Shown here: piece after piece, positions 1 through 64,000 of the stretch
Layout of the letters: each line of letters begins with the position of its first letter
Numbering within the stretch: the stretch's first letter is position 1
DNA from: Streptococcaceae bacterium
GTDB lineage: Bacteria; Bacillota; Bacilli; Lactobacillales; Streptococcaceae
Assembly (NCBI GenBank): GCA_031285775.1
Contig: JAITVN010000066.1
Span: 1 to 64,000, forward strand
Direction: 5' to 3'
DNA: 64,000 nucleotides
The notes under the pieces: model-generated
What the model was told of the DNA's origin: nothing
Databases searched by the model: none
The model's input: only the letters and a program-made list of their open reading frames with translations
Translations under genes and position numbers: made by a program

Positions 1-607
<607 letters not shown>

Positions 608-639
608 TTTTCCTCGTTTCTATTCATTTTTAAGTGTCT

Positions 640-800
640 ACTATAAAACAAAACCGCACACAAACACCCTATTTTACAAGGGCGCTCACGCGCGGTTCCA
701 CCTTAATTTATAACTTTTGTTAATTTTTACTTTAAACGCACCATTTTCATGTCTTGGCTTTCACTCTCCCAAGTCGCTTGTCTATAACACTATTTTACCC
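640..800 (-). promoter_or_regulatory. T-box riboswitch leader upstream of glyQ (boundaries approximate)
   Basis: Minus strand carries the T-box core AAGGTGGAACCGCG (691-704), followed by a terminator-type stem CCGCGCG...GTGCGG and TTTTGTTTT, just upstream of an aminoacyl-tRNA synthetase gene. Confidence 0.85.
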
Positions 801-931
801 CAAAATATTGAAACTGTCAAATTTCTAAAAAAGTTCATAATAATTTCCCTCTCTTCCAGAAAATTTTAAGCGACAATTTTCAGTGTTTTATGTTAAAATG
901 TAATGTGAGAATCTTTGAATTGGAGAATGCT

Positions 932-1462
932 ATGAAGACACCTAAAGAAGGGGACTTCGTCACGATTCAAAGCTATAAACATGATGGGAGTCTGCACCGT
1001 ATCTGGCGCGACACCATGCTGCTCAAGATAAATGAAAATTCTCTGATTGGAGTGAACGACCATACACTGGTGACAGAATCTGACAATCGCCGCTGGGTGA
1101 CACGTGAGCCTGCCATCGTGTACTTCCACAAAAAATTTTGGTTTAACATTATAGCAATGATTCGTGAGGAGGGCGTGAGTTACTACTGCAATCTCGCAAG
1201 TCCCTACGTACTTGACGCTGAAGCTTTGAAATACATTGATTACGATCTTGATGTCAAAGTCTTCGCTAGCGGTGACAAGAAATTGCTCGATGTCGAAGAA
1301 TACGAGCGTCATCGGAAACAAATGGATTATCCTGAAGACATAGATTTCATTCTGCGTGAGAATGTCAAAATTCTCAACAGTTGGATCACTAAGGGCTATG
1401 GACCATTTTCTCCCGAATATATCGACATTTGGTACAAACGTTACCTGCAGTTGAAAAAATAA
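932..1462 (+). CDS. DUF402 family protein (nucleoside tri-/diphosphate phosphatase-like)
   Basis: [30 protein letters not shown]... start taken at 932; Ntdp/DUF402-like composition and length (176 aa). Confidence 0.8.
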
Positions 1463-1490
1463 AAAACCGTTTTTTGCGGTTTTTTATTTG
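1461..1490 (+). terminator. Rho-independent terminator
   Basis: AAAAAACCGTTTTTTGCGGTTTTTTATT immediately after the DUF402 stop. Confidence 0.75.
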
Positions 1491-1540
1491 GCCTCTTTCC
1501 CAAAATAGGAACAGAATGCCGTGCGAATTCAGCTCCAGCT

Positions 1541-2011
1541 CTATTTTATGTTTTTAATCATCAGCAGGCAGGGGTTGTTTTCATCCCACATTTCTGTCAA
1601 TGTAATCAGTTCTTCAAAGCCCATTTTCTTGTAAAACAATCTTGTTTTGGCGTAATTTTTATCAGGGCTTGTGTCGCTAATTGTTTTTACAAGCATGTAT
1701 TCACAACAATTATCTACCATGTATTCTTCCAGTCGTTGATACAATAATCTTCCGATTCCTTTTCGATGATATTTCGAATCAATGCCGCAAACATAGATCT
1801 CACCCGTTCTATTGTAATGGATGACAGCAGAAAAGAATCCAATACAATGATCATTTTCAAAGGCAGCCCAAAATGGGTATTTATGTACATTGTCCACATA
1901 ATCCTGTAAACTCTCTTCTATTCCAAACCACGCAGGCAGTTTCCGCAGAATATCACTGGTATATTCCGCTTTTCTCTCGCCTTCCTCTATCTCAACAATT
2001 CTATATTCCAT
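1541..2011 (-). CDS. GNAT family N-acetyltransferase
   Basis: ORF with IYVCGIDSKYHRKGIGRLLYQRLEEY acetyl-CoA-binding motif. Confidence 0.85.
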   Translation of the reverse strand: MEYRIVEIEEGERKAEYTSDILRKLPAWFGIEESLQDYVDNVHKYPFWAAFENDHCIGFFSAVIHYNRTGEIYVCGIDSKYHRKGIGRLLYQRLEEYMVDNCCEYMLVKTISDTSPDKNYAKTRLFYKKMGFEELITLTEMWDENNPCLLMIKNIK

Positions 2012-2085
2012 TTTTCTATGTTTCCGTATGACTTTCTAGCTGATTTAAGCATTTCTAAAAAATAAGCTCAAAGAGCTTATTCAAA

Positions 2086-3924
2086 TTAAAATGTTGCTGG
2101 AAGATTCGGATATTTTCCGCCAGTACCAGCCCAGAAACCTGTTTTACAGTTTATACTAAAGAGATAACTGCCATCAGGTCGATAAATATTGTACCAGCCC
2201 TCTCCTGCCGTATCAATAGCCACAGGTAAAAGGATGTAATTATTTCCAGAAATATAACCGCGGCTCTGCATCGTGCTGATCGTTAAATCGAGCACGCCTG
2301 AGGACCACTGGAAAGCTGCAGCATTTGGATCTACAGATTGAATCGGGACACGTGAACCTGAGTTATTTGGAGCTGCACCTGTAGGATTTTGTGAATAAAC
2401 ACTTCCTGCAGCTGTTGTATTGTCTGTATAGTTGTTCGAATTACTTGCTGTGCCGTCATTTGGAACTGTTTCAGAATTGCCGGTCTCTGGTGCCGTTGTG
2501 GTCGAATTTGAGCCTGCCACAGAAGATGGCGACTCTGCAGCATTATCTGCAGCGGACTGAGCTGCAGATCGAGCGGACTGAGCCGCAGATTGAGCAGACG
2601 AAGCGGCAGAACTTGCATTAGATTGATCCGTTTGTTGAGTTTTCGCTAAATTAATGGCTTTTTGCAATAAATCATTCAGCGTCGTGTTTTTCGATGAGAC
2701 ACTTGGGATATTTGCTGTTTTATTCACCGATACAGAAGAATCTAAGTTTCCGTCAACAATCACGGGTTTGTCAAAGAGTGAATTGACTGATTTTACCGCA
2801 GCGATATCGCTCGCCAAATTGTTGTACTGCGTCTGTAAAGCAGTGAATTTACTATTGGATGTAGGAATCGCATTCAAATCTTTCCCCAAATCAGACAACT
2901 TGTCAAAGTTCGCATTTTTCAAAGCCTTATGACTGCTGTCAGTGAAGAAAGCAGCGTAATCTTTGTTAAAAGCAGAGATTTTGTCAGCAGCCTTATTCGC
3001 TTCTGCTCGGTTGGCAGCCTGATTATTATTATAAATCTGAACGCCTGCATATGAGGCGATTCCGAGTACGGCAATCGCGGCCAATCCAATGATCAGGAAC
3101 TTTTTCCTAGACTTCTTTTCGTCACTCAAATCGTCTGCAGGCTCAGCATCTTCTTCCTCTGGAAGCGGCTGGCTCTGATTTCGAAATAAACTGCTGGCTT
3201 CAGCAAATCTCTCTGAGCGTTTCAAAGCTGAACTCGACCTGACTTCCTTTGCTGAAGGTATTTCGGATTCTGCCTCATCATCAACTGCAACAGAGTCAAA
3301 CTTCTTCTCCTCAGCCAAATTAGACGCATAGATTTCAGACAAGGTCGGCGCTGGAAAGATGGTCGTGTCGATGAGTTCACCTTCCTGAGCCGCGTTTTCT
3401 TCTATGATAGCAGCTGAATCACTCTCCTTCGCAGCTAAGACTGAATCAAGTTCTCCAGAGTTCAGAATAATCCCATCCTCTGAAAAACTCTCCTCAATAT
3501 TTTCATCAACGCTCTCTGATGAAGCAATGACTGCGCTTTTTTCTTCTACTGGCTCCGCAGACTCGTTGCCAAGTGCATTCTTGGCATTTTCGACTTCCTC
3601 ACGGTGCTTGCGAACGTATCTGTCAAGCGGACTTTCAGCAGATAAATTTTCATCCTCTAAAATCTGAGCCTCGACTTGAACTTCTTCAACTGTCAATTCT
3701 GAGGGAATATTGGCAAAATCAAGCGTCTGCTCGTGAAAAATCTGGCTTAAGCCGCTGTCTGACTTATCCATTTCATTTTCTGACGTGTCCAAATCTTCAG
3801 TCTTTTTTGACGCAGTCAAAGGCTTGTTTCCATTAATCGCTTCTGACGCGCTGCTTGAAGCCTCCGAAATCTCAGAACTTTTTTGACTGCTGCTTTCTGT
3901 CACATCGTTTTTTTTCTTTACCAT
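2086..3924 (-). CDS. mapZ: MapZ/LocZ-like mid-cell anchored cell-division protein (bitopic, Ser/Ala-rich extracellular linker)
   Basis: Long acidic cytoplasmic part containing SPLDRYVRKHREEVE (resembles the streptococcal MapZ N-terminal segment), one TM (KKFLIIGLAAIAVLGIASYAGVQIY), extracellular domain and C-terminal GWYNIYRPDGSYLFSINCKTGFW. Adjacent to the methyltransferase, rnpB and gpsB, as recalled for streptococcal mapZ. Confidence 0.7.
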   Translation of the reverse strand: MVKKKNDVTESSSQKSSEISEASSSASEAINGNKPLTASKKTEDLDTSENEMDKSDSGLSQIFHEQTLDFANIPSELTVEEVQVEAQILEDENLSAESPLDRYVRKHREEVENAKNALGNESAEPVEEKSAVIASSESVDENIEESFSEDGIILNSGELDSVLAAKESDSAAIIEENAAQEGELIDTTIFPAPTLSEIYASNLAEEKKFDSVAVDDEAESEIPSAKEVRSSSALKRSERFAEASSLFRNQSQPLPEEEDAEPADDLSDEKKSRKKFLIIGLAAIAVLGIASYAGVQIYNNNQAANRAEANKAADKISAFNKDYAAFFTDSSHKALKNANFDKLSDLGKDLNAIPTSNSKFTALQTQYNNLASDIAAVKSVNSLFDKPVIVDGNLDSSVSVNKTANIPSVSSKNTTLNDLLQKAINLAKTQQTDQSNASSAASSAQSAAQSARSAAQSAADNAAESPSSVAGSNSTTTAPETGNSETVPNDGTASNSNNYTDNTTAAGSVYSQNPTGAAPNNSGSRVPIQSVDPNAAAFQWSSGVLDLTISTMQSRGYISGNNYILLPVAIDTAGEGWYNIYRPDGSYLFSINCKTGFWAGTGGKYPNLPATF

Positions 3925-3954
3925 GCCATACTTACCTTACTTAATCTCATAATT

Positions 3955-5010
3955 TTATTGAAGAATGTAGCGCGTTGCCAAGTCAACTGAAAGGATAAAC
4001 TTGCCGCTAGCGTCATAAAGATTTACCCAGCCTTGACCTCCAGAAATTTGAGCGGGGATAAATTTATAACCGTCATCTCCCCAACCAGCTGCCTGAGCTT
4101 GAGCGATGACCTCCGTCTGCAATCCTGCCGGCCAGTTAAATTCTGGCTCATTTCCAGTAATGTTCGGATCAAGAATCACACGACCTGGTTGAACGGATGC
4201 AATGATCTCCGCACGTGTCGGTGTTGACGAAGAGCTTTGAGCGGGAGTAGACGAGCTGCTTTGTGCCGAAGAGGATGAAGATGAAGCCTCACTGCTAATT
4301 GAACTTTGCTTACTCGGGCTCGAAGAAGACGATGATTTTGTGGATGAAGACTTGCTGTCCGATTTCGAGGATAAAGAACTCTCCGAAGGTTTGGAGCCTT
4401 TGCCTCCCTCTTTTTTCTGAAAATAAAGGATAGAAGCAAAGACAATCAGTATAAGGACAAGAATGGTTAAAATCAGCGGAAGCTTATTCTTTTCCTTTAC
4501 TTCAGATTTTTCATGATTTTTCAATGGCGACTCATTTTCAAGAACAGGCGGAACAGGCGGTATGTCGCCAGCGTCGGATGTAAGAGTGTCAGATGAAACT
4601 TCTTCAGGAACTGAGCTTGACGTTTGTTCCGCATCCTCCCTACTGGCATCATCTGACTCACTGTCTGCAGCAGACTCTGACTGCTCAATCACAGACGTAG
4701 ATTCTGAAAGCTCTTCTTTGGAATCACTGGCATCATTGGCATCATTTGAATTATCAGATGTCCTATCTCTGTTTTCTCCAACATCTGCGCTTGAATCAGA
4801 TAAGTTTTCTAGGCCTGCAGCCTTTTTTTCGTGCTCCAGAGATGGTGCTTCTACTACATCGTCTTTTCCATCTTTTCGCCCTTCAATTTCGTTCTTCTGG
4901 CCGTTCAAAATCGCTTGAATGCGCGCCATTTTCTCTTCAAAGGTTTCATTTGCCTCGATACTTGAAGATGATTTCAAGTCCTGGTCTTCATTCTTTGGAT
5001 TATCTGACAT
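3955..5010 (-). CDS. MapZ-like paralogue lacking most of the membrane-proximal extracellular domain
   Basis: Acidic cytoplasmic region, TM (LPLILTILVLILIVFASILYF), Ser-rich linker, then a C-terminal domain similar to its neighbour (GWVNLYDASGKFILSVDLATRYILQ vs GWYNIYRPDGSYLFSINCKTGFW). Confidence 0.6.
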   Translation of the reverse strand: MSDNPKNEDQDLKSSSSIEANETFEEKMARIQAILNGQKNEIEGRKDGKDDVVEAPSLEHEKKAAGLENLSDSSADVGENRDRTSDNSNDANDASDSKEELSESTSVIEQSESAADSESDDASREDAEQTSSSVPEEVSSDTLTSDAGDIPPVPPVLENESPLKNHEKSEVKEKNKLPLILTILVLILIVFASILYFQKKEGGKGSKPSESSLSSKSDSKSSSTKSSSSSSPSKQSSISSEASSSSSSAQSSSSTPAQSSSSTPTRAEIIASVQPGRVILDPNITGNEPEFNWPAGLQTEVIAQAQAAGWGDDGYKFIPAQISGGQGWVNLYDASGKFILSVDLATRYILQ

Positions 5011-5047
5011 ATTTCCATTTACTCCTTAAGCTCATTTATTCAAAAAC

Positions 5048-6211
5048 TTAATTCTTTACTCTTTCTCCAAAATATTGATACAAATAACTTTTTAAAGCCC
5101 CATTGTAAAGTTTTCGCTTCTTTGTGGCCTTATTTTCATAGGCGAGCTCAAAATTCTCGTCTGCGGTAATGATGTATTTACTCCAAGTCTTAAGCGGTCT
5201 AAAGGTTTCGCCCATTTCGCGATAAAGCTGACGTACCTTAGCTTCATCGTCAAGACGCTCGCCATAAGGCGGATTGGAAACAATCACACCGTCAAGCGCA
5301 TCCGAACGAAAATCCTGCAAGCGCATTTGCTTATATTGTACCACATTTTCCAGGCCAGCCGCAACTGTGTTATGCCTTGCAATTTCAACCATTTTACCAT
5401 CTATATCTGAACCTTGAATTTGCAAGGGTAAATCACGCTTTTCACTGGCTCTAGCTCTGTCTTTAAGCTCAGACAGATTGACAGAAGTCATGAACCAAGG
5501 CCATTTTTCGAAGGCAAAACTCCGATTTAGGCCAGGCGCGATATTCATGGCAATCATGGCCGCCTCAATACAAAAAGTGCCCGAGCCGCAAGTGGGATCA
5601 ACAAAAGGTCGTAAAGGATTAGCCGGCCAATTTGTCAGCAGAATAATTGCAGCAGCCAGATTCTCCTTTATTGGCGCACCACCATGCTCAGTCCTATAAC
5701 CTCGTTTAAAGAGTGATTCACCAGAAGTATCAAGTAAAACAGTCACCTGATCTTTATGAACAAGCACTTCAATTGAATACTCTGGTCCTTTTTCCATTAA
5801 TGGAAGATTCTCTGGACGGTGATAATACTGCTGCAGCCGCTTTACAATCGCTTTTTTGGTGATGGACTGAATGGTCGGCTCATTGTGAAGCTGCGATTTT
5901 ACAGACTTAGCCTTTGCCACTGGAAAAGTGCTTCCCAAGGGTAAAAATTCCGGCCAGTCCAAGGCGAAAACCTCATTAAAAAGCTCATCAAAAGTTTTGG
6001 CTGTAAATTCTCCAACTACAATTTTCACGCGATCAGCCGTTCGCAGCCAAATATTGGCGAGCGCAATGTCAGATGCCTCACCCTCAAAAAAAACACGCGA
6101 ACGATCATCAATTTTGACTGTCTCTTGATAGCCTAAATTCCTCAACTCTCGTGCGACAATGCTTTCCAGCCCAGCCGAAGCAGTGGCTTGTAATTTAAAT
6201 TTTGTTTTCAT
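5048..6211 (-). CDS. Class I SAM-dependent (THUMP) 23S rRNA/RNA methyltransferase, RlmL/YpsC type
   Basis: THUMP-like N-terminus, VDPTCGSGTFCIEAAMIA and GVIVSNPPYGERL motifs. Confidence 0.85.
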   Translation of the reverse strand: MKTKFKLQATASAGLESIVARELRNLGYQETVKIDDRSRVFFEGEASDIALANIWLRTADRVKIVVGEFTAKTFDELFNEVFALDWPEFLPLGSTFPVAKAKSVKSQLHNEPTIQSITKKAIVKRLQQYYHRPENLPLMEKGPEYSIEVLVHKDQVTVLLDTSGESLFKRGYRTEHGGAPIKENLAAAIILLTNWPANPLRPFVDPTCGSGTFCIEAAMIAMNIAPGLNRSFAFEKWPWFMTSVNLSELKDRARASEKRDLPLQIQGSDIDGKMVEIARHNTVAAGLENVVQYKQMRLQDFRSDALDGVIVSNPPYGERLDDEAKVRQLYREMGETFRPLKTWSKYIITADENFELAYENKATKKRKLYNGALKSYLYQYFGERVKN

Positions 6212-6446
6212 TATTTACCTCAATCAACTCTTGATTCGTAGGATCACTGATCATTTTTAAAGCAAGAATTTCAGTGAAAGCTAAGCTCTGCTGACGTCTT
6301 GAAGCTTATCAAGCAGACGACGCACAGTTTGTGCCAATTATCTTCCATTGTTACAAAGCAGTTTTCGTCCAGGAACCCTGTCAAATAAGTCCTAAGCAGC
6401 CATAAAGACGCCTCATTGTCGCATCCTCTCTAAAGAATTCATAAAA

Positions 6447-6895
6447 AGCTGAGGCATAAGCCCCAGCCACGTCAAACAGTTTTCTATAAGCCAAGTTTTG
6501 TCCGCCTGAATCATCAGAGCGGGATAATCATCTGTCTCGTGCAGACTGCACGCTCAGCCGCGCCTTCAATTTCGGCTAGCTGAATGCCCCGACCGTAGTT
6601 TGGGTTGCTCGCTTGAGGGGTTTACCACGTTCCAGCCGTTCCGTTTCCAGAACGATTCGTCTCTATGGCACTTTCAGGCTAATCTGGCATATCTTGACTT
6701 TAAAAATCCAGACTTAGTCCATTTCACCGCCGTTAGGGTTGACGCCCTACGTCCGCTTATTTATTCGCGAACCACAATCACTCCACGCGCTTCAATCATT
6801 TTAAGATGAAGACTTCTCAGCGTGGACGAGCCTGGACTTTCCTCACGTTTACTCTATCAAGAGCAAACGCGCGATTATCCGAAAACTGTGTATTT
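6447..6895 (-). ncRNA. rnpB: RNase P RNA component, class B (boundaries approximate)
   Basis: Minus strand contains the conserved GUGAGGAAAGUCCAGGCUCGUCCACGCUGAGA segment near the 5' end and ...CAGGCGGACAAAACUUGGCUUAUAGAAAACUGUUUGACGUGGCUGGGGC at the 3' end. Terminator hairpin GCTGGGGCTTATGCCTCAGCTTTTT. Confidence 0.9.
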
Positions 6896-6966
6896 TATTG
6901 CTATGATTCCAAAAGTGGATGCGTAAATCTATCAGGCCTTAGCTGATAAAGACCCGCATCCATTAT

Positions 6967-7404
6967 TTAATTTTTCAAATCAGTCGTATCGCCAAACTTT
7001 GAATCCGGGCCAAAGACAGCACGCTCCAAACGGTTAATTCGCTTCAGCAGATCGAAGTTTGACGGCTCTTTTATCTGAATTGACGGCTGTGGATGAATCG
7101 CAGCTGCTGGTGCTGGCTGTACTGGTTTTGGCGCCTGCTGAGAGAATGGATCAAATCGCTGCGTCTGATCAAGATCTGCCGTAATCTGAGAAACTGACTT
7201 GCCCACACCTTTTTCCAAATCAGCCACACGGTTCTTCAAGAATTCATTTTCTTCCTGAAGCCGCAGCAGTTCCGCCTGAAAAGTCTCATAGTCAGAAATG
7301 ACGTTATCCAGCATTTCATCGACTTCTTCTTTGTCATAGCCACGCATTTTCGTGGCAAAATCTGTTTCAAATATTTCTTTTGGTGTTAATTTATAGCTTG
7401 CCAT
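6967..7404 (-). CDS. gpsB: Cell division regulator GpsB
   Basis: MASYKLTPKEIFETDFATKMRGYDKEEVDEMLDNVISDYETF, characteristic DivIVA/GpsB N-terminus; start moved from the ORF-track start to this Met. Confidence 0.93.
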   Translation of the reverse strand: MASYKLTPKEIFETDFATKMRGYDKEEVDEMLDNVISDYETFQAELLRLQEENEFLKNRVADLEKGVGKSVSQITADLDQTQRFDPFSQQAPKPVQPAPAAAIHPQPSIQIKEPSNFDLLKRINRLERAVFGPDSKFGDTTDLKN

Positions 7405-7558
7405 CTTATCCTCTTCTGATGCTTCATTTTCATAATTCTTTCTGCTTAGAAAACCTATCACTAGGGCGCCAATACCACATAAGCCGCTTTCTTTCCAACC
7501 TTTTTAAAAACAGAATCAATGTCAAATTTGACACTGCTTCCTACTCCCTACAAGTTTA

Positions 7559-8575
7559 TCAAATCGTACCGAAAAGTTCAAGTGAGGAAAGTTTTGAAAT
7601 TTGGACATCGAATAACAATTCTTTGTCCGCCCGACCCGTTTTTATCGCAAAATCAAGGTCTATCAAGCCTGACAAGGCGTGTGACAAATATTCCCTTGAG
7701 ATTTTGTTTACAGCCTGTGCAGCTAATTTCACGCGATAAGGATGAATTTTCAGCTGGCTGGTCATCTTTGACTCACTCCAGCTCTTACCCTGCATTATTT
7801 TCACTTGATAATAAAGACGATAAGAATTGGTCAATATGGCCAAAATCTTGATAATATCGTCTCCTCCAATAATCAAATCGGCCACTAGCTCACGCGCCTT
7901 CTGAATCTGCCCTTTGAAAATCATAGTGGTCAAATCAAAAATATTGTCCTGTAAAGATTTAGGTACAACGCGTTCAATATCCTCCTCCGTGATTTCCCGT
8001 CCCCCAGCAAAAGTCTTTAGAATCGCAATGTTCTGCCGCATGATAGAAAAGCTGAAATTGGATTTTTCCGCCAACGTTAAGAGAACTTTCGGCTTCAAAC
8101 CTGATTTATTCATAAAATAGCGCTGCAGTTCTTGAGGCGTCATAGGATTGGCTTCTAATAAGACCCCGGTTTTCTTTAATTTTTTTGTCAGCTTTAATCT
8201 GGAATCAAGCTTGCCGTGGAAAATCAGAATCAGACGCGTTGTGGCAAGCGGCTCGTCCAAATAATGCGCAAAACGTGCCAATTGGCCTTCGTTAAAAACA
8301 GATTTTTTGGCCGTGGTCAGATCCCAAAGATTTTCAAAGATGACCAGGCGCTCATCATCAAAGAAAGGCAGACTTTCCAACTCTTCCAGAGCGGCATCAT
8401 CATCTGCTTCAACCAAGTCAAAATAAGACTGGCTTAAGTTGCTGCTGTCAAATTTGACAAAGTCCAAGATCTGGTCACGAATTTCCGAAACCAGATCGTC
8501 CTGTTCACCTGCAATAATCGTAATTTGCGGCAAAGCAGTTTTTTTCATTCTCTCGAAATCATCAAATATTGTCAT
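7559..8575 (-). CDS. holA: DNA polymerase III subunit delta
   Basis: 338 aa; LVIFENLWDLT, GVLLEANPMTPQELQRYFM, HPYRVKLAAQA features of HolA. Confidence 0.88.
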   Translation of the reverse strand: MTIFDDFERMKKTALPQITIIAGEQDDLVSEIRDQILDFVKFDSSNLSQSYFDLVEADDDAALEELESLPFFDDERLVIFENLWDLTTAKKSVFNEGQLARFAHYLDEPLATTRLILIFHGKLDSRLKLTKKLKKTGVLLEANPMTPQELQRYFMNKSGLKPKVLLTLAEKSNFSFSIMRQNIAILKTFAGGREITEEDIERVVPKSLQDNIFDLTTMIFKGQIQKARELVADLIIGGDDIIKILAILTNSYRLYYQVKIMQGKSWSESKMTSQLKIHPYRVKLAAQAVNKISREYLSHALSGLIDLDFAIKTGRADKELLFDVQISKLSSLELFGTI

Positions 8576-8701
8576 TTTACCTACCTAAAAAATTGTGCAG
8601 AACTGCCGGAATCAGCCAACTAACCGACGCAGACTTCAGCCTCAGATACATCAATCAAGTGGCCTGAGCTCATTTTAAAATGAACATACTGTGCGCCTTA
8701 T

Positions 8702-11164
8702 CTATTCATCGCTGCCTGAATAATCGCCTGAGAGATTCATCAAGACTTTACGCGGTGTTGTGCCTTTTGCGGGTCCGACAATTCCAGCAGCCTCTAACTC
8801 ATTCATCAAATCCGTTGCGCGATTAAAGCCTACTTTGAGCAGACGCTGGAGCTGCGCAGTCGATGCTTTCTGTGAAGTAATGACAAGGGATTTTGCCTCT
8901 TCAAAAAGTGGATCAGATGAGTCATTTGAGCCCGCATAGCCGGCACGATTATCATCAGCCGCTTCTTCTCCCGGATCAAAACTGTCATCATAATCCGGCT
9001 CAGTTTGTCCCTTTATGAAATCAACGAGTGTTTCAACATCATCATCAGAAAGAAATGCGCCCTGCAAACGCACAGGATGGTTCGCATCTATCGGCTTGAA
9101 TAGCATATCGCCGCGGCCTAATAGTTTTTCAGCCCCATTTCCATCAAGAATTGTGCGTGAATCTGTGCCGGAAGAAACAGCAAATGCCACACGCGAAGGG
9201 ACATTTGCCTTAATCAGACCAGAAATAACATCCACCGACGGACGCTGAGTAGCCAGAATCATGTGAATTCCCGCAGCTCTTGCTTTCTGGCCCAAGCGAA
9301 TAATGGCATCCTCAACTTCTTTTGAAGCCACCATCATCAAATCAGCCAGCTCATCAACAATTACCACGATAAAGGGCAAGGGAATGTCCTTTTCATCAGA
9401 GTTTGCATTATTTTTCTCGATTTTTGCATTGTAGCCTGCCATATTTCGTACACCGACATGGCTAAAAAGCTCATAGCGGCGCTCCATCTCGTCGACTACA
9501 CGCTGCAAAGCTCGCGATGCTTTACGCGGGTTGGTCACGACAGGTATCAATAGCTGAGGAATATCATTGTAAACCGACAATTCTACCATTTTCGGATCAA
9601 CCATGAGAAATTTGACTTGACTCGGCAGTGACTTCATCAGAATTGAGGCGATAATGCCATTCACAGCCACTGATTTACCAGAGCCAGTTGATCCAGCAAT
9701 CAGCAAATGCGGCATCCGCGTCAAATCAAAGGTTTTGATAGATCCGTCCAAAGCCTTACCCAGCGGGATTTCTAACAATTTGCTCGGGTCTGTCTTCGCT
9801 TCGTCCCACATCTCACGGAAGCCGACAGTGGCGATTTCCAAATTAGGTATTTCAATACCAACCAGAGGCTTGCCTGGAATCGGTGCCTCAATGCGAACAT
9901 CAGTAGCAGATAAAGCTAGAGCCAAGTCATCCGACAGATTGGCCACTCGATTCACGCGCACGCCAGTCGCCAGTTTTATTTCATATTTTGTCACAGAAGG
10001 ACCGACGACTGCAGTCTCCACACTGGCATTGATTCCAAAAGACTTAAACGTCTCTTCCAAAATAACAATATTTTTCTTGACTTGTTCACGTTCACGCGTT
10101 TGATTTTTCGGCGGTACTTCGGTTAGAAGCTGTGTGGTTGGAAGCTGATAAAATGACTTGTGCGGAGCGGAGAATCCAGAATATCGCCCTGCTGAAGTCT
10201 CATAGGAGTGTTCAGCATCAGAGTTGACCTCGGCAAGATCACTGTATTCAGGCAGATATGCAGCATTCTCGTCATCTGATGTTTCCCTTTCCTCAGGATA
10301 AACATCATGCCAATCTGCCTGCTTGTCTGTCATCATGCCTAAGGGACTGCGAAGCGGCTCCTGATACTGGTAATTATCAAAATTAAGCGCTTCGGCAACT
10401 GGCTGACTATAAATTCTATCCTCTATCGGAACAACACGATCAAAGCCTTGAGGGGCATCTTCAAAATCGTTGAAATCTTCTTCATTCTGATTCTGCTCTT
10501 GAAGCGCTTCATTTAGCGCATTCGCTTCAGCCTCTGCTTGCTCTTGCTCGACTTTTGCCTGCTTACGTTCTTCTCGGCTTTCCATCAATCCAGCCACAGT
10601 TTTTCTAAAGTAACTGGCAAGTTTATTCACCAAGCCGGGAACCGCAATAAAAACACCTGCAAATATGATAATCGCAGCAATAATGTAAACTCCCACACTA
10701 GAAAAAAGTGCTTTCGAAGGGAAATAGAGCAGCCAGCCAATAAAACCGCCAGCAGCGTTTTTCGTTACCTCAAAATTTCCAAAATCTTCCAGCACATTCC
10801 ACAGCGCCGTATCATTTCCGAACTTATCCGCAAAAATTGCCTGAACAATCAGAATCACGCCTGCGTAAACTGTCAAAATTCCTGGGATTAAGCGATGATT
10901 CTCCTGAAAAATGTAGTTTTTGACAAGCCTCAGAAGCAAAAAAGCAAGGTAAAGTGTCAAAGCAACTAACGCTGTTGAGCCCACAACAAGCCGTACCAGG
11001 TTGTAAAGCAGCACACCAAAAAAGCCTAAACGACTGTACGCAAAAAACAGCAAAACTAAGCTCACGACATAGAGAACAATCTTCTGATTCGCAGATTTTT
11101 TTTTCGCTGTATTTTTTCGTGAAACTGGTCTTTTAGTACTTTTCGATGAGTTTACCCTAGCCAT
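8702..11164 (-). CDS. ftsK: DNA translocase FtsK/SpoIIIE
   Basis: N-terminal TM segments, LIAGSTGSGKSVAVNGII Walker A, gamma winged-helix C-terminus (LQRLLKVGFNRATDLMNELEAAGIVGPAKGTTPRKVL). Confidence 0.95.
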   Translation of the reverse strand: MARVNSSKSTKRPVSRKNTAKKKSANQKIVLYVVSLVLLFFAYSRLGFFGVLLYNLVRLVVGSTALVALTLYLAFLLLRLVKNYIFQENHRLIPGILTVYAGVILIVQAIFADKFGNDTALWNVLEDFGNFEVTKNAAGGFIGWLLYFPSKALFSSVGVYIIAAIIIFAGVFIAVPGLVNKLASYFRKTVAGLMESREERKQAKVEQEQAEAEANALNEALQEQNQNEEDFNDFEDAPQGFDRVVPIEDRIYSQPVAEALNFDNYQYQEPLRSPLGMMTDKQADWHDVYPEERETSDDENAAYLPEYSDLAEVNSDAEHSYETSAGRYSGFSAPHKSFYQLPTTQLLTEVPPKNQTREREQVKKNIVILEETFKSFGINASVETAVVGPSVTKYEIKLATGVRVNRVANLSDDLALALSATDVRIEAPIPGKPLVGIEIPNLEIATVGFREMWDEAKTDPSKLLEIPLGKALDGSIKTFDLTRMPHLLIAGSTGSGKSVAVNGIIASILMKSLPSQVKFLMVDPKMVELSVYNDIPQLLIPVVTNPRKASRALQRVVDEMERRYELFSHVGVRNMAGYNAKIEKNNANSDEKDIPLPFIVVIVDELADLMMVASKEVEDAIIRLGQKARAAGIHMILATQRPSVDVISGLIKANVPSRVAFAVSSGTDSRTILDGNGAEKLLGRGDMLFKPIDANHPVRLQGAFLSDDDVETLVDFIKGQTEPDYDDSFDPGEEAADDNRAGYAGSNDSSDPLFEEAKSLVITSQKASTAQLQRLLKVGFNRATDLMNELEAAGIVGPAKGTTPRKVLMNLSGDYSGSDE

Positions 11165-11203
11165 ATTGCTACATTATATCACATTTTTTGATACAATATT
11201 TTT

Positions 11204-11989
11204 ATGGAAAATCTTAACAAATACAAAGCCTTAGCCTTTTTTGATTTAGACGGCACTCTTTTAAATGCTGAATCCAAAGTTGATCAAGAAGTGGTTGACG
11301 GCTTGTCCCAACTTCGTGAAAACGGCATTTTACCTTTTATCGCCACTGGCCGTGGCCACTTCGAGCTCAGGCAGATTATGAAAGTATCCGGCATCACAGG
11401 CGCAATTGCGATGAATGGTCAATACATCGTTCTTAACGGGGAAGTCATTTATAAAGAAGCCATTCCAACTCCAAGCATCACGCGTCTATTGAATGCAGCC
11501 AAAAAGCAAAACGAGTCACTCGCTTTTTATGACAGCAAGCATTATTGGGTCTCAGAATTAACCGAATTCTCCCTTAAAGCATATGAATACACTCATGAAG
11601 CGCCTCCAGCAGTAGACAATGACTTGTACTTGACAACTGAAGTCAATATGCTCCTGGTTTTGACTGACAAGCTCTCCCAGGTAGAACAATACAAATATGA
11701 GGTGCCGGAACTCAATTACTTTATGAATTCCCCCTACTCAATTGATGTCACAAATGCTTCTACCAACAAGGGAACTGGCGTTGTTCATGTTAAGCAAGTA
11801 CTCGGCTTTGACGGTCCTACATACGCCTTTGGTGACGGCCGCAACGACTGGCATCTCCTGAGTGCCTGTGATTACAAAACTGCCATGGGAAATGCCGTGC
11901 CCGAGCTCAAGGAAATCGCAGATTATGTCAGCACAGACAACACAAATCACGGCATTATCAATGCTTTTAAGCACTGGGATCTTATTTGA
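11204..11989 (+). CDS. HAD-superfamily (Cof-type) hydrolase
   Basis: ALAFFDLDGTLLNAESKVD motif I and FGDGRNDWHLLSACDYKTAMGNAVPELK motif IV. Confidence 0.92.
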   Translation: MENLNKYKALAFFDLDGTLLNAESKVDQEVVDGLSQLRENGILPFIATGRGHFELRQIMKVSGITGAIAMNGQYIVLNGEVIYKEAIPTPSITRLLNAAKKQNESLAFYDSKHYWVSELTEFSLKAYEYTHEAPPAVDNDLYLTTEVNMLLVLTDKLSQVEQYKYEVPELNYFMNSPYSIDVTNASTNKGTGVVHVKQVLGFDGPTYAFGDGRNDWHLLSACDYKTAMGNAVPELKEIADYVSTDNTNHGIINAFKHWDLI

Positions 11990-12022
11990 TAAAAAACCTC
12001 GATTTTTTCGAGATTTTTTAAT
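11985..12022 (+). terminator. Terminator hairpin
   Basis: AAAAAACCTCGATTTTTTCGAGATTTTTTAA between convergent HAD gene and pta. Confidence 0.7.
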
Positions 12023-12038
12023 TCATTGATTCAAATCA

Positions 12039-13016
12039 TCAAAGCGCTTGAGAAGCCGTGATGATGGCCAACTTATAGACATCTTCTTCATTACAACCGC
12101 GTGAAAGGTCTGCAACTGGTTTATTCAGCCCTTGAAGAATTGGGCCAAGCGCTTCAAATCCGCCTAAACGCTGTGCAATCTTGTAACCAATGTTGCCTGA
12201 CTGAATTTCTGGGAAAATGAAGATATCAGCTTTTCCTGCCACAGTGCTATCTGGGGCTTTTTGACGCGCAACCGATGGAACAAAAGCAGCATCAAACTGT
12301 AATTCACCATCAACATCCAGCTCAGGATGTGATTCCTTGAGTATTTTTGTTGCTTCAACTACACGATCTACATCCTCTGACTTGCCAGAACCCTTGGTTG
12401 AAAAACTAAGCATGGCCATTTTTTGATTGATATCAAAAAGTTTAGCTGTTTCAGCGGATGAAAGAGCAATATCAGCCAGTGTCTGAGCGTCAGGTTTGAT
12501 ATTGATGGCACAGTCAGCAAAAAGATATTTCTCATTGTCATCACGTCCGCGTACCATAATGAATGCACCAGATACAGACTTAACGCCCGGTTTCGTCTTG
12601 ATAATCTGTAAAGCGGGACGAACCGTTTCAGCTGTCGAATGAATGGCTCCTGACACCATACCGTCAACGATACCTGTTTGTACAAGCATTGTGCCGAAAT
12701 AATTAGGATCTTTCAAGATTTCTCGTGCCTGATCTGGAGTTGCTTTACCGTTGCGGCGTTCAACAAAAGTATCGACTAAAGTAGGAAAACGTTTACAGTT
12801 GTTTGGATCATAAATTTCAAAGCCCTCGGGATTGATTCCACGATCAATCAGACCATTTGTAATCTCATTAATATTCCCTATCAGGACTGGAGTAATCAGC
12901 TTGTCAGCATTTAGACGATTTGCTGCGCCTAAAATACGCGCATCCGTGCCTTCTGGAAAGACGATTTTCAAGCCCTTGCCAGTGATCTTTCTTTTGAGTG
13001 ATTCAAAAAGTTCCAT
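12039..13016 (-). CDS. pta: Phosphate acetyltransferase
   Basis: MELFESLKRKITGKGLKIVFPEGTDARILGAANRL..., PDSTVAGKADIFIFPEIQSGNIGYKIAQRLGGFEALGPILQGLNKPVADLSRG. Confidence 0.95.
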   Translation of the reverse strand: MELFESLKRKITGKGLKIVFPEGTDARILGAANRLNADKLITPVLIGNINEITNGLIDRGINPEGFEIYDPNNCKRFPTLVDTFVERRNGKATPDQAREILKDPNYFGTMLVQTGIVDGMVSGAIHSTAETVRPALQIIKTKPGVKSVSGAFIMVRGRDDNEKYLFADCAINIKPDAQTLADIALSSAETAKLFDINQKMAMLSFSTKGSGKSEDVDRVVEATKILKESHPELDVDGELQFDAAFVPSVARQKAPDSTVAGKADIFIFPEIQSGNIGYKIAQRLGGFEALGPILQGLNKPVADLSRGCNEEDVYKLAIITASQAL

Positions 13017-13213
13017 AGATGATACAATTTCTCCTTTATTTTTCTTTCATTATAACACAAAATATCACAAAGATTCTCTGCGGGCTCATGGTGTAAGTGT
13101 CAAATGAATTGCGGTGAACCAGACAATCTATATAAAAGTGTTTAAATGCTGATATCCACCTATTACTCTCTTTCATGAAATTTTTTACAAAAGCATTCAT
13201 TTTTTGGATTTTT

Positions 13214-13882
13214 TCACTTGTCGTAATCATACAGTTTGTATTCTTCTATCAATTTTATCAATTTATCAGAATAATTTAAATCCGTCGCATAACCTGAATT
13301 CTGTACAGCTTGAGCAGCCTCGATATAATTTTCTGCTGATAAAACGGATTGATATTTATTCGGATCCCAGTTGACACCGTTCACGAAAAGCAGACTATGT
13401 GCATCAACCGACTCTTGCCAACTCTGGTAAACACGGAAGTTGTCGTTGATCGTTATCCATTTACCATCTTCATATTCCTTTGTTTCAAGACTGACTTGGG
13501 GTGCATCTCCATAAGCTTTTACGCCAAAAAGATTGTCATACTTGGCTGAAAGAAGACTACGGCCAAAATCCGATTCCAAACAGGCCTGCGCCAGTGTCAA
13601 GCTAGACAGAATGCCGTACTTCTCCTGCTCAGACTTTGCCAGGGGAGCGATCACTTGGATGAAATGTCTTTTTTCAAAAGCTTCATAATTTTGATCGAGA
13701 TTCTGTACAGACTGTCTATCAGAAGTATTTGAAGCAAAGGCCAAACAAACAAAGACGGAAAAAAGTATCAAAAAAAGGCTGAGCGGAATGTGGCTGCTTG
13801 CCTTTCGATTTTTTGGTTTTTGAGAGGTTGTTTTCAATGATCCGGGCGAACTAAGACTATATGATGATGATTGATGTTTCAC
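13214..13882 (-). CDS. Glucosaminidase-family peptidoglycan hydrolase (chimeric N-terminus spanning attL)
   Basis: ESDFGRSLLSAKYDNLFGVKAYGDAPQVSLETKEYEDGKWITINDNFRVYQSWQESVDAH (GH73-type). N-terminal TM. Its first ~11-15 codons lie on the prophage side of the 14-bp core at 13836-13849. Confidence 0.8.
   Translation of the reverse strand: MKHQSSSYSLSSPGSLKTTSQKPKNRKASSHIPLSLFLILFSVFVCLAFASNTSDRQSVQNLDQNYEAFEKRHFIQVIAPLAKSEQEKYGILSSLTLAQACLESDFGRSLLSAKYDNLFGVKAYGDAPQVSLETKEYEDGKWITINDNFRVYQSWQESVDAHSLLFVNGVNWDPNKYQSVLSAENYIEAAQAVQNSGYATDLNYSDKLIKLIEEYKLYDYDK
13836..13849. repeat. attL core
   Basis: aatgatccgggcga, identical to 52934-52947. Confidence 0.85.
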
Positions 13883-13885
13883 GTT

Positions 13886-13907
13886 TTCCGCTCCAATTCC
13901 GCTCCAA
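13886..13907. repeat. Tandem 11-bp direct repeat TTCCGCTCCAA x2 (putative integrase arm sites)
   Basis: Same motif and orientation as the tandem TCCGCTCCAAA x2 at 52815-52836 near the other prophage end. Confidence 0.6.
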
Positions 13908-13994
13908 ATATACGTTTAATCTATGTTAAATTTATTCAGATCTTTCACTCAAATTATAGCATAGTTTTCCGCAAGTCAATACAATTTTTGCAAA

Positions 13995-14040
13995 AGCGCA
14001 AAAAACCTCCACCCACTTATCAGTAGCAGAGGTTAGTAGT
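13995..14040 (-). terminator. Terminator downstream of the lysis region
   Basis: Minus strand AACCTC-(loop)-GAGGTTTTTTG. Confidence 0.6.
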
Positions 14041-14066
14041 TAGAGCTTTACTTTCAAAGAAAGCAA

Positions 14067-14132
14067 CAGGCACTGCCAGAATCGAACTGACCAAGCTCCA
14101 TGAGTGCCTACAGAGCGCTGCACGTTAGCGCT
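14067..14132 (-). ncRNA. Candidate structured RNA with a tRNA-like minihelix
   Basis: Minus strand: GAGCGCT-AACGTGC-AGCGCTC hairpin, then AGGCACT-CATGGAGCTTG-GTCAG-TTCGATT-CTGGC-AGTGCCT (7-bp acceptor-like stem plus 5-bp T-arm with 7-nt TTCGATT loop). Confidence 0.4.
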
Positions 14133-14186
14133 CAGAATCAAGAATTGGAGATTCCTCTTTTCTTATTTTTTAGTCGTGCTATTTGT

Positions 14187-14978
14187 TTACTTTTTGAAGC
14201 TGTCAATATTGCTGAACTTGTCAACGCCAAGATAGAACTCTTGAACGACAGTAAGCAAATCAGCGCCTGTCCACGGAATCAAGTCGTCTTGCTCGTTCGC
14301 TTTCTGAAGCGCTGCCAATGCGGCAGGGTTACCAATATAGCGGAAAGTGTGAGCTTCTGCATTGTACTCCCAGACAGAGTCTTTGGGAAAAGTGAGACCG
14401 AAGCCTTGGAATTTTGAAGTGAGTTGAATGTACGACATTTTTTTGAGTCCTTTCTTTTTAGCCTGTTCAGGCATTGTTTGAGCGGGTTTTCCGCTTGCGA
14501 TTTCTTTTGCACGATTGACAATCCAGTCAATGTTGAGTCCGCCTGAGCAGACAGTGGCACAGTTAGGCATTTCACGATGTCGCACAATGTGATTTCGGTC
14601 AATCGGAATGCCCCGCCGTGTGGCGATTTCAGCCACCAGTTGGGCGGATTTCTCCTGATTTTCTGGGCTGACAAGCCAGCTCGGATCTCCCGTTGAATTC
14701 TGGTGCTCAATCCCGATGGTATGACCGTTGTTGTCATAGCCAGCAGCACCGCAATGCCAGGCAACAAGCTCCTCGTCGAGGCAGGAAATGATTTTCCCGT
14801 CCTCGATTTGATAATGTGCCGAGGCTTGTCGATTGATCCAACAGTTAGGAACGACACCTGAGCCTGTTCCTGCATTGTGGTGCAGTACAATCATGTCAAT
14901 CGGGCTTCTGTGACCACCGAAGTGGCCCGACGACTGCCAGCTCCAATCTCCGTCTGTTGCTAGTTTAGATACTGTCAT
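14187..14978 (-). CDS. Phage endolysin, N-acetylmuramoyl-L-alanine amidase (Amidase_2-like)
   Basis: IDMIVLHHNAGTGSG, HTIGIEHQN, HREMPNCATVCSGG motifs; overlaps the holin gene end. Confidence 0.88.
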   Translation of the reverse strand: MTVSKLATDGDWSWQSSGHFGGHRSPIDMIVLHHNAGTGSGVVPNCWINRQASAHYQIEDGKIISCLDEELVAWHCGAAGYDNNGHTIGIEHQNSTGDPSWLVSPENQEKSAQLVAEIATRRGIPIDRNHIVRHREMPNCATVCSGGLNIDWIVNRAKEIASGKPAQTMPEQAKKKGLKKMSYIQLTSKFQGFGLTFPKDSVWEYNAEAHTFRYIGNPAALAALQKANEQDDLIPWTGADLLTVVQEFYLGVDKFSNIDSFKK

Positions 14979-15219
14979 TCTTTGCCTCCTGCTTCAGGTC
15001 TTTGAGATACTCATCTGCATTCTTCGCAGCTGCAGTAAAGCTGTTGTTTTTCCACCAGCTCCACAGCGCAGCAACTACTGTGATTGCTGTCGTGATAAGG
15101 TTTGTGATAGTTGCATCATCGACTGGAATCACAGCATGACCTGTTGCAGTCAAGAGCTGATTAACTAGTGCGACGACAAGAAGTGATGTCCGCACGATTG
15201 TTGATGTTTCGATTTTCAT
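14965..15219 (-). CDS. Phage holin (phi LC3-type)
   Basis: 84 aa; VRTSLLVVALVNQLLTATGHAVIPVDDATI...LWSWWKNNSFT. Confidence 0.85.
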   Translation of the reverse strand: MKIETSTIVRTSLLVVALVNQLLTATGHAVIPVDDATITNLITTAITVVAALWSWWKNNSFTAAAKNADEYLKDLKQEAKNDSI

Positions 15220-15608
15220 TCTTCTTTCTCCGTTTCGATTAATTTTTGATGATTTAAAAACTCATTGATTTGCTTTGAGACAAAACTATTTCCGCCAAGT
15301 TTGTGATATTTATCTGCAAAATATAGCAGCTCGCTTGAAGATAGCCTCCTTGAATTAATACCTTCGAGGATTTGAAGACGCAACACTTCTTTCTGGAGTT
15401 CGTTATAATCGCCTGACATCTGCAGCTCAATCGTATTCAGCCTCTGGTCGAGTTCATTAAATTTGTTCTCAAGTTCTTCAGTAATTTTCTTGGTAACTGC
15501 ATTCCAAGCTTTGAAGAAGGCACCACTTAGAATTACCAAAATCGTTAAGTTGCCAGGATTGAAAATATGTGTGATTATTCTTAATATGTCTTGAGCTAGT
15601 ATATTCAA
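15216..15608 (-). CDS. Phage protein with N-terminal TM and coiled coil (lysis-region/haemolysin-XhlA-like organisation)
   Basis: TM segment ILVILSGAFFKAW followed by a helical, charged region; next to the holin. Confidence 0.5.
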   Translation of the reverse strand: MNILAQDILRIITHIFNPGNLTILVILSGAFFKAWNAVTKKITEELENKFNELDQRLNTIELQMSGDYNELQKEVLRLQILEGINSRRLSSSELLYFADKYHKLGGNSFVSKQINEFLNHQKLIETEKEE

Positions 15609-15630
15609 TATTTTCTTGTCCTTTCTAAAC

Positions 15631-15915
15631 TCATTTTGAATCTGCAGTGCTTGGGCTTTCTGATGTGGTTTGAGTTGAATTAGATGATGCCTTATTCTGC
15701 CCGATCGCTGCCGTGCGAATTTGTTTCAGCTTTGCCACTATATCTGCATAAACAGCCGCCTCGTTAGCAAAATAAACAGATGGATTCTGGATGCTGACTG
15801 AGAAAGTGTAAGATCCGTCTGCTGCAATGGTTCCGCTGGCATAAGCAACGTCTGTGCCGTTGATGTTTGATGTGGCTGCGGTTGTAGTATTTGTATTGTC
15901 ATTTACTAAGGTCAT
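15631..15915 (-). CDS. Hypothetical phage protein
   Basis: ORF in the late operon, intact spacing. Confidence 0.6.
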   Translation of the reverse strand: MTLVNDNTNTTTAATSNINGTDVAYASGTIAADGSYTFSVSIQNPSVYFANEAAVYADIVAKLKQIRTAAIGQNKASSNSTQTTSESPSTADSK

Positions 15916-15918
15916 TTT

Positions 15919-16347
15919 TTAATCCTCTTTTTCTTTGGTTTCTTCCTCTAATATGTCCATAATTCTGTCATAGATGGTTGCTTCTTGCGCTGAAAATTCT
16001 TGGTCGAGACTGTCCAAAGCGACAGTTAAAAACTTAATGTTAGGGCGGTACTCGTCGATGTTGAGATATGTCTGTTCCTCATTCAGTTCTTGGAGGGCTT
16101 TATTAACCTCATTAATTTTTCCATCTCGCCAAATAACTTGGCCATTTCCGTCACGTATCAAATTTCCTGAATCGTCATGTTCTCCATACTTTTCAATTAT
16201 TTCATTCTGATCATTGGAATATTCTTGTAGCTTGCTCTCTATCTTTTGAACAAGTTTTGAACGCGCTCGACTCGCCTTGTTTTTAAGCTGGAGGTTAGCG
16301 AGAAACTCTCCAAATGGTTTTAGCTCATAATTTTTGAAACTTAGCAT
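15919..16347 (-). CDS. DUF1617-like phage protein
   Basis: 142 aa, FLTVALDSLDQEFSAQEATIYDRIMDILEEE; position after the tail fibre gene. Confidence 0.6.
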   Translation of the reverse strand: MLSFKNYELKPFGEFLANLQLKNKASRARSKLVQKIESKLQEYSNDQNEIIEKYGEHDDSGNLIRDGNGQVIWRDGKINEVNKALQELNEEQTYLNIDEYRPNIKFLTVALDSLDQEFSAQEATIYDRIMDILEEETKEKED

Positions 16348-16377
16348 TTTTTCTCCTTTAAATTTGGTGTTTTATTT

Positions 16378-19300
16378 TTAACTATTGCCGCTAAATCCGC
16401 CTTGCACCCATGTCATGGTGCCAGAATGGACTAGGAATAAGTTAGCTTTTTCCGTAAATACTACTCCAGCTTTTCCTCCAATAATCCCAATATACACGCC
16501 TCTCGTTCCGTCACCAGAATTAAAAGAGGTTATAGTGAAAGGCGTACCGTTGTTACTGGCATAGTTAGTCCCCACAAATGTAACACCGCCGTCTGCACGC
16601 AATGTTTGCTTAGCAATTAAATATTGACTCAGTGTCAAAGTACCGCCGGCCAGACGATCAGCTGTAATTGTACCTGCCGCGATTTTTGATCCGTTAATGC
16701 TCCCTGCGCCTATTCTATCTGCTGCTAGAGTGCCTGTAGAAATACTCCCGGCGTTAATTCCGATTATGGTCATGTTTGAAGCGTTAATCGTTCCAGCGGT
16801 AATAGTTCCAATGTTGCTGCTTATAGCTGACAAACTTGTGATATTCAGTTTATCCGCCGTGATAGTATCTGCAGCTATTCTTGCCGCTGAAAGCGTCCCA
16901 GTGGTAACACTTGTCGCGCTTATGTTAGTTACTGTTACTTTGCTAGCATCAATGGTACCTGCTGTAATTGCTCCAAGATTCGCATTGATGGCTGCTAAAT
17001 CGGTGACCGTAAACTTATCCGCCGTGATAGATCTTGCAGCTATTTGCGTCCCTGTTATGGTTCCTGCCGCAATTTCAGAGGATGTAATCGTACCTGCCGC
17101 AATATTATTTGACGTTATACTGTTAGCTGCGATCTGAGCAGCCGTAATGGTGCCGTTGACAATCAAAGACCCTGGTGTCATTTTCCCGATGAAAAGATTT
17201 CGAATTAGCTGAGTTCCTGAAAATGTCGTGTCATTTTCCTGAATAAATGTCTTTATGGTTCGAGTATCATTAGCAGTTGTGATATTGCCTGAAATTGTCG
17301 AAGGCGTCACGCTGGCATATACATTTCCGACCGTAGGGTAATTCCATATTCCATTGTAATTCTTAGCAAAAAAACCGATTTTTGTTGTAACTTGGGCACC
17401 ACTCGAGTTTTGTACTGCATTATAAACTTCTGCTGATAGATAGTAAGTGTCGCTTCCATTGACAGGAATGTCCTTAGAAGTTAGGGTATCTCTGGTAACT
17501 GTGTTTTTTCTAAACCAAGGGTCGCCTGACAACTTGCCTGTTTTAGTAATACAGACATTACTGATGGTTACTGTTGATGTCGTTGGAAGGTTGTCCAATC
17601 TATACTGGATACCCGTTGCAGTTGCTGTTGAGACTTCTGCAGCGCTAATTGTATTAATATATGTAACTGAACCTGATTTCTGTGAAGAACTGATATTTTG
17701 CCCAGCGGATATATTTCCCCAGGGAAGACCATTCCATTGTAGGCGCAGCGATCCAGTATAATTATTAGCGGTATCTGTTATTGACCAATAATATGTTATA
17801 GTGACCACATCTCCTGCTGAAAAGTTTGTCGCATATGTACCGCTCGTAAACTTAAGATCCCCGCCACATTGATTTTTAGTTGCATTCCCCGTAGCCACCA
17901 TACTAGTCCCGCTCAACTCAATCAGATTGCAAGGTGTAAATCCATAGAAAGCAGCTGTAGCACTATTTAATGTTGAATAATTTTCAAAGTCTCCAATTAC
18001 CATTTTGTCCGTTGTAATCGAATTTGCTGCTATTTGCGAACCTGTGATTGTATTGGCGGCGATATCTTCAGCTGTGATAGTTCCAGCAGCAATATTGCTT
18101 GAGGTAATCGTGTTTGCGGCAATATTGTTGGCAGTAATAGTCCCTGCTAGAATTTTGTCCCCTGTAATGGTGCCTCCAGCAATTTGCGTTCCAGTGATAG
18201 AACCTGAGACAATTAAGCTGCCACCTGTTTTTTTGTAAATTTTGACATTCCGCACTGCGTGATATTTTCCGTCATTCACGTTGAAACCGAGTAAGAAAAA
18301 CTGTCCTGTTTCCCAATTGGAGGGTAAATTTAGTGTGATGTTATAATTTCCCCAGCCTGCTGTGGCATTAAAACCTGCACTCGCGGATGCGTTGGGGGAA
18401 GTACTGCCGATGGACGGATATATGTAAGCTTGCACATAGAAGGTTCCCACATCTGCTGTTGCTGTGTAAAAATCAAAATCCCAAGAAAGTTGGTCTCCAG
18501 CAGAAAAACTATTCGAAGTGTAGTCTGTCATCCAGATATACTGACCTGAATTGCTTTGCTTTCCAATTTCAGGAATTCCTGAACCTGGGATGACTCTACT
18601 ATTTGTTCCCCAATTTGTGGCAGAAAGCTGCTCACTCCCTGGAACGTTCTCGTCAACTTGAGCATAATTGTTGGTATCTCCAATCATCAGCTTATTCGCT
18701 GTGATAGAATTAGCTGCTATCTCTGAGCCAGTGATTGTCTTGGACGCTATCTGTGTGGCAGTTATGCTGTTAGCCACGATTTTGTCACCCGTAATAGAAT
18801 TTGCCGCGATTTGAGTCGCTGTGATTGTGCTAGCGATTAAATTATTGCCTGAAATAGTTTGTGCTGCGATCTGTGTTCCAGTTATCGTTCCGTCTACCAA
18901 AAGACTGCCTTGAGTCTTTTTAAATATCCGAACATTCTTAATTGCGATATTATTGACAGGAGTTGCATTGGGTCCCAGAAGAAAGTAATTTGCATTGCTT
19001 GGTAATGAACCTATGGTAAGGGTACCAGTATATGTTGTCCATACACTCTTGGGAATGCTCATCGCTGGAGCGTAAAACATTGCAACTGGCGGATTAGGTA
19101 CAGACGTATCATTCGAGTAAAACCAGATACCCCCAGATAAAGCAGGAATTTCAGCATTGTTAGCAAAGATATCAAACGAAAACTGTAACTGATCACCCTG
19201 TTTAAAGCTGTTTGATGTAAAATCTGTAAGCATTAGGTAATTGAATGAAGGATTAAATGGATCGGCTTTTTGAAGTTCATTTACCCCGTTGGAGTTGTAT

Positions 19301-22300
19301 ATTCTTACAGCTCCAAAATTATTCACAAGGCCTGCTGATAGATTGACTGAATCAGGAATATTCTCATCAACTTGGGCATAGTTATTAAAATCTCCAATCA
19401 TGAGACTAGATGCAGTTATGGAGTTAGCTTTGACATTTGCACCTGTGATGGTTCCATTCGCTACAAGGTTTCCTGTGATAGTTGCATTAGCAATCCAAGC
19501 CCCTTGAATATAGGCATTATCAAATTTGACATTTTGTGCTTGAAGTAACCATTGCACCCAGTTTGTGCCATTCCATTGATATGTAAAATAAGGCGATAAC
19601 GTTTCTCCTCCGACTACTAATGGCGTTGTGCCAGTGTACTTCCAAAGCATGCCTGCATATTTGTCCACGGGTGGTATTGTTCCCTCAGCCACGGTTGAGC
19701 TTTGATTGGCGACCCCTTGATCATATTCGGAGAAACAATATTCAGTTGGTAAAGGCTTAGAATTGCGCTCTAACTTGATGTTGCGGATTTTAAAAGTGAA
19801 AGGATAGGTCACGTTTGAAGGGGCTGTAGAAAGCTGAATTCCTAGATTGGTATCGCTAATTCTGAGAGAATCGCCATTTTGAAAATTAGCTGATTTCATT
19901 TTCGAGCCAAACCAAATCTTATTCCAGCGGTTTGCTACTGTGAGCGAGCTCCCTCCATAAAAACGCTGTGTTCCATCATCATTGTCATTTCCAACGTTTA
20001 TTCCTAACTTGTAGTAACAGTTGATGTCGTTATTTATTTTGAAGCCGCCAAATGGCTCCATGACTTCGTAACTGATTACAAAATACTCGGACCAATCAAC
20101 CGGAAAATTTTCGCCAAGTGTTGCCGGAAGTACAACGAGTTGTCCCCATACATCTGCTTTCGCATTATTCACAGTTAACGTCCATGTATTCGTGGACTCA
20201 TCATAGTTACAGCTATCTACGCTTTTTGATACGAAGCGACGCTTGTCAAGAAAATTAGGGTTAGGTTGAATTGCCGTAATCTGCTCAAATGCTTTATCAA
20301 CTGCTGCGTTAGCTGTGCTGTTAGCCGCATTCGCATTTGTGTTGGCTTGATTCGCTAAAGTCTGGAGGTTATTCAGCGAGGATGTCACGCTCGTTAGAGA
20401 ATTCCTAGTGCTGTCTACTGCAATTGAAGCTGAGTTCAATGCATTTGAAGCACTTGAGAGTTTTGTCGCAAGGCTTGATTGAGCTTGGCTATTTACTATA
20501 GCAGCCGAATTAGCTGCGGCTGCAGCGCTACTGATTGCTACGTTCTGACTCGAGATCTTGGCGTCATTACTATTCAGATGAACACTTAAGCTTGATTGTG
20601 TTGCAGCGTTAGTAACCATAGCTGCCGATAAACTAGATTGAGCATTCGCATTGGACATCGCCGCCATGTTCGCAGCACTCACTGCTGCACTAATTGCTGA
20701 GCTATTACTTGACAGCTGTGCATCGTTGCTGGAAAGTCGTCCGACAATGCTTGCTTGTGAGCTAGAGTTTTGTGACAAAGCCACACTTGCGCTGCTGATG
20801 ACTGATGAATTGCTTGAAATCGCTGTAGCAAGACTTGACTGAGCAGCACTGTTTGCAGCTAGATCTTTATCAAGTTGATCAAGTACTGGCTTAATTTCAG
20901 CTGACAAACTGGATTCAAATATTTCCTGCCAGTCGGAACTGATGATCTCAACCCACTGCTTCCCGTCCCATTGGTACACGATTGTTGTTTCGCCATCTTT
21001 TGCGAAGAAAATGTCGCCAACCTTAGGGGTTGGCGGAAAACCGCCAGACAAAGGTCCATAATAATTCGTATTTTTTCCATTTGCTGCCTGAACTGCTGCT
21101 AAAGCCGTTGAGCTAGCCACTTTCACTTCTGCTGTAATTTGATTAACAGCGTTGGCCAAGCTTCCTTGAACAATCGTGTTTTGGCTTCTATCGCTGTCTA
21201 CCTGATTTTTCAGCGTTTGTAAGTGTTGATTGAGCTGTAGCATTCTGTTCAACAGATTTTGAGAGACTTCATTAGCCAAACGAATGAAATTTGTAAATAC
21301 TATCTGATTCTTTGATGGATCAGAAAAACTCATTTCGATTTCTGAAACACGTGCACTGAGTTCGAGCCCGCCTTCAAAAAAATCAAAATTCATGTCAGTG
21401 ATTCTGACAGTATCTCCAATACCCAAACTACCTGAATTTATATTTCCAACTGATTTACTAAAAACTTGTGAATTCATCTGGACTTCATAAGTCACTAAAG
21501 GTAGCGAATATTGTTTAATCTGAGCAAAAGCGTAATTCCATAAATCTTCAACACTGTTTGCGTCAATTGAAAAATCTCTTCGAATCCAGATGTTTCCGCT
21601 TCCCTTGTCCCCCAGCTGTGAAGGGAAAAGTCTTGCGGAGAGCGGCGCGTAAGCTGTGTTTTCACCCTTATTTTTGTAATAAGCAACTTGACCCGCATCA
21701 TTGACAACTTTCCAATTTGACCCTATCCAATCTAGTTTTTTATTGTTATCAGTGACTGTCGTAGCAGTGAATATCTGAGTTTTATCAATTTTTCGTGAAA
21801 CGCCAGCTACCTCTTTGCCAAAAACTAAATTAACATCATTGCGTTTTTTTCCAACACCATTCTCTGGAAAGAGGTTTAGGAAAAGACCGTTCAGGCTCCC
21901 GTCGCCGTTTATCTTTGTCTCGAATTGGAACTCTGCATTAAAACTGTTCAAAATTGAGAGGACTCGTGCAAGCTTTTGTTCCTGAGTATCAAAGGTCAAT
22001 ACCTGAGTGGTTTTAAAGGATTCTTCGCCTTGAATGACAACTTTGGCGTCAGTTAATCCAGCTGCATTTTGCAAATACCATAATATCGAATGTTCATCTG
22101 TATTAACAAAGGCGTTGAGAGATTCGTTGATTAATTCCAGATTCAAGTTTTCACATTGAACCTTGATTGTAAAATCATCTTCTTCTAGTATTGAAATGTT
22201 GAATAAATGAGTCTTTCCCTCATAAAAGAACGAAACATAACCTTGCTCTGTTATTGCAGAGACATCTATATTTGCAATATTATCTACATTCTTTTTGTTG

Positions 22301-22437
22301 ATTGAAAAATCAAAAGTACTTGTTCCTTCACGTAAATAGCGATGCCAATTATCATCATAGTAATGAAGCGCTTTGGGCAAATCATTATCTAGAATTCCCA
22401 CTTTTTTTAAAGTAGAATCATGAATCGTCAGCTGCAT
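16378..22437 (-). CDS. Giant tail-associated/receptor-binding protein with repetitive stalk (about 2019 aa)
   Basis: Start taken at MQLTIHDSTLKKVGILDND. N-terminal Tal-like domain, Ala/Ser/Asn heptad-like region, about 35 ITGxxIAAxTIT-type repeats and at least three interspersed jelly-roll-like modules. Confidence 0.85.
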   Translation of the reverse strand: MQLTIHDSTLKKVGILDNDLPKALHYYDDNWHRYLREGTSTFDFSINKKNVDNIANIDVSAITEQGYVSFFYEGKTHLFNISILEEDDFTIKVQCENLNLELINESLNAFVNTDEHSILWYLQNAAGLTDAKVVIQGEESFKTTQVLTFDTQEQKLARVLSILNSFNAEFQFETKINGDGSLNGLFLNLFPENGVGKKRNDVNLVFGKEVAGVSRKIDKTQIFTATTVTDNNKKLDWIGSNWKVVNDAGQVAYYKNKGENTAYAPLSARLFPSQLGDKGSGNIWIRRDFSIDANSVEDLWNYAFAQIKQYSLPLVTYEVQMNSQVFSKSVGNINSGSLGIGDTVRITDMNFDFFEGGLELSARVSEIEMSFSDPSKNQIVFTNFIRLANEVSQNLLNRMLQLNQHLQTLKNQVDSDRSQNTIVQGSLANAVNQITAEVKVASSTALAAVQAANGKNTNYYGPLSGGFPPTPKVGDIFFAKDGETTIVYQWDGKQWVEIISSDWQEIFESSLSAEIKPVLDQLDKDLAANSAAQSSLATAISSNSSVISSASVALSQNSSSQASIVGRLSSNDAQLSSNSSAISAAVSAANMAAMSNANAQSSLSAAMVTNAATQSSLSVHLNSNDAKISSQNVAISSAAAAANSAAIVNSQAQSSLATKLSSASNALNSASIAVDSTRNSLTSVTSSLNNLQTLANQANTNANAANSTANAAVDKAFEQITAIQPNPNFLDKRRFVSKSVDSCNYDESTNTWTLTVNNAKADVWGQLVVLPATLGENFPVDWSEYFVISYEVMEPFGGFKINNDINCYYKLGINVGNDNDDGTQRFYGGSSLTVANRWNKIWFGSKMKSANFQNGDSLRISDTNLGIQLSTAPSNVTYPFTFKIRNIKLERNSKPLPTEYCFSEYDQGVANQSSTVAEGTIPPVDKYAGMLWKYTGTTPLVVGGETLSPYFTYQWNGTNWVQWLLQAQNVKFDNAYIQGAWIANATITGNLVANGTITGANVKANSITASSLMIGDFNNYAQVDENIPDSVNLSAGLVNNFGAVRIYNSNGVNELQKADPFNPSFNYLMLTDFTSNSFKQGDQLQFSFDIFANNAEIPALSGGIWFYSNDTSVPNPPVAMFYAPAMSIPKSVWTTYTGTLTIGSLPSNANYFLLGPNATPVNNIAIKNVRIFKKTQGSLLVDGTITGTQIAAQTISGNNLIASTITATQIAANSITGDKIVANSITATQIASKTITGSEIAANSITANKLMIGDTNNYAQVDENVPGSEQLSATNWGTNSRVIPGSGIPEIGKQSNSGQYIWMTDYTSNSFSAGDQLSWDFDFYTATADVGTFYVQAYIYPSIGSTSPNASASAGFNATAGWGNYNITLNLPSNWETGQFFLLGFNVNDGKYHAVRNVKIYKKTGGSLIVSGSITGTQIAGGTITGDKILAGTITANNIAANTITSSNIAAGTITAEDIAANTITGSQIAANSITTDKMVIGDFENYSTLNSATAAFYGFTPCNLIELSGTSMVATGNATKNQCGGDLKFTSGTYATNFSAGDVVTITYYWSITDTANNYTGSLRLQWNGLPWGNISAGQNISSSQKSGSVTYINTISAAEVSTATATGIQYRLDNLPTTSTVTISNVCITKTGKLSGDPWFRKNTVTRDTLTSKDIPVNGSDTYYLSAEVYNAVQNSSGAQVTTKIGFFAKNYNGIWNYPTVGNVYASVTPSTISGNITTANDTRTIKTFIQENDTTFSGTQLIRNLFIGKMTPGSLIVNGTITAAQIAANSITSNNIAAGTITSSEIAAGTITGTQIAARSITADKFTVTDLAAINANLGAITAGTIDASKVTVTNISATSVTTGTLSAARIAADTITADKLNITSLSAISSNIGTITAGTINASNMTIIGINAGSISTGTLAADRIGAGSINGSKIAAGTITADRLAGGTLTLSQYLIAKQTLRADGGVTFVGTNYASNNGTPFTITSFNSGDGTRGVYIGIIGGKAGVVFTEKANLFLVHSGTMTWVQGGFSGNS

Positions 22438-24140
22438 TACAAATACCTCTCTTTCCAAGTCACTTCAATGTCAGCTTCAACAGGGCTAGAAAGCTCAATA
22501 TCTACTTCTTGCTGACCAGGCGACACTCCAAATGCCTTTGAGCCAGTGATGAGGTCTTGCATTGCTGGAGTTGCGCCATAAATGCTGAAAATCTTCCCGC
22601 TTTCCATGTCTACTTTTAAAATATTTCCTTTCTGATACTTGTTGGGATTAGCTGCAACTAAGGTAGATTTATTGACAGTCATTGTGGTACTGGAAGTCAT
22701 GTTTGTTTTTGAAAAATTAAAAGCTCTTAACGTTAAGTTTGACATTTTACTGCCAACACCATTGATGTCAGCAAAGCCGGTGAAGTCATCATCCGTATAT
22801 TTGCCATTTCCAATAAACAAATACACGGACGTGCATACAGAGTGAGTGAATTGAGGCGCAATACTAGGGACTCGACTTTGTCCGTCAAGCTGGTAAGAAA
22901 TCACGCCGTCATTCGATTTAATAATCGAAACGCCACCTTTTCCTTCATTAAAGAAAGCATTATTGTTTCCAGGAGCAGGACGATCATTATATCCTCCGTT
23001 GTCACAGTTGTAGATGACCCGCTGCATTTCCTGACCGCCGACATAAAACTGAAAAGTCGCCTCATTGGCAAGGATGTTACTGATTGAGCGCCGATATTTT
23101 TCAATGATGTAACCACAAATCACATGGCTTTCGCTATCGAGATATAAAAGTTGCAAAAGACCACCTTGACCAAAACGATTGGCCACTGACATAACATTGG
23201 AATAAGAGTTAAAGAATTGAGCGCCAGTGTCTCCATTCTGGTCTGTTGGAATATTTATCTGTAATGCTCCGCCGACATATAGCGCATCAGCTGGGAAAGT
23301 ATTTATTGGATTAAAGCTGATCACTTGAAGTCCAGAATTTTTTAATTTGTTAGGATTTGGGCTTGTATAGGGGTGGTCAGGATTATCAAGGGTGCTGTTA
23401 AATTTAACAACGCCTTGGCTCGCATAAACTTTACTATTCTGAGGGCTTGTAAGTGGAGATTCCTTCCAGCCCTTTGTGAAATATAAATCATCTGCCACAC
23501 TATCCAGCCAAAGCCCGCCAGCATTTATCAGCTGCTGAGAGAAATTTTTCGTGCTTGTTGTAGTGGTGGACGACGTGACTTCTTTTCCGACACTGCCCAT
23601 CTGCAGTACACCTTTGGAGCCTACAATTCCAACATTTGCTGTGTTTCCCTTTAAAGTAATCTTGTATGTTGGAAAACAATCTAGAGTCCCCTTGTTATCA
23701 ATGATGACTTTATATTTACCTGCTGACTGTTTTGTAATATTACTCGACTTCTTCGTAGAGACAGATTCCGCATAGCCTGAAGGAACAATAAACGTCAAGG
23801 TTCCTGTTGATTTCATAAAGTCGAAATCATAAGCTTGATCTCCATCAATAACAGCAAAATACATCAGATCAGGCTCATCATCAAAAACAAGTGGTGCTGG
23901 TTCGCCACTATTTAGTATTCCCGCTAGTTTTCTTTTTAATTGTGAGATCTCTGCTGTCGTTCCATACTTGATAAATTCAAAAGATACTTTAGCAGAGTTG
24001 ATGGTTTGGCTGATAAAATCAGCACCTTGATAAACTTGGCTTTGCAAATTATTCGTCCAGCCAGAACCTATGTCACGGTTTATCTTAGTTATGCCGTCAA
24101 ATAGGTCTGTTAAGACAACTCCGTTAAATGTAATTTTCAT
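22437..24140 (-). CDS. Distal tail protein (Dit) with large insertion
   Basis: N-terminus MKITFNGVVLTDLFDGITKINRDIGSGWTNNLQ.. (siphovirus tail component), long central insertion, conserved Dit-like C-terminus; between the tape measure and tail fibre genes. Confidence 0.8.
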   Translation of the reverse strand: MKITFNGVVLTDLFDGITKINRDIGSGWTNNLQSQVYQGADFISQTINSAKVSFEFIKYGTTAEISQLKRKLAGILNSGEPAPLVFDDEPDLMYFAVIDGDQAYDFDFMKSTGTLTFIVPSGYAESVSTKKSSNITKQSAGKYKVIIDNKGTLDCFPTYKITLKGNTANVGIVGSKGVLQMGSVGKEVTSSTTTTSTKNFSQQLINAGGLWLDSVADDLYFTKGWKESPLTSPQNSKVYASQGVVKFNSTLDNPDHPYTSPNPNKLKNSGLQVISFNPINTFPADALYVGGALQINIPTDQNGDTGAQFFNSYSNVMSVANRFGQGGLLQLLYLDSESHVICGYIIEKYRRSISNILANEATFQFYVGGQEMQRVIYNCDNGGYNDRPAPGNNNAFFNEGKGGVSIIKSNDGVISYQLDGQSRVPSIAPQFTHSVCTSVYLFIGNGKYTDDDFTGFADINGVGSKMSNLTLRAFNFSKTNMTSSTTMTVNKSTLVAANPNKYQKGNILKVDMESGKIFSIYGATPAMQDLITGSKAFGVSPGQQEVDIELSSPVEADIEVTWKERYL

Positions 24141-24188
24141 ATTCTAAATATAAAAGAAAAAGCCTGAAAAAATCGGGCTTTTCTGCTT

Positions 24189-27100
24189 TTAATTTAATAT
24201 TCCCTGAAGTCGATTATTTCTATTCGTTTGGAATTTTTGTACATCTGTAATTGGCTGTGTGATTTCTCTGGCAAAGCTGTTTTTGTCCAAAAAAGCTTGA
24301 ACATTTACTGGACGCTGGGCAATTTTTTTTATCGACTGGACCAGGTTTCCATCATCAAGATTTTTTAGAAGTTGAATAATTTGCCGGAACTCAGCAGTAT
24401 TATCGTTTTGACTTGACGACATCACAAGTGTTTGCTGAGCCTGTTTTATCTTTGTAAGAAAACCAGAGTCTGCGGGAATGCCTACATCGTATCCCACACC
24501 GTCAGCATATTTTGGAATTAATTTTGCTGTCTGTTTTGCTGGGAGAACTTTCGTGCCCCGAGGCAAGTCCATTATCACATCACGGGCTGTTGGTATGAAC
24601 CTTTCACCAGTTGGCAATGTGATAAGTTCACGGTAGAGAGAACCTTTCTGATCGTTTACCAGGGCTGGACCACCTTTGTGATAATCGGTTCCTTTTGCAT
24701 GCCCAGTAACAGTTTTGACAATATTCTGGAATATGCTGGTAATCGTTACAGTTTTATCTTTCACCCCTGCTATGGAATCTTTAGCTGATCTAACTGCCGC
24801 TCCTGTTTTATCTTCTGCAAGCAGCTTTTTTTGTTCAGGCGTTAGAGCGTTCCAACTCTCCAACGCACCTGCTGCAACTCCCTTTTTATTCATGAAGTCA
24901 CTATTGTCAGCCAGCATTTGCTTCAATTCAGCAGGCATTTCATTCCAAGCATTCAAATTATCTTTGCTCGAAGTAATGGCGGCAATGGCAGGGCTACTGT
25001 TTACCAAAAGCTTTTGCTCTTTCGGTGTGAGCTGATCCCACAGACCGCTGGCAATAATTGCTTCGGCAACCTTCTCTTTCGCATTTGATGTCAACTTAGC
25101 ATTCTTTAGAATAAATTGCATGTTCGCCCAACCCTCAGGCGTTTTTATCGAATCTTGTAAAACCTCGGGCAGATTCGTCTTTATCTCCCCTGTTTTCGGA
25201 TCAAGCACCATTCCATTCCAAGCTTTGTTAGCATCTGCCGTATCCTGGGACATTTTCGATGTAGATTTGGCCAGCAAATCAATTTGAGAAGCGCCCGTTT
25301 TCCCTGCTTTTTCAATTTTCTTTGCAACTTCTTCAACCGTTGTTCCATATTTTTCAAATTCTTTTTGGATTTGTGTTAGGGCTTCACTCGCCTCAGCTCC
25401 TGTTTTAGGATTGACTCTACTTTTTGTAGAAAGCGCCTTTTCCGCAGCTTCCTTGTAGGTTTTCTGGTATTCAAGCATGGTATCGTTGTGGCGCTTTTCC
25501 TCTGCCTCAATTTCAGAATTGATTTCTTTTCTGGCTTTTTTATCAGATGTGACTTCAAGACTGTCTTTTAAAGTTTTGATCGTCTTTTTTGATTTTGATA
25601 CTTCTTTATCCATCATTGAATCAACACTGTCCATCAAATCCTTTGCTGAGTTCTTTGACATATCTTGTACATTTCCAGAAAAAGCGGACGCAACATCTAT
25701 TAATTTCTGTCCAGAAACTCCAGCTGATTCGGCCACCGAAGTTATTATCTGACTTTGAAGACGTTGCGTTTCAGCAATTTCTGTTTGTGTCAATTCACGA
25801 TTGTTATCTGCCGCTGTCTGGTAGATCTGAGCAATTCCAGCGGTAATAGTATCGACGTTAGTCTTTTGCTGCTCAAACCCATTTGTCACCTTTTCAACAG
25901 TTTCTTTGGTAGCACCAACTTTTTCTAAGGTTTTCAAAGCAGCCTGTTCGGTGTCATCAATAGCTTTTTTGGCTGAGGTTGAGAGCTCATCCAGCGCTGT
26001 TTTCACACCGCCGATCGCGGGTGCACCTTGCGCATTAAATTGAACAACTGAGTCTGTAACCTTATCAAAGGCACCTTTCATAGGTTCAAGTTTATTTGCT
26101 TGAGCATCGGTGATGTCTGCGCCCCACTCATTGATTTTTTCTTGACTTTTTCTGAAATCCTCCGTCAATTTCCAAATGGTGAATACAGCAATTGCCGCTC
26201 CTGCAATTCCAAGCGCAACTGGTAGTGCGCCAATACCTGCGCTAAGAAGTCCGGCTCCTTCAGCAGCACCTGACATAGCTGTCCCAGCAGCGGTTGCCGT
26301 CGTCCCCGCTGTACTTAAAGCTTCGGATGCTAATCCTGCAGCACTACTTGCTTCTTTGAAGGCTTTTCCCCCTGCAATAGCTGCCTTTATTTTTGAAAAG
26401 CCTGTCGCAGCCCCTCCCAAAAGACTCGACATGTTTCCGAATACATTTAGCATCGGGTAAGAAACAGCAAGAATACCAGCCATTTTTATAATCGTATCTT
26501 GGACAGGTTTTGGCATCTTTGAAAAACCGTCAACCAAGTCTGAAAGCCCTTGAACGACAGGAATAATCGTTGGCAGAAGTTTTTGACCCAGATTAATACT
26601 CAATACTTCCAGCTGAGCCTTTGCTTTCGCGAAATCGTTAGACGCTGCGTTATTCATCTGATCTGCCAAATCTTTAGTATAACCGCTTGCACTTGATGTT
26701 TCTTTTGACAAGTCCTTAAGTGCATCAGCCCCTTGATGCGTTAAGATATTCATAGCTGTTTGCCCTTTTGTACCGAAAGCCTGTGCTAAAAGTCGAGATT
26801 TTTCGACATCATTTAAGCCGCTTGTTGCTTTCTGAGCCTTAGCAATAACATCGGAAAGATCCAACGTTCCATTTTCTACATCATCAACGTTGATTCCCAT
26901 TTCTTTTAGTGCTTCTGATGCTTCAGCTGAGTTAATTCCAAGTTCTTCCATTGCTTCAGCTGATTGTTTAGATGGACGAAGCAGAGATGTAAGTACTGAA
27001 CGAAGCCCAGTACCAGCAGACTGTCCTTCAATACCGTTGTTTGAAAGTAGTCCAATCGCCGAGGCCGTATCCTCTAAAGACATACCCACACCATTTGCAA

Positions 27101-28031
27101 CTGGTCCAACATATTCCATAGCCTCCCCCATATCCGCAAATCCAGCAGCAGTCTTATTAGCCACGAAAGAAAGAGTATCTGTCACACGTTGAGTATTCTT
27201 TGTCATTGTCGCCGTGTCATTTGCCTTTAAATTAAATTGCTCAAGAATAGAAGTAGACGATGACATGACTGTATTGAAATCTTCCCCTGAAGCTTTTGAC
27301 GCATCTAAAATCGCCGGCATTGCACCCAGAGTCTGATTGTAGTTGTAGCCTTTCTTAATCATCTCTTCCATGCCCGTATTGATGGAACTTGTCGCAATAC
27401 CATACTGAGTCGCCCAGCCTTTTGAGCTGGATTCCAATTTTTCAATCTGACCATTCAGCTTATCTGCTGGAGTACTATCCGATAAGAGAGCACGTATCGC
27501 TGTAAACTGCTGTTCAAAGCCTGCAGCTGCTTGTACTGACTGAGCCAACCCTGCTGTGATTGCTACACTGACAGGCATCATTGCATTTCCAGCGCCTCTC
27601 AGCTTAGAGCCTACATTATTCATGGCGCTTCCGAAGGAAGCTGCCTTACTTGTTGCCAAGTACTGTTGCTTAGCAACTTCTTTGCTTGAAGCAATCATCT
27701 CCAGCAATTGTGCATTTGCTCTCGAAACTTCAGACGCATATTGAGAAGTCTTTGAGCTAGCTTTTCCACTTGCATCAATCGAACCTAGATAGCGATCTTT
27801 CAATTGATTAAGCCGCGTTGACTGCTCCTGAATTTGCTTGTTCAAAATTTCAGTTGGAGCAACTATGCCCTCAACTTTCTTTCCGTATGTAGAATAAACT
27901 GCCTGAGAAGTCTTCAAATCATTGTTCAACGTCTTAATTCGCTTTTGAACGTTAGTAATACTATTTGAGAATGCTTTGTCATCAAGTCCAAGTTCTACGA
28001 TTAAACGCCCTAACGGTGTTCCGCCTGCCAT
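24189..28031 (-). CDS. Tape measure protein (TP901-core type)
   Basis: 1280 aa; coiled coil N-terminus, MNNVGSKLRGAGNAMMPVSVAITAGLAQSVQAAAGFEQQFTAIRALLSDSTPADKL..., hydrophobic central region. Confidence 0.92.
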   Translation of the reverse strand: MAGGTPLGRLIVELGLDDKAFSNSITNVQKRIKTLNNDLKTSQAVYSTYGKKVEGIVAPTEILNKQIQEQSTRLNQLKDRYLGSIDASGKASSKTSQYASEVSRANAQLLEMIASSKEVAKQQYLATSKAASFGSAMNNVGSKLRGAGNAMMPVSVAITAGLAQSVQAAAGFEQQFTAIRALLSDSTPADKLNGQIEKLESSSKGWATQYGIATSSINTGMEEMIKKGYNYNQTLGAMPAILDASKASGEDFNTVMSSSTSILEQFNLKANDTATMTKNTQRVTDTLSFVANKTAAGFADMGEAMEYVGPVANGVGMSLEDTASAIGLLSNNGIEGQSAGTGLRSVLTSLLRPSKQSAEAMEELGINSAEASEALKEMGINVDDVENGTLDLSDVIAKAQKATSGLNDVEKSRLLAQAFGTKGQTAMNILTHQGADALKDLSKETSSASGYTKDLADQMNNAASNDFAKAKAQLEVLSINLGQKLLPTIIPVVQGLSDLVDGFSKMPKPVQDTIIKMAGILAVSYPMLNVFGNMSSLLGGAATGFSKIKAAIAGGKAFKEASSAAGLASEALSTAGTTATAAGTAMSGAAEGAGLLSAGIGALPVALGIAGAAIAVFTIWKLTEDFRKSQEKINEWGADITDAQANKLEPMKGAFDKVTDSVVQFNAQGAPAIGGVKTALDELSTSAKKAIDDTEQAALKTLEKVGATKETVEKVTNGFEQQKTNVDTITAGIAQIYQTAADNNRELTQTEIAETQRLQSQIITSVAESAGVSGQKLIDVASAFSGNVQDMSKNSAKDLMDSVDSMMDKEVSKSKKTIKTLKDSLEVTSDKKARKEINSEIEAEEKRHNDTMLEYQKTYKEAAEKALSTKSRVNPKTGAEASEALTQIQKEFEKYGTTVEEVAKKIEKAGKTGASQIDLLAKSTSKMSQDTADANKAWNGMVLDPKTGEIKTNLPEVLQDSIKTPEGWANMQFILKNAKLTSNAKEKVAEAIIASGLWDQLTPKEQKLLVNSSPAIAAITSSKDNLNAWNEMPAELKQMLADNSDFMNKKGVAAGALESWNALTPEQKKLLAEDKTGAAVRSAKDSIAGVKDKTVTITSIFQNIVKTVTGHAKGTDYHKGGPALVNDQKGSLYRELITLPTGERFIPTARDVIMDLPRGTKVLPAKQTAKLIPKYADGVGYDVGIPADSGFLTKIKQAQQTLVMSSSQNDNTAEFRQIIQLLKNLDDGNLVQSIKKIAQRPVNVQAFLDKNSFAREITQPITDVQKFQTNRNNRLQGILN

Positions 28032-28124
28032 GTTTCCCTCCAGATTTTGTCTTTATTCAATCCTAAATTAAAAAAAGCCTCAAAATCGGGCTTTAAATTT
28101 TAGGGTTATTATGAAGCAACAGTA

Positions 28125-28364
28125 TTAATGTAGTTGTCCAGTTAAAAAAGCAACTAGTAAGACAACACCGGCCAGAAATAGATAAAAGTAAAGCAAAAAT
28201 ATCCATTGCTTTTTAGTTCCAAAAATTCTTTGCTTAAGAGAAATTGCACTATTGCTTGACACTGAAAAATAAGCAATTCCTGAGACTACCAAAAACACCA
28301 ACCCAAGAGCTAGGCCGATTAGTGCACCAACGCCCCAAATAATAAGAAAAATCAGCAACATCAC
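28125..28364 (-). CDS. Small two-TM protein, second gene of an XRE cassette
   Basis: MMLLIFLIIWGVGALIGLALGLVFLVVSGIAYF...WIFLLYFYLFLAGVVLLVAFLTGQLH. Strong RBS AAAGGAGGTGGAGTG before ATG, 19 nt after the XRE gene. Confidence 0.75.
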   Translation of the reverse strand: MMLLIFLIIWGVGALIGLALGLVFLVVSGIAYFSVSSNSAISLKQRIFGTKKQWIFLLYFYLFLAGVVLLVAFLTGQLH

Positions 28365-28383
28365 TCCACCTCCTTTGATAGAA

Positions 28384-28590
28384 TTATACTTGCTTCTCGA
28401 AACTTATTTTTAGTTCCGTATCTGTAGCTTCAGCAATGTCTAATAGCGTAGATACTTTTGCTTGGAAATATCCGCTCTCAAGCCTAGCGATAGAAGATTG
28501 TGGCTTATTAACAATCTCCGAAAACTCTACCTGGGTTTTTCCCATTTCTTTGCGTAAACTCTTTATTGCTTTACCAGCTGGATTCCTCAT
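28384..28590 (-). CDS. XRE-family HTH protein (HigA-like antitoxin/regulator)
   Basis: GKTQVEFSEIVNKPQSSIARLESGYFQAKVSTLLDIAEATDTELKISFE; HTH matches the HigA-like protein at 35115-35402 (KPQSTIARIENG). Confidence 0.88.
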   Translation of the reverse strand: MRNPAGKAIKSLRKEMGKTQVEFSEIVNKPQSSIARLESGYFQAKVSTLLDIAEATDTELKISFEKQV

Positions 28591-28625
28591 ACTTGTATTA
28601 TATTACTATCGCTATATTTTGTCAA
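28591..28625 (-). promoter_or_regulatory. Consensus promoter TTGACA-N17-TATAAT with ATG 6 nt after the -10 (leaderless)
   Basis: -35 at 28620-28625, -10 at 28597-28602, ATG at 28588-28590 (minus strand). Confidence 0.8.
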
Positions 28626-28660
28626 CTAAAAATACCCTTTTTTCAGGGCATTTAGTTTTT

Positions 28661-29169
28661 TTAATGCAAGCTACTGGTGAAGTCACCAAGCGACTGCACC
28701 TCCTCAACTTTCTTGACATCTTCAATGCGTTTTGAATCAATCACAGCCATTACTGTATCAAAATCATTATTTAGCAGGTCATCAAGCGTGAAGCCTGAAT
28801 CACTTTCGACTAGAGTTTTGATAAAGCTCAGATATTGTTCTCTAGCAACTCTGAAGCTGACAGTTCCTTTTTTGAGCCACCTTCTTCCACGCCAAGAATC
28901 ACATTTGTAATTCTGTCCAATGTAGGATTCAAATCCCAGGGATCAGTCCCCATAAGAATTGCTTCAGGAGTGAGAGATTTATTTGAGAACAGGCCAGAAA
29001 CGAATTCCAATCTTTTCTTGATGACTTCAACCCCAGTCAATTCTGTTGATTGCTTGCTGAAATCATCAAGCATCGTCAAATAATCAAGATATTTCTGACC
29101 GCTCACATGCTCCTCGGTATATGTGACATCGCCATCCTTACTATGCAGCGTAATCTCAAGTTTAGCCAT
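28661..29169 (-). CDS. Tail assembly chaperone, gpG / gpGT with programmed -1 frameshift
   Basis: gpG ORF (28828-29175). Slippery A AAA AAG at 28867-28873 leads to a -1 frame ORF ...KKGTVSFRVAREQYLSFIKTLVESDSGFTLDDLLNNDFDTVMAVIDSKRIEDVKKVEEVQSLGDFTSSLH ending at 28661. Confidence 0.8.
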
Positions 29170-29171
29170 CA

Positions 29172-29744
29172 TCAAGCCCCCGCAACAATTCCAAGTGACG
29201 TTTTCACAGCGGCAATTGCTGTATCTGTCGTTCCAACATATTTCGTATAGTAACGCCCCTCGTCATCGGCACTGACTGCATAGCTGATTGTTTCCGGCTT
29301 TAGTTCCGTTGCCTTTCCCTGCAAGGTTTCAAGGTCTGTACCGTCATATGAGAACTTACCCGACATGAATCCCAACAAGACAGAATTTCCACGAATATCC
29401 GAATCCTCAAGCAGAACAGAGCAATATGGCGCTTCTGTTTCCGAAGTCGCTGTCACAACACCGTTTTCATCTGCTTTCAATCCTAGAACAGCATCCAGCA
29501 CTAGCTGAGGCATATCAATAATGTCTAAATCGATTTTTGCGTCTCCAACGCCTTTACTTGATACGTAATATGGCTTGTTAGAGCCATAAGTTTTTACAGG
29601 TTCAGAAGCAAGACCGGAAATCTTAGCAGTAGCTGTAGCACCACCGTCCTTCTTACCTGAAATCTCAAAGACATTTTTTCCAATAGTTGGGGTTGCGTTG
29701 TCTTGCACGCGAATTGTCAATTTTTCAAAACCAACAGTAGCCAT
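29172..29744 (-). CDS. Major tail protein (phi13-type)
   Basis: MATVGFEKLTIRVQDN...; synteny between head-tail connectors and gpG. Confidence 0.85.
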   Translation of the reverse strand: MATVGFEKLTIRVQDNATPTIGKNVFEISGKKDGGATATAKISGLASEPVKTYGSNKPYYVSSKGVGDAKIDLDIIDMPQLVLDAVLGLKADENGVVTATSETEAPYCSVLLEDSDIRGNSVLLGFMSGKFSYDGTDLETLQGKATELKPETISYAVSADDEGRYYTKYVGTTDTAIAAVKTSLGIVAGA

Positions 29745-29758
29745 ATTTCACCTCTTTT

Positions 29759-30172
29759 TTAATAGTTTTCATAAAGCGGACTATAACCGACATAACGTCT
29801 GGCATCCGCGTAGCGATTTGTTTTCTCAAAGTATTCATCAAGTCCGTCGGACATCTGGACAAAGCCATGATTGAGCAGAATGATCTCTACTTTTCGCTGA
29901 AGTTTTTTCGCAGTCATTCTTTCTGCAGCTTCAACATTGATTTGGTAGATAAATTTCTTTGCAAGCGACTGATTCGATCCCATCGCTTCCTGTGCAGGCG
30001 GACCAATCGGCGCCACCGTGAGACTCGTTACATCAGCGGCAAGACTTTCCGGTCGAATAAAACTTTTCACAGCGCCAGCTTCCTTGAGCCACTTGATTTC
30101 ATCGTCCGAAACCAGCCAATCCGTCAATTCTTGTATCATATCATGAAGTACTTCTTCTTGATTATTACTCAT
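29759..30172 (-). CDS. Tail terminator/minor tail-completion protein
   Basis: Size and syntenic position. Confidence 0.6.
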   Translation of the reverse strand: MSNNQEEVLHDMIQELTDWLVSDDEIKWLKEAGAVKSFIRPESLAADVTSLTVAPIGPPAQEAMGSNQSLAKKFIYQINVEAAERMTAKKLQRKVEIILLNHGFVQMSDGLDEYFEKTNRYADARRYVGYSPLYENY

Positions 30173-30576
30173 AGCAATAACTCCTCTAAATTATTAGCAA
30201 TCCGATTTTTGTACTCTTGCGCTTGATTTTCAACAAATTTAGTCATCACACCATTACCAGCGCCTGGATGATAGACACCATCCTCAGTGTAGCCGAACTC
30301 GTTCAAGTGAATGAGACGCCAGTGTTCGCCACTGTTCCCCATCTTGATGATAGGGACACCCGAGGAACGCGAAACATTACCATGTGTAACACCCTCGGCA
30401 GAAATCCCAGTATCCGCATAAGCCGCACGAAGCGCACCGCTTAGCTCATCGACTTCTGTGCCCGCTTCGGTTCGCAGAGCTTTATTCACAACTTGGTCAA
30501 CCTTCGCTTTCGCAAATTTCTGGTCAAGCTTGGCAAGAAGCTCATTAAGGCCTCGCACTTCCATAGTCGCACTCAT
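30169..30576 (-). CDS. HK97-gp10-like protein
   Basis: MSATMEVRGLNELLAKLDQKF... typical gp10-type N-terminus and synteny. Confidence 0.75.
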   Translation of the reverse strand: MSATMEVRGLNELLAKLDQKFAKAKVDQVVNKALRTEAGTEVDELSGALRAAYADTGISAEGVTHGNVSRSSGVPIIKMGNSGEHWRLIHLNEFGYTEDGVYHPGAGNGVMTKFVENQAQEYKNRIANNLEELLL

Positions 30577-30953
30577 AGATTACTCCCATTCAGCAAAATA
30601 ACCAGCCAGCGCCGATCAGACAAATCAGGCCGAATATCAGCCACCTGCCAATATTTACCCTTGTAACGCAAGTCCTTCAACTCGACAAAGTGCTTAGTAT
30701 CAGGCACATAGCCAGTCAGCGGGTCACGAATTCGAATCGTCATCGCGTTTTGAACAGACTTCACTTTCATAATTTCAACATCTTTGGCACTTGGATTATA
30801 AACCTCAGCCCAAGTGCTGAAAAGCTCTTTCTGCTTATTGTCGCGTTCATCGATGCCCTGGCTAATACCAGATTCATAAAAGGTAACAAGCGTCCGCAGA
30901 CTGCCATTGTTCGTTTTAACTGCTGCCTGCTTTGCTTTTTGAGAACTTATCAT
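30573..30953 (-). CDS. Head-tail adaptor/closure protein
   Basis: VTFYESGISQGIDERDNKQKELFSTWAEVYNPSAKDVE...; synteny. Confidence 0.75.
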   Translation of the reverse strand: MISSQKAKQAAVKTNNGSLRTLVTFYESGISQGIDERDNKQKELFSTWAEVYNPSAKDVEIMKVKSVQNAMTIRIRDPLTGYVPDTKHFVELKDLRYKGKYWQVADIRPDLSDRRWLVILLNGSNL

Positions 30954-31273
30954 GATTCTACTCCTTCGCCTTCGTCGTTCGCTGCAGATTTATACACAAG
31001 ATGCAACTCGTAAATATCTTGCTTGTAATTCGGCAAGAATTCATCAAGCGCATCATTATAAATATATCGCGCACGGTCAAAGATAAGATCGCGAACCTCA
31101 GGGTCACTTGCGTTAGGCGAACCAACTCGGCGCAAGATTGCTGTGTATGATGATTCAAGCATATCTGTCAGCCGTTTCATCTCACTTGCGTCATCCGTCG
31201 TGATGTGCATGCGAGTTTTGAATGTGTCCAGCTGTTCTTTTGCAAACTCCTGCGCCTCAGTTAGATCCGCCAT
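30950..31273 (-). CDS. Head-tail connector (gp6-like)
   Basis: 107 aa, DLTEAQEFAKEQLDTFKTRMHITTDDASEMKRL...; synteny. Confidence 0.75.
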   Translation of the reverse strand: MADLTEAQEFAKEQLDTFKTRMHITTDDASEMKRLTDMLESSYTAILRRVGSPNASDPEVRDLIFDRARYIYNDALDEFLPNYKQDIYELHLVYKSAANDEGEGVES

Positions 31274-31479
31274 TATTTACCTTTCTTTTTAGGTGCTTTC
31301 TTTTCTGGCTGGTCCTCTGCTTCATCTGTGGAAGCAGATTTCTCAACTGCCACCACAAAATCCGCTCCCAGAACGTCCAGAATTTCAGCTTCACGTGACT
31401 TCGACTCATGAATTTCTTCGCCGACCTCACGCCAGTCGTTTTTCAAGCGGTCAAAGAATTGCTGTTTAACTTTTAACAT
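31273..31479 (-). CDS. Small hypothetical phage head-region protein
   Basis: ORF with overlapping stop/start, lysine-rich C-terminus. Confidence 0.6.
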   Translation of the reverse strand: MLKVKQQFFDRLKNDWREVGEEIHESKSREAEILDVLGADFVVAVEKSASTDEAEDQPEKKAPKKKGK

Positions 31480-31488
31480 AATTCCTCC

Positions 31489-32634
31489 TTACACCGAAGC
31501 CTTTGTCACATTGACCAAAACAGCAGTATTGTTATCGTATGGCTCGCCATAGTAGAAACCCTTACTCGTGTATAGCTGCAAATCTTCAAGAGCCAAAGTC
31601 TGGTCAAACTCCTGTAACGACATACCGCCGGTGAAAGCCCAATAACGATTTATTGCTGCGAAAATTCCTTTGCCTTGAGGCACTGCCATACACTGAACAA
31701 CCTCAACGTTGAAAGGCAAACTCTCAACCCAGGCACCGTTTGCATTCAAGTACATCCACATCGCTGAAACCGTGTAATAGTCAAATGGACTGACTAAAAG
31801 TTTGACTTTGCCCGCAATATTAACCGGAACTTTTTCAACATTCACTGCCATCTTCTGCAGAATAGGCGCGAGAATCTTAGTAGCTGCTTTAACCAGCTGT
31901 TTATCATCCGCGATGTCAGCCAGCGTAGAGAGGTCACCAGATACTTTCTTGTCAGCGTAAGTGGTAATACCATCAACCACATTCGCGTCTTTAATCAAAC
32001 CAACTGGCCTGTTTACACCATTTCCAAGAATAAGTGCCGTTTCCAGTGCCACACCAATCGCCTCAGACATCTGAAGAATGATGAAAGTCTTCAGCCAGCT
32101 GTAGCCATAATTAAGTGCGTCCTTAGGAACAACCACGAAAGCAGTGAGCTTGTTCTGGCTGAAATCAACCTCGTCAAAGCTTTGAGACAGTTGACCTTTG
32201 ATTTCATCTGTGAACTTGCCCCAGAAAGCCGTTCCGCCATTATACAAACCTTTCGACTTAATCGCCTTCATGCGAAGTCCTGCATTCTCGAACTTAATCA
32301 AGCCCAAAATAGGGTGATCATAAGTCAATTCCAAGAAAACACGCTCGATGATTTCCAGAGGAATAACTACCTCTTCTTTCGTCCCAAGACCATCTGTTGT
32401 GATTGCATTGAAGAATTTCGTCTCTTCCTGAGACATTTTCTGTTCAGCACTCTCTTTGTAAAGCTGCAGCGTCTTAAGATTCTCAGCCTTGAGCTGTTCA
32501 AGAAGCTCTTCACCCAGCACATTCATTGCGTTGGCATAAAGTTTTGCCTGATCTTTCTCATCATCTGAGTTTTGCACAGCCTTCTGGTACTTCTCAACCG
32601 CAGCTGTATAGTTTTTAAGTTTCGTAAAGTCCAT
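31489..32634 (-). CDS. Major capsid protein (HK97 fold)
   Basis: N-terminal coiled-coil delta-domain, then VEKVPVNIAGKVKLLVSPFDYYTVS..., directly after the ClpP-like protease. Confidence 0.9.
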   Translation of the reverse strand: MDFTKLKNYTAAVEKYQKAVQNSDDEKDQAKLYANAMNVLGEELLEQLKAENLKTLQLYKESAEQKMSQEETKFFNAITTDGLGTKEEVVIPLEIIERVFLELTYDHPILGLIKFENAGLRMKAIKSKGLYNGGTAFWGKFTDEIKGQLSQSFDEVDFSQNKLTAFVVVPKDALNYGYSWLKTFIILQMSEAIGVALETALILGNGVNRPVGLIKDANVVDGITTYADKKVSGDLSTLADIADDKQLVKAATKILAPILQKMAVNVEKVPVNIAGKVKLLVSPFDYYTVSAMWMYLNANGAWVESLPFNVEVVQCMAVPQGKGIFAAINRYWAFTGGMSLQEFDQTLALEDLQLYTSKGFYYGEPYDNNTAVLVNVTKASV

Positions 32635-33476
32635 TAGACAATACCTCCAAATTTATATTTATTTAGTTTTTTGGGCTCAATCGAACCAGAAATAGGTTTA
32701 CTGATTTTTGCTTGTTCAGCTTCCTGCGAATCTTCCTGCTCAATCAACTTGTCTAGCCGATTGGTAATCTCGGCCAATTGATCACTGTCAATCTTCACAG
32801 TTTTATCTTCATCAGAGTCATTTGAAGAGTCATTTGAAGAGTCATTTGACACTCCATTTTTCATAAAACTATTCCGAAATTCAGCAATCTTCTGGCTTGA
32901 AAATACAGGTGTTGCGGATGCAGCTAACTGCAAAGGCGATGTTTCAGTTTCCTCTTCAAACAGCTTTTCATTTGCTAAGCCTGCAGCAAGTGCTTGATCA
33001 GCTGTATACCAGGTCTCATTATCCATTGCCGTTTGAGCCTCATCAGCTGTACAGTTCATTCGTTTTGCGTACATCTGAGCAATACTCGCGGACATATCCT
33101 TGATAATCTTAGCTTCATGTTCAAATTTCAGATAATCGCCTTGGCTATATGACCAAACATTGTGAATCATGATTGAAGATGTCGGTGAAACAGAAATCTT
33201 TTCGGCTGCCAGCATTATCACGCTAGCAATTGAAGCGCAAAGCCCAGTAACCTCAGCCGTGATTTTTCCTGAATAATTCATCAGCTCCGTGTAAATTTCA
33301 CTTCCGGCAAAGACTGAACCGCCACCTGAATTGATAGAAAGTTTAATGTCTTCTCCGTTAGCTTCTTTCAAAAATTCACTTACTGTTTTTGGATTTACAC
33401 TATCAATCCCGAACCAGTCATAGAACCAAGCGTCAGAATTATCAACCACAGTTCCATTAATTTTGAGAATTTTCAT
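32634..33476 (-). CDS. Head maturation (ClpP-like) protease
   Basis: LSINSGGGSVFAGSEIYTELMNYSGKITAEVTGLCASIASVIMLAAEKISVSPTSSIMIHNVWS. Confidence 0.93.
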   Translation of the reverse strand: MKILKINGTVVDNSDAWFYDWFGIDSVNPKTVSEFLKEANGEDIKLSINSGGGSVFAGSEIYTELMNYSGKITAEVTGLCASIASVIMLAAEKISVSPTSSIMIHNVWSYSQGDYLKFEHEAKIIKDMSASIAQMYAKRMNCTADEAQTAMDNETWYTADQALAAGLANEKLFEEETETSPLQLAASATPVFSSQKIAEFRNSFMKNGVSNDSSNDSSNDSDEDKTVKIDSDQLAEITNRLDKLIEQEDSQEAEQAKISKPISGSIEPKKLNKYKFGGIV

Positions 33477-34647
33477 CTACAGAATTCTCTCCTTTCTGAT
33501 AATTTTTTGTCATGATGACCTGGTCACCATCTTCTCGTTGTGGCAATCCAAGTTCATCAAGCACTTGATTCACAGTAACCACACCACTTGCAGCAAGTTT
33601 ATCAATCTTGTCAGCCAGCGCCAGAATATCCACAGATTTATAACCTCGAACACTCAGAGATTTACCCACTTTATAGCCCGAATACCCAAGCAGCAAATCT
33701 TCAAAAGCCTCTGAAACCTTCTTTCCGAAAGGTTCCATGACCACCTCAACAAACAAGTCAAAGTTTTTATCATTATCCGCCTTATCGCCGTGCATCAGTG
33801 AATTAGGAATTCCGAGAATGTCCGCCACATCATCAATATACTGTGCCTTTAGCGCCTGTAAATCTCCGATTTGACTACCTAAAGCCGCGCCTTTTGTCGA
33901 AGAAACTTCGTGATAAACTTCACGACCTTTACTTGTCGGAATAATCGCAACAGGTGCGCTTTCCAACTTTTTCAAAACACTCCCAAAAAAACTCTTCTGC
34001 TTATTTTCAGACTCATCCGCCTCAATCTTGTTGCCTTCTGGAAGTTCCAAAGTTCCACGAATCTGACCAACACGCAGCTGATTCGCAATCAACGAACCAA
34101 AGAGCTTCCCGTAGTCTTCCCAAATTGAGTTGACAAAGCCCTCAAGTCCAGAATTCTCACTGCAAATATAAAAGCAGTTGACTCCCGGCTGGAAAACAGC
34201 ACCCATCAGCGCTTGGCTTTCAGCTGGTGCACGTGCCATCACACCATTAGTGAAATCAACCACTACACCAGAGTAAGAATTTCCAAGAAGCGAATAGTCA
34301 GTTACAAAACTAGAAGCTACATAGAAATTATTCTTATACATGACAACAAGCAAATCGCCGTAATTTATAAAGCGCTTTGCCATCTGCGATTTTAATTCCG
34401 CAGCCGTCTGATTCGGATTAGGCTTCATATTGAGCTTATAGTAGAAATCATCGCGAACCCTGGTCGAATCCTGCTTCACAACAAATTCAGATTTAGAAAA
34501 TACTCGCGCAATATAATTCGCACAAGTCTCAAGCGCCAGATTCTTCAAAGTCAAATTTCTGTTTTGCTCAAAAATCGCAGTATCCCAAACATTCTCATAC
34601 ACACCAGAATCCAGACGCCGCGTGAACAAATCATTCCAAAAGCCCAT
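33457..34647 (-). CDS. Portal protein
   Basis: KLNMKPNPNQTAAELKSQMAKRFINYGDLLVVMY..., IDDVADILGIPNSLMHGDKAD; HK97-type portal. Confidence 0.92.
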   Translation of the reverse strand: MGFWNDLFTRRLDSGVYENVWDTAIFEQNRNLTLKNLALETCANYIARVFSKSEFVVKQDSTRVRDDFYYKLNMKPNPNQTAAELKSQMAKRFINYGDLLVVMYKNNFYVASSFVTDYSLLGNSYSGVVVDFTNGVMARAPAESQALMGAVFQPGVNCFYICSENSGLEGFVNSIWEDYGKLFGSLIANQLRVGQIRGTLELPEGNKIEADESENKQKSFFGSVLKKLESAPVAIIPTSKGREVYHEVSSTKGAALGSQIGDLQALKAQYIDDVADILGIPNSLMHGDKADNDKNFDLFVEVVMEPFGKKVSEAFEDLLLGYSGYKVGKSLSVRGYKSVDILALADKIDKLAASGVVTVNQVLDELGLPQREDGDQVIMTKNYQKGENSVDENSQN

Positions 34648-34689
34648 TCATTTTGCCTTTCTTACTGATTTGTTTCAGTGTATACCAAA

Positions 34690-34712
34690 AAAAGCCCAAA
34701 AATCGGGCTTTT
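34690..34712. terminator. Bidirectional terminator hairpin
   Basis: AAAAGCCC-aaaaatc-GGGCTTTT; minus strand followed by TTT. Confidence 0.75.
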
Positions 34713-34723
34713 GTTGCAAAAAC

Positions 34724-34758
34724 TTGACAAGATATAGCGAATCTGCTATAATTTGTAT
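34724..34758 (+). promoter_or_regulatory. higBA promoter with overlapping operator-like inverted repeat
   Basis: TTGACA (34724-34729)-N17-TATAAT (34747-34752); TATAGC-gaatct-GCTATA at 34733-34750; ATG at 34759. Confidence 0.85.
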
Positions 34759-35118
34759 ATGAAAAATCCTATATTTGATTATGTAAGACGACCCGACGGC
34801 TCAAGCGAGTTTGAGGATTTTCTGTCAAGTATTCCGATCAGCGATGCTCAGAAATTGCTTGCTGTCATCACAAAAACAGAAGAACATGGTCTACTAGTAG
34901 CCCAGCGCATAAAGTGGGTCAAGAAACTAGAAAATAATCTGTATGAATTGCGTTCTGAAGTCAGCGGAAACATTCAAAGAGCGCTATACTTCCAAGAGAT
35001 TGATAACAAGTATCTAATTACCCACGGATTTACAAAAAAATCGGACAAAACACCAGAACGTGAAAAACAGCACGCCCGAAATATTAGGGATAAATATAAT
35101 AAAGGAGAACTTAAATGA
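34759..35118 (+). CDS. higB: HigB/Gp49-like type II toxin (RelE superfamily)
   Basis: LLVAQRIKWVKKLENNLYELRSEVSGNIQRALYFQEIDNKYLITHGFTKKSDKTPEREKQHARNIRDKY. ORF-track start is a TTG; ATG at 34759 preferred. Confidence 0.88.
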   Translation: MKNPIFDYVRRPDGSSEFEDFLSSIPISDAQKLLAVITKTEEHGLLVAQRIKWVKKLENNLYELRSEVSGNIQRALYFQEIDNKYLITHGFTKKSDKTPEREKQHARNIRDKYNKGELK

Positions 35119-35402
35119 CTCAGACACCTATTAGAGAACTCATAAAAAAATACGATCAAGAGAAACCAGGCTTTAAAGCTGGTGTTGAGTTAGAAGAACA
35201 AAAACTGGAAGCCGCTCTTGCTGTCATGGAACTTAGACAGTCTAAAGGCTTGACTCAACAAGAACTTGCTAGATTATCCGGAAAGCCACAATCAACTATC
35301 GCCAGAATTGAAAACGGTAATATGAATGTGTCATTCAAAGTCATGAACGAGATAGCAACCGCCGTCGGGAAGAAAGTCAAAATTGAATTTGTGGAAGCCT
35401 GA
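35115..35402 (+). CDS. higA: HigA-like XRE antitoxin
   Basis: RQSKGLTQQELARLSGKPQSTIARIENGNMNVSFKVMNEIATAVGKKVKIEF; 4-nt overlap with toxin, RBS AAAGGAG. Confidence 0.9.
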   Translation: MTQTPIRELIKKYDQEKPGFKAGVELEEQKLEAALAVMELRQSKGLTQQELARLSGKPQSTIARIENGNMNVSFKVMNEIATAVGKKVKIEFVEA

Positions 35403-35460
35403 AATTCTATATGCTCGTGAATTACATCCAAAGATTTTGACTGTTTTATCAATATATCGA

Positions 35461-35487
35461 AAAAGCTCAGCAAATGTTGAGCTTTTT
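35461..35487. terminator. Bidirectional terminator after higBA
   Basis: AAAAGCTCA-gcaaatgt-TGAGCTTTTT. Confidence 0.8.
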
Positions 35488-35506
35488 GGGTTCTTCTTAA
35501 ATTAGA

Positions 35507-36076
35507 CTACCGTGTATAGAACACAACATTTACAGCTGGTACAGTAATTTTTCCTCCCATCGTTGAATCATAACTATAAAGACCGTATACTGTCCCATAT
35601 ATGGTTACCAGATCATCTTCTAATAATCTATTTGTGCTCCAATAAGATGAATCTACTTCAACGTAATAAATATCTTCATAGCCATCTTCACTTGTAGATA
35701 CCCTTAACGCTGCTCCTCCGTCATCTAGATCCATAACTTGAATTACACTCCCAGAAAATTGAATCTTTTCTCCAGCGTGATTGTCTGCGTTTCTAGCCAT
35801 TTCATCATATGGGACTGTAGGATATGTAGCTGGATTTGTTTTATCTGCTTCTTCCTGCGCTGCTGCAGCACTGGCAGCAGCTTCTGCAGCAGCTTCTGCC
35901 TTTGATTCTTCCGCCGCTTTTGACTCTTTAGCTGCCTTTGATTCAGAACTAGCCTTGATTTCTGACGAAGTTAAGGCTTTTTTACTAGAGCTTGAAGAGC
36001 TTTTGTTTGTGGACGAACAAGCAGAAAGACTGAATAAAACAAGAAATGCGATTACCAAAGATACGATTTTTTTCAT
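35507..36076 (-). CDS. Lipoprotein with Ala/Glu/Ser-rich linker and C-terminal OB-fold-like domain (prophage moron)
   Basis: MKKIVSLVIAFLVLFSLSACSS lipobox; IQFSGSVIQVMDLDDGGAALRVSTSEDGYEDIYYVEV...DLVTIYGTVYGLYSY. TGGAAA-N17-TATAAT promoter (-10 at 36103-36108) and GGGAGG RBS upstream. Confidence 0.75.
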   Translation of the reverse strand: MKKIVSLVIAFLVLFSLSACSSTNKSSSSSSKKALTSSEIKASSESKAAKESKAAEESKAEAAAEAAASAAAAQEEADKTNPATYPTVPYDEMARNADNHAGEKIQFSGSVIQVMDLDDGGAALRVSTSEDGYEDIYYVEVDSSYWSTNRLLEDDLVTIYGTVYGLYSYDSTMGGKITVPAVNVVFYTR

Positions 36077-36138
36077 AAATTCCTCCCTAGAAATTATGAA
36101 CAATTATACCAAAAGTTGCAAACGTTTTCCACTCTCAA

Positions 36139-37869
36139 CTAATACCAGTCACTCAAACTCTCATAAAAGTCAGATAAATCTACGGTGTCTAACAAATCCG
36201 CCTGATACATCGCGTATTCAAAAGCCTTAAAGCCGTCCGTCTTCCGCCGAACTTCTTCTTTTTTGACATACTCAACATTACCGTCCGACTTCAAGCGACG
36301 CAGCACATTTTGAGTGTACCAGCGCATCATGTCATTATCGCCGAAAATCACGCGCTCATTTGCAAAAGCGTCTTCAATTCTAGGCGCCAACAAGCTGTCA
36401 ATGGCTCGCGGATTCCGAATCACTTCAACACGATAACCAGCAGGATAAGTAAACTTCCCATTCCAAGAAACCTCAAATCCTGCCTTCTCAAACAGCGGTT
36501 TTAGCAATTCCATGCGAAAATTATCTCCGCAAATCGTCTGGAACTCAACACCTTCTTCATCACGCATTCTCACGAACCAGTCCACCACATGCTGAGGATT
36601 AATACTTGGCTCATCTAAAACCGTCAAATGCCCTTGCTGTTCCCACTTCTTAATCGGCGCAAACTGGCGCTTCCCGTTAATCGAATTCTTAGGCTTAGAA
36701 TAACCATAGTAAGAATCCACGAAAGCCTTCCGCACAAAGCTATGGCACAAGAAAGCATACTTTCCGTCAACCTTTGCCAACGCACCACAGCCAGCGAAGT
36801 CACGAATATTTGCATAGTCAAAACCACCAACCGCCACAATATCATGAAAGTTAGGCAATTCTTGCTTAGTTGCAAGCAGTTCTTCATATGTTGCCACACT
36901 CCTTTCAGTGTTCGTCACAGGCAAGTTCATGCGCTTGGTCAGAAAATCCTCACGGCCGCTTGGATTACTTTCAAGATTATTGTACTGCTTAATGACTTTA
37001 CGATAAAGCCGGCTCGCATAAGGACTGCGCGGCTCACTGAACATCGGATTCGCCTTTTCCCAATTCTTAGGATCATCGACCTCAGTCTCGCTATCCAACT
37101 TACAAACGAATGGGAACAAATCATCAAACGCAGCTTCGCCAGATAAAACTTTCTTGGCCAATTCTTTCATCATGTCAACGAAGCCATCACGCACATAGCC
37201 GTCCGTGCCTATGTAAAACTCACGCGGATAAGCAACCTTACCAAGCCCATTGATGTAAACATCTACCTGCTTCTGACTTTCAAACTCATGAATCTCATCA
37301 AAAATAACTGCACCATCACGCAGCCCATCTTTAGTCTTTCCATTGCTTGTCTTATATCTAAGAACAGAGCGCGTCTGATAATTCTTTATCTCGGTTTTCG
37401 TTGTATAGAAAAGATTTTGAAGCTTATCATTTACCTCTACCGCATCATGAATTTCATCAAAACTCGTCTTTGCCTGCTCCTCACTATTTGCGACCAGCGA
37501 AATGTGATACTTTGGAATTCCGTGCATCGGAGTAAGCAAGTAACTTGCTATTCCAGAGATCAACCCATTTTTACCACCACCGCGGCCCAACATCAGCAAG
37601 AATTTTTCATAGACATAAGAATCCTCATTTTTCCACTTCAAAAATACAAAACTGATGAAGAACTTTTGAAAATCCTCAAGTTTAAAGAACCATTTTTCAA
37701 CAAAACTCACACAATTATTGATTTGCTTTTCATCGAAAAAGACCTCACCATTATCTAGGCGAGGCACAATCTCACGGCTGATATATTCAACAAGGCTAAC
37801 TCGCTCACGGTTGAACTTAATTCTACCGGCGTGATAACCGTCAATATAATCTTGAATATAGTCAATCAT
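36139..37869 (-). CDS. Terminase large subunit
   Basis: LLMLGRGGGKNGLISGIASYLL Walker A, VIFDEIHEF Walker B. Confidence 0.94.
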   Translation of the reverse strand: MIDYIQDYIDGYHAGRIKFNRERVSLVEYISREIVPRLDNGEVFFDEKQINNCVSFVEKWFFKLEDFQKFFISFVFLKWKNEDSYVYEKFLLMLGRGGGKNGLISGIASYLLTPMHGIPKYHISLVANSEEQAKTSFDEIHDAVEVNDKLQNLFYTTKTEIKNYQTRSVLRYKTSNGKTKDGLRDGAVIFDEIHEFESQKQVDVYINGLGKVAYPREFYIGTDGYVRDGFVDMMKELAKKVLSGEAAFDDLFPFVCKLDSETEVDDPKNWEKANPMFSEPRSPYASRLYRKVIKQYNNLESNPSGREDFLTKRMNLPVTNTERSVATYEELLATKQELPNFHDIVAVGGFDYANIRDFAGCGALAKVDGKYAFLCHSFVRKAFVDSYYGYSKPKNSINGKRQFAPIKKWEQQGHLTVLDEPSINPQHVVDWFVRMRDEEGVEFQTICGDNFRMELLKPLFEKAGFEVSWNGKFTYPAGYRVEVIRNPRAIDSLLAPRIEDAFANERVIFGDNDMMRWYTQNVLRRLKSDGNVEYVKKEEVRRKTDGFKAFEYAMYQADLLDTVDLSDFYESLSDWY

Positions 37870-38174
37870 AGAAATTCACTTTCATCAATCTCATGCGCAC
37901 TCGTTTTTGCTTTTCGTTTTTCGTCAAAGAAAACTTTTAGATTATTCAACTCTTTTGAAACTCGGGTCAACTCAGCAATGGCCGGATTAGTTTTCAAATA
38001 CGTATTTCCATTATTGACAACCGTCAAAGTCGTGCCGTTCTTGCGAATATCAGCACCCAGCTGTTTTGAAGTTGTCGCAAGTTGCACATAGCGGTCCACA
38101 ATCTCAACATCAGATGCAGAGCGCTCATTGACAAGCTCTATCAGCTCTTTTCTTAAACTTTTTCGCCCTGCCAC
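37866..38174 (-). CDS. Terminase small subunit (P27-type), GTG start
   Basis: AAGGGGGCC RBS before GTG at 38174: MAGRKSLRKELIELVNERSASDVEIVDRYVQLATTSKQLGADIRKNGTTLTV... Confidence 0.85.
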   Translation of the reverse strand: MAGRKSLRKELIELVNERSASDVEIVDRYVQLATTSKQLGADIRKNGTTLTVVNNGNTYLKTNPAIAELTRVSKELNNLKVFFDEKRKAKTSAHEIDESEFL

Positions 38175-38312
38175 CGAGGCCCCCTTTCTTATTATTCGTG
38201 TATTTTTGGTTAAATAACCCCAACCGGTCTGGAGCACCCGCGAAAAATGGGCGTTTTTATTTGGGCGGGGGTATCTTATTTCTGAAAACACGAACATTTA
38301 AGCCTTTTTTAA

Positions 38313-38612
38313 TCAGAATGTAAATATTTCATCGTCAAACTTATTCGCTCTGCTTCTATTGTGCCGCTTGTTGTGACACTCGTGGCAGAGCGTGCGAAGG
38401 TTCGTGATGTCCAACGCTAATGATGGATAGTGCTCAAGCTCTTTGATATGATCCACCTCTAGTGTTGCCCTGCTTGATGTGGTAACGCGTCCTTCTTCTC
38501 TGCACCAGACACACTCATAATGATCACGTGCCATCGCTCTTGCTTTGACATGAAGCCAAGCTGCTGAGTTGTAGAAAGTCTTGCGTGCTTCTCGTGTTGT
38601 AACATCTAACAT
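38313..38612 (-). CDS. HNH endonuclease
   Basis: YECVWCREEGRVTTSSRATLEVDHIKELEHYPSLALDITNLRTLCHECHNKRH. Confidence 0.92.
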   Translation of the reverse strand: MLDVTTREARKTFYNSAAWLHVKARAMARDHYECVWCREEGRVTTSSRATLEVDHIKELEHYPSLALDITNLRTLCHECHNKRHNRSRANKFDDEIFTF

Positions 38613-38649
38613 GACTCAATAATAGATGAAAATAACCCGAAAAATCGGG

Positions 38650-38973
38650 CTACTTATCTTTGAATAGTTTTATCAGAGCGCCATTGTTCCAGGCTTGTGC
38701 AAACTCCTTTGACGCTTGATTAAGTTTTCTGCGAATCACTGATTCCTCGTAGTGGAATGTCAAAGAGCATTTGATGATTCCATTTCCCTCAATGTAGTAG
38801 GACTTGAACAGTCGCTGGCTAGTCTCATCGGTTATCTGCTCCAGTGCCTTGGCAACCTTATCACTGTTCCGCAGCTGCTTGTCCTGCCTGAGAATTATCT
38901 TCAACGTTTGACGAATCAGCCGCCATTCCTCTGTCGTTAGTTCATTTGTGTAAATTATTTTTCTTACCTCCAT
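38650..38973 (-). CDS. ArpU/RinA-like late transcriptional regulator (tentative)
   Basis: Position upstream of HNH-terminase; helical C-terminus with sigma-region-4-like FHYEESVIRRKLNQASKEFAQAW. Confidence 0.5.
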   Translation of the reverse strand: MEVRKIIYTNELTTEEWRLIRQTLKIILRQDKQLRNSDKVAKALEQITDETSQRLFKSYYIEGNGIIKCSLTFHYEESVIRRKLNQASKEFAQAWNNGALIKLFKDK

Positions 38974-39052
38974 ATTCAACAAATGTTGCCACTGCTGCAC
39001 CAGCAATGAAACCCACAAGAGCGATTATCGCGCCGACTAATGCGTATACCAT
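38942..39052 (-). CDS. 36-aa single-TM small protein
   Basis: Own translation: MVYALVGAIIALVGFIAGAAVATFVEYGGKKNNLHK; below the ORF-track length cutoff. Confidence 0.5.
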   Translation of the reverse strand: MVYALVGAIIALVGFIAGAAVATFVEYGGKKNNLHK

Positions 39053-39450
39053 TCTGCCACCTCCAGCTCTATCCTCGGATTTAAGCTGTACAGTTTGACG
39101 GCATGAATCGCAACGATTTGATTATCATCAGCCCATGCTTCGCCATTCAGTGCATCAAGTACAGATTTGATGTAATTGTCAGTATCAGGTTTCACTACAA
39201 CTGGAATGCTTTCTGCTTGTAAACTTTCCTGATTTTTCTTAGCTTTTGCGATTCTGTCTGGAGGCTTGACATAGAATCTGATTGTGACAGCCAAAGGGAT
39301 GCCAGCGTCATATGTTTTGTATGACCGCATCTGCCAGAGACTTAAGAATTCTTGCTTCCATTTCGTGTATGTGCTAGGCATATAAGTGCCGTGTCGACTA
39401 AACCTAGGCCTTGGTGATGCCATCGGTTCAATGTCAATAGTCTGCATCAT
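39037..39450 (-). CDS. RusA-family Holliday junction resolvase
   Basis: ASPRPRFSRHGTYMPSTYTKWKQEF...VVVKPDTDNYIKSVLDALNGEAWADDNQIVAIHAVK. Confidence 0.92.
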   Translation of the reverse strand: MMQTIDIEPMASPRPRFSRHGTYMPSTYTKWKQEFLSLWQMRSYKTYDAGIPLAVTIRFYVKPPDRIAKAKKNQESLQAESIPVVVKPDTDNYIKSVLDALNGEAWADDNQIVAIHAVKLYSLNPRIELEVAEWYTH

Positions 39451-39459
39451 AGAATTACC

Positions 39460-39567
39460 TCAATACTTTCTGGTTCTGTAATCTTTGCCAGTTTCAACAA
39501 CTTCGGCGTTTGCATAGATTGAATCCAGACATTCACGCACACTATTTTTCTTGGTCGTAAAACTCAT
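39460..39567 (-). CDS. Small hypothetical protein (35 aa)
   Basis: MSFTTKKNSVRECLDSIYANAEVVETGKDYRTRKY; tight spacing to RusA gene. Confidence 0.4.
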   Translation of the reverse strand: MSFTTKKNSVRECLDSIYANAEVVETGKDYRTRKY

Positions 39568-39785
39568 TTGTTTACTGCCTCCTGCCTAGTTTGTTCCAGC
39601 CAATCAAGCAGCATCGCCGTCTGTGCCTGAGCTAGCTTGTCTTGATTGTATTTCACACATATTTCTGTGAGTGATTGCACTGCCCAGTCCCAAAATTCTT
39701 GATTGAAGAATCCTAGTTTTTGAGCTTGAGTGTTGCAGTCGTAAATCCATGAAATTATGTCTTTGAAAAATTCATCGTAGTTCAT
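39564..39785 (-). CDS. Hypothetical phage protein
   Basis: ORF overlapping its neighbours by a few nt. Confidence 0.6.
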   Translation of the reverse strand: MNYDEFFKDIISWIYDCNTQAQKLGFFNQEFWDWAVQSLTEICVKYNQDKLAQAQTAMLLDWLEQTRQEAVNK

Positions 39786-39987
39786 TGGGCTTCACCTTAT
39801 ACAAAATTGTGAATGAAACAATCTCGTGAGCCATATCATTTTCATTCAGTATGAATGCGTTTTGCTGAACTGAGATCACAAATCCGATTTCTTGGATTTT
39901 TTCTAGAATCTCATTCATTTTCTGATTGACAGTAACAATGGAATCATTGTTTTCAATGTTAAATTCAACATATTTTAGTTTTTTCAC
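39772..39987 (-). CDS. Hypothetical phage protein
   Basis: ORF MKKLKYVEFNIENNDSIVTVNQKMNEILEKIQEIGFVISVQQNAFILNEND..., DUF1064-unrelated; overlaps downstream start. Confidence 0.6.
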   Translation of the reverse strand: MKKLKYVEFNIENNDSIVTVNQKMNEILEKIQEIGFVISVQQNAFILNENDMAHEIVSFTILYKVKPNELR

Positions 39988-40077
39988 TTTATTATTTCCT
40001 TTACCGTATTATTACTCCGTAACTCTTTCATTAAAGTCGTTTCCAGAGCTCGTTTTTTTCTTTTATTTTTTAGCGTA

Positions 40078-40176
40078 TTACTTAATGGGTTGCGCGGGTC
40101 GGCATTCTCTGGGGGAAAAGGAGACGGAGTAAACTCCTTTCCCCCCAGAAATCCGACCCTCGCTAACCCCAAGTAA
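40078..40176. repeat. Long nested inverted repeat (~100 nt)
   Basis: TTACTT..GGGTTGCGcGGGTCGG..TCTGGGGGaAAAGGAG [acggagtaaa] CTCCTTTcCCCCCAGA..CCGACCCtCGCtAACCC..AAGTAA. Confidence 0.85.
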
Positions 40177-40276
40177 ATACAGGGTTTAGAGTTGATGGGA
40201 TTTTTTTATTTTTGACCCTGTTTGACCCGCCTAGAAGGGGCCAAAAATTTAAGTCATGAAACATTTTTTTTCGACC

Positions 40277-42550
40277 TTATTTTTTTGACCCTAAGTCCCA
40301 TTTCCCAAAATCGTTTTTCTGAAACAATTTTTGTTTCTCAGAGTTTAACCACCCTTTTACAGACGTTCGTCCAAAGCCCTTCTTGTCCTCAAAATAGTTT
40401 ACAAAATCATTGGTCCCAACTCCTTCACCTTGATTGAGATTATCGTAGGCAATTCTTAGGGCTTTAGAAAATTTTTCATCTTTTGATTCCTTTGGTTCCT
40501 TCTGCTTTTTGTTTTCTCCTTTTGAAGATCGCGCGGGTTCTTCCCCCACTAACAAGGCATCTTTCAGAACATCCGAATCATCTATACGGTGCAACGGATA
40601 GTCAAACCAGAGATTCACAGGATCAAACTTCGGGAATTCGCGCAATGTGCCTTCGACTCGCCATGCAGTCATGAGGTGTGTACGCTTCTTCACGGTTTCT
40701 AATTCAAATCCTGCAATATACTCCGCGCGTTCTTTTCCCAAAGCCCACTCCAAATGAAGGCGCATTTGAGGAGCTGACAAGAAATCATCTTGGCCTATCT
40801 CAGAAAGATAAGCTGGCTTCTCGTCACGGATTTTTTCCGCATAGAATGTAGCCGTGGCACGATGCAGCAACATCGTTGTAAGGTTCTCTTTAATAACTAG
40901 CTCACTCAAGTCAAGAATCGCATCAGGGTCACGTGCGAACACGCCTGAGCCTGAGCTTCGGTCCATGGCGTTCTTACCGCCCTGTGCACCTTTCGAGTGA
41001 TGATGACAGTAAATCACGCTTGTGCCCAGCTCCATGGCTACCTTGTCAAACTGATTCGTGAACTTAGCCATCTGCTCCGCGTCATTTTCTGAACCTGTCA
41101 GCACCTTGTAAATCGGGTCAATGATGATTGCGTCGTAGTTTTCTTTCTGCGCACGGCGAATCAGCTTCGGTGTCAGTTTATCCATGGGAATAGAGTGCCC
41201 GCGCATATTCCAAATTCCGATATTGGCCACATTCTTCATAGGTAGATTCATAGCCTTGTAAATATCCACAAATCGCTTGTAGGCGCTCGGTCGGTCCAGC
41301 TCCATATTGATGTAAAGCACCTTACCCTGCTGACATTGAAAGCCAAACCACGGAAGGCCTTCGGCAATGCTGATGCACATTTCCATAAGCGCAAATGATT
41401 TCCCTGCTTTGGATGGACCCGCAACGAGCATTTTATGACCTTTACGAAGTATGCCGTCAATCAGAGTAGGCGACAATTCCGGATTTTCTTCGATTAAGTC
41501 TTCCAAGCTTTCAAAGTCTGGTAGATTATCGTTGAGATCTTCCATCCACTCAAACCATTCATCCCAAGAAGCTTTTCCGATGTTTGTGTCAATCAGGAAC
41601 TGTTTTCGGTCTCCACGCATGACACCCGGCATACGTGAAAGTCTGGAAGGATTTTTGTTCTGAGTATCAACAGTCAATCCGTTCTTATTACAGATTTTAT
41701 AAAGATACTCAACACGTTTCTGATATTCTTTGTAATCAGGCGCATCCACTCGTACAATTGCATGAATGGACTTGCCTCCAGAACTGACAAGCGCAGCAAT
41801 TGGTAATTCCAGCTCATGCATGATAGCATTTTGCTTTTCCATTGAAAGGCTGTCGGATTCGGCCAAAGCGAAACGATAGTCCGTGACGTTATCATTCTTG
41901 ACGCCTTTGCCGTCCAGCGGATTGAATCGAATCCAAGCACCAGCTTCTTGCTTATAGTCGCCAAATGCTACGCCTATGTCATCATCTTTGACTTTTCCTA
42001 GCGACTCAAGCAATTCACCAGCTGTCGATGAATAATTCCCCTTGCCGCCGACAATCCACTTTCCATCTTCGTTCTGACGAGATTGAACGACATAACCGAC
42101 ATGATCTGTGCTATCGAATAGCGTTTTAATGTAAGTCGAAATTTGCTGCACTGGATTCCAGACTTTGGGTTCAAGAATCTCTTTGCCCTCTACCCAAGTT
42201 TTATCAACAAATTTGTAGTCACGTTCAACTGAGATTTCATCGTCCCAGTCAAGCATTATATTCCCGTCATCACTGTCGTAAGTGCGCGGTGTCCAACCGT
42301 ACTCTTTCGCTTTCAGCGTGATGAAAGCTCCTGTAATTGGCGCTCCTGTCGAGTTTTCGAACGACGCCCATTTACTTTCCATTTCTTTTGCCTTGTACCG
42401 ACTGTCCGCCTGAGACCAGCTGTCCCAATCCGAAAAGTCGTAGCTCTCATACTTCAAGGCCATCCCGATGTTGACCCATTCTTGATAAGATAAGTCTGAT
42501 GGCGGAATGTAGGCCAGAAGTGGTTTTAAGTCAAATTCTCTTTCTGTCAA
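40277..42550 (-). CDS. Phage primase-helicase-like protein (PriCT + RepA-type AAA ATPase), TTG start
   Basis: PPSDLSYQEWVNIGMALKYESYDFSDWDSWSQ (PriCT_2-like), LVAGPSKAGKSFALMEMCISIAEG Walker A, AIIIDPIYKVLTGSENDAEQMAKF. Confidence 0.85.
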   Translation of the reverse strand: MTEREFDLKPLLAYIPPSDLSYQEWVNIGMALKYESYDFSDWDSWSQADSRYKAKEMESKWASFENSTGAPITGAFITLKAKEYGWTPRTYDSDDGNIMLDWDDEISVERDYKFVDKTWVEGKEILEPKVWNPVQQISTYIKTLFDSTDHVGYVVQSRQNEDGKWIVGGKGNYSSTAGELLESLGKVKDDDIGVAFGDYKQEAGAWIRFNPLDGKGVKNDNVTDYRFALAESDSLSMEKQNAIMHELELPIAALVSSGGKSIHAIVRVDAPDYKEYQKRVEYLYKICNKNGLTVDTQNKNPSRLSRMPGVMRGDRKQFLIDTNIGKASWDEWFEWMEDLNDNLPDFESLEDLIEENPELSPTLIDGILRKGHKMLVAGPSKAGKSFALMEMCISIAEGLPWFGFQCQQGKVLYINMELDRPSAYKRFVDIYKAMNLPMKNVANIGIWNMRGHSIPMDKLTPKLIRRAQKENYDAIIIDPIYKVLTGSENDAEQMAKFTNQFDKVAMELGTSVIYCHHHSKGAQGGKNAMDRSSGSGVFARDPDAILDLSELVIKENLTTMLLHRATATFYAEKIRDEKPAYLSEIGQDDFLSAPQMRLHLEWALGKERAEYIAGFELETVKKRTHLMTAWRVEGTLREFPKFDPVNLWFDYPLHRIDDSDVLKDALLVGEEPARSSKGENKKQKEPKESKDEKFSKALRIAYDNLNQGEGVGTNDFVNYFEDKKGFGRTSVKGWLNSEKQKLFQKNDFGKWDLGSKK

Positions 42551-42697
42551 TTAGTCACCTCTATTTTCTTCGTCATCATCGACCAGCATGTCAATCAGTA
42601 TTACCAGTAACACAATAACAGTAAGCTCGAAACCTGCCAATTTCCAGATTCCGAAGACTAACAGCGGAAAAATTATCCGTCCCCATTTTTTACTCAT
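42551..42697 (-). CDS. Small hydrophobic protein (48 aa)
   Basis: Own translation MSKKWGRIIFPLLVFGIWKLAGFELTVIVLLVILIDMLVDDDEENRGD; stop immediately precedes the primase TTG. Confidence 0.5.
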   Translation of the reverse strand: MSKKWGRIIFPLLVFGIWKLAGFELTVIVLLVILIDMLVDDDEENRGD

Positions 42698-42700
42698 GTT

Positions 42701-43252
42701 CTACTCCTCCACAGGCACCGCGAACTGCCAGTACCGCTCGTCAATCGCTTTGATTTCATTCTCTGTAAACTGTTGAAACTTGTCAGATAGACTGTCTTGA
42801 GCATAGTCCGCAGAATCAAAAGCTAGGATTTCAGGAGAACCATCATTTTTACGACTTAAAACTGTTAAACTATCAAACAACACGTTGTAGAGTTTCTCTC
42901 CCCCCACCTCGTAGCCGTCAAGCCAAGCACGAACGAAAAGATTAACATGGTCTTGTCTCCCTATCCAAGCACTGTTGCATTTAATACTATATCGTTCAAA
43001 TTCATCAAGGTCATACCTCAAGTCGCTGCTTTGATTCACGCTTAGCCACTGTGCTGGAAACTGATGAATCACAGCTTTCTTTTTTTCAGGTCGTTTCTGC
43101 AGCTCATCTTCCAGATAATCTGCGTACTCTTTCCACTCACGCAAAACTAGAGCGTTTTTGTGAAAAGTTTCTTGGTCTGCTTGGTGCAAGTCATCATAAA
43201 GTGTTGCCTTTATCGGCATATGCTGCAATTGTGTTATTTCTGGTCTTTTCAT
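42701..43252 (-). CDS. DUF1642-like phage protein
   Basis: MKRPEITQLQHMPIKATLYDD...VNLFVRAWLDGYEVGGEKLYNVLF. Confidence 0.65.
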   Translation of the reverse strand: MKRPEITQLQHMPIKATLYDDLHQADQETFHKNALVLREWKEYADYLEDELQKRPEKKKAVIHQFPAQWLSVNQSSDLRYDLDEFERYSIKCNSAWIGRQDHVNLFVRAWLDGYEVGGEKLYNVLFDSLTVLSRKNDGSPEILAFDSADYAQDSLSDKFQQFTENEIKAIDERYWQFAVPVEE

Positions 43253-43364
43253 TTTCTTTCTCCTTTGGATTTGAATCATAAACACGGCAACCGCAATCTG
43301 GACAAGTCTTTCCAAATGGGAACGTGTTTTTTGTATTAATGTTCGGGTGCTGGCAAGTTATCAT
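43194..43364 (-). CDS. Small zinc-ribbon-like protein (56 aa), overlapping the DUF1642 gene
   Basis: Own translation MITCQHPNINTKNTFPFGKTCPDCGCRVYDSNPKEKENEKTRNNTIAAYADKGNTL; Cys cluster C..CPDCGC. Confidence 0.5.
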   Translation of the reverse strand: MITCQHPNINTKNTFPFGKTCPDCGCRVYDSNPKEKENEKTRNNTIAAYADKGNTL

Positions 43365-43540
43365 TTCATCTCCTTCTCCAGCAGCTCGTGAGCTTTCTCA
43401 CGTCTTTCAAGTTCTATGGTCAACTCTTTTTCTTTTTGTAACCACATTTGGGATTTTGTCATTGCGTCCCCAGCTCTATTAAGGCACAGTTCTATGTTTC
43501 TTCGTAACTCGCCGTTAGTCATACTTCGTGCTGTTTTCAT
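43361..43540 (-). CDS. Small hypothetical phage protein
   Basis: MKTARSMTNGELRRNIELCLNRAGDAMTKSQMWLQKEKELTIELERREKAHELLEKEMK. Confidence 0.5.
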   Translation of the reverse strand: MKTARSMTNGELRRNIELCLNRAGDAMTKSQMWLQKEKELTIELERREKAHELLEKEMK

Positions 43541-43655
43541 TTCATCTCCTTTTCCAGCAGCTCCCAGTCTTTCTGCTTGGCTGTTTCCTTTGTCCACTCA
43601 TTGGGGCAGTACATTCTCCACATTTACCTCTGGACTGCTTCAGAGCACCAAGATA

Positions 43656-43775
43656 TTATTTTTCGTCAAACACCTTAGCCAACAGCGCCTTGCGTTCTGC
43701 TTCGTTCAGTTCTGCAAGCCTCGCTTGGTCTGACTTTTCGTCTATCGAAAGTGAGTAATCCTTTTCTTCGCTCAT
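43656..43775 (-). CDS. Small hypothetical phage protein (39 aa)
   Basis: Own translation MSEEKDYSLSIDEKSDQARLAELNEAERKALLAKVFDEK. Confidence 0.4.
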   Translation of the reverse strand: MSEEKDYSLSIDEKSDQARLAELNEAERKALLAKVFDEK

Positions 43776-43785
43776 CTAGTCCCTT

Positions 43786-43977
43786 TCATCGCTTTCTGTA
43801 CCCTCCCAGCCCAGACACATAAGCCTGAGCCTCCTTGCGTGTGCCGAAACGCTTCCACATCAACCACTTGGTCCCGTTGTGGCGTTGAAGCTCGATAACA
43901 CCTGTATCAGTGTACTGGATTATCCGCAAGTCTGTCGCTTTGTCAGGCAGCTTGTCTGGTACTATCGATTCACACAT
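43786..43977 (-). CDS. Small hypothetical phage protein
   Basis: 63 aa ORF overlapping the helicase stop. Confidence 0.55.
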   Translation of the reverse strand: MCESIVPDKLPDKATDLRIIQYTDTGVIELQRHNGTKWLMWKRFGTRKEAQAYVSGLGGYRKR

Positions 43978-45571
43978 TAGAGTTACCTCCGAAGTTCCGC
44001 ACGTCTATATCAGCCGGTACTCGCCAGCCATTCCCCGCAATCCGATCAATCAGCTTACGTGCAGTCTCAAACCGCCATGCGCCCACGTGCTGAAAACCTC
44101 TTTTTTCTAGGAAGCGAATCTGCTTCGGTGTCGTCATTCCTGATTCTCGCCGTTTGTTTAGCTTATCCAGCAATAGCTTCGCTTTACCAGCGTTATCAAT
44201 CTCATCTGGAAAAATACCGAACTTCTCAAGCGCCTTGAGTTGAGCAGTGCTGGCTGGAGCCATCTCCCAACCGAACGAAGGCTGATAACCACTCAAATCT
44301 TCAGCTTGGATAGACATTTCAAACTGTAGTGGGTCAACTAGCTTACCTTTCCGCTTTTTCATCATGGTCAATTTCTCGGCCAGTGCTTTTTCACGGTCAG
44401 CTACAACATCAGATTCAGCTTCCTCTTTAATTTCTTCAAGGTCGAATAAAGCAGGTTCTTCGTCTTCTGCGATGGCCATTTTCTCCGTCATCTTAGCTGC
44501 CACTTCATTGTCTGGGGCAATCAAATGTGCCGGGTGTACGAGTTCATGACGTTCTGTATGCCATAGGAAATCAAGAATCAGACAATCCTCTTTCCCCGGA
44601 GAAAGCCGCAAACCACGTCCGATACACTGAACATAAAGAGGTCTCGATTTTGTCGGACGCAGCATGATGATACAATCAACAGCCGGAGAATCCCAGCCTT
44701 CAGTCAACAACATAGAATTGCAAATCACATTGTACTTTCCAGCGTCAAAGTCTGCCAGAACTTCTGCACGGTCCTTTGACTCGCCATTGACCTCTGCGGC
44801 TCTAAATCCCTTTTCGTTTAGAATGTCTCTGAACTTCTTAGAAGTCGCCACCAATGGCAGAAATACAACCGTCTTACGATTCTGACAGTACTTGACCATC
44901 TCATCCGCAATCTGATACAAATACGGGTCTAGCGCAGTCCCGACTTCGCTCGCTTTAAAATCTCCAGCAGACATTGAAACGCCAGAAATATCAATCTTGA
45001 GCGGAATCGTCAGAGCTTTCATTGGCGATAAATAATGATTTCTAATTGCTTCTGGTAAGCTATACTCATAAGCCAAACTTTCAAAGAACTGGCCTAGATT
45101 TTTCTTATCAGTGCGGTCAGCCGTTGCCGTAACACCAAGTACCTTAGCGCCACTGAAATAATCAAGTACTTTCTGATAGCTGTCAGCCAGCACATGATGC
45201 GCCTCGTCCACGATAATGACATCATAGTAATCAGGTTCAAACTGCTTCAATCGTTTTTCACGCATGAGTGTCTGAACGGATCCCACCGTAACGCGAAACC
45301 AAGACTTGCGAGCTGATTCTTCTGCCTTTTCAACAGCAGCTTGAAGGCCAGTTGCTTTGAACAATTTATCTGCAGCCTGCTCAAGTAACTCACCACGATG
45401 AGCCAGAATCAGGACACGTTCTCCCAAAGCCACATGATTCTTAGCTAAATTCGTGAAAACAATCGTTTTACCAAGACCAGTGGGTAAGACAAGCAGTGTG
45501 TTTTTCACACCGCTGTCCCACTGTTCCTCAATAGCTTCGATGGCTTCCACTTGGTAATCTCGTAGTTCCAC
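43970..45571 (-). CDS. DEAD/DEAH-box helicase (SSL2-like)
   Basis: LLVLPTGLGKTIVFTNLAK, IIVDEAHHVLADSYQ, CIGRGLRLSPGKEDCLILDF. Confidence 0.93.
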   Translation of the reverse strand: MELRDYQVEAIEAIEEQWDSGVKNTLLVLPTGLGKTIVFTNLAKNHVALGERVLILAHRGELLEQAADKLFKATGLQAAVEKAEESARKSWFRVTVGSVQTLMREKRLKQFEPDYYDVIIVDEAHHVLADSYQKVLDYFSGAKVLGVTATADRTDKKNLGQFFESLAYEYSLPEAIRNHYLSPMKALTIPLKIDISGVSMSAGDFKASEVGTALDPYLYQIADEMVKYCQNRKTVVFLPLVATSKKFRDILNEKGFRAAEVNGESKDRAEVLADFDAGKYNVICNSMLLTEGWDSPAVDCIIMLRPTKSRPLYVQCIGRGLRLSPGKEDCLILDFLWHTERHELVHPAHLIAPDNEVAAKMTEKMAIAEDEEPALFDLEEIKEEAESDVVADREKALAEKLTMMKKRKGKLVDPLQFEMSIQAEDLSGYQPSFGWEMAPASTAQLKALEKFGIFPDEIDNAGKAKLLLDKLNKRRESGMTTPKQIRFLEKRGFQHVGAWRFETARKLIDRIAGNGWRVPADIDVRNFGGNSNV

Positions 45572-45581
45572 TGATTACCTC

Positions 45582-46316
45582 CTAGGCTAAAATGACAATT
45601 TTCTGCTTAACCTCAGCCAGCGAAACGGAAAGAAATTCCTTAATGTTCTGAATTGCATCAAGCTTCCAACTTTGACCGTCTGCCTCAAAGAGCGCACCAG
45701 TAGCTTCATCATTACTTTTGTGCATTCGGAAAATGAATGTACTAGCAGGTTGCGGGACCTCGTGGAATGTGCGGAATGGAGTAAGCACAACTGGATTAGG
45801 CACCTTGACCTCTGCCAAAGTCGTCACACCTGATTTGACCGTCATTTGTTGGCTCACACCGTCATCACCAGTATTTTTTACATTCTCATCCTTGATATTG
45901 CCGAGGAATTTCAACAGAATATCTTTATCATCACTAGGCAAGAATTTAGATTGAATTTGGATGATAAGGGTCTCAGCTGACATAAACCGATTGTATTCAA
46001 AACTAGGAATAATAGGTTTCGCCTGTATCAAAAGATCGTGCGTATTGTCATCTTTGAGTGATGAGAAAAGCGTGACTGTCCAAGGGTCCTCAATATGCAA
46101 ATACAGTCTTTCATCTTTGTAATCAATGTCTTTGATATACTCCACAATACTTGTCAGCGTATTTGTGGCAAAAACTTCTACAACACGACGCTTGATTTCG
46201 CTTCGCGAGCCATTATTATCAAAAGAAAAGAGACGACCTTCAGATTCAACGATTCTCTCCTCAGGCTTGATAGATGATTCCTGAATTTTTTCAATAGCTT
46301 CTTTAGTGAGTGACAT
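45582..46316 (-). CDS. Phage replication-module protein (DUF2303-like)
   Basis: PNPVVLTPFRTFHEVPQPASTFIFRMHKS; synteny. Confidence 0.45.
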   Translation of the reverse strand: MSLTKEAIEKIQESSIKPEERIVESEGRLFSFDNNGSRSEIKRRVVEVFATNTLTSIVEYIKDIDYKDERLYLHIEDPWTVTLFSSLKDDNTHDLLIQAKPIIPSFEYNRFMSAETLIIQIQSKFLPSDDKDILLKFLGNIKDENVKNTGDDGVSQQMTVKSGVTTLAEVKVPNPVVLTPFRTFHEVPQPASTFIFRMHKSNDEATGALFEADGQSWKLDAIQNIKEFLSVSLAEVKQKIVILA

Positions 46317-46322
46317 AATAAT

Positions 46323-46739
46323 TTACCCTTGCTTTCTTTTTTGCAGGTCAATCACACGACCTGATTTTTCAATTTCATCAACTGGAATTCCAATATCAGT
46401 TTTTAATGTGTTATCGTCGGGGTCGAAGTAAGTCTGACCTTTTGCACCAGATTTCAACTCTTGGGCTTCCACTTCCCCGCTGGCATTCACACCAGTAATA
46501 ATCGTTGTAGCTACAGATTTTGTCGGCGCAAGTGCTAGCTTGATTGCGCTATCCACTGCGAGAACCTCACGATTCTCATCAGGAACAACAGTCAATGTGA
46601 GGGTTAACGTTCGTTTTGCTTTTGCCTCAGTGTTTGGATCATGAATATTTTCAAAGACCTTTTGAATTTCTAGATTGAAATTCTCCTGAAGTCCGCCAGC
46701 GGCAATGCTGCTTAAATTGAGATTGATTTTATTTCTCAT
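46323..46739 (-). CDS. Phage replication-module protein ('replication terminator'-like)
   Basis: LTLTLTVVPDENREVLAVDSAIKLALAPTKSVATTIITG; synteny with DUF669 protein. Confidence 0.5.
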   Translation of the reverse strand: MRNKINLNLSSIAAGGLQENFNLEIQKVFENIHDPNTEAKAKRTLTLTLTVVPDENREVLAVDSAIKLALAPTKSVATTIITGVNASGEVEAQELKSGAKGQTYFDPDDNTLKTDIGIPVDEIEKSGRVIDLQKRKQG

Positions 46740-47266
46740 TTCCAGCCCCCTCCTGCGCCCGGAAACGGCGTCACATTTTGTTGTGGCTGTGGCTGAGATG
46801 GCATCTTATTATCGAACTCCCTGTCAACTTGCTCATCAGTCTTTTCAAGGAACTTCTTCACGCGATTATTCTGTTGCTCGTTACCGTCTTTCATGTAAGT
46901 ATTGACTTCAAGGGTTGCCTTACCTGATGAGCCAAGAACTTTCGGCCAGTTCGCATGAAAAGGTTCGCCTTTTTTCTTTTGACCAATGCTCAAGAAAAAC
47001 TCTGACATCTTCCATTCCATTTTCTTAAGCAAAAAGAGATTTTCGGTCACACGTGTTGTTGAACCATCATCTGCTTTAAATTCCATTTCCACACTCGCCA
47101 TATTCGTTCCTGCTGGTATTTTACTTTGGCGTTGCGGATTCGGCTCAAACTTCTTTCGTTCGAACCCCACTACAATAAAGGGGTAATCGCCTGCTGGCAA
47201 GAGTGTAAAACTACTTTCTTGGGAAATTTCGTCATCCCAATCCATCATTTCGTTTTCGTTATTCAT
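46736..47266 (-). CDS. DUF669-family phage protein (SSB-like role proposed)
   Basis: LLPAGDYPFIVVGFERKKFEPNPQRQSKIPAGTNMASVEMEFKADDGSTTRVTENLFL. Confidence 0.75.
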   Translation of the reverse strand: MNNENEMMDWDDEISQESSFTLLPAGDYPFIVVGFERKKFEPNPQRQSKIPAGTNMASVEMEFKADDGSTTRVTENLFLLKKMEWKMSEFFLSIGQKKKGEPFHANWPKVLGSSGKATLEVNTYMKDGNEQQNNRVKKFLEKTDEQVDREFDNKMPSQPQPQQNVTPFPGAGGGWK

Positions 47267-47277
47267 TTTGTTCCTCC

Positions 47278-48315
47278 TTAAAATGTTCTATTTGCAGCGA
47301 CAGAAGCCGCTATCCCACCCCAATTAGCAATGATCATGTGTACCGTTTCATCCGGATAATCTTTCACCGCCATCTCAACCGGCAGCACACCGTTACGAGC
47401 CATTGCCTGCTGAAGTTCAAGCTCAGATATACCACCAGCTGTCATTAAATCCGACAAAGCTTTTGGAATCGCTGAATCCAGAATCGCCTTATCACGAGCA
47501 AAGGCTTGTTCATCATGCTTAGGAATCGGCACAAGCTCTTCTTGTACTGGCTCTGGGTTTACTGCTTGCACAGGTGCTGCGGTCTGCGTTTTCTGTGGCC
47601 GTCTTTGGAAAATCTTTACAATGCTTGAAAAATCAAGTGGTAGTTCTTCTGATAAGCCGAAACGATTCTTAGCGTCCCAAGCCGGATGATGCGTCGTGTA
47701 CATGACACGCTCGCCCCCTGTTGCCTTTTTAGACTTGGACTTGCTGTCCGTGATAATCGTTGTCTTGTAATTCAAGAACAACATCATGTCGCACCATTCA
47801 CGCAAGAGCGGAGCCGCCTGACGGCTTAATTTCATCTGATAATGATCGAAAGCACCAAAATCATCTGCAATTTCTGCTTTCTTCATTTCGGAATTTGCGG
47901 TTACTACGACATTGATGTCAATTTCTGTCAAATCTGATAATTTATTGAGCAGTCGTCCAAATTCCTCTCGGACCTTTACATATCCGCTGCCATAGCCACC
48001 ATCTTCAATACTTGTCCATTTGTTTTGTGCGATTATATATTCCTCACAAAGATACGCAGCCCAGTCTGCAGTGTCAATAACTAATGTGCCGCAATTTCGT
48101 TCTTGCTTCACAGCCTCAATCTCTTGAAACAGCATTTGCCAACTCGTAGGCTTCGGAAGCCGTGACACATTCATGTTGTCGGTTGAGCCCTCGGTGTCGA
48201 TAAACAAAGGTGTTGGAAATTGTGCGGCAAGACTTGATTTGCCAATGCCCTCCACCCCATAAATCAGGCATTTTTGCGCAACTTGGCGCGGTCCAGTTGT
48301 AACTTCAAAACTCAT
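47278..48315 (-). CDS. AAA_24/Sak4-like recombination ATPase
   Basis: KCLIYGVEGIGKSSLAAQFPTPLFIDTEGSTDNM...CGTLVIDTADWAAYLCEEYI. Confidence 0.85.
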   Translation of the reverse strand: MSFEVTTGPRQVAQKCLIYGVEGIGKSSLAAQFPTPLFIDTEGSTDNMNVSRLPKPTSWQMLFQEIEAVKQERNCGTLVIDTADWAAYLCEEYIIAQNKWTSIEDGGYGSGYVKVREEFGRLLNKLSDLTEIDINVVVTANSEMKKAEIADDFGAFDHYQMKLSRQAAPLLREWCDMMLFLNYKTTIITDSKSKSKKATGGERVMYTTHHPAWDAKNRFGLSEELPLDFSSIVKIFQRRPQKTQTAAPVQAVNPEPVQEELVPIPKHDEQAFARDKAILDSAIPKALSDLMTAGGISELELQQAMARNGVLPVEMAVKDYPDETVHMIIANWGGIAASVAANRTF

Positions 48316-48325
48316 TTATTCTTCC

Positions 48326-49621
48326 TCATTTCCACTGCACAGGTGCAGAATTTGTTTTTGTTGTCGTTTCTGGCTTGGCAGGCTCTACCGCATAACCGTC
48401 CTCGATGATAATCTCGCATTCATCTCCAGTAGAAACCCGCGTCGCAATCGCCTGAAGATTCTCTGCCTCCAACCACTTGCCGAATTCCTGCAAAGTTTCT
48501 AAATCCATTTGTTCCAATTTATCAATCAAGATAAAACCGCATTCTGGCTTAAGCTTTCTCACGATCGCTGTTGCAACTTTCAGTTGTTCAGAACCAGACA
48601 TATTATCCCAGCGTTGCCCTTTATAGAGCAATTCGCCAGCTTCAACCGTCAAGCCGGATAGCGGCAAATCTGCACTGTTTAGCAGGCTCTGCTTTTCACT
48701 GCGGACATCATCAATTTTGGATGAAAGCTCTGAATACTGATTCTGATATTCCTGCGCATCCGTTTCCGCTTTATCTTTATCAAGATTAGCCCGCACTTTC
48801 CGATTAATTTCTTCAATCCCAGCAATATTGTCTTCAAGCGCCTCGGTTGATTCATCATGCAAATCTATGGCACTCGTCTGAGCGATTTTAAGGTCGCCTG
48901 ACGTTGCTTTATGCTTTTGAGTAAGATTGTTCAGTTGAGCAGTTAAACGCTCAATTTCAGCCGTCTCTGTGTCAAATTGATACTGAATATTGGACAGTTG
49001 TTCCCGCTTACGCTGGTTTTCTCCATTTTTCGCAAGAATCGTCTGTTGCTGCTGAATCAGTTCAGAAGCACTGACAAGCTCTTTTGGCGCGTCTGGATAA
49101 TAAGTCTGCTCATCTGCAAACTTTTTCTTCTGATCCGCAATCTGGCCAATCGCACGACGTTGGTTATAAAGCTCCGACTCATCTTTTTCAAGTTTCGCCA
49201 GCTGTTCACCAACACCGATGATTTGCAGGAGCGTATTCGCCTTGTCTCTACTGGACGCTTCCATAAACTTCGGCAAGTCAATAGCCAACTCTTCCACAAA
49301 AGCGTCTAGAAGCTTCTGACCTGCTTTGTTGCCGTTCGGGTCAATGACCTTCAAATCTGAATTCTTGCCCTCACGCCTTACCTCAAGGCCGTTGCTCATG
49401 ACAATTTTCAGATTTGGCGGAGTGACCGAACCTTCGCGCTGCGGATTACTAGGCCGATACTTCGCGCCGCCTAAAGCCCAAGCAATTGAGTCCAGCACTG
49501 AGGTCTTACCCTGATTATTTCGGCCGCCGATGACCGTTAAGCCGTTTTCTGTCGGCTCAATCTTGACCGCTTTTACACGCTTGACATTTTCAATCTCAAG
49601 CTTATTGATTTTTAGTGACAT
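48326..49621 (-). CDS. Compact Rad50/SMC-like ATPase
   Basis: ENGLTVIGGRNNQGKTSVLDSIAWALGG Walker A, coiled-coil arms, LSGSEQ-like MSGSEQLKVATAI signature, GFILIDKLEQMD Walker B. Confidence 0.85.
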   Translation of the reverse strand: MSLKINKLEIENVKRVKAVKIEPTENGLTVIGGRNNQGKTSVLDSIAWALGGAKYRPSNPQREGSVTPPNLKIVMSNGLEVRREGKNSDLKVIDPNGNKAGQKLLDAFVEELAIDLPKFMEASSRDKANTLLQIIGVGEQLAKLEKDESELYNQRRAIGQIADQKKKFADEQTYYPDAPKELVSASELIQQQQTILAKNGENQRKREQLSNIQYQFDTETAEIERLTAQLNNLTQKHKATSGDLKIAQTSAIDLHDESTEALEDNIAGIEEINRKVRANLDKDKAETDAQEYQNQYSELSSKIDDVRSEKQSLLNSADLPLSGLTVEAGELLYKGQRWDNMSGSEQLKVATAIVRKLKPECGFILIDKLEQMDLETLQEFGKWLEAENLQAIATRVSTGDECEIIIEDGYAVEPAKPETTTKTNSAPVQWK

Positions 49622-49656
49622 TATGCTATAATCTCCTTGTATAGATTAATGATTGC

Positions 49657-49791
49657 TCAGCGTGCCTGCTGAGCATTTTGCTTTCCAACGTTTCGGATTA
49701 TCTCCGTGAACGCTGCAAATCCTTCGCTTGTTTCAAAGTGAAACTTGATGCCGCGCCATTCAATCGTGAATGCATCCCAATCATTAAACAT
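49657..49791 (-). CDS. Small hypothetical phage protein
   Basis: MFNDWDAFTIEWRGIKFHFETSEGFAAFTEIIRNVGKQNAQQAR (internal start preferred). Confidence 0.5.
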   Translation of the reverse strand: MFNDWDAFTIEWRGIKFHFETSEGFAAFTEIIRNVGKQNAQQAR

Positions 49792-49960
49792 GGCGTGCCT
49801 CTTTCCATGGGATAAGCCAATCATCAAGATATTCAGCAAAAGAGCGGCTATCATTTGTTATACGAACTTTTATATGCCCATACTCATCGCTGTATTCATC
49901 CAATCGTGAAATTGAATCTTCACGTCTTTGCATTGGATTATGCTCAAGTGCTTCATTCAT
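49784..49960 (-). CDS. Small hypothetical phage protein (58 aa)
   Basis: Own translation MNEALEHNPMQRREDSISRLDEYSDEYGHIKVRITNDSRSFAEYLDDWLIPWKEARHV; overlaps next start. Confidence 0.55.
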   Translation of the reverse strand: MNEALEHNPMQRREDSISRLDEYSDEYGHIKVRITNDSRSFAEYLDDWLIPWKEARHV

Positions 49961-50204
49961 TTTTTACCTTCCATTTTTCCCTTGGGAGTCGCTCCCAATT
50001 TACCGCTAACCATTCAGCCACAGCATCTCTTGGAAACCTCAAATCAGATTTCACATAAACACGTGGGAAATCGGGAAAATTAGCCTCCGAGAACATAAGG
50101 TCAAAATTATCTTTTCCGATTCCAATAAAATCTGCGGCATATTGTCTTTCCATCAGCCCTGGATAGTCTTTGTCATTTGTTCCAAGTTTACGCGCCATTG
50201 CCAC
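49953..50204 (-). CDS. DNA-binding/excisionase-like protein
   Basis: YAADFIGIGKDNFDLMFSEANFPDFPRVYVKSDLRFPRDAVAEWLAVNWERLP (winged-helix Xis/AlpA-like pattern). Confidence 0.6.
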   Translation of the reverse strand: MAMARKLGTNDKDYPGLMERQYAADFIGIGKDNFDLMFSEANFPDFPRVYVKSDLRFPRDAVAEWLAVNWERLPREKWKVKNE

Positions 50205-50209
50205 TCCTT

Positions 50210-50401
50210 CTAGCGGATTTTGAAATCGCCGATAATTTTTGTCAAAACTTGAATAGCTTTCGGAGATTGATTCTGACCACTAAGATATTTTGACAAGTCT
50301 TCTTGCTTAAGACCATAGAGTGTTGCTAGGTCTAACTGCTGAATACCGTTTTCCTCCATGTAAGCAAGAATTTTCTCACGTCCATGATTTGTCTCTGGCA
50401 T
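50210..50401 (-). CDS. Cro/XRE-like HTH regulator
   Basis: MPETNHGREKILAYMEENGIQQLDLATLYGLKQEDLSKYLSGQNQSPKAIQVLTKII; divergent from the repressor. Confidence 0.75.
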   Translation of the reverse strand: MPETNHGREKILAYMEENGIQQLDLATLYGLKQEDLSKYLSGQNQSPKAIQVLTKIIGDFKIR

Positions 50402-50791
50402 AGCTACCTCCTTTCTGTACTGATAGTTACAATTTTCTACTTTTAACCATTTCATACTGTCTTCGCTCACAGTGACCGTTTTTCCGTCTGCCGTACTTCG
50501 CGCATCACCAAGGTACTGTTCTGAAACGGGTATGTAGAATATTTGTATATAAATATAGCTATCTCTTGACTTATTTAGAACAATGTACTACAATCAATGT
50601 ACAAGAAAACATTACCCAGTAGTATTATTAACATTCTTGGCGGAGCGTTTTTCAATACTTCATCAGTTTTCATTTGCTGTAAAACAGCTATATTTATTTA
50701 CAAGAATTATTATAGTATATTATTCTACAGTTGTCAAGTGTTTTGTCGCATATTATTCTATAGTTCTATCTTTGTACGAAAGGACTTTAAA

Positions 50792-51175
50792 ATGGGCATT
50801 TACGATAGAATAAAAGAGCTCGCTGCCAATAAGCGAGTTTCCATAAGAAAAGTTGAGGAGGATCTTGGCTATTCTAACGGGACAATAAGGCGATGGAATA
50901 AATTTCCTCCAACCATAAACAAAGTTCTCAATATTGCAGACTACTTTCATACAACTGATGCCTATCTCTTAGGTAGAGTAGATGATCCCGAGCAATTTGA
51001 TTGGGATTCGACTATCAGGATTAGTAGCCCTACGGAAGAAGACCGCAAGGAATATGCTGATTTCAATCGCATGTTTGAAGGTGTTGAAGCGTACAACGGG
51101 CAACCAATGACTGAGCATGACCGCAAAGTTATTGAAGCAATGGTTAAATCATATATGGAAAACAAGGAGAAATAG
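50792..51175 (+). CDS. CI-type phage repressor (HTH)
   Basis: MGIYDRIKELAANKRVSIRKVEEDLGYSNGTIRRWNKFPPTINKVLNIADYFHTTDAYLLGRV; ATG after GAAAGGAC RBS. Confidence 0.85.
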   Translation: MGIYDRIKELAANKRVSIRKVEEDLGYSNGTIRRWNKFPPTINKVLNIADYFHTTDAYLLGRVDDPEQFDWDSTIRISSPTEEDRKEYADFNRMFEGVEAYNGQPMTEHDRKVIEAMVKSYMENKEK

Positions 51176-51177
51176 CT

Positions 51178-51624
51178 CTGGATTACAAAGAAATTCTCGA
51201 AGAAACAGGGATTATACTGATATTCTCCGAAGTCCCACTAGACAACGGCGGTTATTATTGCCCACAAGCGCTAGAATTTGGTGAGACAGGGTGCATATTC
51301 ATTGATGGAACGCTCTCTCAGTTAGAAATTGAAGTTGTAGTTCTTCACGAAATCGGCCATTTGCTCGAAGGTCAAATCTTAACAAAACTTAGCATTCCTC
51401 AGCTTCATCTAGTCAATGAAGCCAAAGCCAATCATTTTATGCTTGAGCGTTGCGCTAAGGATTTTCTTGGCTATTTTGAGATCATTCCTGAATATATTGA
51501 TGTCCATAATTTTCTGAAAACATACGGACTAAGTAAAAGCTTATATGATATGGCCTATCAAATATTTCATGATTTGCTTGAGCCATATTTTGCAAACAAA
51601 AATCCGCTCGGCCGGGAAGCATAG
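51178..51624 (+). CDS. ImmA/IrrE-family metallopeptidase, apparent CTG start
   Basis: Reading in frame upstream of the ORF-track Met: CTG GAT TAC AAA GAA ATT CTC GAA GAA... with ...VVVLHEIGHLLEG (HEXGH). AAGGAG RBS 8 nt before CTG. Confidence 0.8.
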   Translation: MDYKEILEETGIILIFSEVPLDNGGYYCPQALEFGETGCIFIDGTLSQLEIEVVVLHEIGHLLEGQILTKLSIPQLHLVNEAKANHFMLERCAKDFLGYFEIIPEYIDVHNFLKTYGLSKSLYDMAYQIFHDLLEPYFANKNPLGREA

Positions 51625-51710
51625 AACGGATTTACCAAATAGGCGTAAAGGCACATGTCAGTGCTTTTACTGTACCTATTTTATCATAAAATAGAGAGGT
51701 GGTATAAAAA

Positions 51711-52778
51711 ATGACAAGTTTTAGAAAACTGTCGACAGGTTGGGAATATCGCATCAGCTACAAAGATTCAGGCGGAAATTATCGTCGAAAAGCCGGCAAG
51801 GGATATAGAACAAAGGTCGAAGCCACACAAGCTGCTGCAAAGATGGAAATAGCATTGCTCCACCCTGAAGAATTAGCTAAAGAGATATCTTTAGCAGACT
51901 TCGTTGAACAATGGGCAGAAATATACAAAAAACCACACGTTACGATGCGCACCTGGGCAAAATACGAAACTGAGATTCGCAATGTACGTAAATATTTCGG
52001 AGACCTGCCGATTTCAAAAATAACCAGAATAAAGTATCAGCAGGTTTTCAACGAAATGTCCACCCAATTTGCACAACAAACACTGAAAAATCTTCACCAG
52101 CCTATCAAAAGCGCTGTCAAGGTAGCCATTCGCGATCATGTACTAAAAGAGGACTTCACTGATGGCGCTGTTATAAAATCGTCGGTTGATTCAATGCCAG
52201 TAAGTCACAAATTTTTAGAGCAAGACGAATATTTGCACGTTATAGAAGCCACAGAGTGTCGCTTAGAGACGCCTAGTTACTTCTTGATATATTTTATCTC
52301 TGTCACTGGAATGCGCTTCGCTGAGGCGCTGGGAGTGACGTGGGATGATATAGATTTCAATAGTAAAGTATTACACGTCAGAAAGTCGTGGGACTGGCAA
52401 TTCACACATGATTTTAAACCAACTAAAAACAAAAGTTCAGTCCGCGACATCCCTTTATCAGACAAAACTTGTAAGTTGCTGCTCGAGTATCAAAGCAACT
52501 CTTGGAAAAATGACAAGACAAACAGGGTTGCAGTTGAGGTTTCAAGCAATGGGGCAAACAAAGTTCTCCGTAAACTCGTTGGTCGCCAGGTTCATCTCCA
52601 TTCTCTCAGACATACCTATGCAAGCTATCTCATAGCGCAAGGGGTTGACCTGATGTCCATTTCTAGAGTTTTAGGTCATAAAGACCTGACAATCACCCTA
52701 GAAGTTTATGCGCATCAACTCGACTCATTAAAAGAAAAAAGCCACGATGAAGTTCGAAATATTTTCAATAAAATTTAA
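51711..52778 (+). CDS. int: Tyrosine-type phage integrase
   Basis: VTGMRFAEALGVTWDDIDF, LHSLRHTYASYLIAQGVDLMSISRVLGHKDLTITLEVYAH. Confidence 0.95.
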   Translation: MTSFRKLSTGWEYRISYKDSGGNYRRKAGKGYRTKVEATQAAAKMEIALLHPEELAKEISLADFVEQWAEIYKKPHVTMRTWAKYETEIRNVRKYFGDLPISKITRIKYQQVFNEMSTQFAQQTLKNLHQPIKSAVKVAIRDHVLKEDFTDGAVIKSSVDSMPVSHKFLEQDEYLHVIEATECRLETPSYFLIYFISVTGMRFAEALGVTWDDIDFNSKVLHVRKSWDWQFTHDFKPTKNKSSVRDIPLSDKTCKLLLEYQSNSWKNDKTNRVAVEVSSNGANKVLRKLVGRQVHLHSLRHTYASYLIAQGVDLMSISRVLGHKDLTITLEVYAHQLDSLKEKSHDEVRNIFNKI

Positions 52779-52814
52779 AACGGCATTTCCAATTTAGCCG
52801 TTTTTTATATTCTA

Positions 52815-52836
52815 TCCGCTCCAAATCCGCTCCAAA
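52815..52836. repeat. Tandem 11-bp direct repeat TCCGCTCCAAA x2 (putative integrase arm sites)
   Basis: Perfect tandem copies; matches 13886-13907. Confidence 0.65.
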
Positions 52837-52933
52837 TTATTTTGTTTTCTATAGTTTTCTATAGCTTTCAAAAAATAAAAACCCTTTAAAATCAAGGGTT
52901 TCAAGACTTTGGAAAACTATAGAAAACATATAA

Positions 52934-52947
52934 AATGATCCGGGCGA
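52934..52947. repeat. attR core
   Basis: aatgatccgggcga overlapping tRNA-Arg 3' end. Confidence 0.85.
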
Positions 52948-53009
52948 GGTTCGAACTCGCGACAACTCGCTTAGAAGGCGAGTGCTCTATCCAGCTGAGC
53001 TACCGGACC
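52936..53009 (-). tRNA. tRNA-Arg (anticodon TCT)
   Basis: GGTCCGGTAGCTCAGCTGGATAGAGCACTCGCCTTCTAAGCGAGTTGTCGCGAGTTCGAACCTCGCCCGGATCA folds as a cloverleaf. Confidence 0.95.
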
Positions 53010-53042
53010 GATATAAAGGAGCATCGCTCCTATGTACTGTAC

Positions 53043-54365
53043 TTACTGACTTGAACTGGAAGAACTTTCTGTCGAACTATCTTCTGAACCGCCTTCCACT
53101 TGAACTGCATCTCCTTTGGTTGAAACATAACTGCCAGCATTTTTCGCAGTAATTTTGACGAGGTCTCCGCTAGGATCCACGCCTTGAACTGTCTGTTTAC
53201 CATCTTCAGTAATCGTGACTGAGGGGAGAAAATAGCTGTCGGGTTCGTAACCGATGAGACTTTCATAGGTTACAACATCTGAATTTAACGCGTCAATTGT
53301 CGGCTGGCCAACAGACTTCCGCATCAGATTCTGCATAGCTAACAGTGTCTGCTCAGCCATTAACTGATAGGAACCGCTGTCTGATGGATTTGTATAAGGC
53401 AATCCCTGGAACTGAACGGATACGATCTTTTTAAAACAGCTTCTGTATGCAAGTAAAGACTGCAGATTACTTGTATTTACCTGAATGTTTGTCTTAATAT
53501 CAGCGCTCGCATCATTCAAAAATTTCTGATATTGACTGATATTGTTCATATTCAGCATTTTTTTCATCAATGCGGCAATAACTTCACGCTGATGCGCAAT
53601 TCTGCCATAATCGCCGTTTGATAAAGTATGGCGGTCACGTGCAAAAACCAAGGCTTGTTCACCATTAATTGTCTGTACAACGCCCTCTCCTTTGTATTCG
53701 ACGTAGGCAGTGGCTGGATCGGTATCAGAGATATAAAGCGTTCCGCTGGGCACTTCCTCCCCAGTAGGCAATGTAATCATATCCCCAGAAGATGTACCCT
53801 GAAGGGCGTCAATTCCTTGAGAATCATTTATAACATCTATTCCGCCGACGTCGTTTACAAGGTTGACTAAGCCGTTAAAGTTGATAGCAACGAAATTGTT
53901 CAGATTGATGCCGACCTGATCCGCCATCGTATTCAACGACCAGCTGGCTGCGCCTGTCATGCCATTGGCGTTATAGCCGAATGGATATGCAGCATTGAGT
54001 TTTTGAGTAGAAGTAACCTCACCGCTTTCGTTCAAAATATTCGTCATGGTGTCGCGCTCCAGCGAAACCATCGTAGAAGTATTGGTTTTAGGGTTTAGCG
54101 TCAGGACGATGTTTGTATCGGCATTTCCTGCCCAGGAATCGTTGCCGCCTCGACTGACATCCCCAGTATCTACTCCCATCAGCAGAATTGTCAGAGGCTC
54201 TGTTGCTTTAAGCGTCTCAGCTCCTGCTTTTCCTACACTGGTGTAGGTCTTTCCTAGCGTCGTCTTCGTCGTTCCCCAAATCGTGGCAGCATATGCAAAA
54301 ATGGTTCCCGCCGAGAGTGCCAGCAATGCAAAAAGCATGAGTAAAGTTTTTTGCCAAAGTTTCAT
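53043..54365 (-). CDS. LytR-CpsA-Psr (LCP) family cell-wall ligase/regulator
   Basis: ILLMGVDTGDVSRGG...GNADTNIVLTLNPKTNTSTMVSLERDT...GGIDVINDSQGI...VFARDRHTLSNGDYGRIAHQREVI. Confidence 0.9.
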   Translation of the reverse strand: MKLWQKTLLMLFALLALSAGTIFAYAATIWGTTKTTLGKTYTSVGKAGAETLKATEPLTILLMGVDTGDVSRGGNDSWAGNADTNIVLTLNPKTNTSTMVSLERDTMTNILNESGEVTSTQKLNAAYPFGYNANGMTGAASWSLNTMADQVGINLNNFVAINFNGLVNLVNDVGGIDVINDSQGIDALQGTSSGDMITLPTGEEVPSGTLYISDTDPATAYVEYKGEGVVQTINGEQALVFARDRHTLSNGDYGRIAHQREVIAALMKKMLNMNNISQYQKFLNDASADIKTNIQVNTSNLQSLLAYRSCFKKIVSVQFQGLPYTNPSDSGSYQLMAEQTLLAMQNLMRKSVGQPTIDALNSDVVTYESLIGYEPDSYFLPSVTITEDGKQTVQGVDPSGDLVKITAKNAGSYVSTKGDAVQVEGGSEDSSTESSSSSSQ

Positions 54366-54494
54366 CTGTTTATTATCTCAAAACTTTTGCTTCTAAGCAA
54401 GCGAAAATTACCGTTTGTTGAGAAAGTGGCCAGAAATTGAACAAATCGGCTGATCTTTACAGTTTTTTCTGGACAATTCTCCAAATTTGTCTTT

Positions 54495-55148
54495 TTAAAG
54501 CTCGATCAATTCACCAGATTGGAGGTAAACCACCCATTCACATACATTTTTGGCAAAATCGCCGATTCGCTCAAGGTGCATCAGTGTCATCAGATAATCT
54601 TTGCCCATCTCAACGCTGTCGTAATTCTCCTGCATAAAGGCCAGGACAGATTTCTGAATGTCGTCGTCCATCTTGTCAATTTCTTTGTCAAGTTTGGCGA
54701 TTTCACGTGCACGCTTATCATCACGCTGGATGTAGGCATTGAGGGAAGCGTCTAAAATAATTTTGACTTTTTCGCCCAGTTTACTGATATCAGATTCCAC
54801 GCCAATCAGCGGCTCGTCAGTAGAGATGTTTTGCAGCGCTCGTGCAATTCCAACCGCATGGTCACCGACACGCTCCAAATCGCTTGAGGCTTTCAGTACA
54901 GTAATGATCGTACGCAAATCGCTTGATACAGGCTGCTGAAGGGCAATCATCTCAAAAGACTTGATTTCCAGCTTGACTTCAAGCGCATTGATTTCCTGAT
55001 CGCCTTCAATGACTTCTTCTGCAAGGTCATGATCGCGGCTGACAAAAGCGCGCACAGCCTTGTTGAGTTGGGCCGAAACCTGCGTTCCCATGGCGTAAAA
55101 CTGGTTGTGGAGTTTATTCAACTCTTCGTCAAACTGTGTTCTTAACAT
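54495..55148 (-). CDS. phoU: Phosphate transport regulator PhoU
   Basis: MLRTQFDEELNKLHNQFYAMGTQVSAQLNKAVRAF...SSDLERVGDHAVGIAR. Confidence 0.93.
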   Translation of the reverse strand: MLRTQFDEELNKLHNQFYAMGTQVSAQLNKAVRAFVSRDHDLAEEVIEGDQEINALEVKLEIKSFEMIALQQPVSSDLRTIITVLKASSDLERVGDHAVGIARALQNISTDEPLIGVESDISKLGEKVKIILDASLNAYIQRDDKRAREIAKLDKEIDKMDDDIQKSVLAFMQENYDSVEMGKDYLMTLMHLERIGDFAKNVCEWVVYLQSGELIEL

Positions 55149-55190
55149 TTTATTTTCCTCTCGGATTACATTTTTATTTTTGTTGTAAAA

Positions 55191-55949
55191 CTAGCCGAAT
55201 TTCCCAGCTACATAGTCCTCAGTTTCTTGTTTCTGAGGGGTTAAGAAAATGGACTTGGTGTCATTATACTCAATCAAATCCCCATTGAGCATGAAAGCAG
55301 TTCTGTCTGATATTCGCGATGCCTGCTGCATATTATGCGTCACAATTAGCAGAGTATAGTTTTTCTTCAGCTCTAAAAGTGTTTCCTCCACGCGCCCGCT
55401 GGAAATGGGATCCAGTGCCGAAGTCGGCTCATCCAATAAGATGATGGCTGGTTTCACCGCTAAAACCCTCGCAATGCAGACACGCTGCTGCTGCCCTCCA
55501 GACAAGCCTAATGCAGAGCTGTGCAGCTTATCCTTAACCTCGTCCCAGATATTGGCCGCTTTGAGCGAAGTCTCGACCGCCTCGTCCAGTACTGCCTTAT
55601 CTCGCTCGCCCTTGAGACGCAGACCATAAACGACATTTTCGTAAATTGAAAATGGAAAGGGATTCGGCTGCTGAAAGACCATGCCAATTTCTTTACGAAG
55701 CTCGACGGTATCGACTTTCGGGCTGTAAATGTTTTCGCCCTTGTACATAATAGAGCCGGTAATTGTAACTGTTTCAATCAGGTCGTTCATGCGATTGATG
55801 GAGCGCAGCAAGGTTGACTTTCCGCAGCCGGACGGGCCGATCAGGGCAGTAATTTCATTTGGATAAAAATCCATTGTGATATGGTTGAGGGCTTGCTTTT
55901 TCGAGTAAAAAAGGTCTAAATCTCTGATTTGTAAAATTGCTTCTGTCAT
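55191..55949 (-). CDS. pstB: Phosphate ABC transporter ATPase PstB
   Basis: [25 protein letters not shown]...[36 protein letters not shown]. Confidence 0.95.
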
Positions 55950-56078
55950 TCTTTCTCCCAAATTGAGTCTGGTAGGCCTACTGCTAAAGAGGCAGATGAA
56001 TTGAAAGCCTGCCTAAGGGGCAAAGCCTCAAACTCTGTGCTTCTACGCTTCAAATGAGGCGGCCAAACATCTTGTTTC

Positions 56079-56882
56079 TTAGCCAAAGTGTCCAGAAACA
56101 TAATCTTCCGTTGATTTCAGCGAAGGATTTGTGAAAATCTTCAAAGTATCGTCATATTCAATCAAATCGCCAGAGTAGAAAAAGGCAGTGTAATCGCTGA
56201 CGCGAGAGGCCTGCTGCATATTATGCGTCACGATGATGATGGTATAATTCTTTTTCAGCTCCGTCATGGTTTCTTCAATCTGCATAGTAGAGATAGGATC
56301 CAAAGCAGAGGCTGGCTCATCCATCAAGAGTACGTCTGGTGTGACAGAGATTGCACGGGCAATGCAGAGTCGCTGAGCCTGGCCGCCAGATAAGGCGAGG
56401 GCAGATTTATTAAGATTGTCTTTAACCTGATCCCAGAGTGCCGCTTGTTTGAGAGCGGTTTCAACAATTTCGTCCAGCTTCTTCTTATCTTTAATGCCTT
56501 CACGTCGGTGAATGAATGCGATATTTTCATAAATCGATTTGGCAAAAGGATTTGGCCGCTGAAAAACCATGCCGATTTGTTTGCGGACTTCGTAGACGTT
56601 GACTTTCCTTTGGTTGATGTCAACATCTTCATACATAATTTTTCCAGTCACTTTGGCGCCGTCAATGGTGTCATTCATGCGATTGAGTGCACGCAGATAG
56701 GTTGATTTTCCGGAGCCGGAAGGGCCGATTAACGCCGTGATGCGGTTCACAGGAAACTGCATGGTCACACCGTGAATGGCCTCCTTGTCGCCATTGTAAA
56801 AGACACGTAAATCTTCAGTATGCAGAACGATGTTGTTCTCAAATTTTTTTATCTGACGTTGGTTCCAGTCGTATGTTGCCAT
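56079..56882 (-). CDS. pstB: Phosphate ABC transporter ATPase PstB (second copy)
   Basis: [41 protein letters not shown]... Confidence 0.95.
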
Positions 56883-57279
56883 AATGTTCCTTTTTCTTAT
56901 TTCGCTGCCGCGGGCTGGCCGCTGTTGCGGAGGTCGCCTTCGCCGACGCTGTCGACACTTCGTGGTTTGGAAATACTTCTGCTAGTGAGTGCTCGGGGGC
57001 CTATCTCCACAAGCTCTAATCGTCATTTAGTCTCCTTCGGAGCCGTCATGCCGCTAAGATCTTGTATGTCGAGGATGCCGCCTGCGCGGAATACTCAGCG
57101 CTGAAGCGCAGGTATTCTCACTAGCAGAAACATTTCCCGGGGTGGGCCGCGCTGCGGTGGTTAGGCTTTGCCCTGACGCAGGCGCTTTGCGCCCAGTTGA
57201 CTGTGTCAACGTTGAAAGATTTGAACGCGCTCGCGGGTTGTCTGCTGTGCAGTTTCGGCTTGCTTCGCTTCGCCATTTT

Positions 57280-58164
57280 TTATGCTGAGGTGAGTCGCTT
57301 ATAGATGGCGCGGCCGATGAAGCGGGCGCCTAAGTTGAATAATAATACAAAGATGATGAGGACGGCACCTGCACCAGCTGAGATTTGCTGTGCAGTGGAG
57401 ATGGTGCCTTCGGTATTGAGTGCCCAGATGTGAACTGCTAATGTTTCTGCTGGCCTAAACAAGCTCAACGGACTGGTCAGCGACATTGGGTTCCAATTGG
57501 CCCAGTTGATCGGCAAATTGGTCTGCCCAGCGGTGTAGATCAATGCTGCGGCTTCGCCGAAGACACGACCTGAAGATAGGATGATGCCTGTGATGATGCC
57601 TGGAACGGCTTCAGGTAGGATGATGCGTGTGGCGGTTTCCCATTTTGATAGGCCGAGGGCGAGGCCGCCTTCTCGTTGCATGGTGGAAATGGCACGCAGG
57701 GATTCTTCGACGTTACGCGTCATGAGCGGCAGATTGAAAACGGTCAGAGCTAAAGCACCTGACAATACGGAGAAGCCAAGCCCGAACTGCAGCACGAAAA
57801 CTAACATACCAAAGAGACCGACGACGATAGATGGCAGTGAGCTGAGAACTTCAATGGCTGAGCGGATGACATTTGTAAGCCAGTGCTTCTGGTTAGCATA
57901 TTCTGACAGGTAGATGCCCGCCCCCAGGGATAAAGGGACGGAGATGATCAGGGTAACGATCAGCAGGTAGATGGAATTAAAGAGCTGAACTGCGATGCCG
58001 CCACCAGTTAGAGGGTTCGATGGACTTGTCAAAAACTTCCAGGAAACGTGCGGCAAGCCTTTGGCCAAGATGTAGATCAGCAGGAAGGCGAGAATTGCGA
58101 TAATAATGCCAGAGAGGACGTAGAGGACGATTGTGGCGATTTTGTCAGTGCGTTTGGCGTTCAT
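57280..58164 (-). CDS. pstA: Phosphate ABC transporter permease PstA
   Basis: Six TM permease; REGGLALGLSKWETATRIILPEAVPGIITGIILSSGRVFGEAAALIYTAG. Confidence 0.93.
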   Translation of the reverse strand: MNAKRTDKIATIVLYVLSGIIIAILAFLLIYILAKGLPHVSWKFLTSPSNPLTGGGIAVQLFNSIYLLIVTLIISVPLSLGAGIYLSEYANQKHWLTNVIRSAIEVLSSLPSIVVGLFGMLVFVLQFGLGFSVLSGALALTVFNLPLMTRNVEESLRAISTMQREGGLALGLSKWETATRIILPEAVPGIITGIILSSGRVFGEAAALIYTAGQTNLPINWANWNPMSLTSPLSLFRPAETLAVHIWALNTEGTISTAQQISAGAGAVLIIFVLLFNLGARFIGRAIYKRLTSA

Positions 58165-59090
58165 TTGAGGCTACCTCTCTTTGCAATGGCGCGCATGGCG
58201 AGGTTAAAGATGAGGGACATGATGAGCAGCAGCAATGCCAGCGACCAGAGGACATTGAGCTGAAGACCTGGTGTGGCGTTCGGGATGCCTGAGGTCAGGA
58301 TGGAGGTCAGGGTCGAGGCTGGGGAGACAAGGCTGATGGGCATAATGGCTGCATTTCCAACGACCATCTGGATTGCCAGCGCTTCACCGAATGCGCGCGC
58401 CATGCCGAAGATGACGGCGGTCAGAATTCCTGGAGCCGCTGCGCGCAAGAGCACCCGCCAGATGGTTTGCCATCGTGTGGCGCCGAGGCCGAGTGATGCT
58501 TCGCGGTAATGGCGCGGGATGGCTTTCATGGCATCTACTGTCATTGAGGTCACCGTCGGCAAAATCATGACAAAGAGGACGAAGACACCAGATAAGAGAC
58601 CTAGTCCTGTGCCGCCGAACCAGCCGCGAATGAGGGGAACGATGACAGTTAAGCCGATAAAGCCGTAGACAACGGATGGAATGCCGACCAGCAGTTCAAT
58701 AACTGGCTGGAGGATTTTGGCACCGCGCTTTGGCGAGATTTCTGTCATGTAAATGGCTGCGCCGATGGCAAATGGTGTGGCAACGACGGCAGACAGAACG
58801 GTCACAATGAGGGAGCCTGTAAACATGGGGAGGGCGCCGACTGCGGGTTTGCCGTCAGGGCCGATGGAGCCTGGCGACCAATTTGTTCCGAAAAGGAAGC
58901 TGAAAGGATTGACGCCATCGGAAAAGAAAGTAGACAAGCCTTTTTGTGCCACAAATATGAGTATCAGGGCGACCACAAAGACGATGATGGCGATGCAGAA
59001 AAAGGTCAAACTCCGACCGAATTTTTCCAAACGCGAATTTTTATTGCTCGAAAGCAATTTTTTCTTAATATCTAAATGCTGATTTTCCAT
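58161..59090 (-). CDS. pstC: Phosphate ABC transporter permease PstC
   Basis: PKRGAKILQPVIELLVGIPSVVYGFIGL...REASLGLGATRWQTIWRVLLRAAAPGILTAVIFGMARAFGEALAIQMV. Confidence 0.93.
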   Translation of the reverse strand: MENQHLDIKKKLLSSNKNSRLEKFGRSLTFFCIAIIVFVVALILIFVAQKGLSTFFSDGVNPFSFLFGTNWSPGSIGPDGKPAVGALPMFTGSLIVTVLSAVVATPFAIGAAIYMTEISPKRGAKILQPVIELLVGIPSVVYGFIGLTVIVPLIRGWFGGTGLGLLSGVFVLFVMILPTVTSMTVDAMKAIPRHYREASLGLGATRWQTIWRVLLRAAAPGILTAVIFGMARAFGEALAIQMVVGNAAIMPISLVSPASTLTSILTSGIPNATPGLQLNVLWSLALLLLIMSLIFNLAMRAIAKRGSLK

Positions 59091-59212
59091 TATTTTCCTA
59101 CAAGATAAAAGGTGCGCCCAGTTAAGAAGCGTGATCTCAGAGAAAACGAGCTCTAGCGCTGAAGCGCTAAGACTCTGCTCCCAGCTTTCTGGCGCACCGA
59201 ACTCAGTTTACT

Positions 59213-60073
59213 TTACTTAATTTTTGTGACATTGCCTTTGGCGTCACGGTCGACTTTCATCTCAGAAGTTTGCAGATAACCTAGGGCTTCCAAATCTTCT
59301 TTGTCGTCAGCAACATACTGGATAAAAGCATCTTCAAGCTTATTGTCATTTTTCTTGTTTGTGTACATATGCTCGTAAGACCAGATTTTCCAGCTGTTGT
59401 CCGCTACGTTGCTGTAATCCGGCTTGATTCCGGCAATGCTCAGTGCTTTGATCCCCGGCTTTGAACTGTAGCTGAATGCGACATAGCTGATCGCACCAGG
59501 TGTCTGCCCGACCAATTGGACCACTGATCCAGAGGCATCCTGTGAAGGTCCGTTCACTTCTGTCGCACCGTTTAATCCATATTTATCGAAATTGACACGT
59601 GTACCAGAGCCTGCTGTACGGCCGATCACTGTGATTTCCAAATCTTGAGCACCGACTTCTTTCCAGTTGGTAATTTTTCCAGTGAAAATATCTATCAGCT
59701 GCTGCTGAGATAAATTTGTTACAGATACTTTTTTATTGACAATCGGCGCGATACCCAGCACTGCCACTTTGTGATCCGTAATTTTTCCAGCATCAATGCC
59801 TGATTTTTCTTCTGCAAAAATATCAGAATTTCCTATTTTAAAGGAACCTGCCGCAACCTGTGCGAGTCCGACGCCCGAACCGCCGCCTTGAACCATAATA
59901 ATTTTTTCAGTGTTCATCTTCATGTAATTGATTGAAGCCTGTTCAACCAAAGGCTGAAGTGCGGTTGAACCGCCTGAAATGATCTGTTTGTTCCCCGCAC
60001 CGCAGCCTGTCAGAATTGACAGTGAAAACACTGCAAAAAGCAAGGCAAGGAACTTTTTTATCTGATTTCTCAT
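59213..60073 (-). CDS. pstS: Phosphate-binding lipoprotein PstS
   Basis: LSILTGCGAGNKQIISGGSTALQPLVEQA...VQGGGSGVGLAQVAAGSFKIGNSDIFAEE. Confidence 0.93.
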   Translation of the reverse strand: MRNQIKKFLALLFAVFSLSILTGCGAGNKQIISGGSTALQPLVEQASINYMKMNTEKIIMVQGGGSGVGLAQVAAGSFKIGNSDIFAEEKSGIDAGKITDHKVAVLGIAPIVNKKVSVTNLSQQQLIDIFTGKITNWKEVGAQDLEITVIGRTAGSGTRVNFDKYGLNGATEVNGPSQDASGSVVQLVGQTPGAISYVAFSYSSKPGIKALSIAGIKPDYSNVADNSWKIWSYEHMYTNKKNDNKLEDAFIQYVADDKEDLEALGYLQTSEMKVDRDAKGNVTKIK

Positions 60074-60205
60074 ACTTTGATTTTATCATAAGTTCTTTTT
60101 AAAAGCACGGAAGACTTGTTATTATTGTAGAGCGGCGTTACAGTGCTCATTCTGGAAGGCTGTGAAAGACTTTCGTAGTTGTAACTGCCTGATAATTCTG
60201 TTGCT

Positions 60206-61099
60206 TTACTTGTTTGAGACTAAGCCACTCGCATCGCGATCAACTTTCATGTCTGAAATCGCAATGTAACCCATTTTTTCAAGATTTTTCTTGTCCGATT
60301 TTACGTAGTCAATGAAGGCTTTGTCAACAGCTGTTTCTTTCTTGCTGTTCGTGTACATGTGCTCGTATGCCCAAATTTTCCACTTGTTGCTGGCAACATT
60401 TGCAGCGCTTGCTTCCACACCGTCAATCTGAACTGCTTTAATGTCTTTGCTTGTCTGCAAGTAACTGAAGGCGACATAACTGACAGCGCCTGGTGTCTGT
60501 CCAACCATTGTCACAACGGCACCTGAGGCATCTTGACTCGGACCAGTGATTTCTGCCTGATTCTTCAAGGCAAATTTATCGAAATTGACACGCGTGCCTG
60601 ACCCTTCAGTGCGGCTTATCACTGTGATTTTTAAATCTTTACCGCCGACTTCTTTCCAGTTTGTGATTTTACCTGTAAAAATGTCGACCAGCTGATCCTG
60701 CGTCAGCTCTGATACTGAGCTTTCAGCATTAACGATGGGTGCGATTCCAACGACTGCGACCTTGTAGTCTTTCAGAGCCGATGAATCAATGCCTGGCTTT
60801 TCCTCAGCGAAGATGTCAGAGTTACCGACTTGGAAAGTGGCTGCAGCGACCTGTGTTAAACCAACGCCAGACCCTCCGCCTTGGACAGTCAATTGAACCT
60901 TAGGATGCTTGACCATAAATTCAGTCGCTGCTTGTTGAGCTAAAGGCTGCAAAGCAGTTGAGCCGCCGGCAATGACTTTTCCTGATAAGTCATCATTTGA
61001 GCTATTGCTGGAATTGTTTGAACTACTTGGTTTTGAGCAGGCAGCGAGCACAATTAGTAAAAAAACTGCAACGAGGCTTAAGATTAATCTCTTTTTCAT
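60206..61099 (-). CDS. pstS: Phosphate-binding lipoprotein PstS (second copy)
   Basis: MKKRLILSLVAVFLLIVLAACSKPSS...VIAGGSTALQPLAQQAATEFM...; RBS AAGGAGAACGA before this ATG. Confidence 0.93.
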   Translation of the reverse strand: MKKRLILSLVAVFLLIVLAACSKPSSSNNSSNSSNDDLSGKVIAGGSTALQPLAQQAATEFMVKHPKVQLTVQGGGSGVGLTQVAAATFQVGNSDIFAEEKPGIDSSALKDYKVAVVGIAPIVNAESSVSELTQDQLVDIFTGKITNWKEVGGKDLKITVISRTEGSGTRVNFDKFALKNQAEITGPSQDASGAVVTMVGQTPGAVSYVAFSYLQTSKDIKAVQIDGVEASAANVASNKWKIWAYEHMYTNSKKETAVDKAFIDYVKSDKKNLEKMGYIAISDMKVDRDASGLVSNK

Positions 61100-61188
61100 T
61101 CGTTCTCCTTCTAGAACTGTTTGCATGTAAGGTGTTTCGTGAATTCATACTCACATAATTATCTTAACATGGAAGCAGGATTTTGAGT

Positions 61189-61226
61189 GTAAACGTTTGG
61201 TAAATCTAATGTAAACCTAAGGTAAA
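61189..61226 (-). promoter_or_regulatory. Pho box upstream of the pst operon
   Basis: Four TTTAC (GTAAA on +) at 61189, 61200, 61211, 61222, exactly 11 bp apart; GATAAT-like -10 follows on the minus strand. Confidence 0.8.
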
Positions 61227-61372
61227 CATCAGGACTTCAAGCAAGTTTAAAGCCTATTGATCGTTAGCCGATGGCATTTCCAAGTCTGAAGATGCAGCAA
61301 AAAAGAACCTTTCCAATTTGGCGCGGCAAATTAAATGAGGTTCTTTGTAAAAGACTTGTTTTTTGCGGTTTC

Positions 61373-62734
61373 CTAGAGAACTTCTCCATTTGACTGAAAG
61401 ACTTTTTTAAACCAATGAGATGATTTCTTCGGCACACGCTTCATGTCGCGCAGTTCATGATTGCCTCTATTCACGTAAATGGCACCGTAGCGTTTTTCCA
61501 TGTCCCCTTGACTCGAAGGAATATCAATAAGCCCCCAGCCCAGATAGCCCAGCACTTTTATACCGTCATCGTTCATAGCATCTTTCATGGCCAGTATGTG
61601 TTGCCGGTGATATGAAATGCGCAAGTCATCCTGAATCTCATGCTGACCATCCCAGACTTCCCGCTGCCCAAGTCCATTTTCAACTGGGAAAAGCGGCAAT
61701 TTGTAGCGATTGTAAATTGTGGTCATGATGTTTCTGAATCCATCAGGATCAATGCTCCAGCCCCATTCATTGGCAGGAAGATTTTCATCTGCTTTAAAGC
61801 CTTTGTTCATATAAGAATTCGGTGCTGCCTCCTCTGTGATCCGGCTGGCATCCAGCAAACATGAACGGTAATATGAAAAGGCAATAAAATCTTCTGTGGT
61901 GCGCGCCAAGATTATGTCATCCCCCGTTTGCCAATCCATGTCGATTTCCTGTGTTTTTACAAAAGCCAAGACGGATTCCAGATAATGGCCATTAGTATAA
62001 GCCTCATTCAGATTGTTAAATACAAATTCGTTGAAGCGCGTGACGGCCAGATTATCTTTAGGAGAATTTGAGGCTGGATAAACAGCTGTATAGGCTAACA
62101 TTCCGCCAATTTTAGCATCGGATGTTTCATGCAGGAAAGCCGAAATCTGTTTGTGTGCGAGCATCGTGTGATGGAAAATCGTGTAAAGCTCTGAAATTGT
62201 CCGCTCACCCTTCTGGTAGCCGGAAATATTGAAAGCCTCATCCGTGAAGTAGAGATTGTGCTCATTAAAGACCAGCCACCATTTTACCCGATTTGAAAAA
62301 CGCTGCATCATTTCTTTGCCGTATCGCACAAATGCCGCCATAACATGCCGATCAATGAATCCATTATATTTCTCCGCTAATGCCAGAGGCATGTCAAAAT
62401 GATACAAACAAATCATCGGCTCAATTCCGCGCGCCAGCAGACTATCAATCATTTGACTGTAAAATTCAATTCCTTCTTCATTGAAATCGCCATCTCCGTC
62501 CGGACAGACACGAGACCAGGAGATCTGAAAACGATACATGTTCATGTTCATCGCTTTCATCCAGTCGAAATCGGTCTCAAAGTCGTGAAAATTGTCAATC
62601 GCAACATGCCAATCCATCGTCGTCTCAGTTGCTGGACGGATATCATATACCGAAAGGCCTTTGCCGCCTTCATTCCATCCGCCTTCTGTCTGCATTGATG
62701 AGGAGGAATTTCCCCAGTAAAAGTTTTTTTTCAA
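61373..62734 (-). CDS. GH1 6-phospho-beta-glucosidase
   Basis: MKKNFYWGNSSSSMQTEGGWNEGGKGLSVYDIRPA..., WWLVFNEHNLY, FPVENGLGQ. Confidence 0.93.
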   Translation of the reverse strand: MKKNFYWGNSSSSMQTEGGWNEGGKGLSVYDIRPATETTMDWHVAIDNFHDFETDFDWMKAMNMNMYRFQISWSRVCPDGDGDFNEEGIEFYSQMIDSLLARGIEPMICLYHFDMPLALAEKYNGFIDRHVMAAFVRYGKEMMQRFSNRVKWWLVFNEHNLYFTDEAFNISGYQKGERTISELYTIFHHTMLAHKQISAFLHETSDAKIGGMLAYTAVYPASNSPKDNLAVTRFNEFVFNNLNEAYTNGHYLESVLAFVKTQEIDMDWQTGDDIILARTTEDFIAFSYYRSCLLDASRITEEAAPNSYMNKGFKADENLPANEWGWSIDPDGFRNIMTTIYNRYKLPLFPVENGLGQREVWDGQHEIQDDLRISYHRQHILAMKDAMNDDGIKVLGYLGWGLIDIPSSQGDMEKRYGAIYVNRGNHELRDMKRVPKKSSHWFKKVFQSNGEVL

Positions 62735-62772
62735 CTTTTTCTCACTTTCTGTGTTAATCGAGTTCAGCGCTA

Positions 62773-62846
62773 TGAATGATTGAAATTAGACAAAACTTCG
62801 GTGAGGCATGCCTCCCCTGCCAGTTTTCCTAAATTTCAATCATTCA
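62773..62846. repeat. Nested inverted repeat between GH1 and PTS genes
   Basis: TGAATGATTGAAATT (62773) / AATTTCAATCATTCA (62832) 15-bp perfect arms; inner AAAACT/AGTTTT; central palindrome GAGGCATGCCTC (62803-62814). Confidence 0.85.
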
Positions 62847-62938
62847 TTGCGGGCGCGCCTCTCATCTTGTTAAAACAAGCTACTTTTCGGCAGCTTATTT
62901 TATCATGTTTCGTGCTCAATTGGGATGAGGAACTTTTT

Positions 62939-64000
62939 TTATGCTCTTCCTGCTTGAAGCTCTTTTTCTTTAGCTTCCTCCTGCTTCAGCAACTCGTTAT
63001 CATAGCGTCGTGCGAATGGAAGGTAAATCAAGGTTGATTCGACTAAAGCAATGACTTGCAGAACTGCATATTTCCACCCGCCGATTAGAAAGCCTGAAAT
63101 GACTGGCGGTGTTGTCCAAGGCGCAGCAAATCCCGTCATCGGCGGAACGATATGCAATGCGATAGCGGCGTAAACTGTCGTCGAAACTGCAACAGGAACT
63201 AAGAAGAAGGGAATAGCTAAAATAGGATTCATGACCAATGGCAGCCCAAACAAGAAAGGCTCGTTGATATTGAATAGGCCAGGAACTAACTCAACTTTAC
63301 CAATAGAGCGCATTTGCTGCGAATGAGCAATGAACAGTGTGAAAATAATCAAGCCAAAGGTTATTCCAGAGCCTGAGAGATTGATAAAATTATTGTAGAA
63401 CTCATTGGTGACAATGTGCGCACCATTGTCCAGACTCAGTTTCCCAGCTTTGAACAAAGACGCATTGTCAGCGGTATTCGGGATTAAGAAAGCGCCTGTA
63501 ATTGCTCCCATAATCAATCCGCCATGCACCCCAAAGAACCAGAAGAACGGTACTAAAAGGGAAATTACCAAAATTCCTGCATAAGAATCACCAAGATGCT
63601 GCAGCGGCTGCTCTAAAGTGTAATAAATTGCCTCAACAAGGTCTGTATGACCAATCTTGTTGAATAAAGCATAAATCACAGTTGCCGCAAAAATAATCAC
63701 TGCCGACGGAATCATTGAGGTAAATTGATTGGCCACATTTGAAGGCACTTGCTCAGGCAGTGTGATTTTCCAGCCAGCTTTGATCATTGCCGAATAGCCC
63801 CAACCAGTAAAACAGCCGATTAGAATTGCGGCAATCATTCCTTGTCCGCCCTGCCAGGAAAGATTCAAGACGCCAGTAACAGGACTGTTCAGTAGGGTCT
63901 GCATGGCTCCTGGCAGCTTTTTAAAAGCTGCTGAGACTGCCGCTGCCCTCATTGTACCCGTTCCGCCTGTCAAAGCGCTTGCGATGGGATTAGCAACAGA
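62939..64000 (-). CDS. PTS cellobiose/beta-glucoside-type transporter subunit IIC (5' end beyond window)
   Basis: Frame stays open to the window edge (..SVANPIASALTGGTGTMRAAAV..); EPFLFGLPLVMNPILAIPF, MTGFAAPWTTPPVISGFLIGGWKYAVLQV of the Lac/Cel IIC family. Confidence 0.92.
   Translation of the reverse strand, partial: SVANPIASALTGGTGTMRAAAVSAAFKKLPGAMQTLLNSPVTGVLNLSWQGGQGMIAAILIGCFTGWGYSAMIKAGWKITLPEQVPSNVANQFTSMIPSAVIIFAATVIYALFNKIGHTDLVEAIYYTLEQPLQHLGDSYAGILVISLLVPFFWFFGVHGGLIMGAITGAFLIPNTADNASLFKAGKLSLDNGAHIVTNEFYNNFINLSGSGITFGLIIFTLFIAHSQQMRSIGKVELVPGLFNINEPFLFGLPLVMNPILAIPFFLVPVAVSTTVYAAIALHIVPPMTGFAAPWTTPPVISGFLIGGWKYAVLQVIALVESTLIYLPFARRYDNELLKQEEAKEKELQAGRA

Follow-up and report, generated by a model that had tools for sequence, protein, structure and literature searches.

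The higBA toxin-antitoxin operon of this Streptococcaceae prophage is best explained as a moron-like cassette whose toxin gene is predicted to begin without a leader, at a promoter overlapped by a putative operator, and a second cassette, encoding an XRE-type regulator and a small protein with two hydrophobic segments (XRE/2-TM), as a probable remnant of another such module. We assign this overall reading a probability of about 0.7.

Two cassettes at variable prophage junctions

The window, meaning the entire 64-kb stretch of DNA that was analysed, holds a prophage, recognised by its portal, terminase, head-tail and integrase families, in a Streptococcaceae-related genome. The higB gene (34759-35118, plus strand) encodes a 119-aa toxin of the RelE/HigB superfamily with a Gp49 domain (Pfam PF05973, E = 1.7e-17; 63.7 bits, cut-off 23.9), and its family profile matches the pneumococcal HigB of solved structure (PDB 6af3, E = 2.3e-9). 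It overlaps by 4 nt the higA gene (35115-35402, plus strand; 95 aa, HTH_3), which is preceded by an AAGGAG Shine-Dalgarno (SD) sequence, so that the toxin comes first and the XRE-type antitoxin second in one operon. An intrinsic terminator follows higBA (35460-35487, plus strand; -19 kcal/mol, z -5.3), and a further terminator hairpin (34690-34712, strand not assigned) lies between the portal gene and the higB promoter. HigBA is most likely an autoregulated addiction or defence module.

The operon, with this terminator of its own, is placed between the terminase and portal genes in the opposite orientation to the late genes, while the XRE/2-TM pair is located, in the same direction as the late genes, between the genes for the tail chaperone and the tape measure protein. 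Among related prophages, the terL-portal gap was near-empty in three and held other inserts in three more, and the chaperone-tape measure gap was short in one and held other inserts in three. Both cassettes are thus independent units between conserved phage genes and absent in relatives, and they look like phage morons, because in related prophages both junctions are either almost empty or occupied by other small genes. A lipoprotein-like gene (35510-36103, minus strand), with PHROGs mostly of unknown function, stands beside higBA at the terminase-portal junction.

Matching promoters and start sites

The higB promoter, TTGACA-N17-TATAAT (34724-34752, plus strand; -35 at 34724-34729, -10 at 34747-34752), matches the consensus at 12 of 12 positions and carries a TG before the -10; it is followed by the 6-nt discriminator TTGTAT and the ATG at 34759 (34753-34761). 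The XRE promoter (28597-28625, minus strand; -35 at 28625-28620, -10 at 28602-28597) has the same form and is followed by ACAAGT and the ATG at 28590. The original observation of hexamers identical to consensus, a 17-nt spacer and an ATG 6 nt past the -10 in both copies was therefore borne out, both promoters being perfect sigma-A consensus. Sigma-A promoters usually start transcription 7 nt after the -10, so that the 6-nt gap would put the transcript start, predicted here as everywhere below from sequence, on the A of the ATG. No SD sequence was found before either first gene, whereas both second genes have one (AAAGGAGA for higA, AAAGGAGG for the 2-TM gene). A hairpin (28625-28658, minus strand; -13.6 kcal/mol, z -3.8) reaches into the -35 of the XRE promoter.

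Perfect TTGACA-N16..18-TATAAT promoters occur only three times in the window, and these two are among them. The third (50709-50737, minus strand) falls within the initial third of an ORF (50597-51175), predicted to be CI-like, whose PHROG match begins only at residue 61; the true start of the CI-like repressor is therefore probably later, and this promoter is likely a divergent early promoter.

The 17-mer claimed to be common to the two cassette promoters, TTGACAARATATAGCGA, was found as an exact match at only two places in the whole 2.26-Mb genome. Over 46 aligned bases of promoter and start, 33 were identical; the spacers agreed at 11/17 positions, and at 10 of the first 11 (P ~1.5e-5 for random AT-rich spacers in a fixed register, the stretch having been picked post hoc). 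A third genome match of the 17-mer, with 2 mismatches (L003), was not at an XRE gene, and another match (L279) had no recognisable promoter; both were discarded. Within the window alone the promoter pattern is weak, two matches at 3 mismatches being reached by 12 of 100 shuffles, and its main weight comes from the comparative data.

A predicted operator built into the promoter

The palindrome reported at higB, TATAGC-GAATCT-GCTATA (34733-34750, plus strand), proved exact, and is a predicted HigA-type operator whose right arm overlaps the -10. The proposal that both cassettes share this operator held for the left arm, TATAGC(GA), which is present at the XRE promoter; the right arm is lost there, and a search for a comparable palindrome at that promoter found none.

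HigB homologues were sampled from 150 related genomes, plus 80 loci from 85,462 species genomes, and span Bacillota and Actinomycetota. The common form of the site in the family is GATAGC-N6-GCTATC(AT), with the right arm over the -10. Arm complementarity of at least 5/6 was seen in 20 of 52 loci at a spacer of 6, as compared with 0-2 at other spacers. A blind search of 400 Lactobacillales genomes for the palindrome followed by N6-ATG yielded 14 matches, 13 of them on higB, and the reversed control gave 1. When no ATG was required, GATAGC-N6-GCTATMAT was found at 24 distinct sites in 400 Lactobacillales genomes, 15 of them before higB; an ATG stood at exactly 6 nt in 12 of these 15 and in none of the other 9. 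Both the sequence and its conservation thus agree with a palindromic operator at the promoter, as in HigBA systems. A HigA recognition helix with K/R-P-Q-S pairs with an ATAGC left arm (19/27 vs 3/53; Fisher p = 2e-9, an optimistic value given that the sequences are related), and this motif is present in both proteins of the window (KPQST in HigA, KPQSS in XRE).

None of the listed IMG/VR matches to the full promoter pattern was a higB gene, so the pattern is higB-specific only within Lactobacillales genomes. Many unrelated phage genes in IMG/VR (L149-L263) carry ATAGC-N6-GCTATAAT with an ATG 6 nt later, and one example gene of this set stands behind TTGACCCGAAATAGCCATTTTGCTATAAT; these are possibly other leaderless, repressor-controlled phage genes. 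At locus L278 (6453-6469) the same promoter and full palindrome, TTGACAAAATATAGCGAATGTGCTATAAT, precede a solitary XRE gene that, however, has an SD leader. At three further loci (L304, L305 and L308) the palindrome yields -10 boxes on both strands, and a divergent SD-led gene reads away from higB. The genome that contains the window has a second higBA (L064; G000:C117, 1149) with TTGACA-N17-TATCAT, 5 nt to the ATG, a weak left arm and the HigA helix KTQAT.

Origin of the XRE/2-TM cassette

The XRE gene (28384-28590, minus strand) encodes 68 aa with a HigA-like HTH and an MRNP start, and the gene that follows (28125-28364, minus strand), led by a good SD, encodes an orphan protein of 78-79 aa with two hydrophobic segments. 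The operon holds no higB gene, its second member being this orphan, which had no match in Pfam, PHROGs, NCBIfam or IMG/VR; its only weak match in 200 related genomes (L067) was spurious on inspection. No relatives came up when IMG/VR was scanned with HigB, XRE or the 2-TM protein as single sequences; a profile scan of IMG/VR found one HigB locus (L148), and XRE had no tblastn match in phage records.

In related genomes, the best relatives of XRE were the HigA partners of the window's own HigB family. In the tree XRE fell inside the HigA group, apart from other XRE repressors (support 94/92), with a placement made uncertain by its long branch and the 62 columns available. The two window proteins are 38% identical, with near-identical recognition helices (GKPQSTIARIE in HigA, NKPQSSIARLE in XRE). 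The first codons had been described as similar (MKNP/MRNP), and indeed the MRNP of XRE fits the start motif M[KRED][NK]P, present in 35/74 higB starts and in none of 698 control ORFs. The kinship suggested for the cassettes is thus supported, and XRE/2-TM appears to be a degenerate relative of higBA.

It is improbable that the two cassettes are independent, their consensus promoters, 17-nt spacers and short start spacings having arisen separately and their similarity reflecting convergence on an XRE half-site. The same promoter-operator motif does occur at unrelated genes (the solitary XRE gene of L278 and the many IMG/VR phage genes), and 38% identity is low; but XRE groups with the HigA proteins of the same HigB family and has the start motif of higB. 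A recent promoter exchange, through which the XRE cassette gained its promoter and first codons from higBA by recombination while its HTH had another source, is quite unlikely: 16/17 identical bases at the 5' end, set against proteins that are 38% identical, speak for it, but the HTH itself is HigA-like.

Under the remnant reading, a single deletion, running from around codon 5 of higB to where the HigA HTH begins, accounts for the promoter, the spacing of the start codon, the first codons and the HTH domain together. This deletion-fusion origin is the most likely one, with four codons and the promoter as its basis; the closest HigA relatives of XRE (e.g. L012 and L019) are without the leaderless layout, and no deletion-fusion intermediate was found. 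Since the two recognition helices are near-identical, cross-regulation of the cassettes is plausible, and from the sequences XRE is expected to act at PhigB with greater ease than HigA at PXRE. The half-site still present at the XRE promoter most likely lets XRE repress its own transcription, and repression of PhigB by XRE is also possible. For the 2-TM protein, a membrane role, superinfection exclusion for example, is a guess.

The predicted leaderless layout across the HigB family

A -10-like box was found exactly 6 nt before the higB start codon in 46 of 85 distinct upstream regions, and in 55 the distance was 5-7 nt, whereas only 6 of 367 control ORFs from the same loci had one at 5-7 nt; these family counts take related loci as independent, and hence overstate independence. 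An SD sequence (at least a 4-base match) preceded the toxin in none of the 52 leaderless-layout loci with a HigA found, and the antitoxin in 49 of them. In contrast, all the higB loci whose nearest -10-like box lay at least 19 nt upstream carried an SD-like motif, indicating that SD and leaderless layout are mutually exclusive. The leaderless start proposed for higB is therefore strongly supported by comparison; for XRE, a leaderless start is supported by the layout (ATG 6 nt past the -10, no SD).

A 9-nt gap was found in 14 of the 85 upstream regions, mostly from streptococci and some with GGAGG inside, so strict leaderlessness is not universal in the family. In a streptococcal group (L009, L010, L087, L098 and similar) this gap reads TATCATGGAGGTACAATG, and its SD-like GGAGG may be absent from the mRNA, because it sits where the transcript would start.

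It is very unlikely that, as happens in E. coli hicAB (PMC7167474), the operator-controlled mRNA serves only the antitoxin, whose SD in 49/52 loci would suit such a scheme, and that the toxin is made from a longer upstream transcript, since hicA has a ribosome-binding site on its longer transcript but higB has an SD in 0/52 loci, so that a longer transcript would not help its translation, and the higB ATG is kept at exactly the predicted +1. As spacing, SD contrast and blind operator search agree across higB loci, the predicted leaderless toxin start beside the putative HigA operator is better seen as an old, selected feature of the Gp49-type HigBA family.

Proposed mechanism and meaning

Under the moron-and-remnant reading, higBA would have been inserted between terminase and portal of the prophage as a type II toxin-antitoxin (TA) cassette with a single consensus sigma-A promoter. 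HigA, by itself or together with HigB, is predicted to sit on TATAGC-N6-GCTATA and so to block RNA polymerase, because the right arm of the operator is built into the -10. Transcription from the A of the higB ATG would give a leaderless toxin cistron followed by an SD-led antitoxin cistron, the usual effect of which would be an excess of antitoxin despite the toxin-first order. In the second cassette, an internal deletion that took out the toxin and the N-terminal region of the antitoxin would have fused the promoter and about the first four codons of a higB to the HTH-coding part of the partner higA, and the resulting XRE repressor would head a two-gene unit with the small membrane protein.

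It can be suggested, tentatively, that leaderless initiation, in bacteria that make little other use of it, is a general expression rule by which this toxin-first TA family controls its toxin/antitoxin ratio, and that phages recycle these modules by losing the toxin gene, the antitoxin becoming a solitary repressor that would still recognise the operator of the toxin cassette and thereby couple the two cassettes. Toxin-first TA operons need a means of keeping the antitoxin in excess. If true, a leaderless toxin start held next to the operator, with an SD on the antitoxin only, would be a simple answer for a widespread family; higB genes would provide Lactobacillales with a defined group of naturally leaderless mRNAs, and the XRE cassette an example of an antitoxin turned stand-alone phage repressor.

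Comparison with known systems

Streptococcus pneumoniae HigBA (PDB 6af3/6af4, PMC7984235) resembles the operon of the window in its toxin-first order, RelE-fold HigB and XRE-type HigA, and its promoter palindromes are bound by HigA/HigBA (PMC7984235). It differs in having four palindromes of another consensus, whereas the family of the window has a single GATAGC-N6-GCTATC site built into the -10, and in that the toxin start is predicted to be leaderless in the window. A literature search of incomplete coverage found no paper on this layout for HigBA in Gram-positive bacteria.

In Mycobacterium tuberculosis, TA operons are over-represented among leaderless mRNAs (32/37 pairs; PMC3898074), a feature shared with the predicted mRNA of the window, although about a quarter of M. 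tuberculosis genes are leaderless; leaderless TA mRNAs have also been suggested for three loci of Synechocystis. In enterococci less than 1% of mRNAs are leaderless (PMC7724050), which makes the higB layout exceptional for its host.

Translation of antitoxins usually exceeds that of toxins, and additional promoters aid antitoxin expression in toxin-first modules (PMC7167474). Like higBA, E. coli hicAB has its toxin gene first and an autoregulated promoter located where that gene begins (PMC7167474); the hicAB transcript starts inside the toxin ribosome-binding site and silences the toxin, whereas that of higB is predicted to start at the AUG, with no ribosome-binding site. Finally, the two cassettes share with phage morons a promoter and terminator of their own, a position between structural genes, and absence or replacement in relatives, but they differ in forming a pair with matching promoters in one prophage, and higBA is oriented opposite to the late genes.
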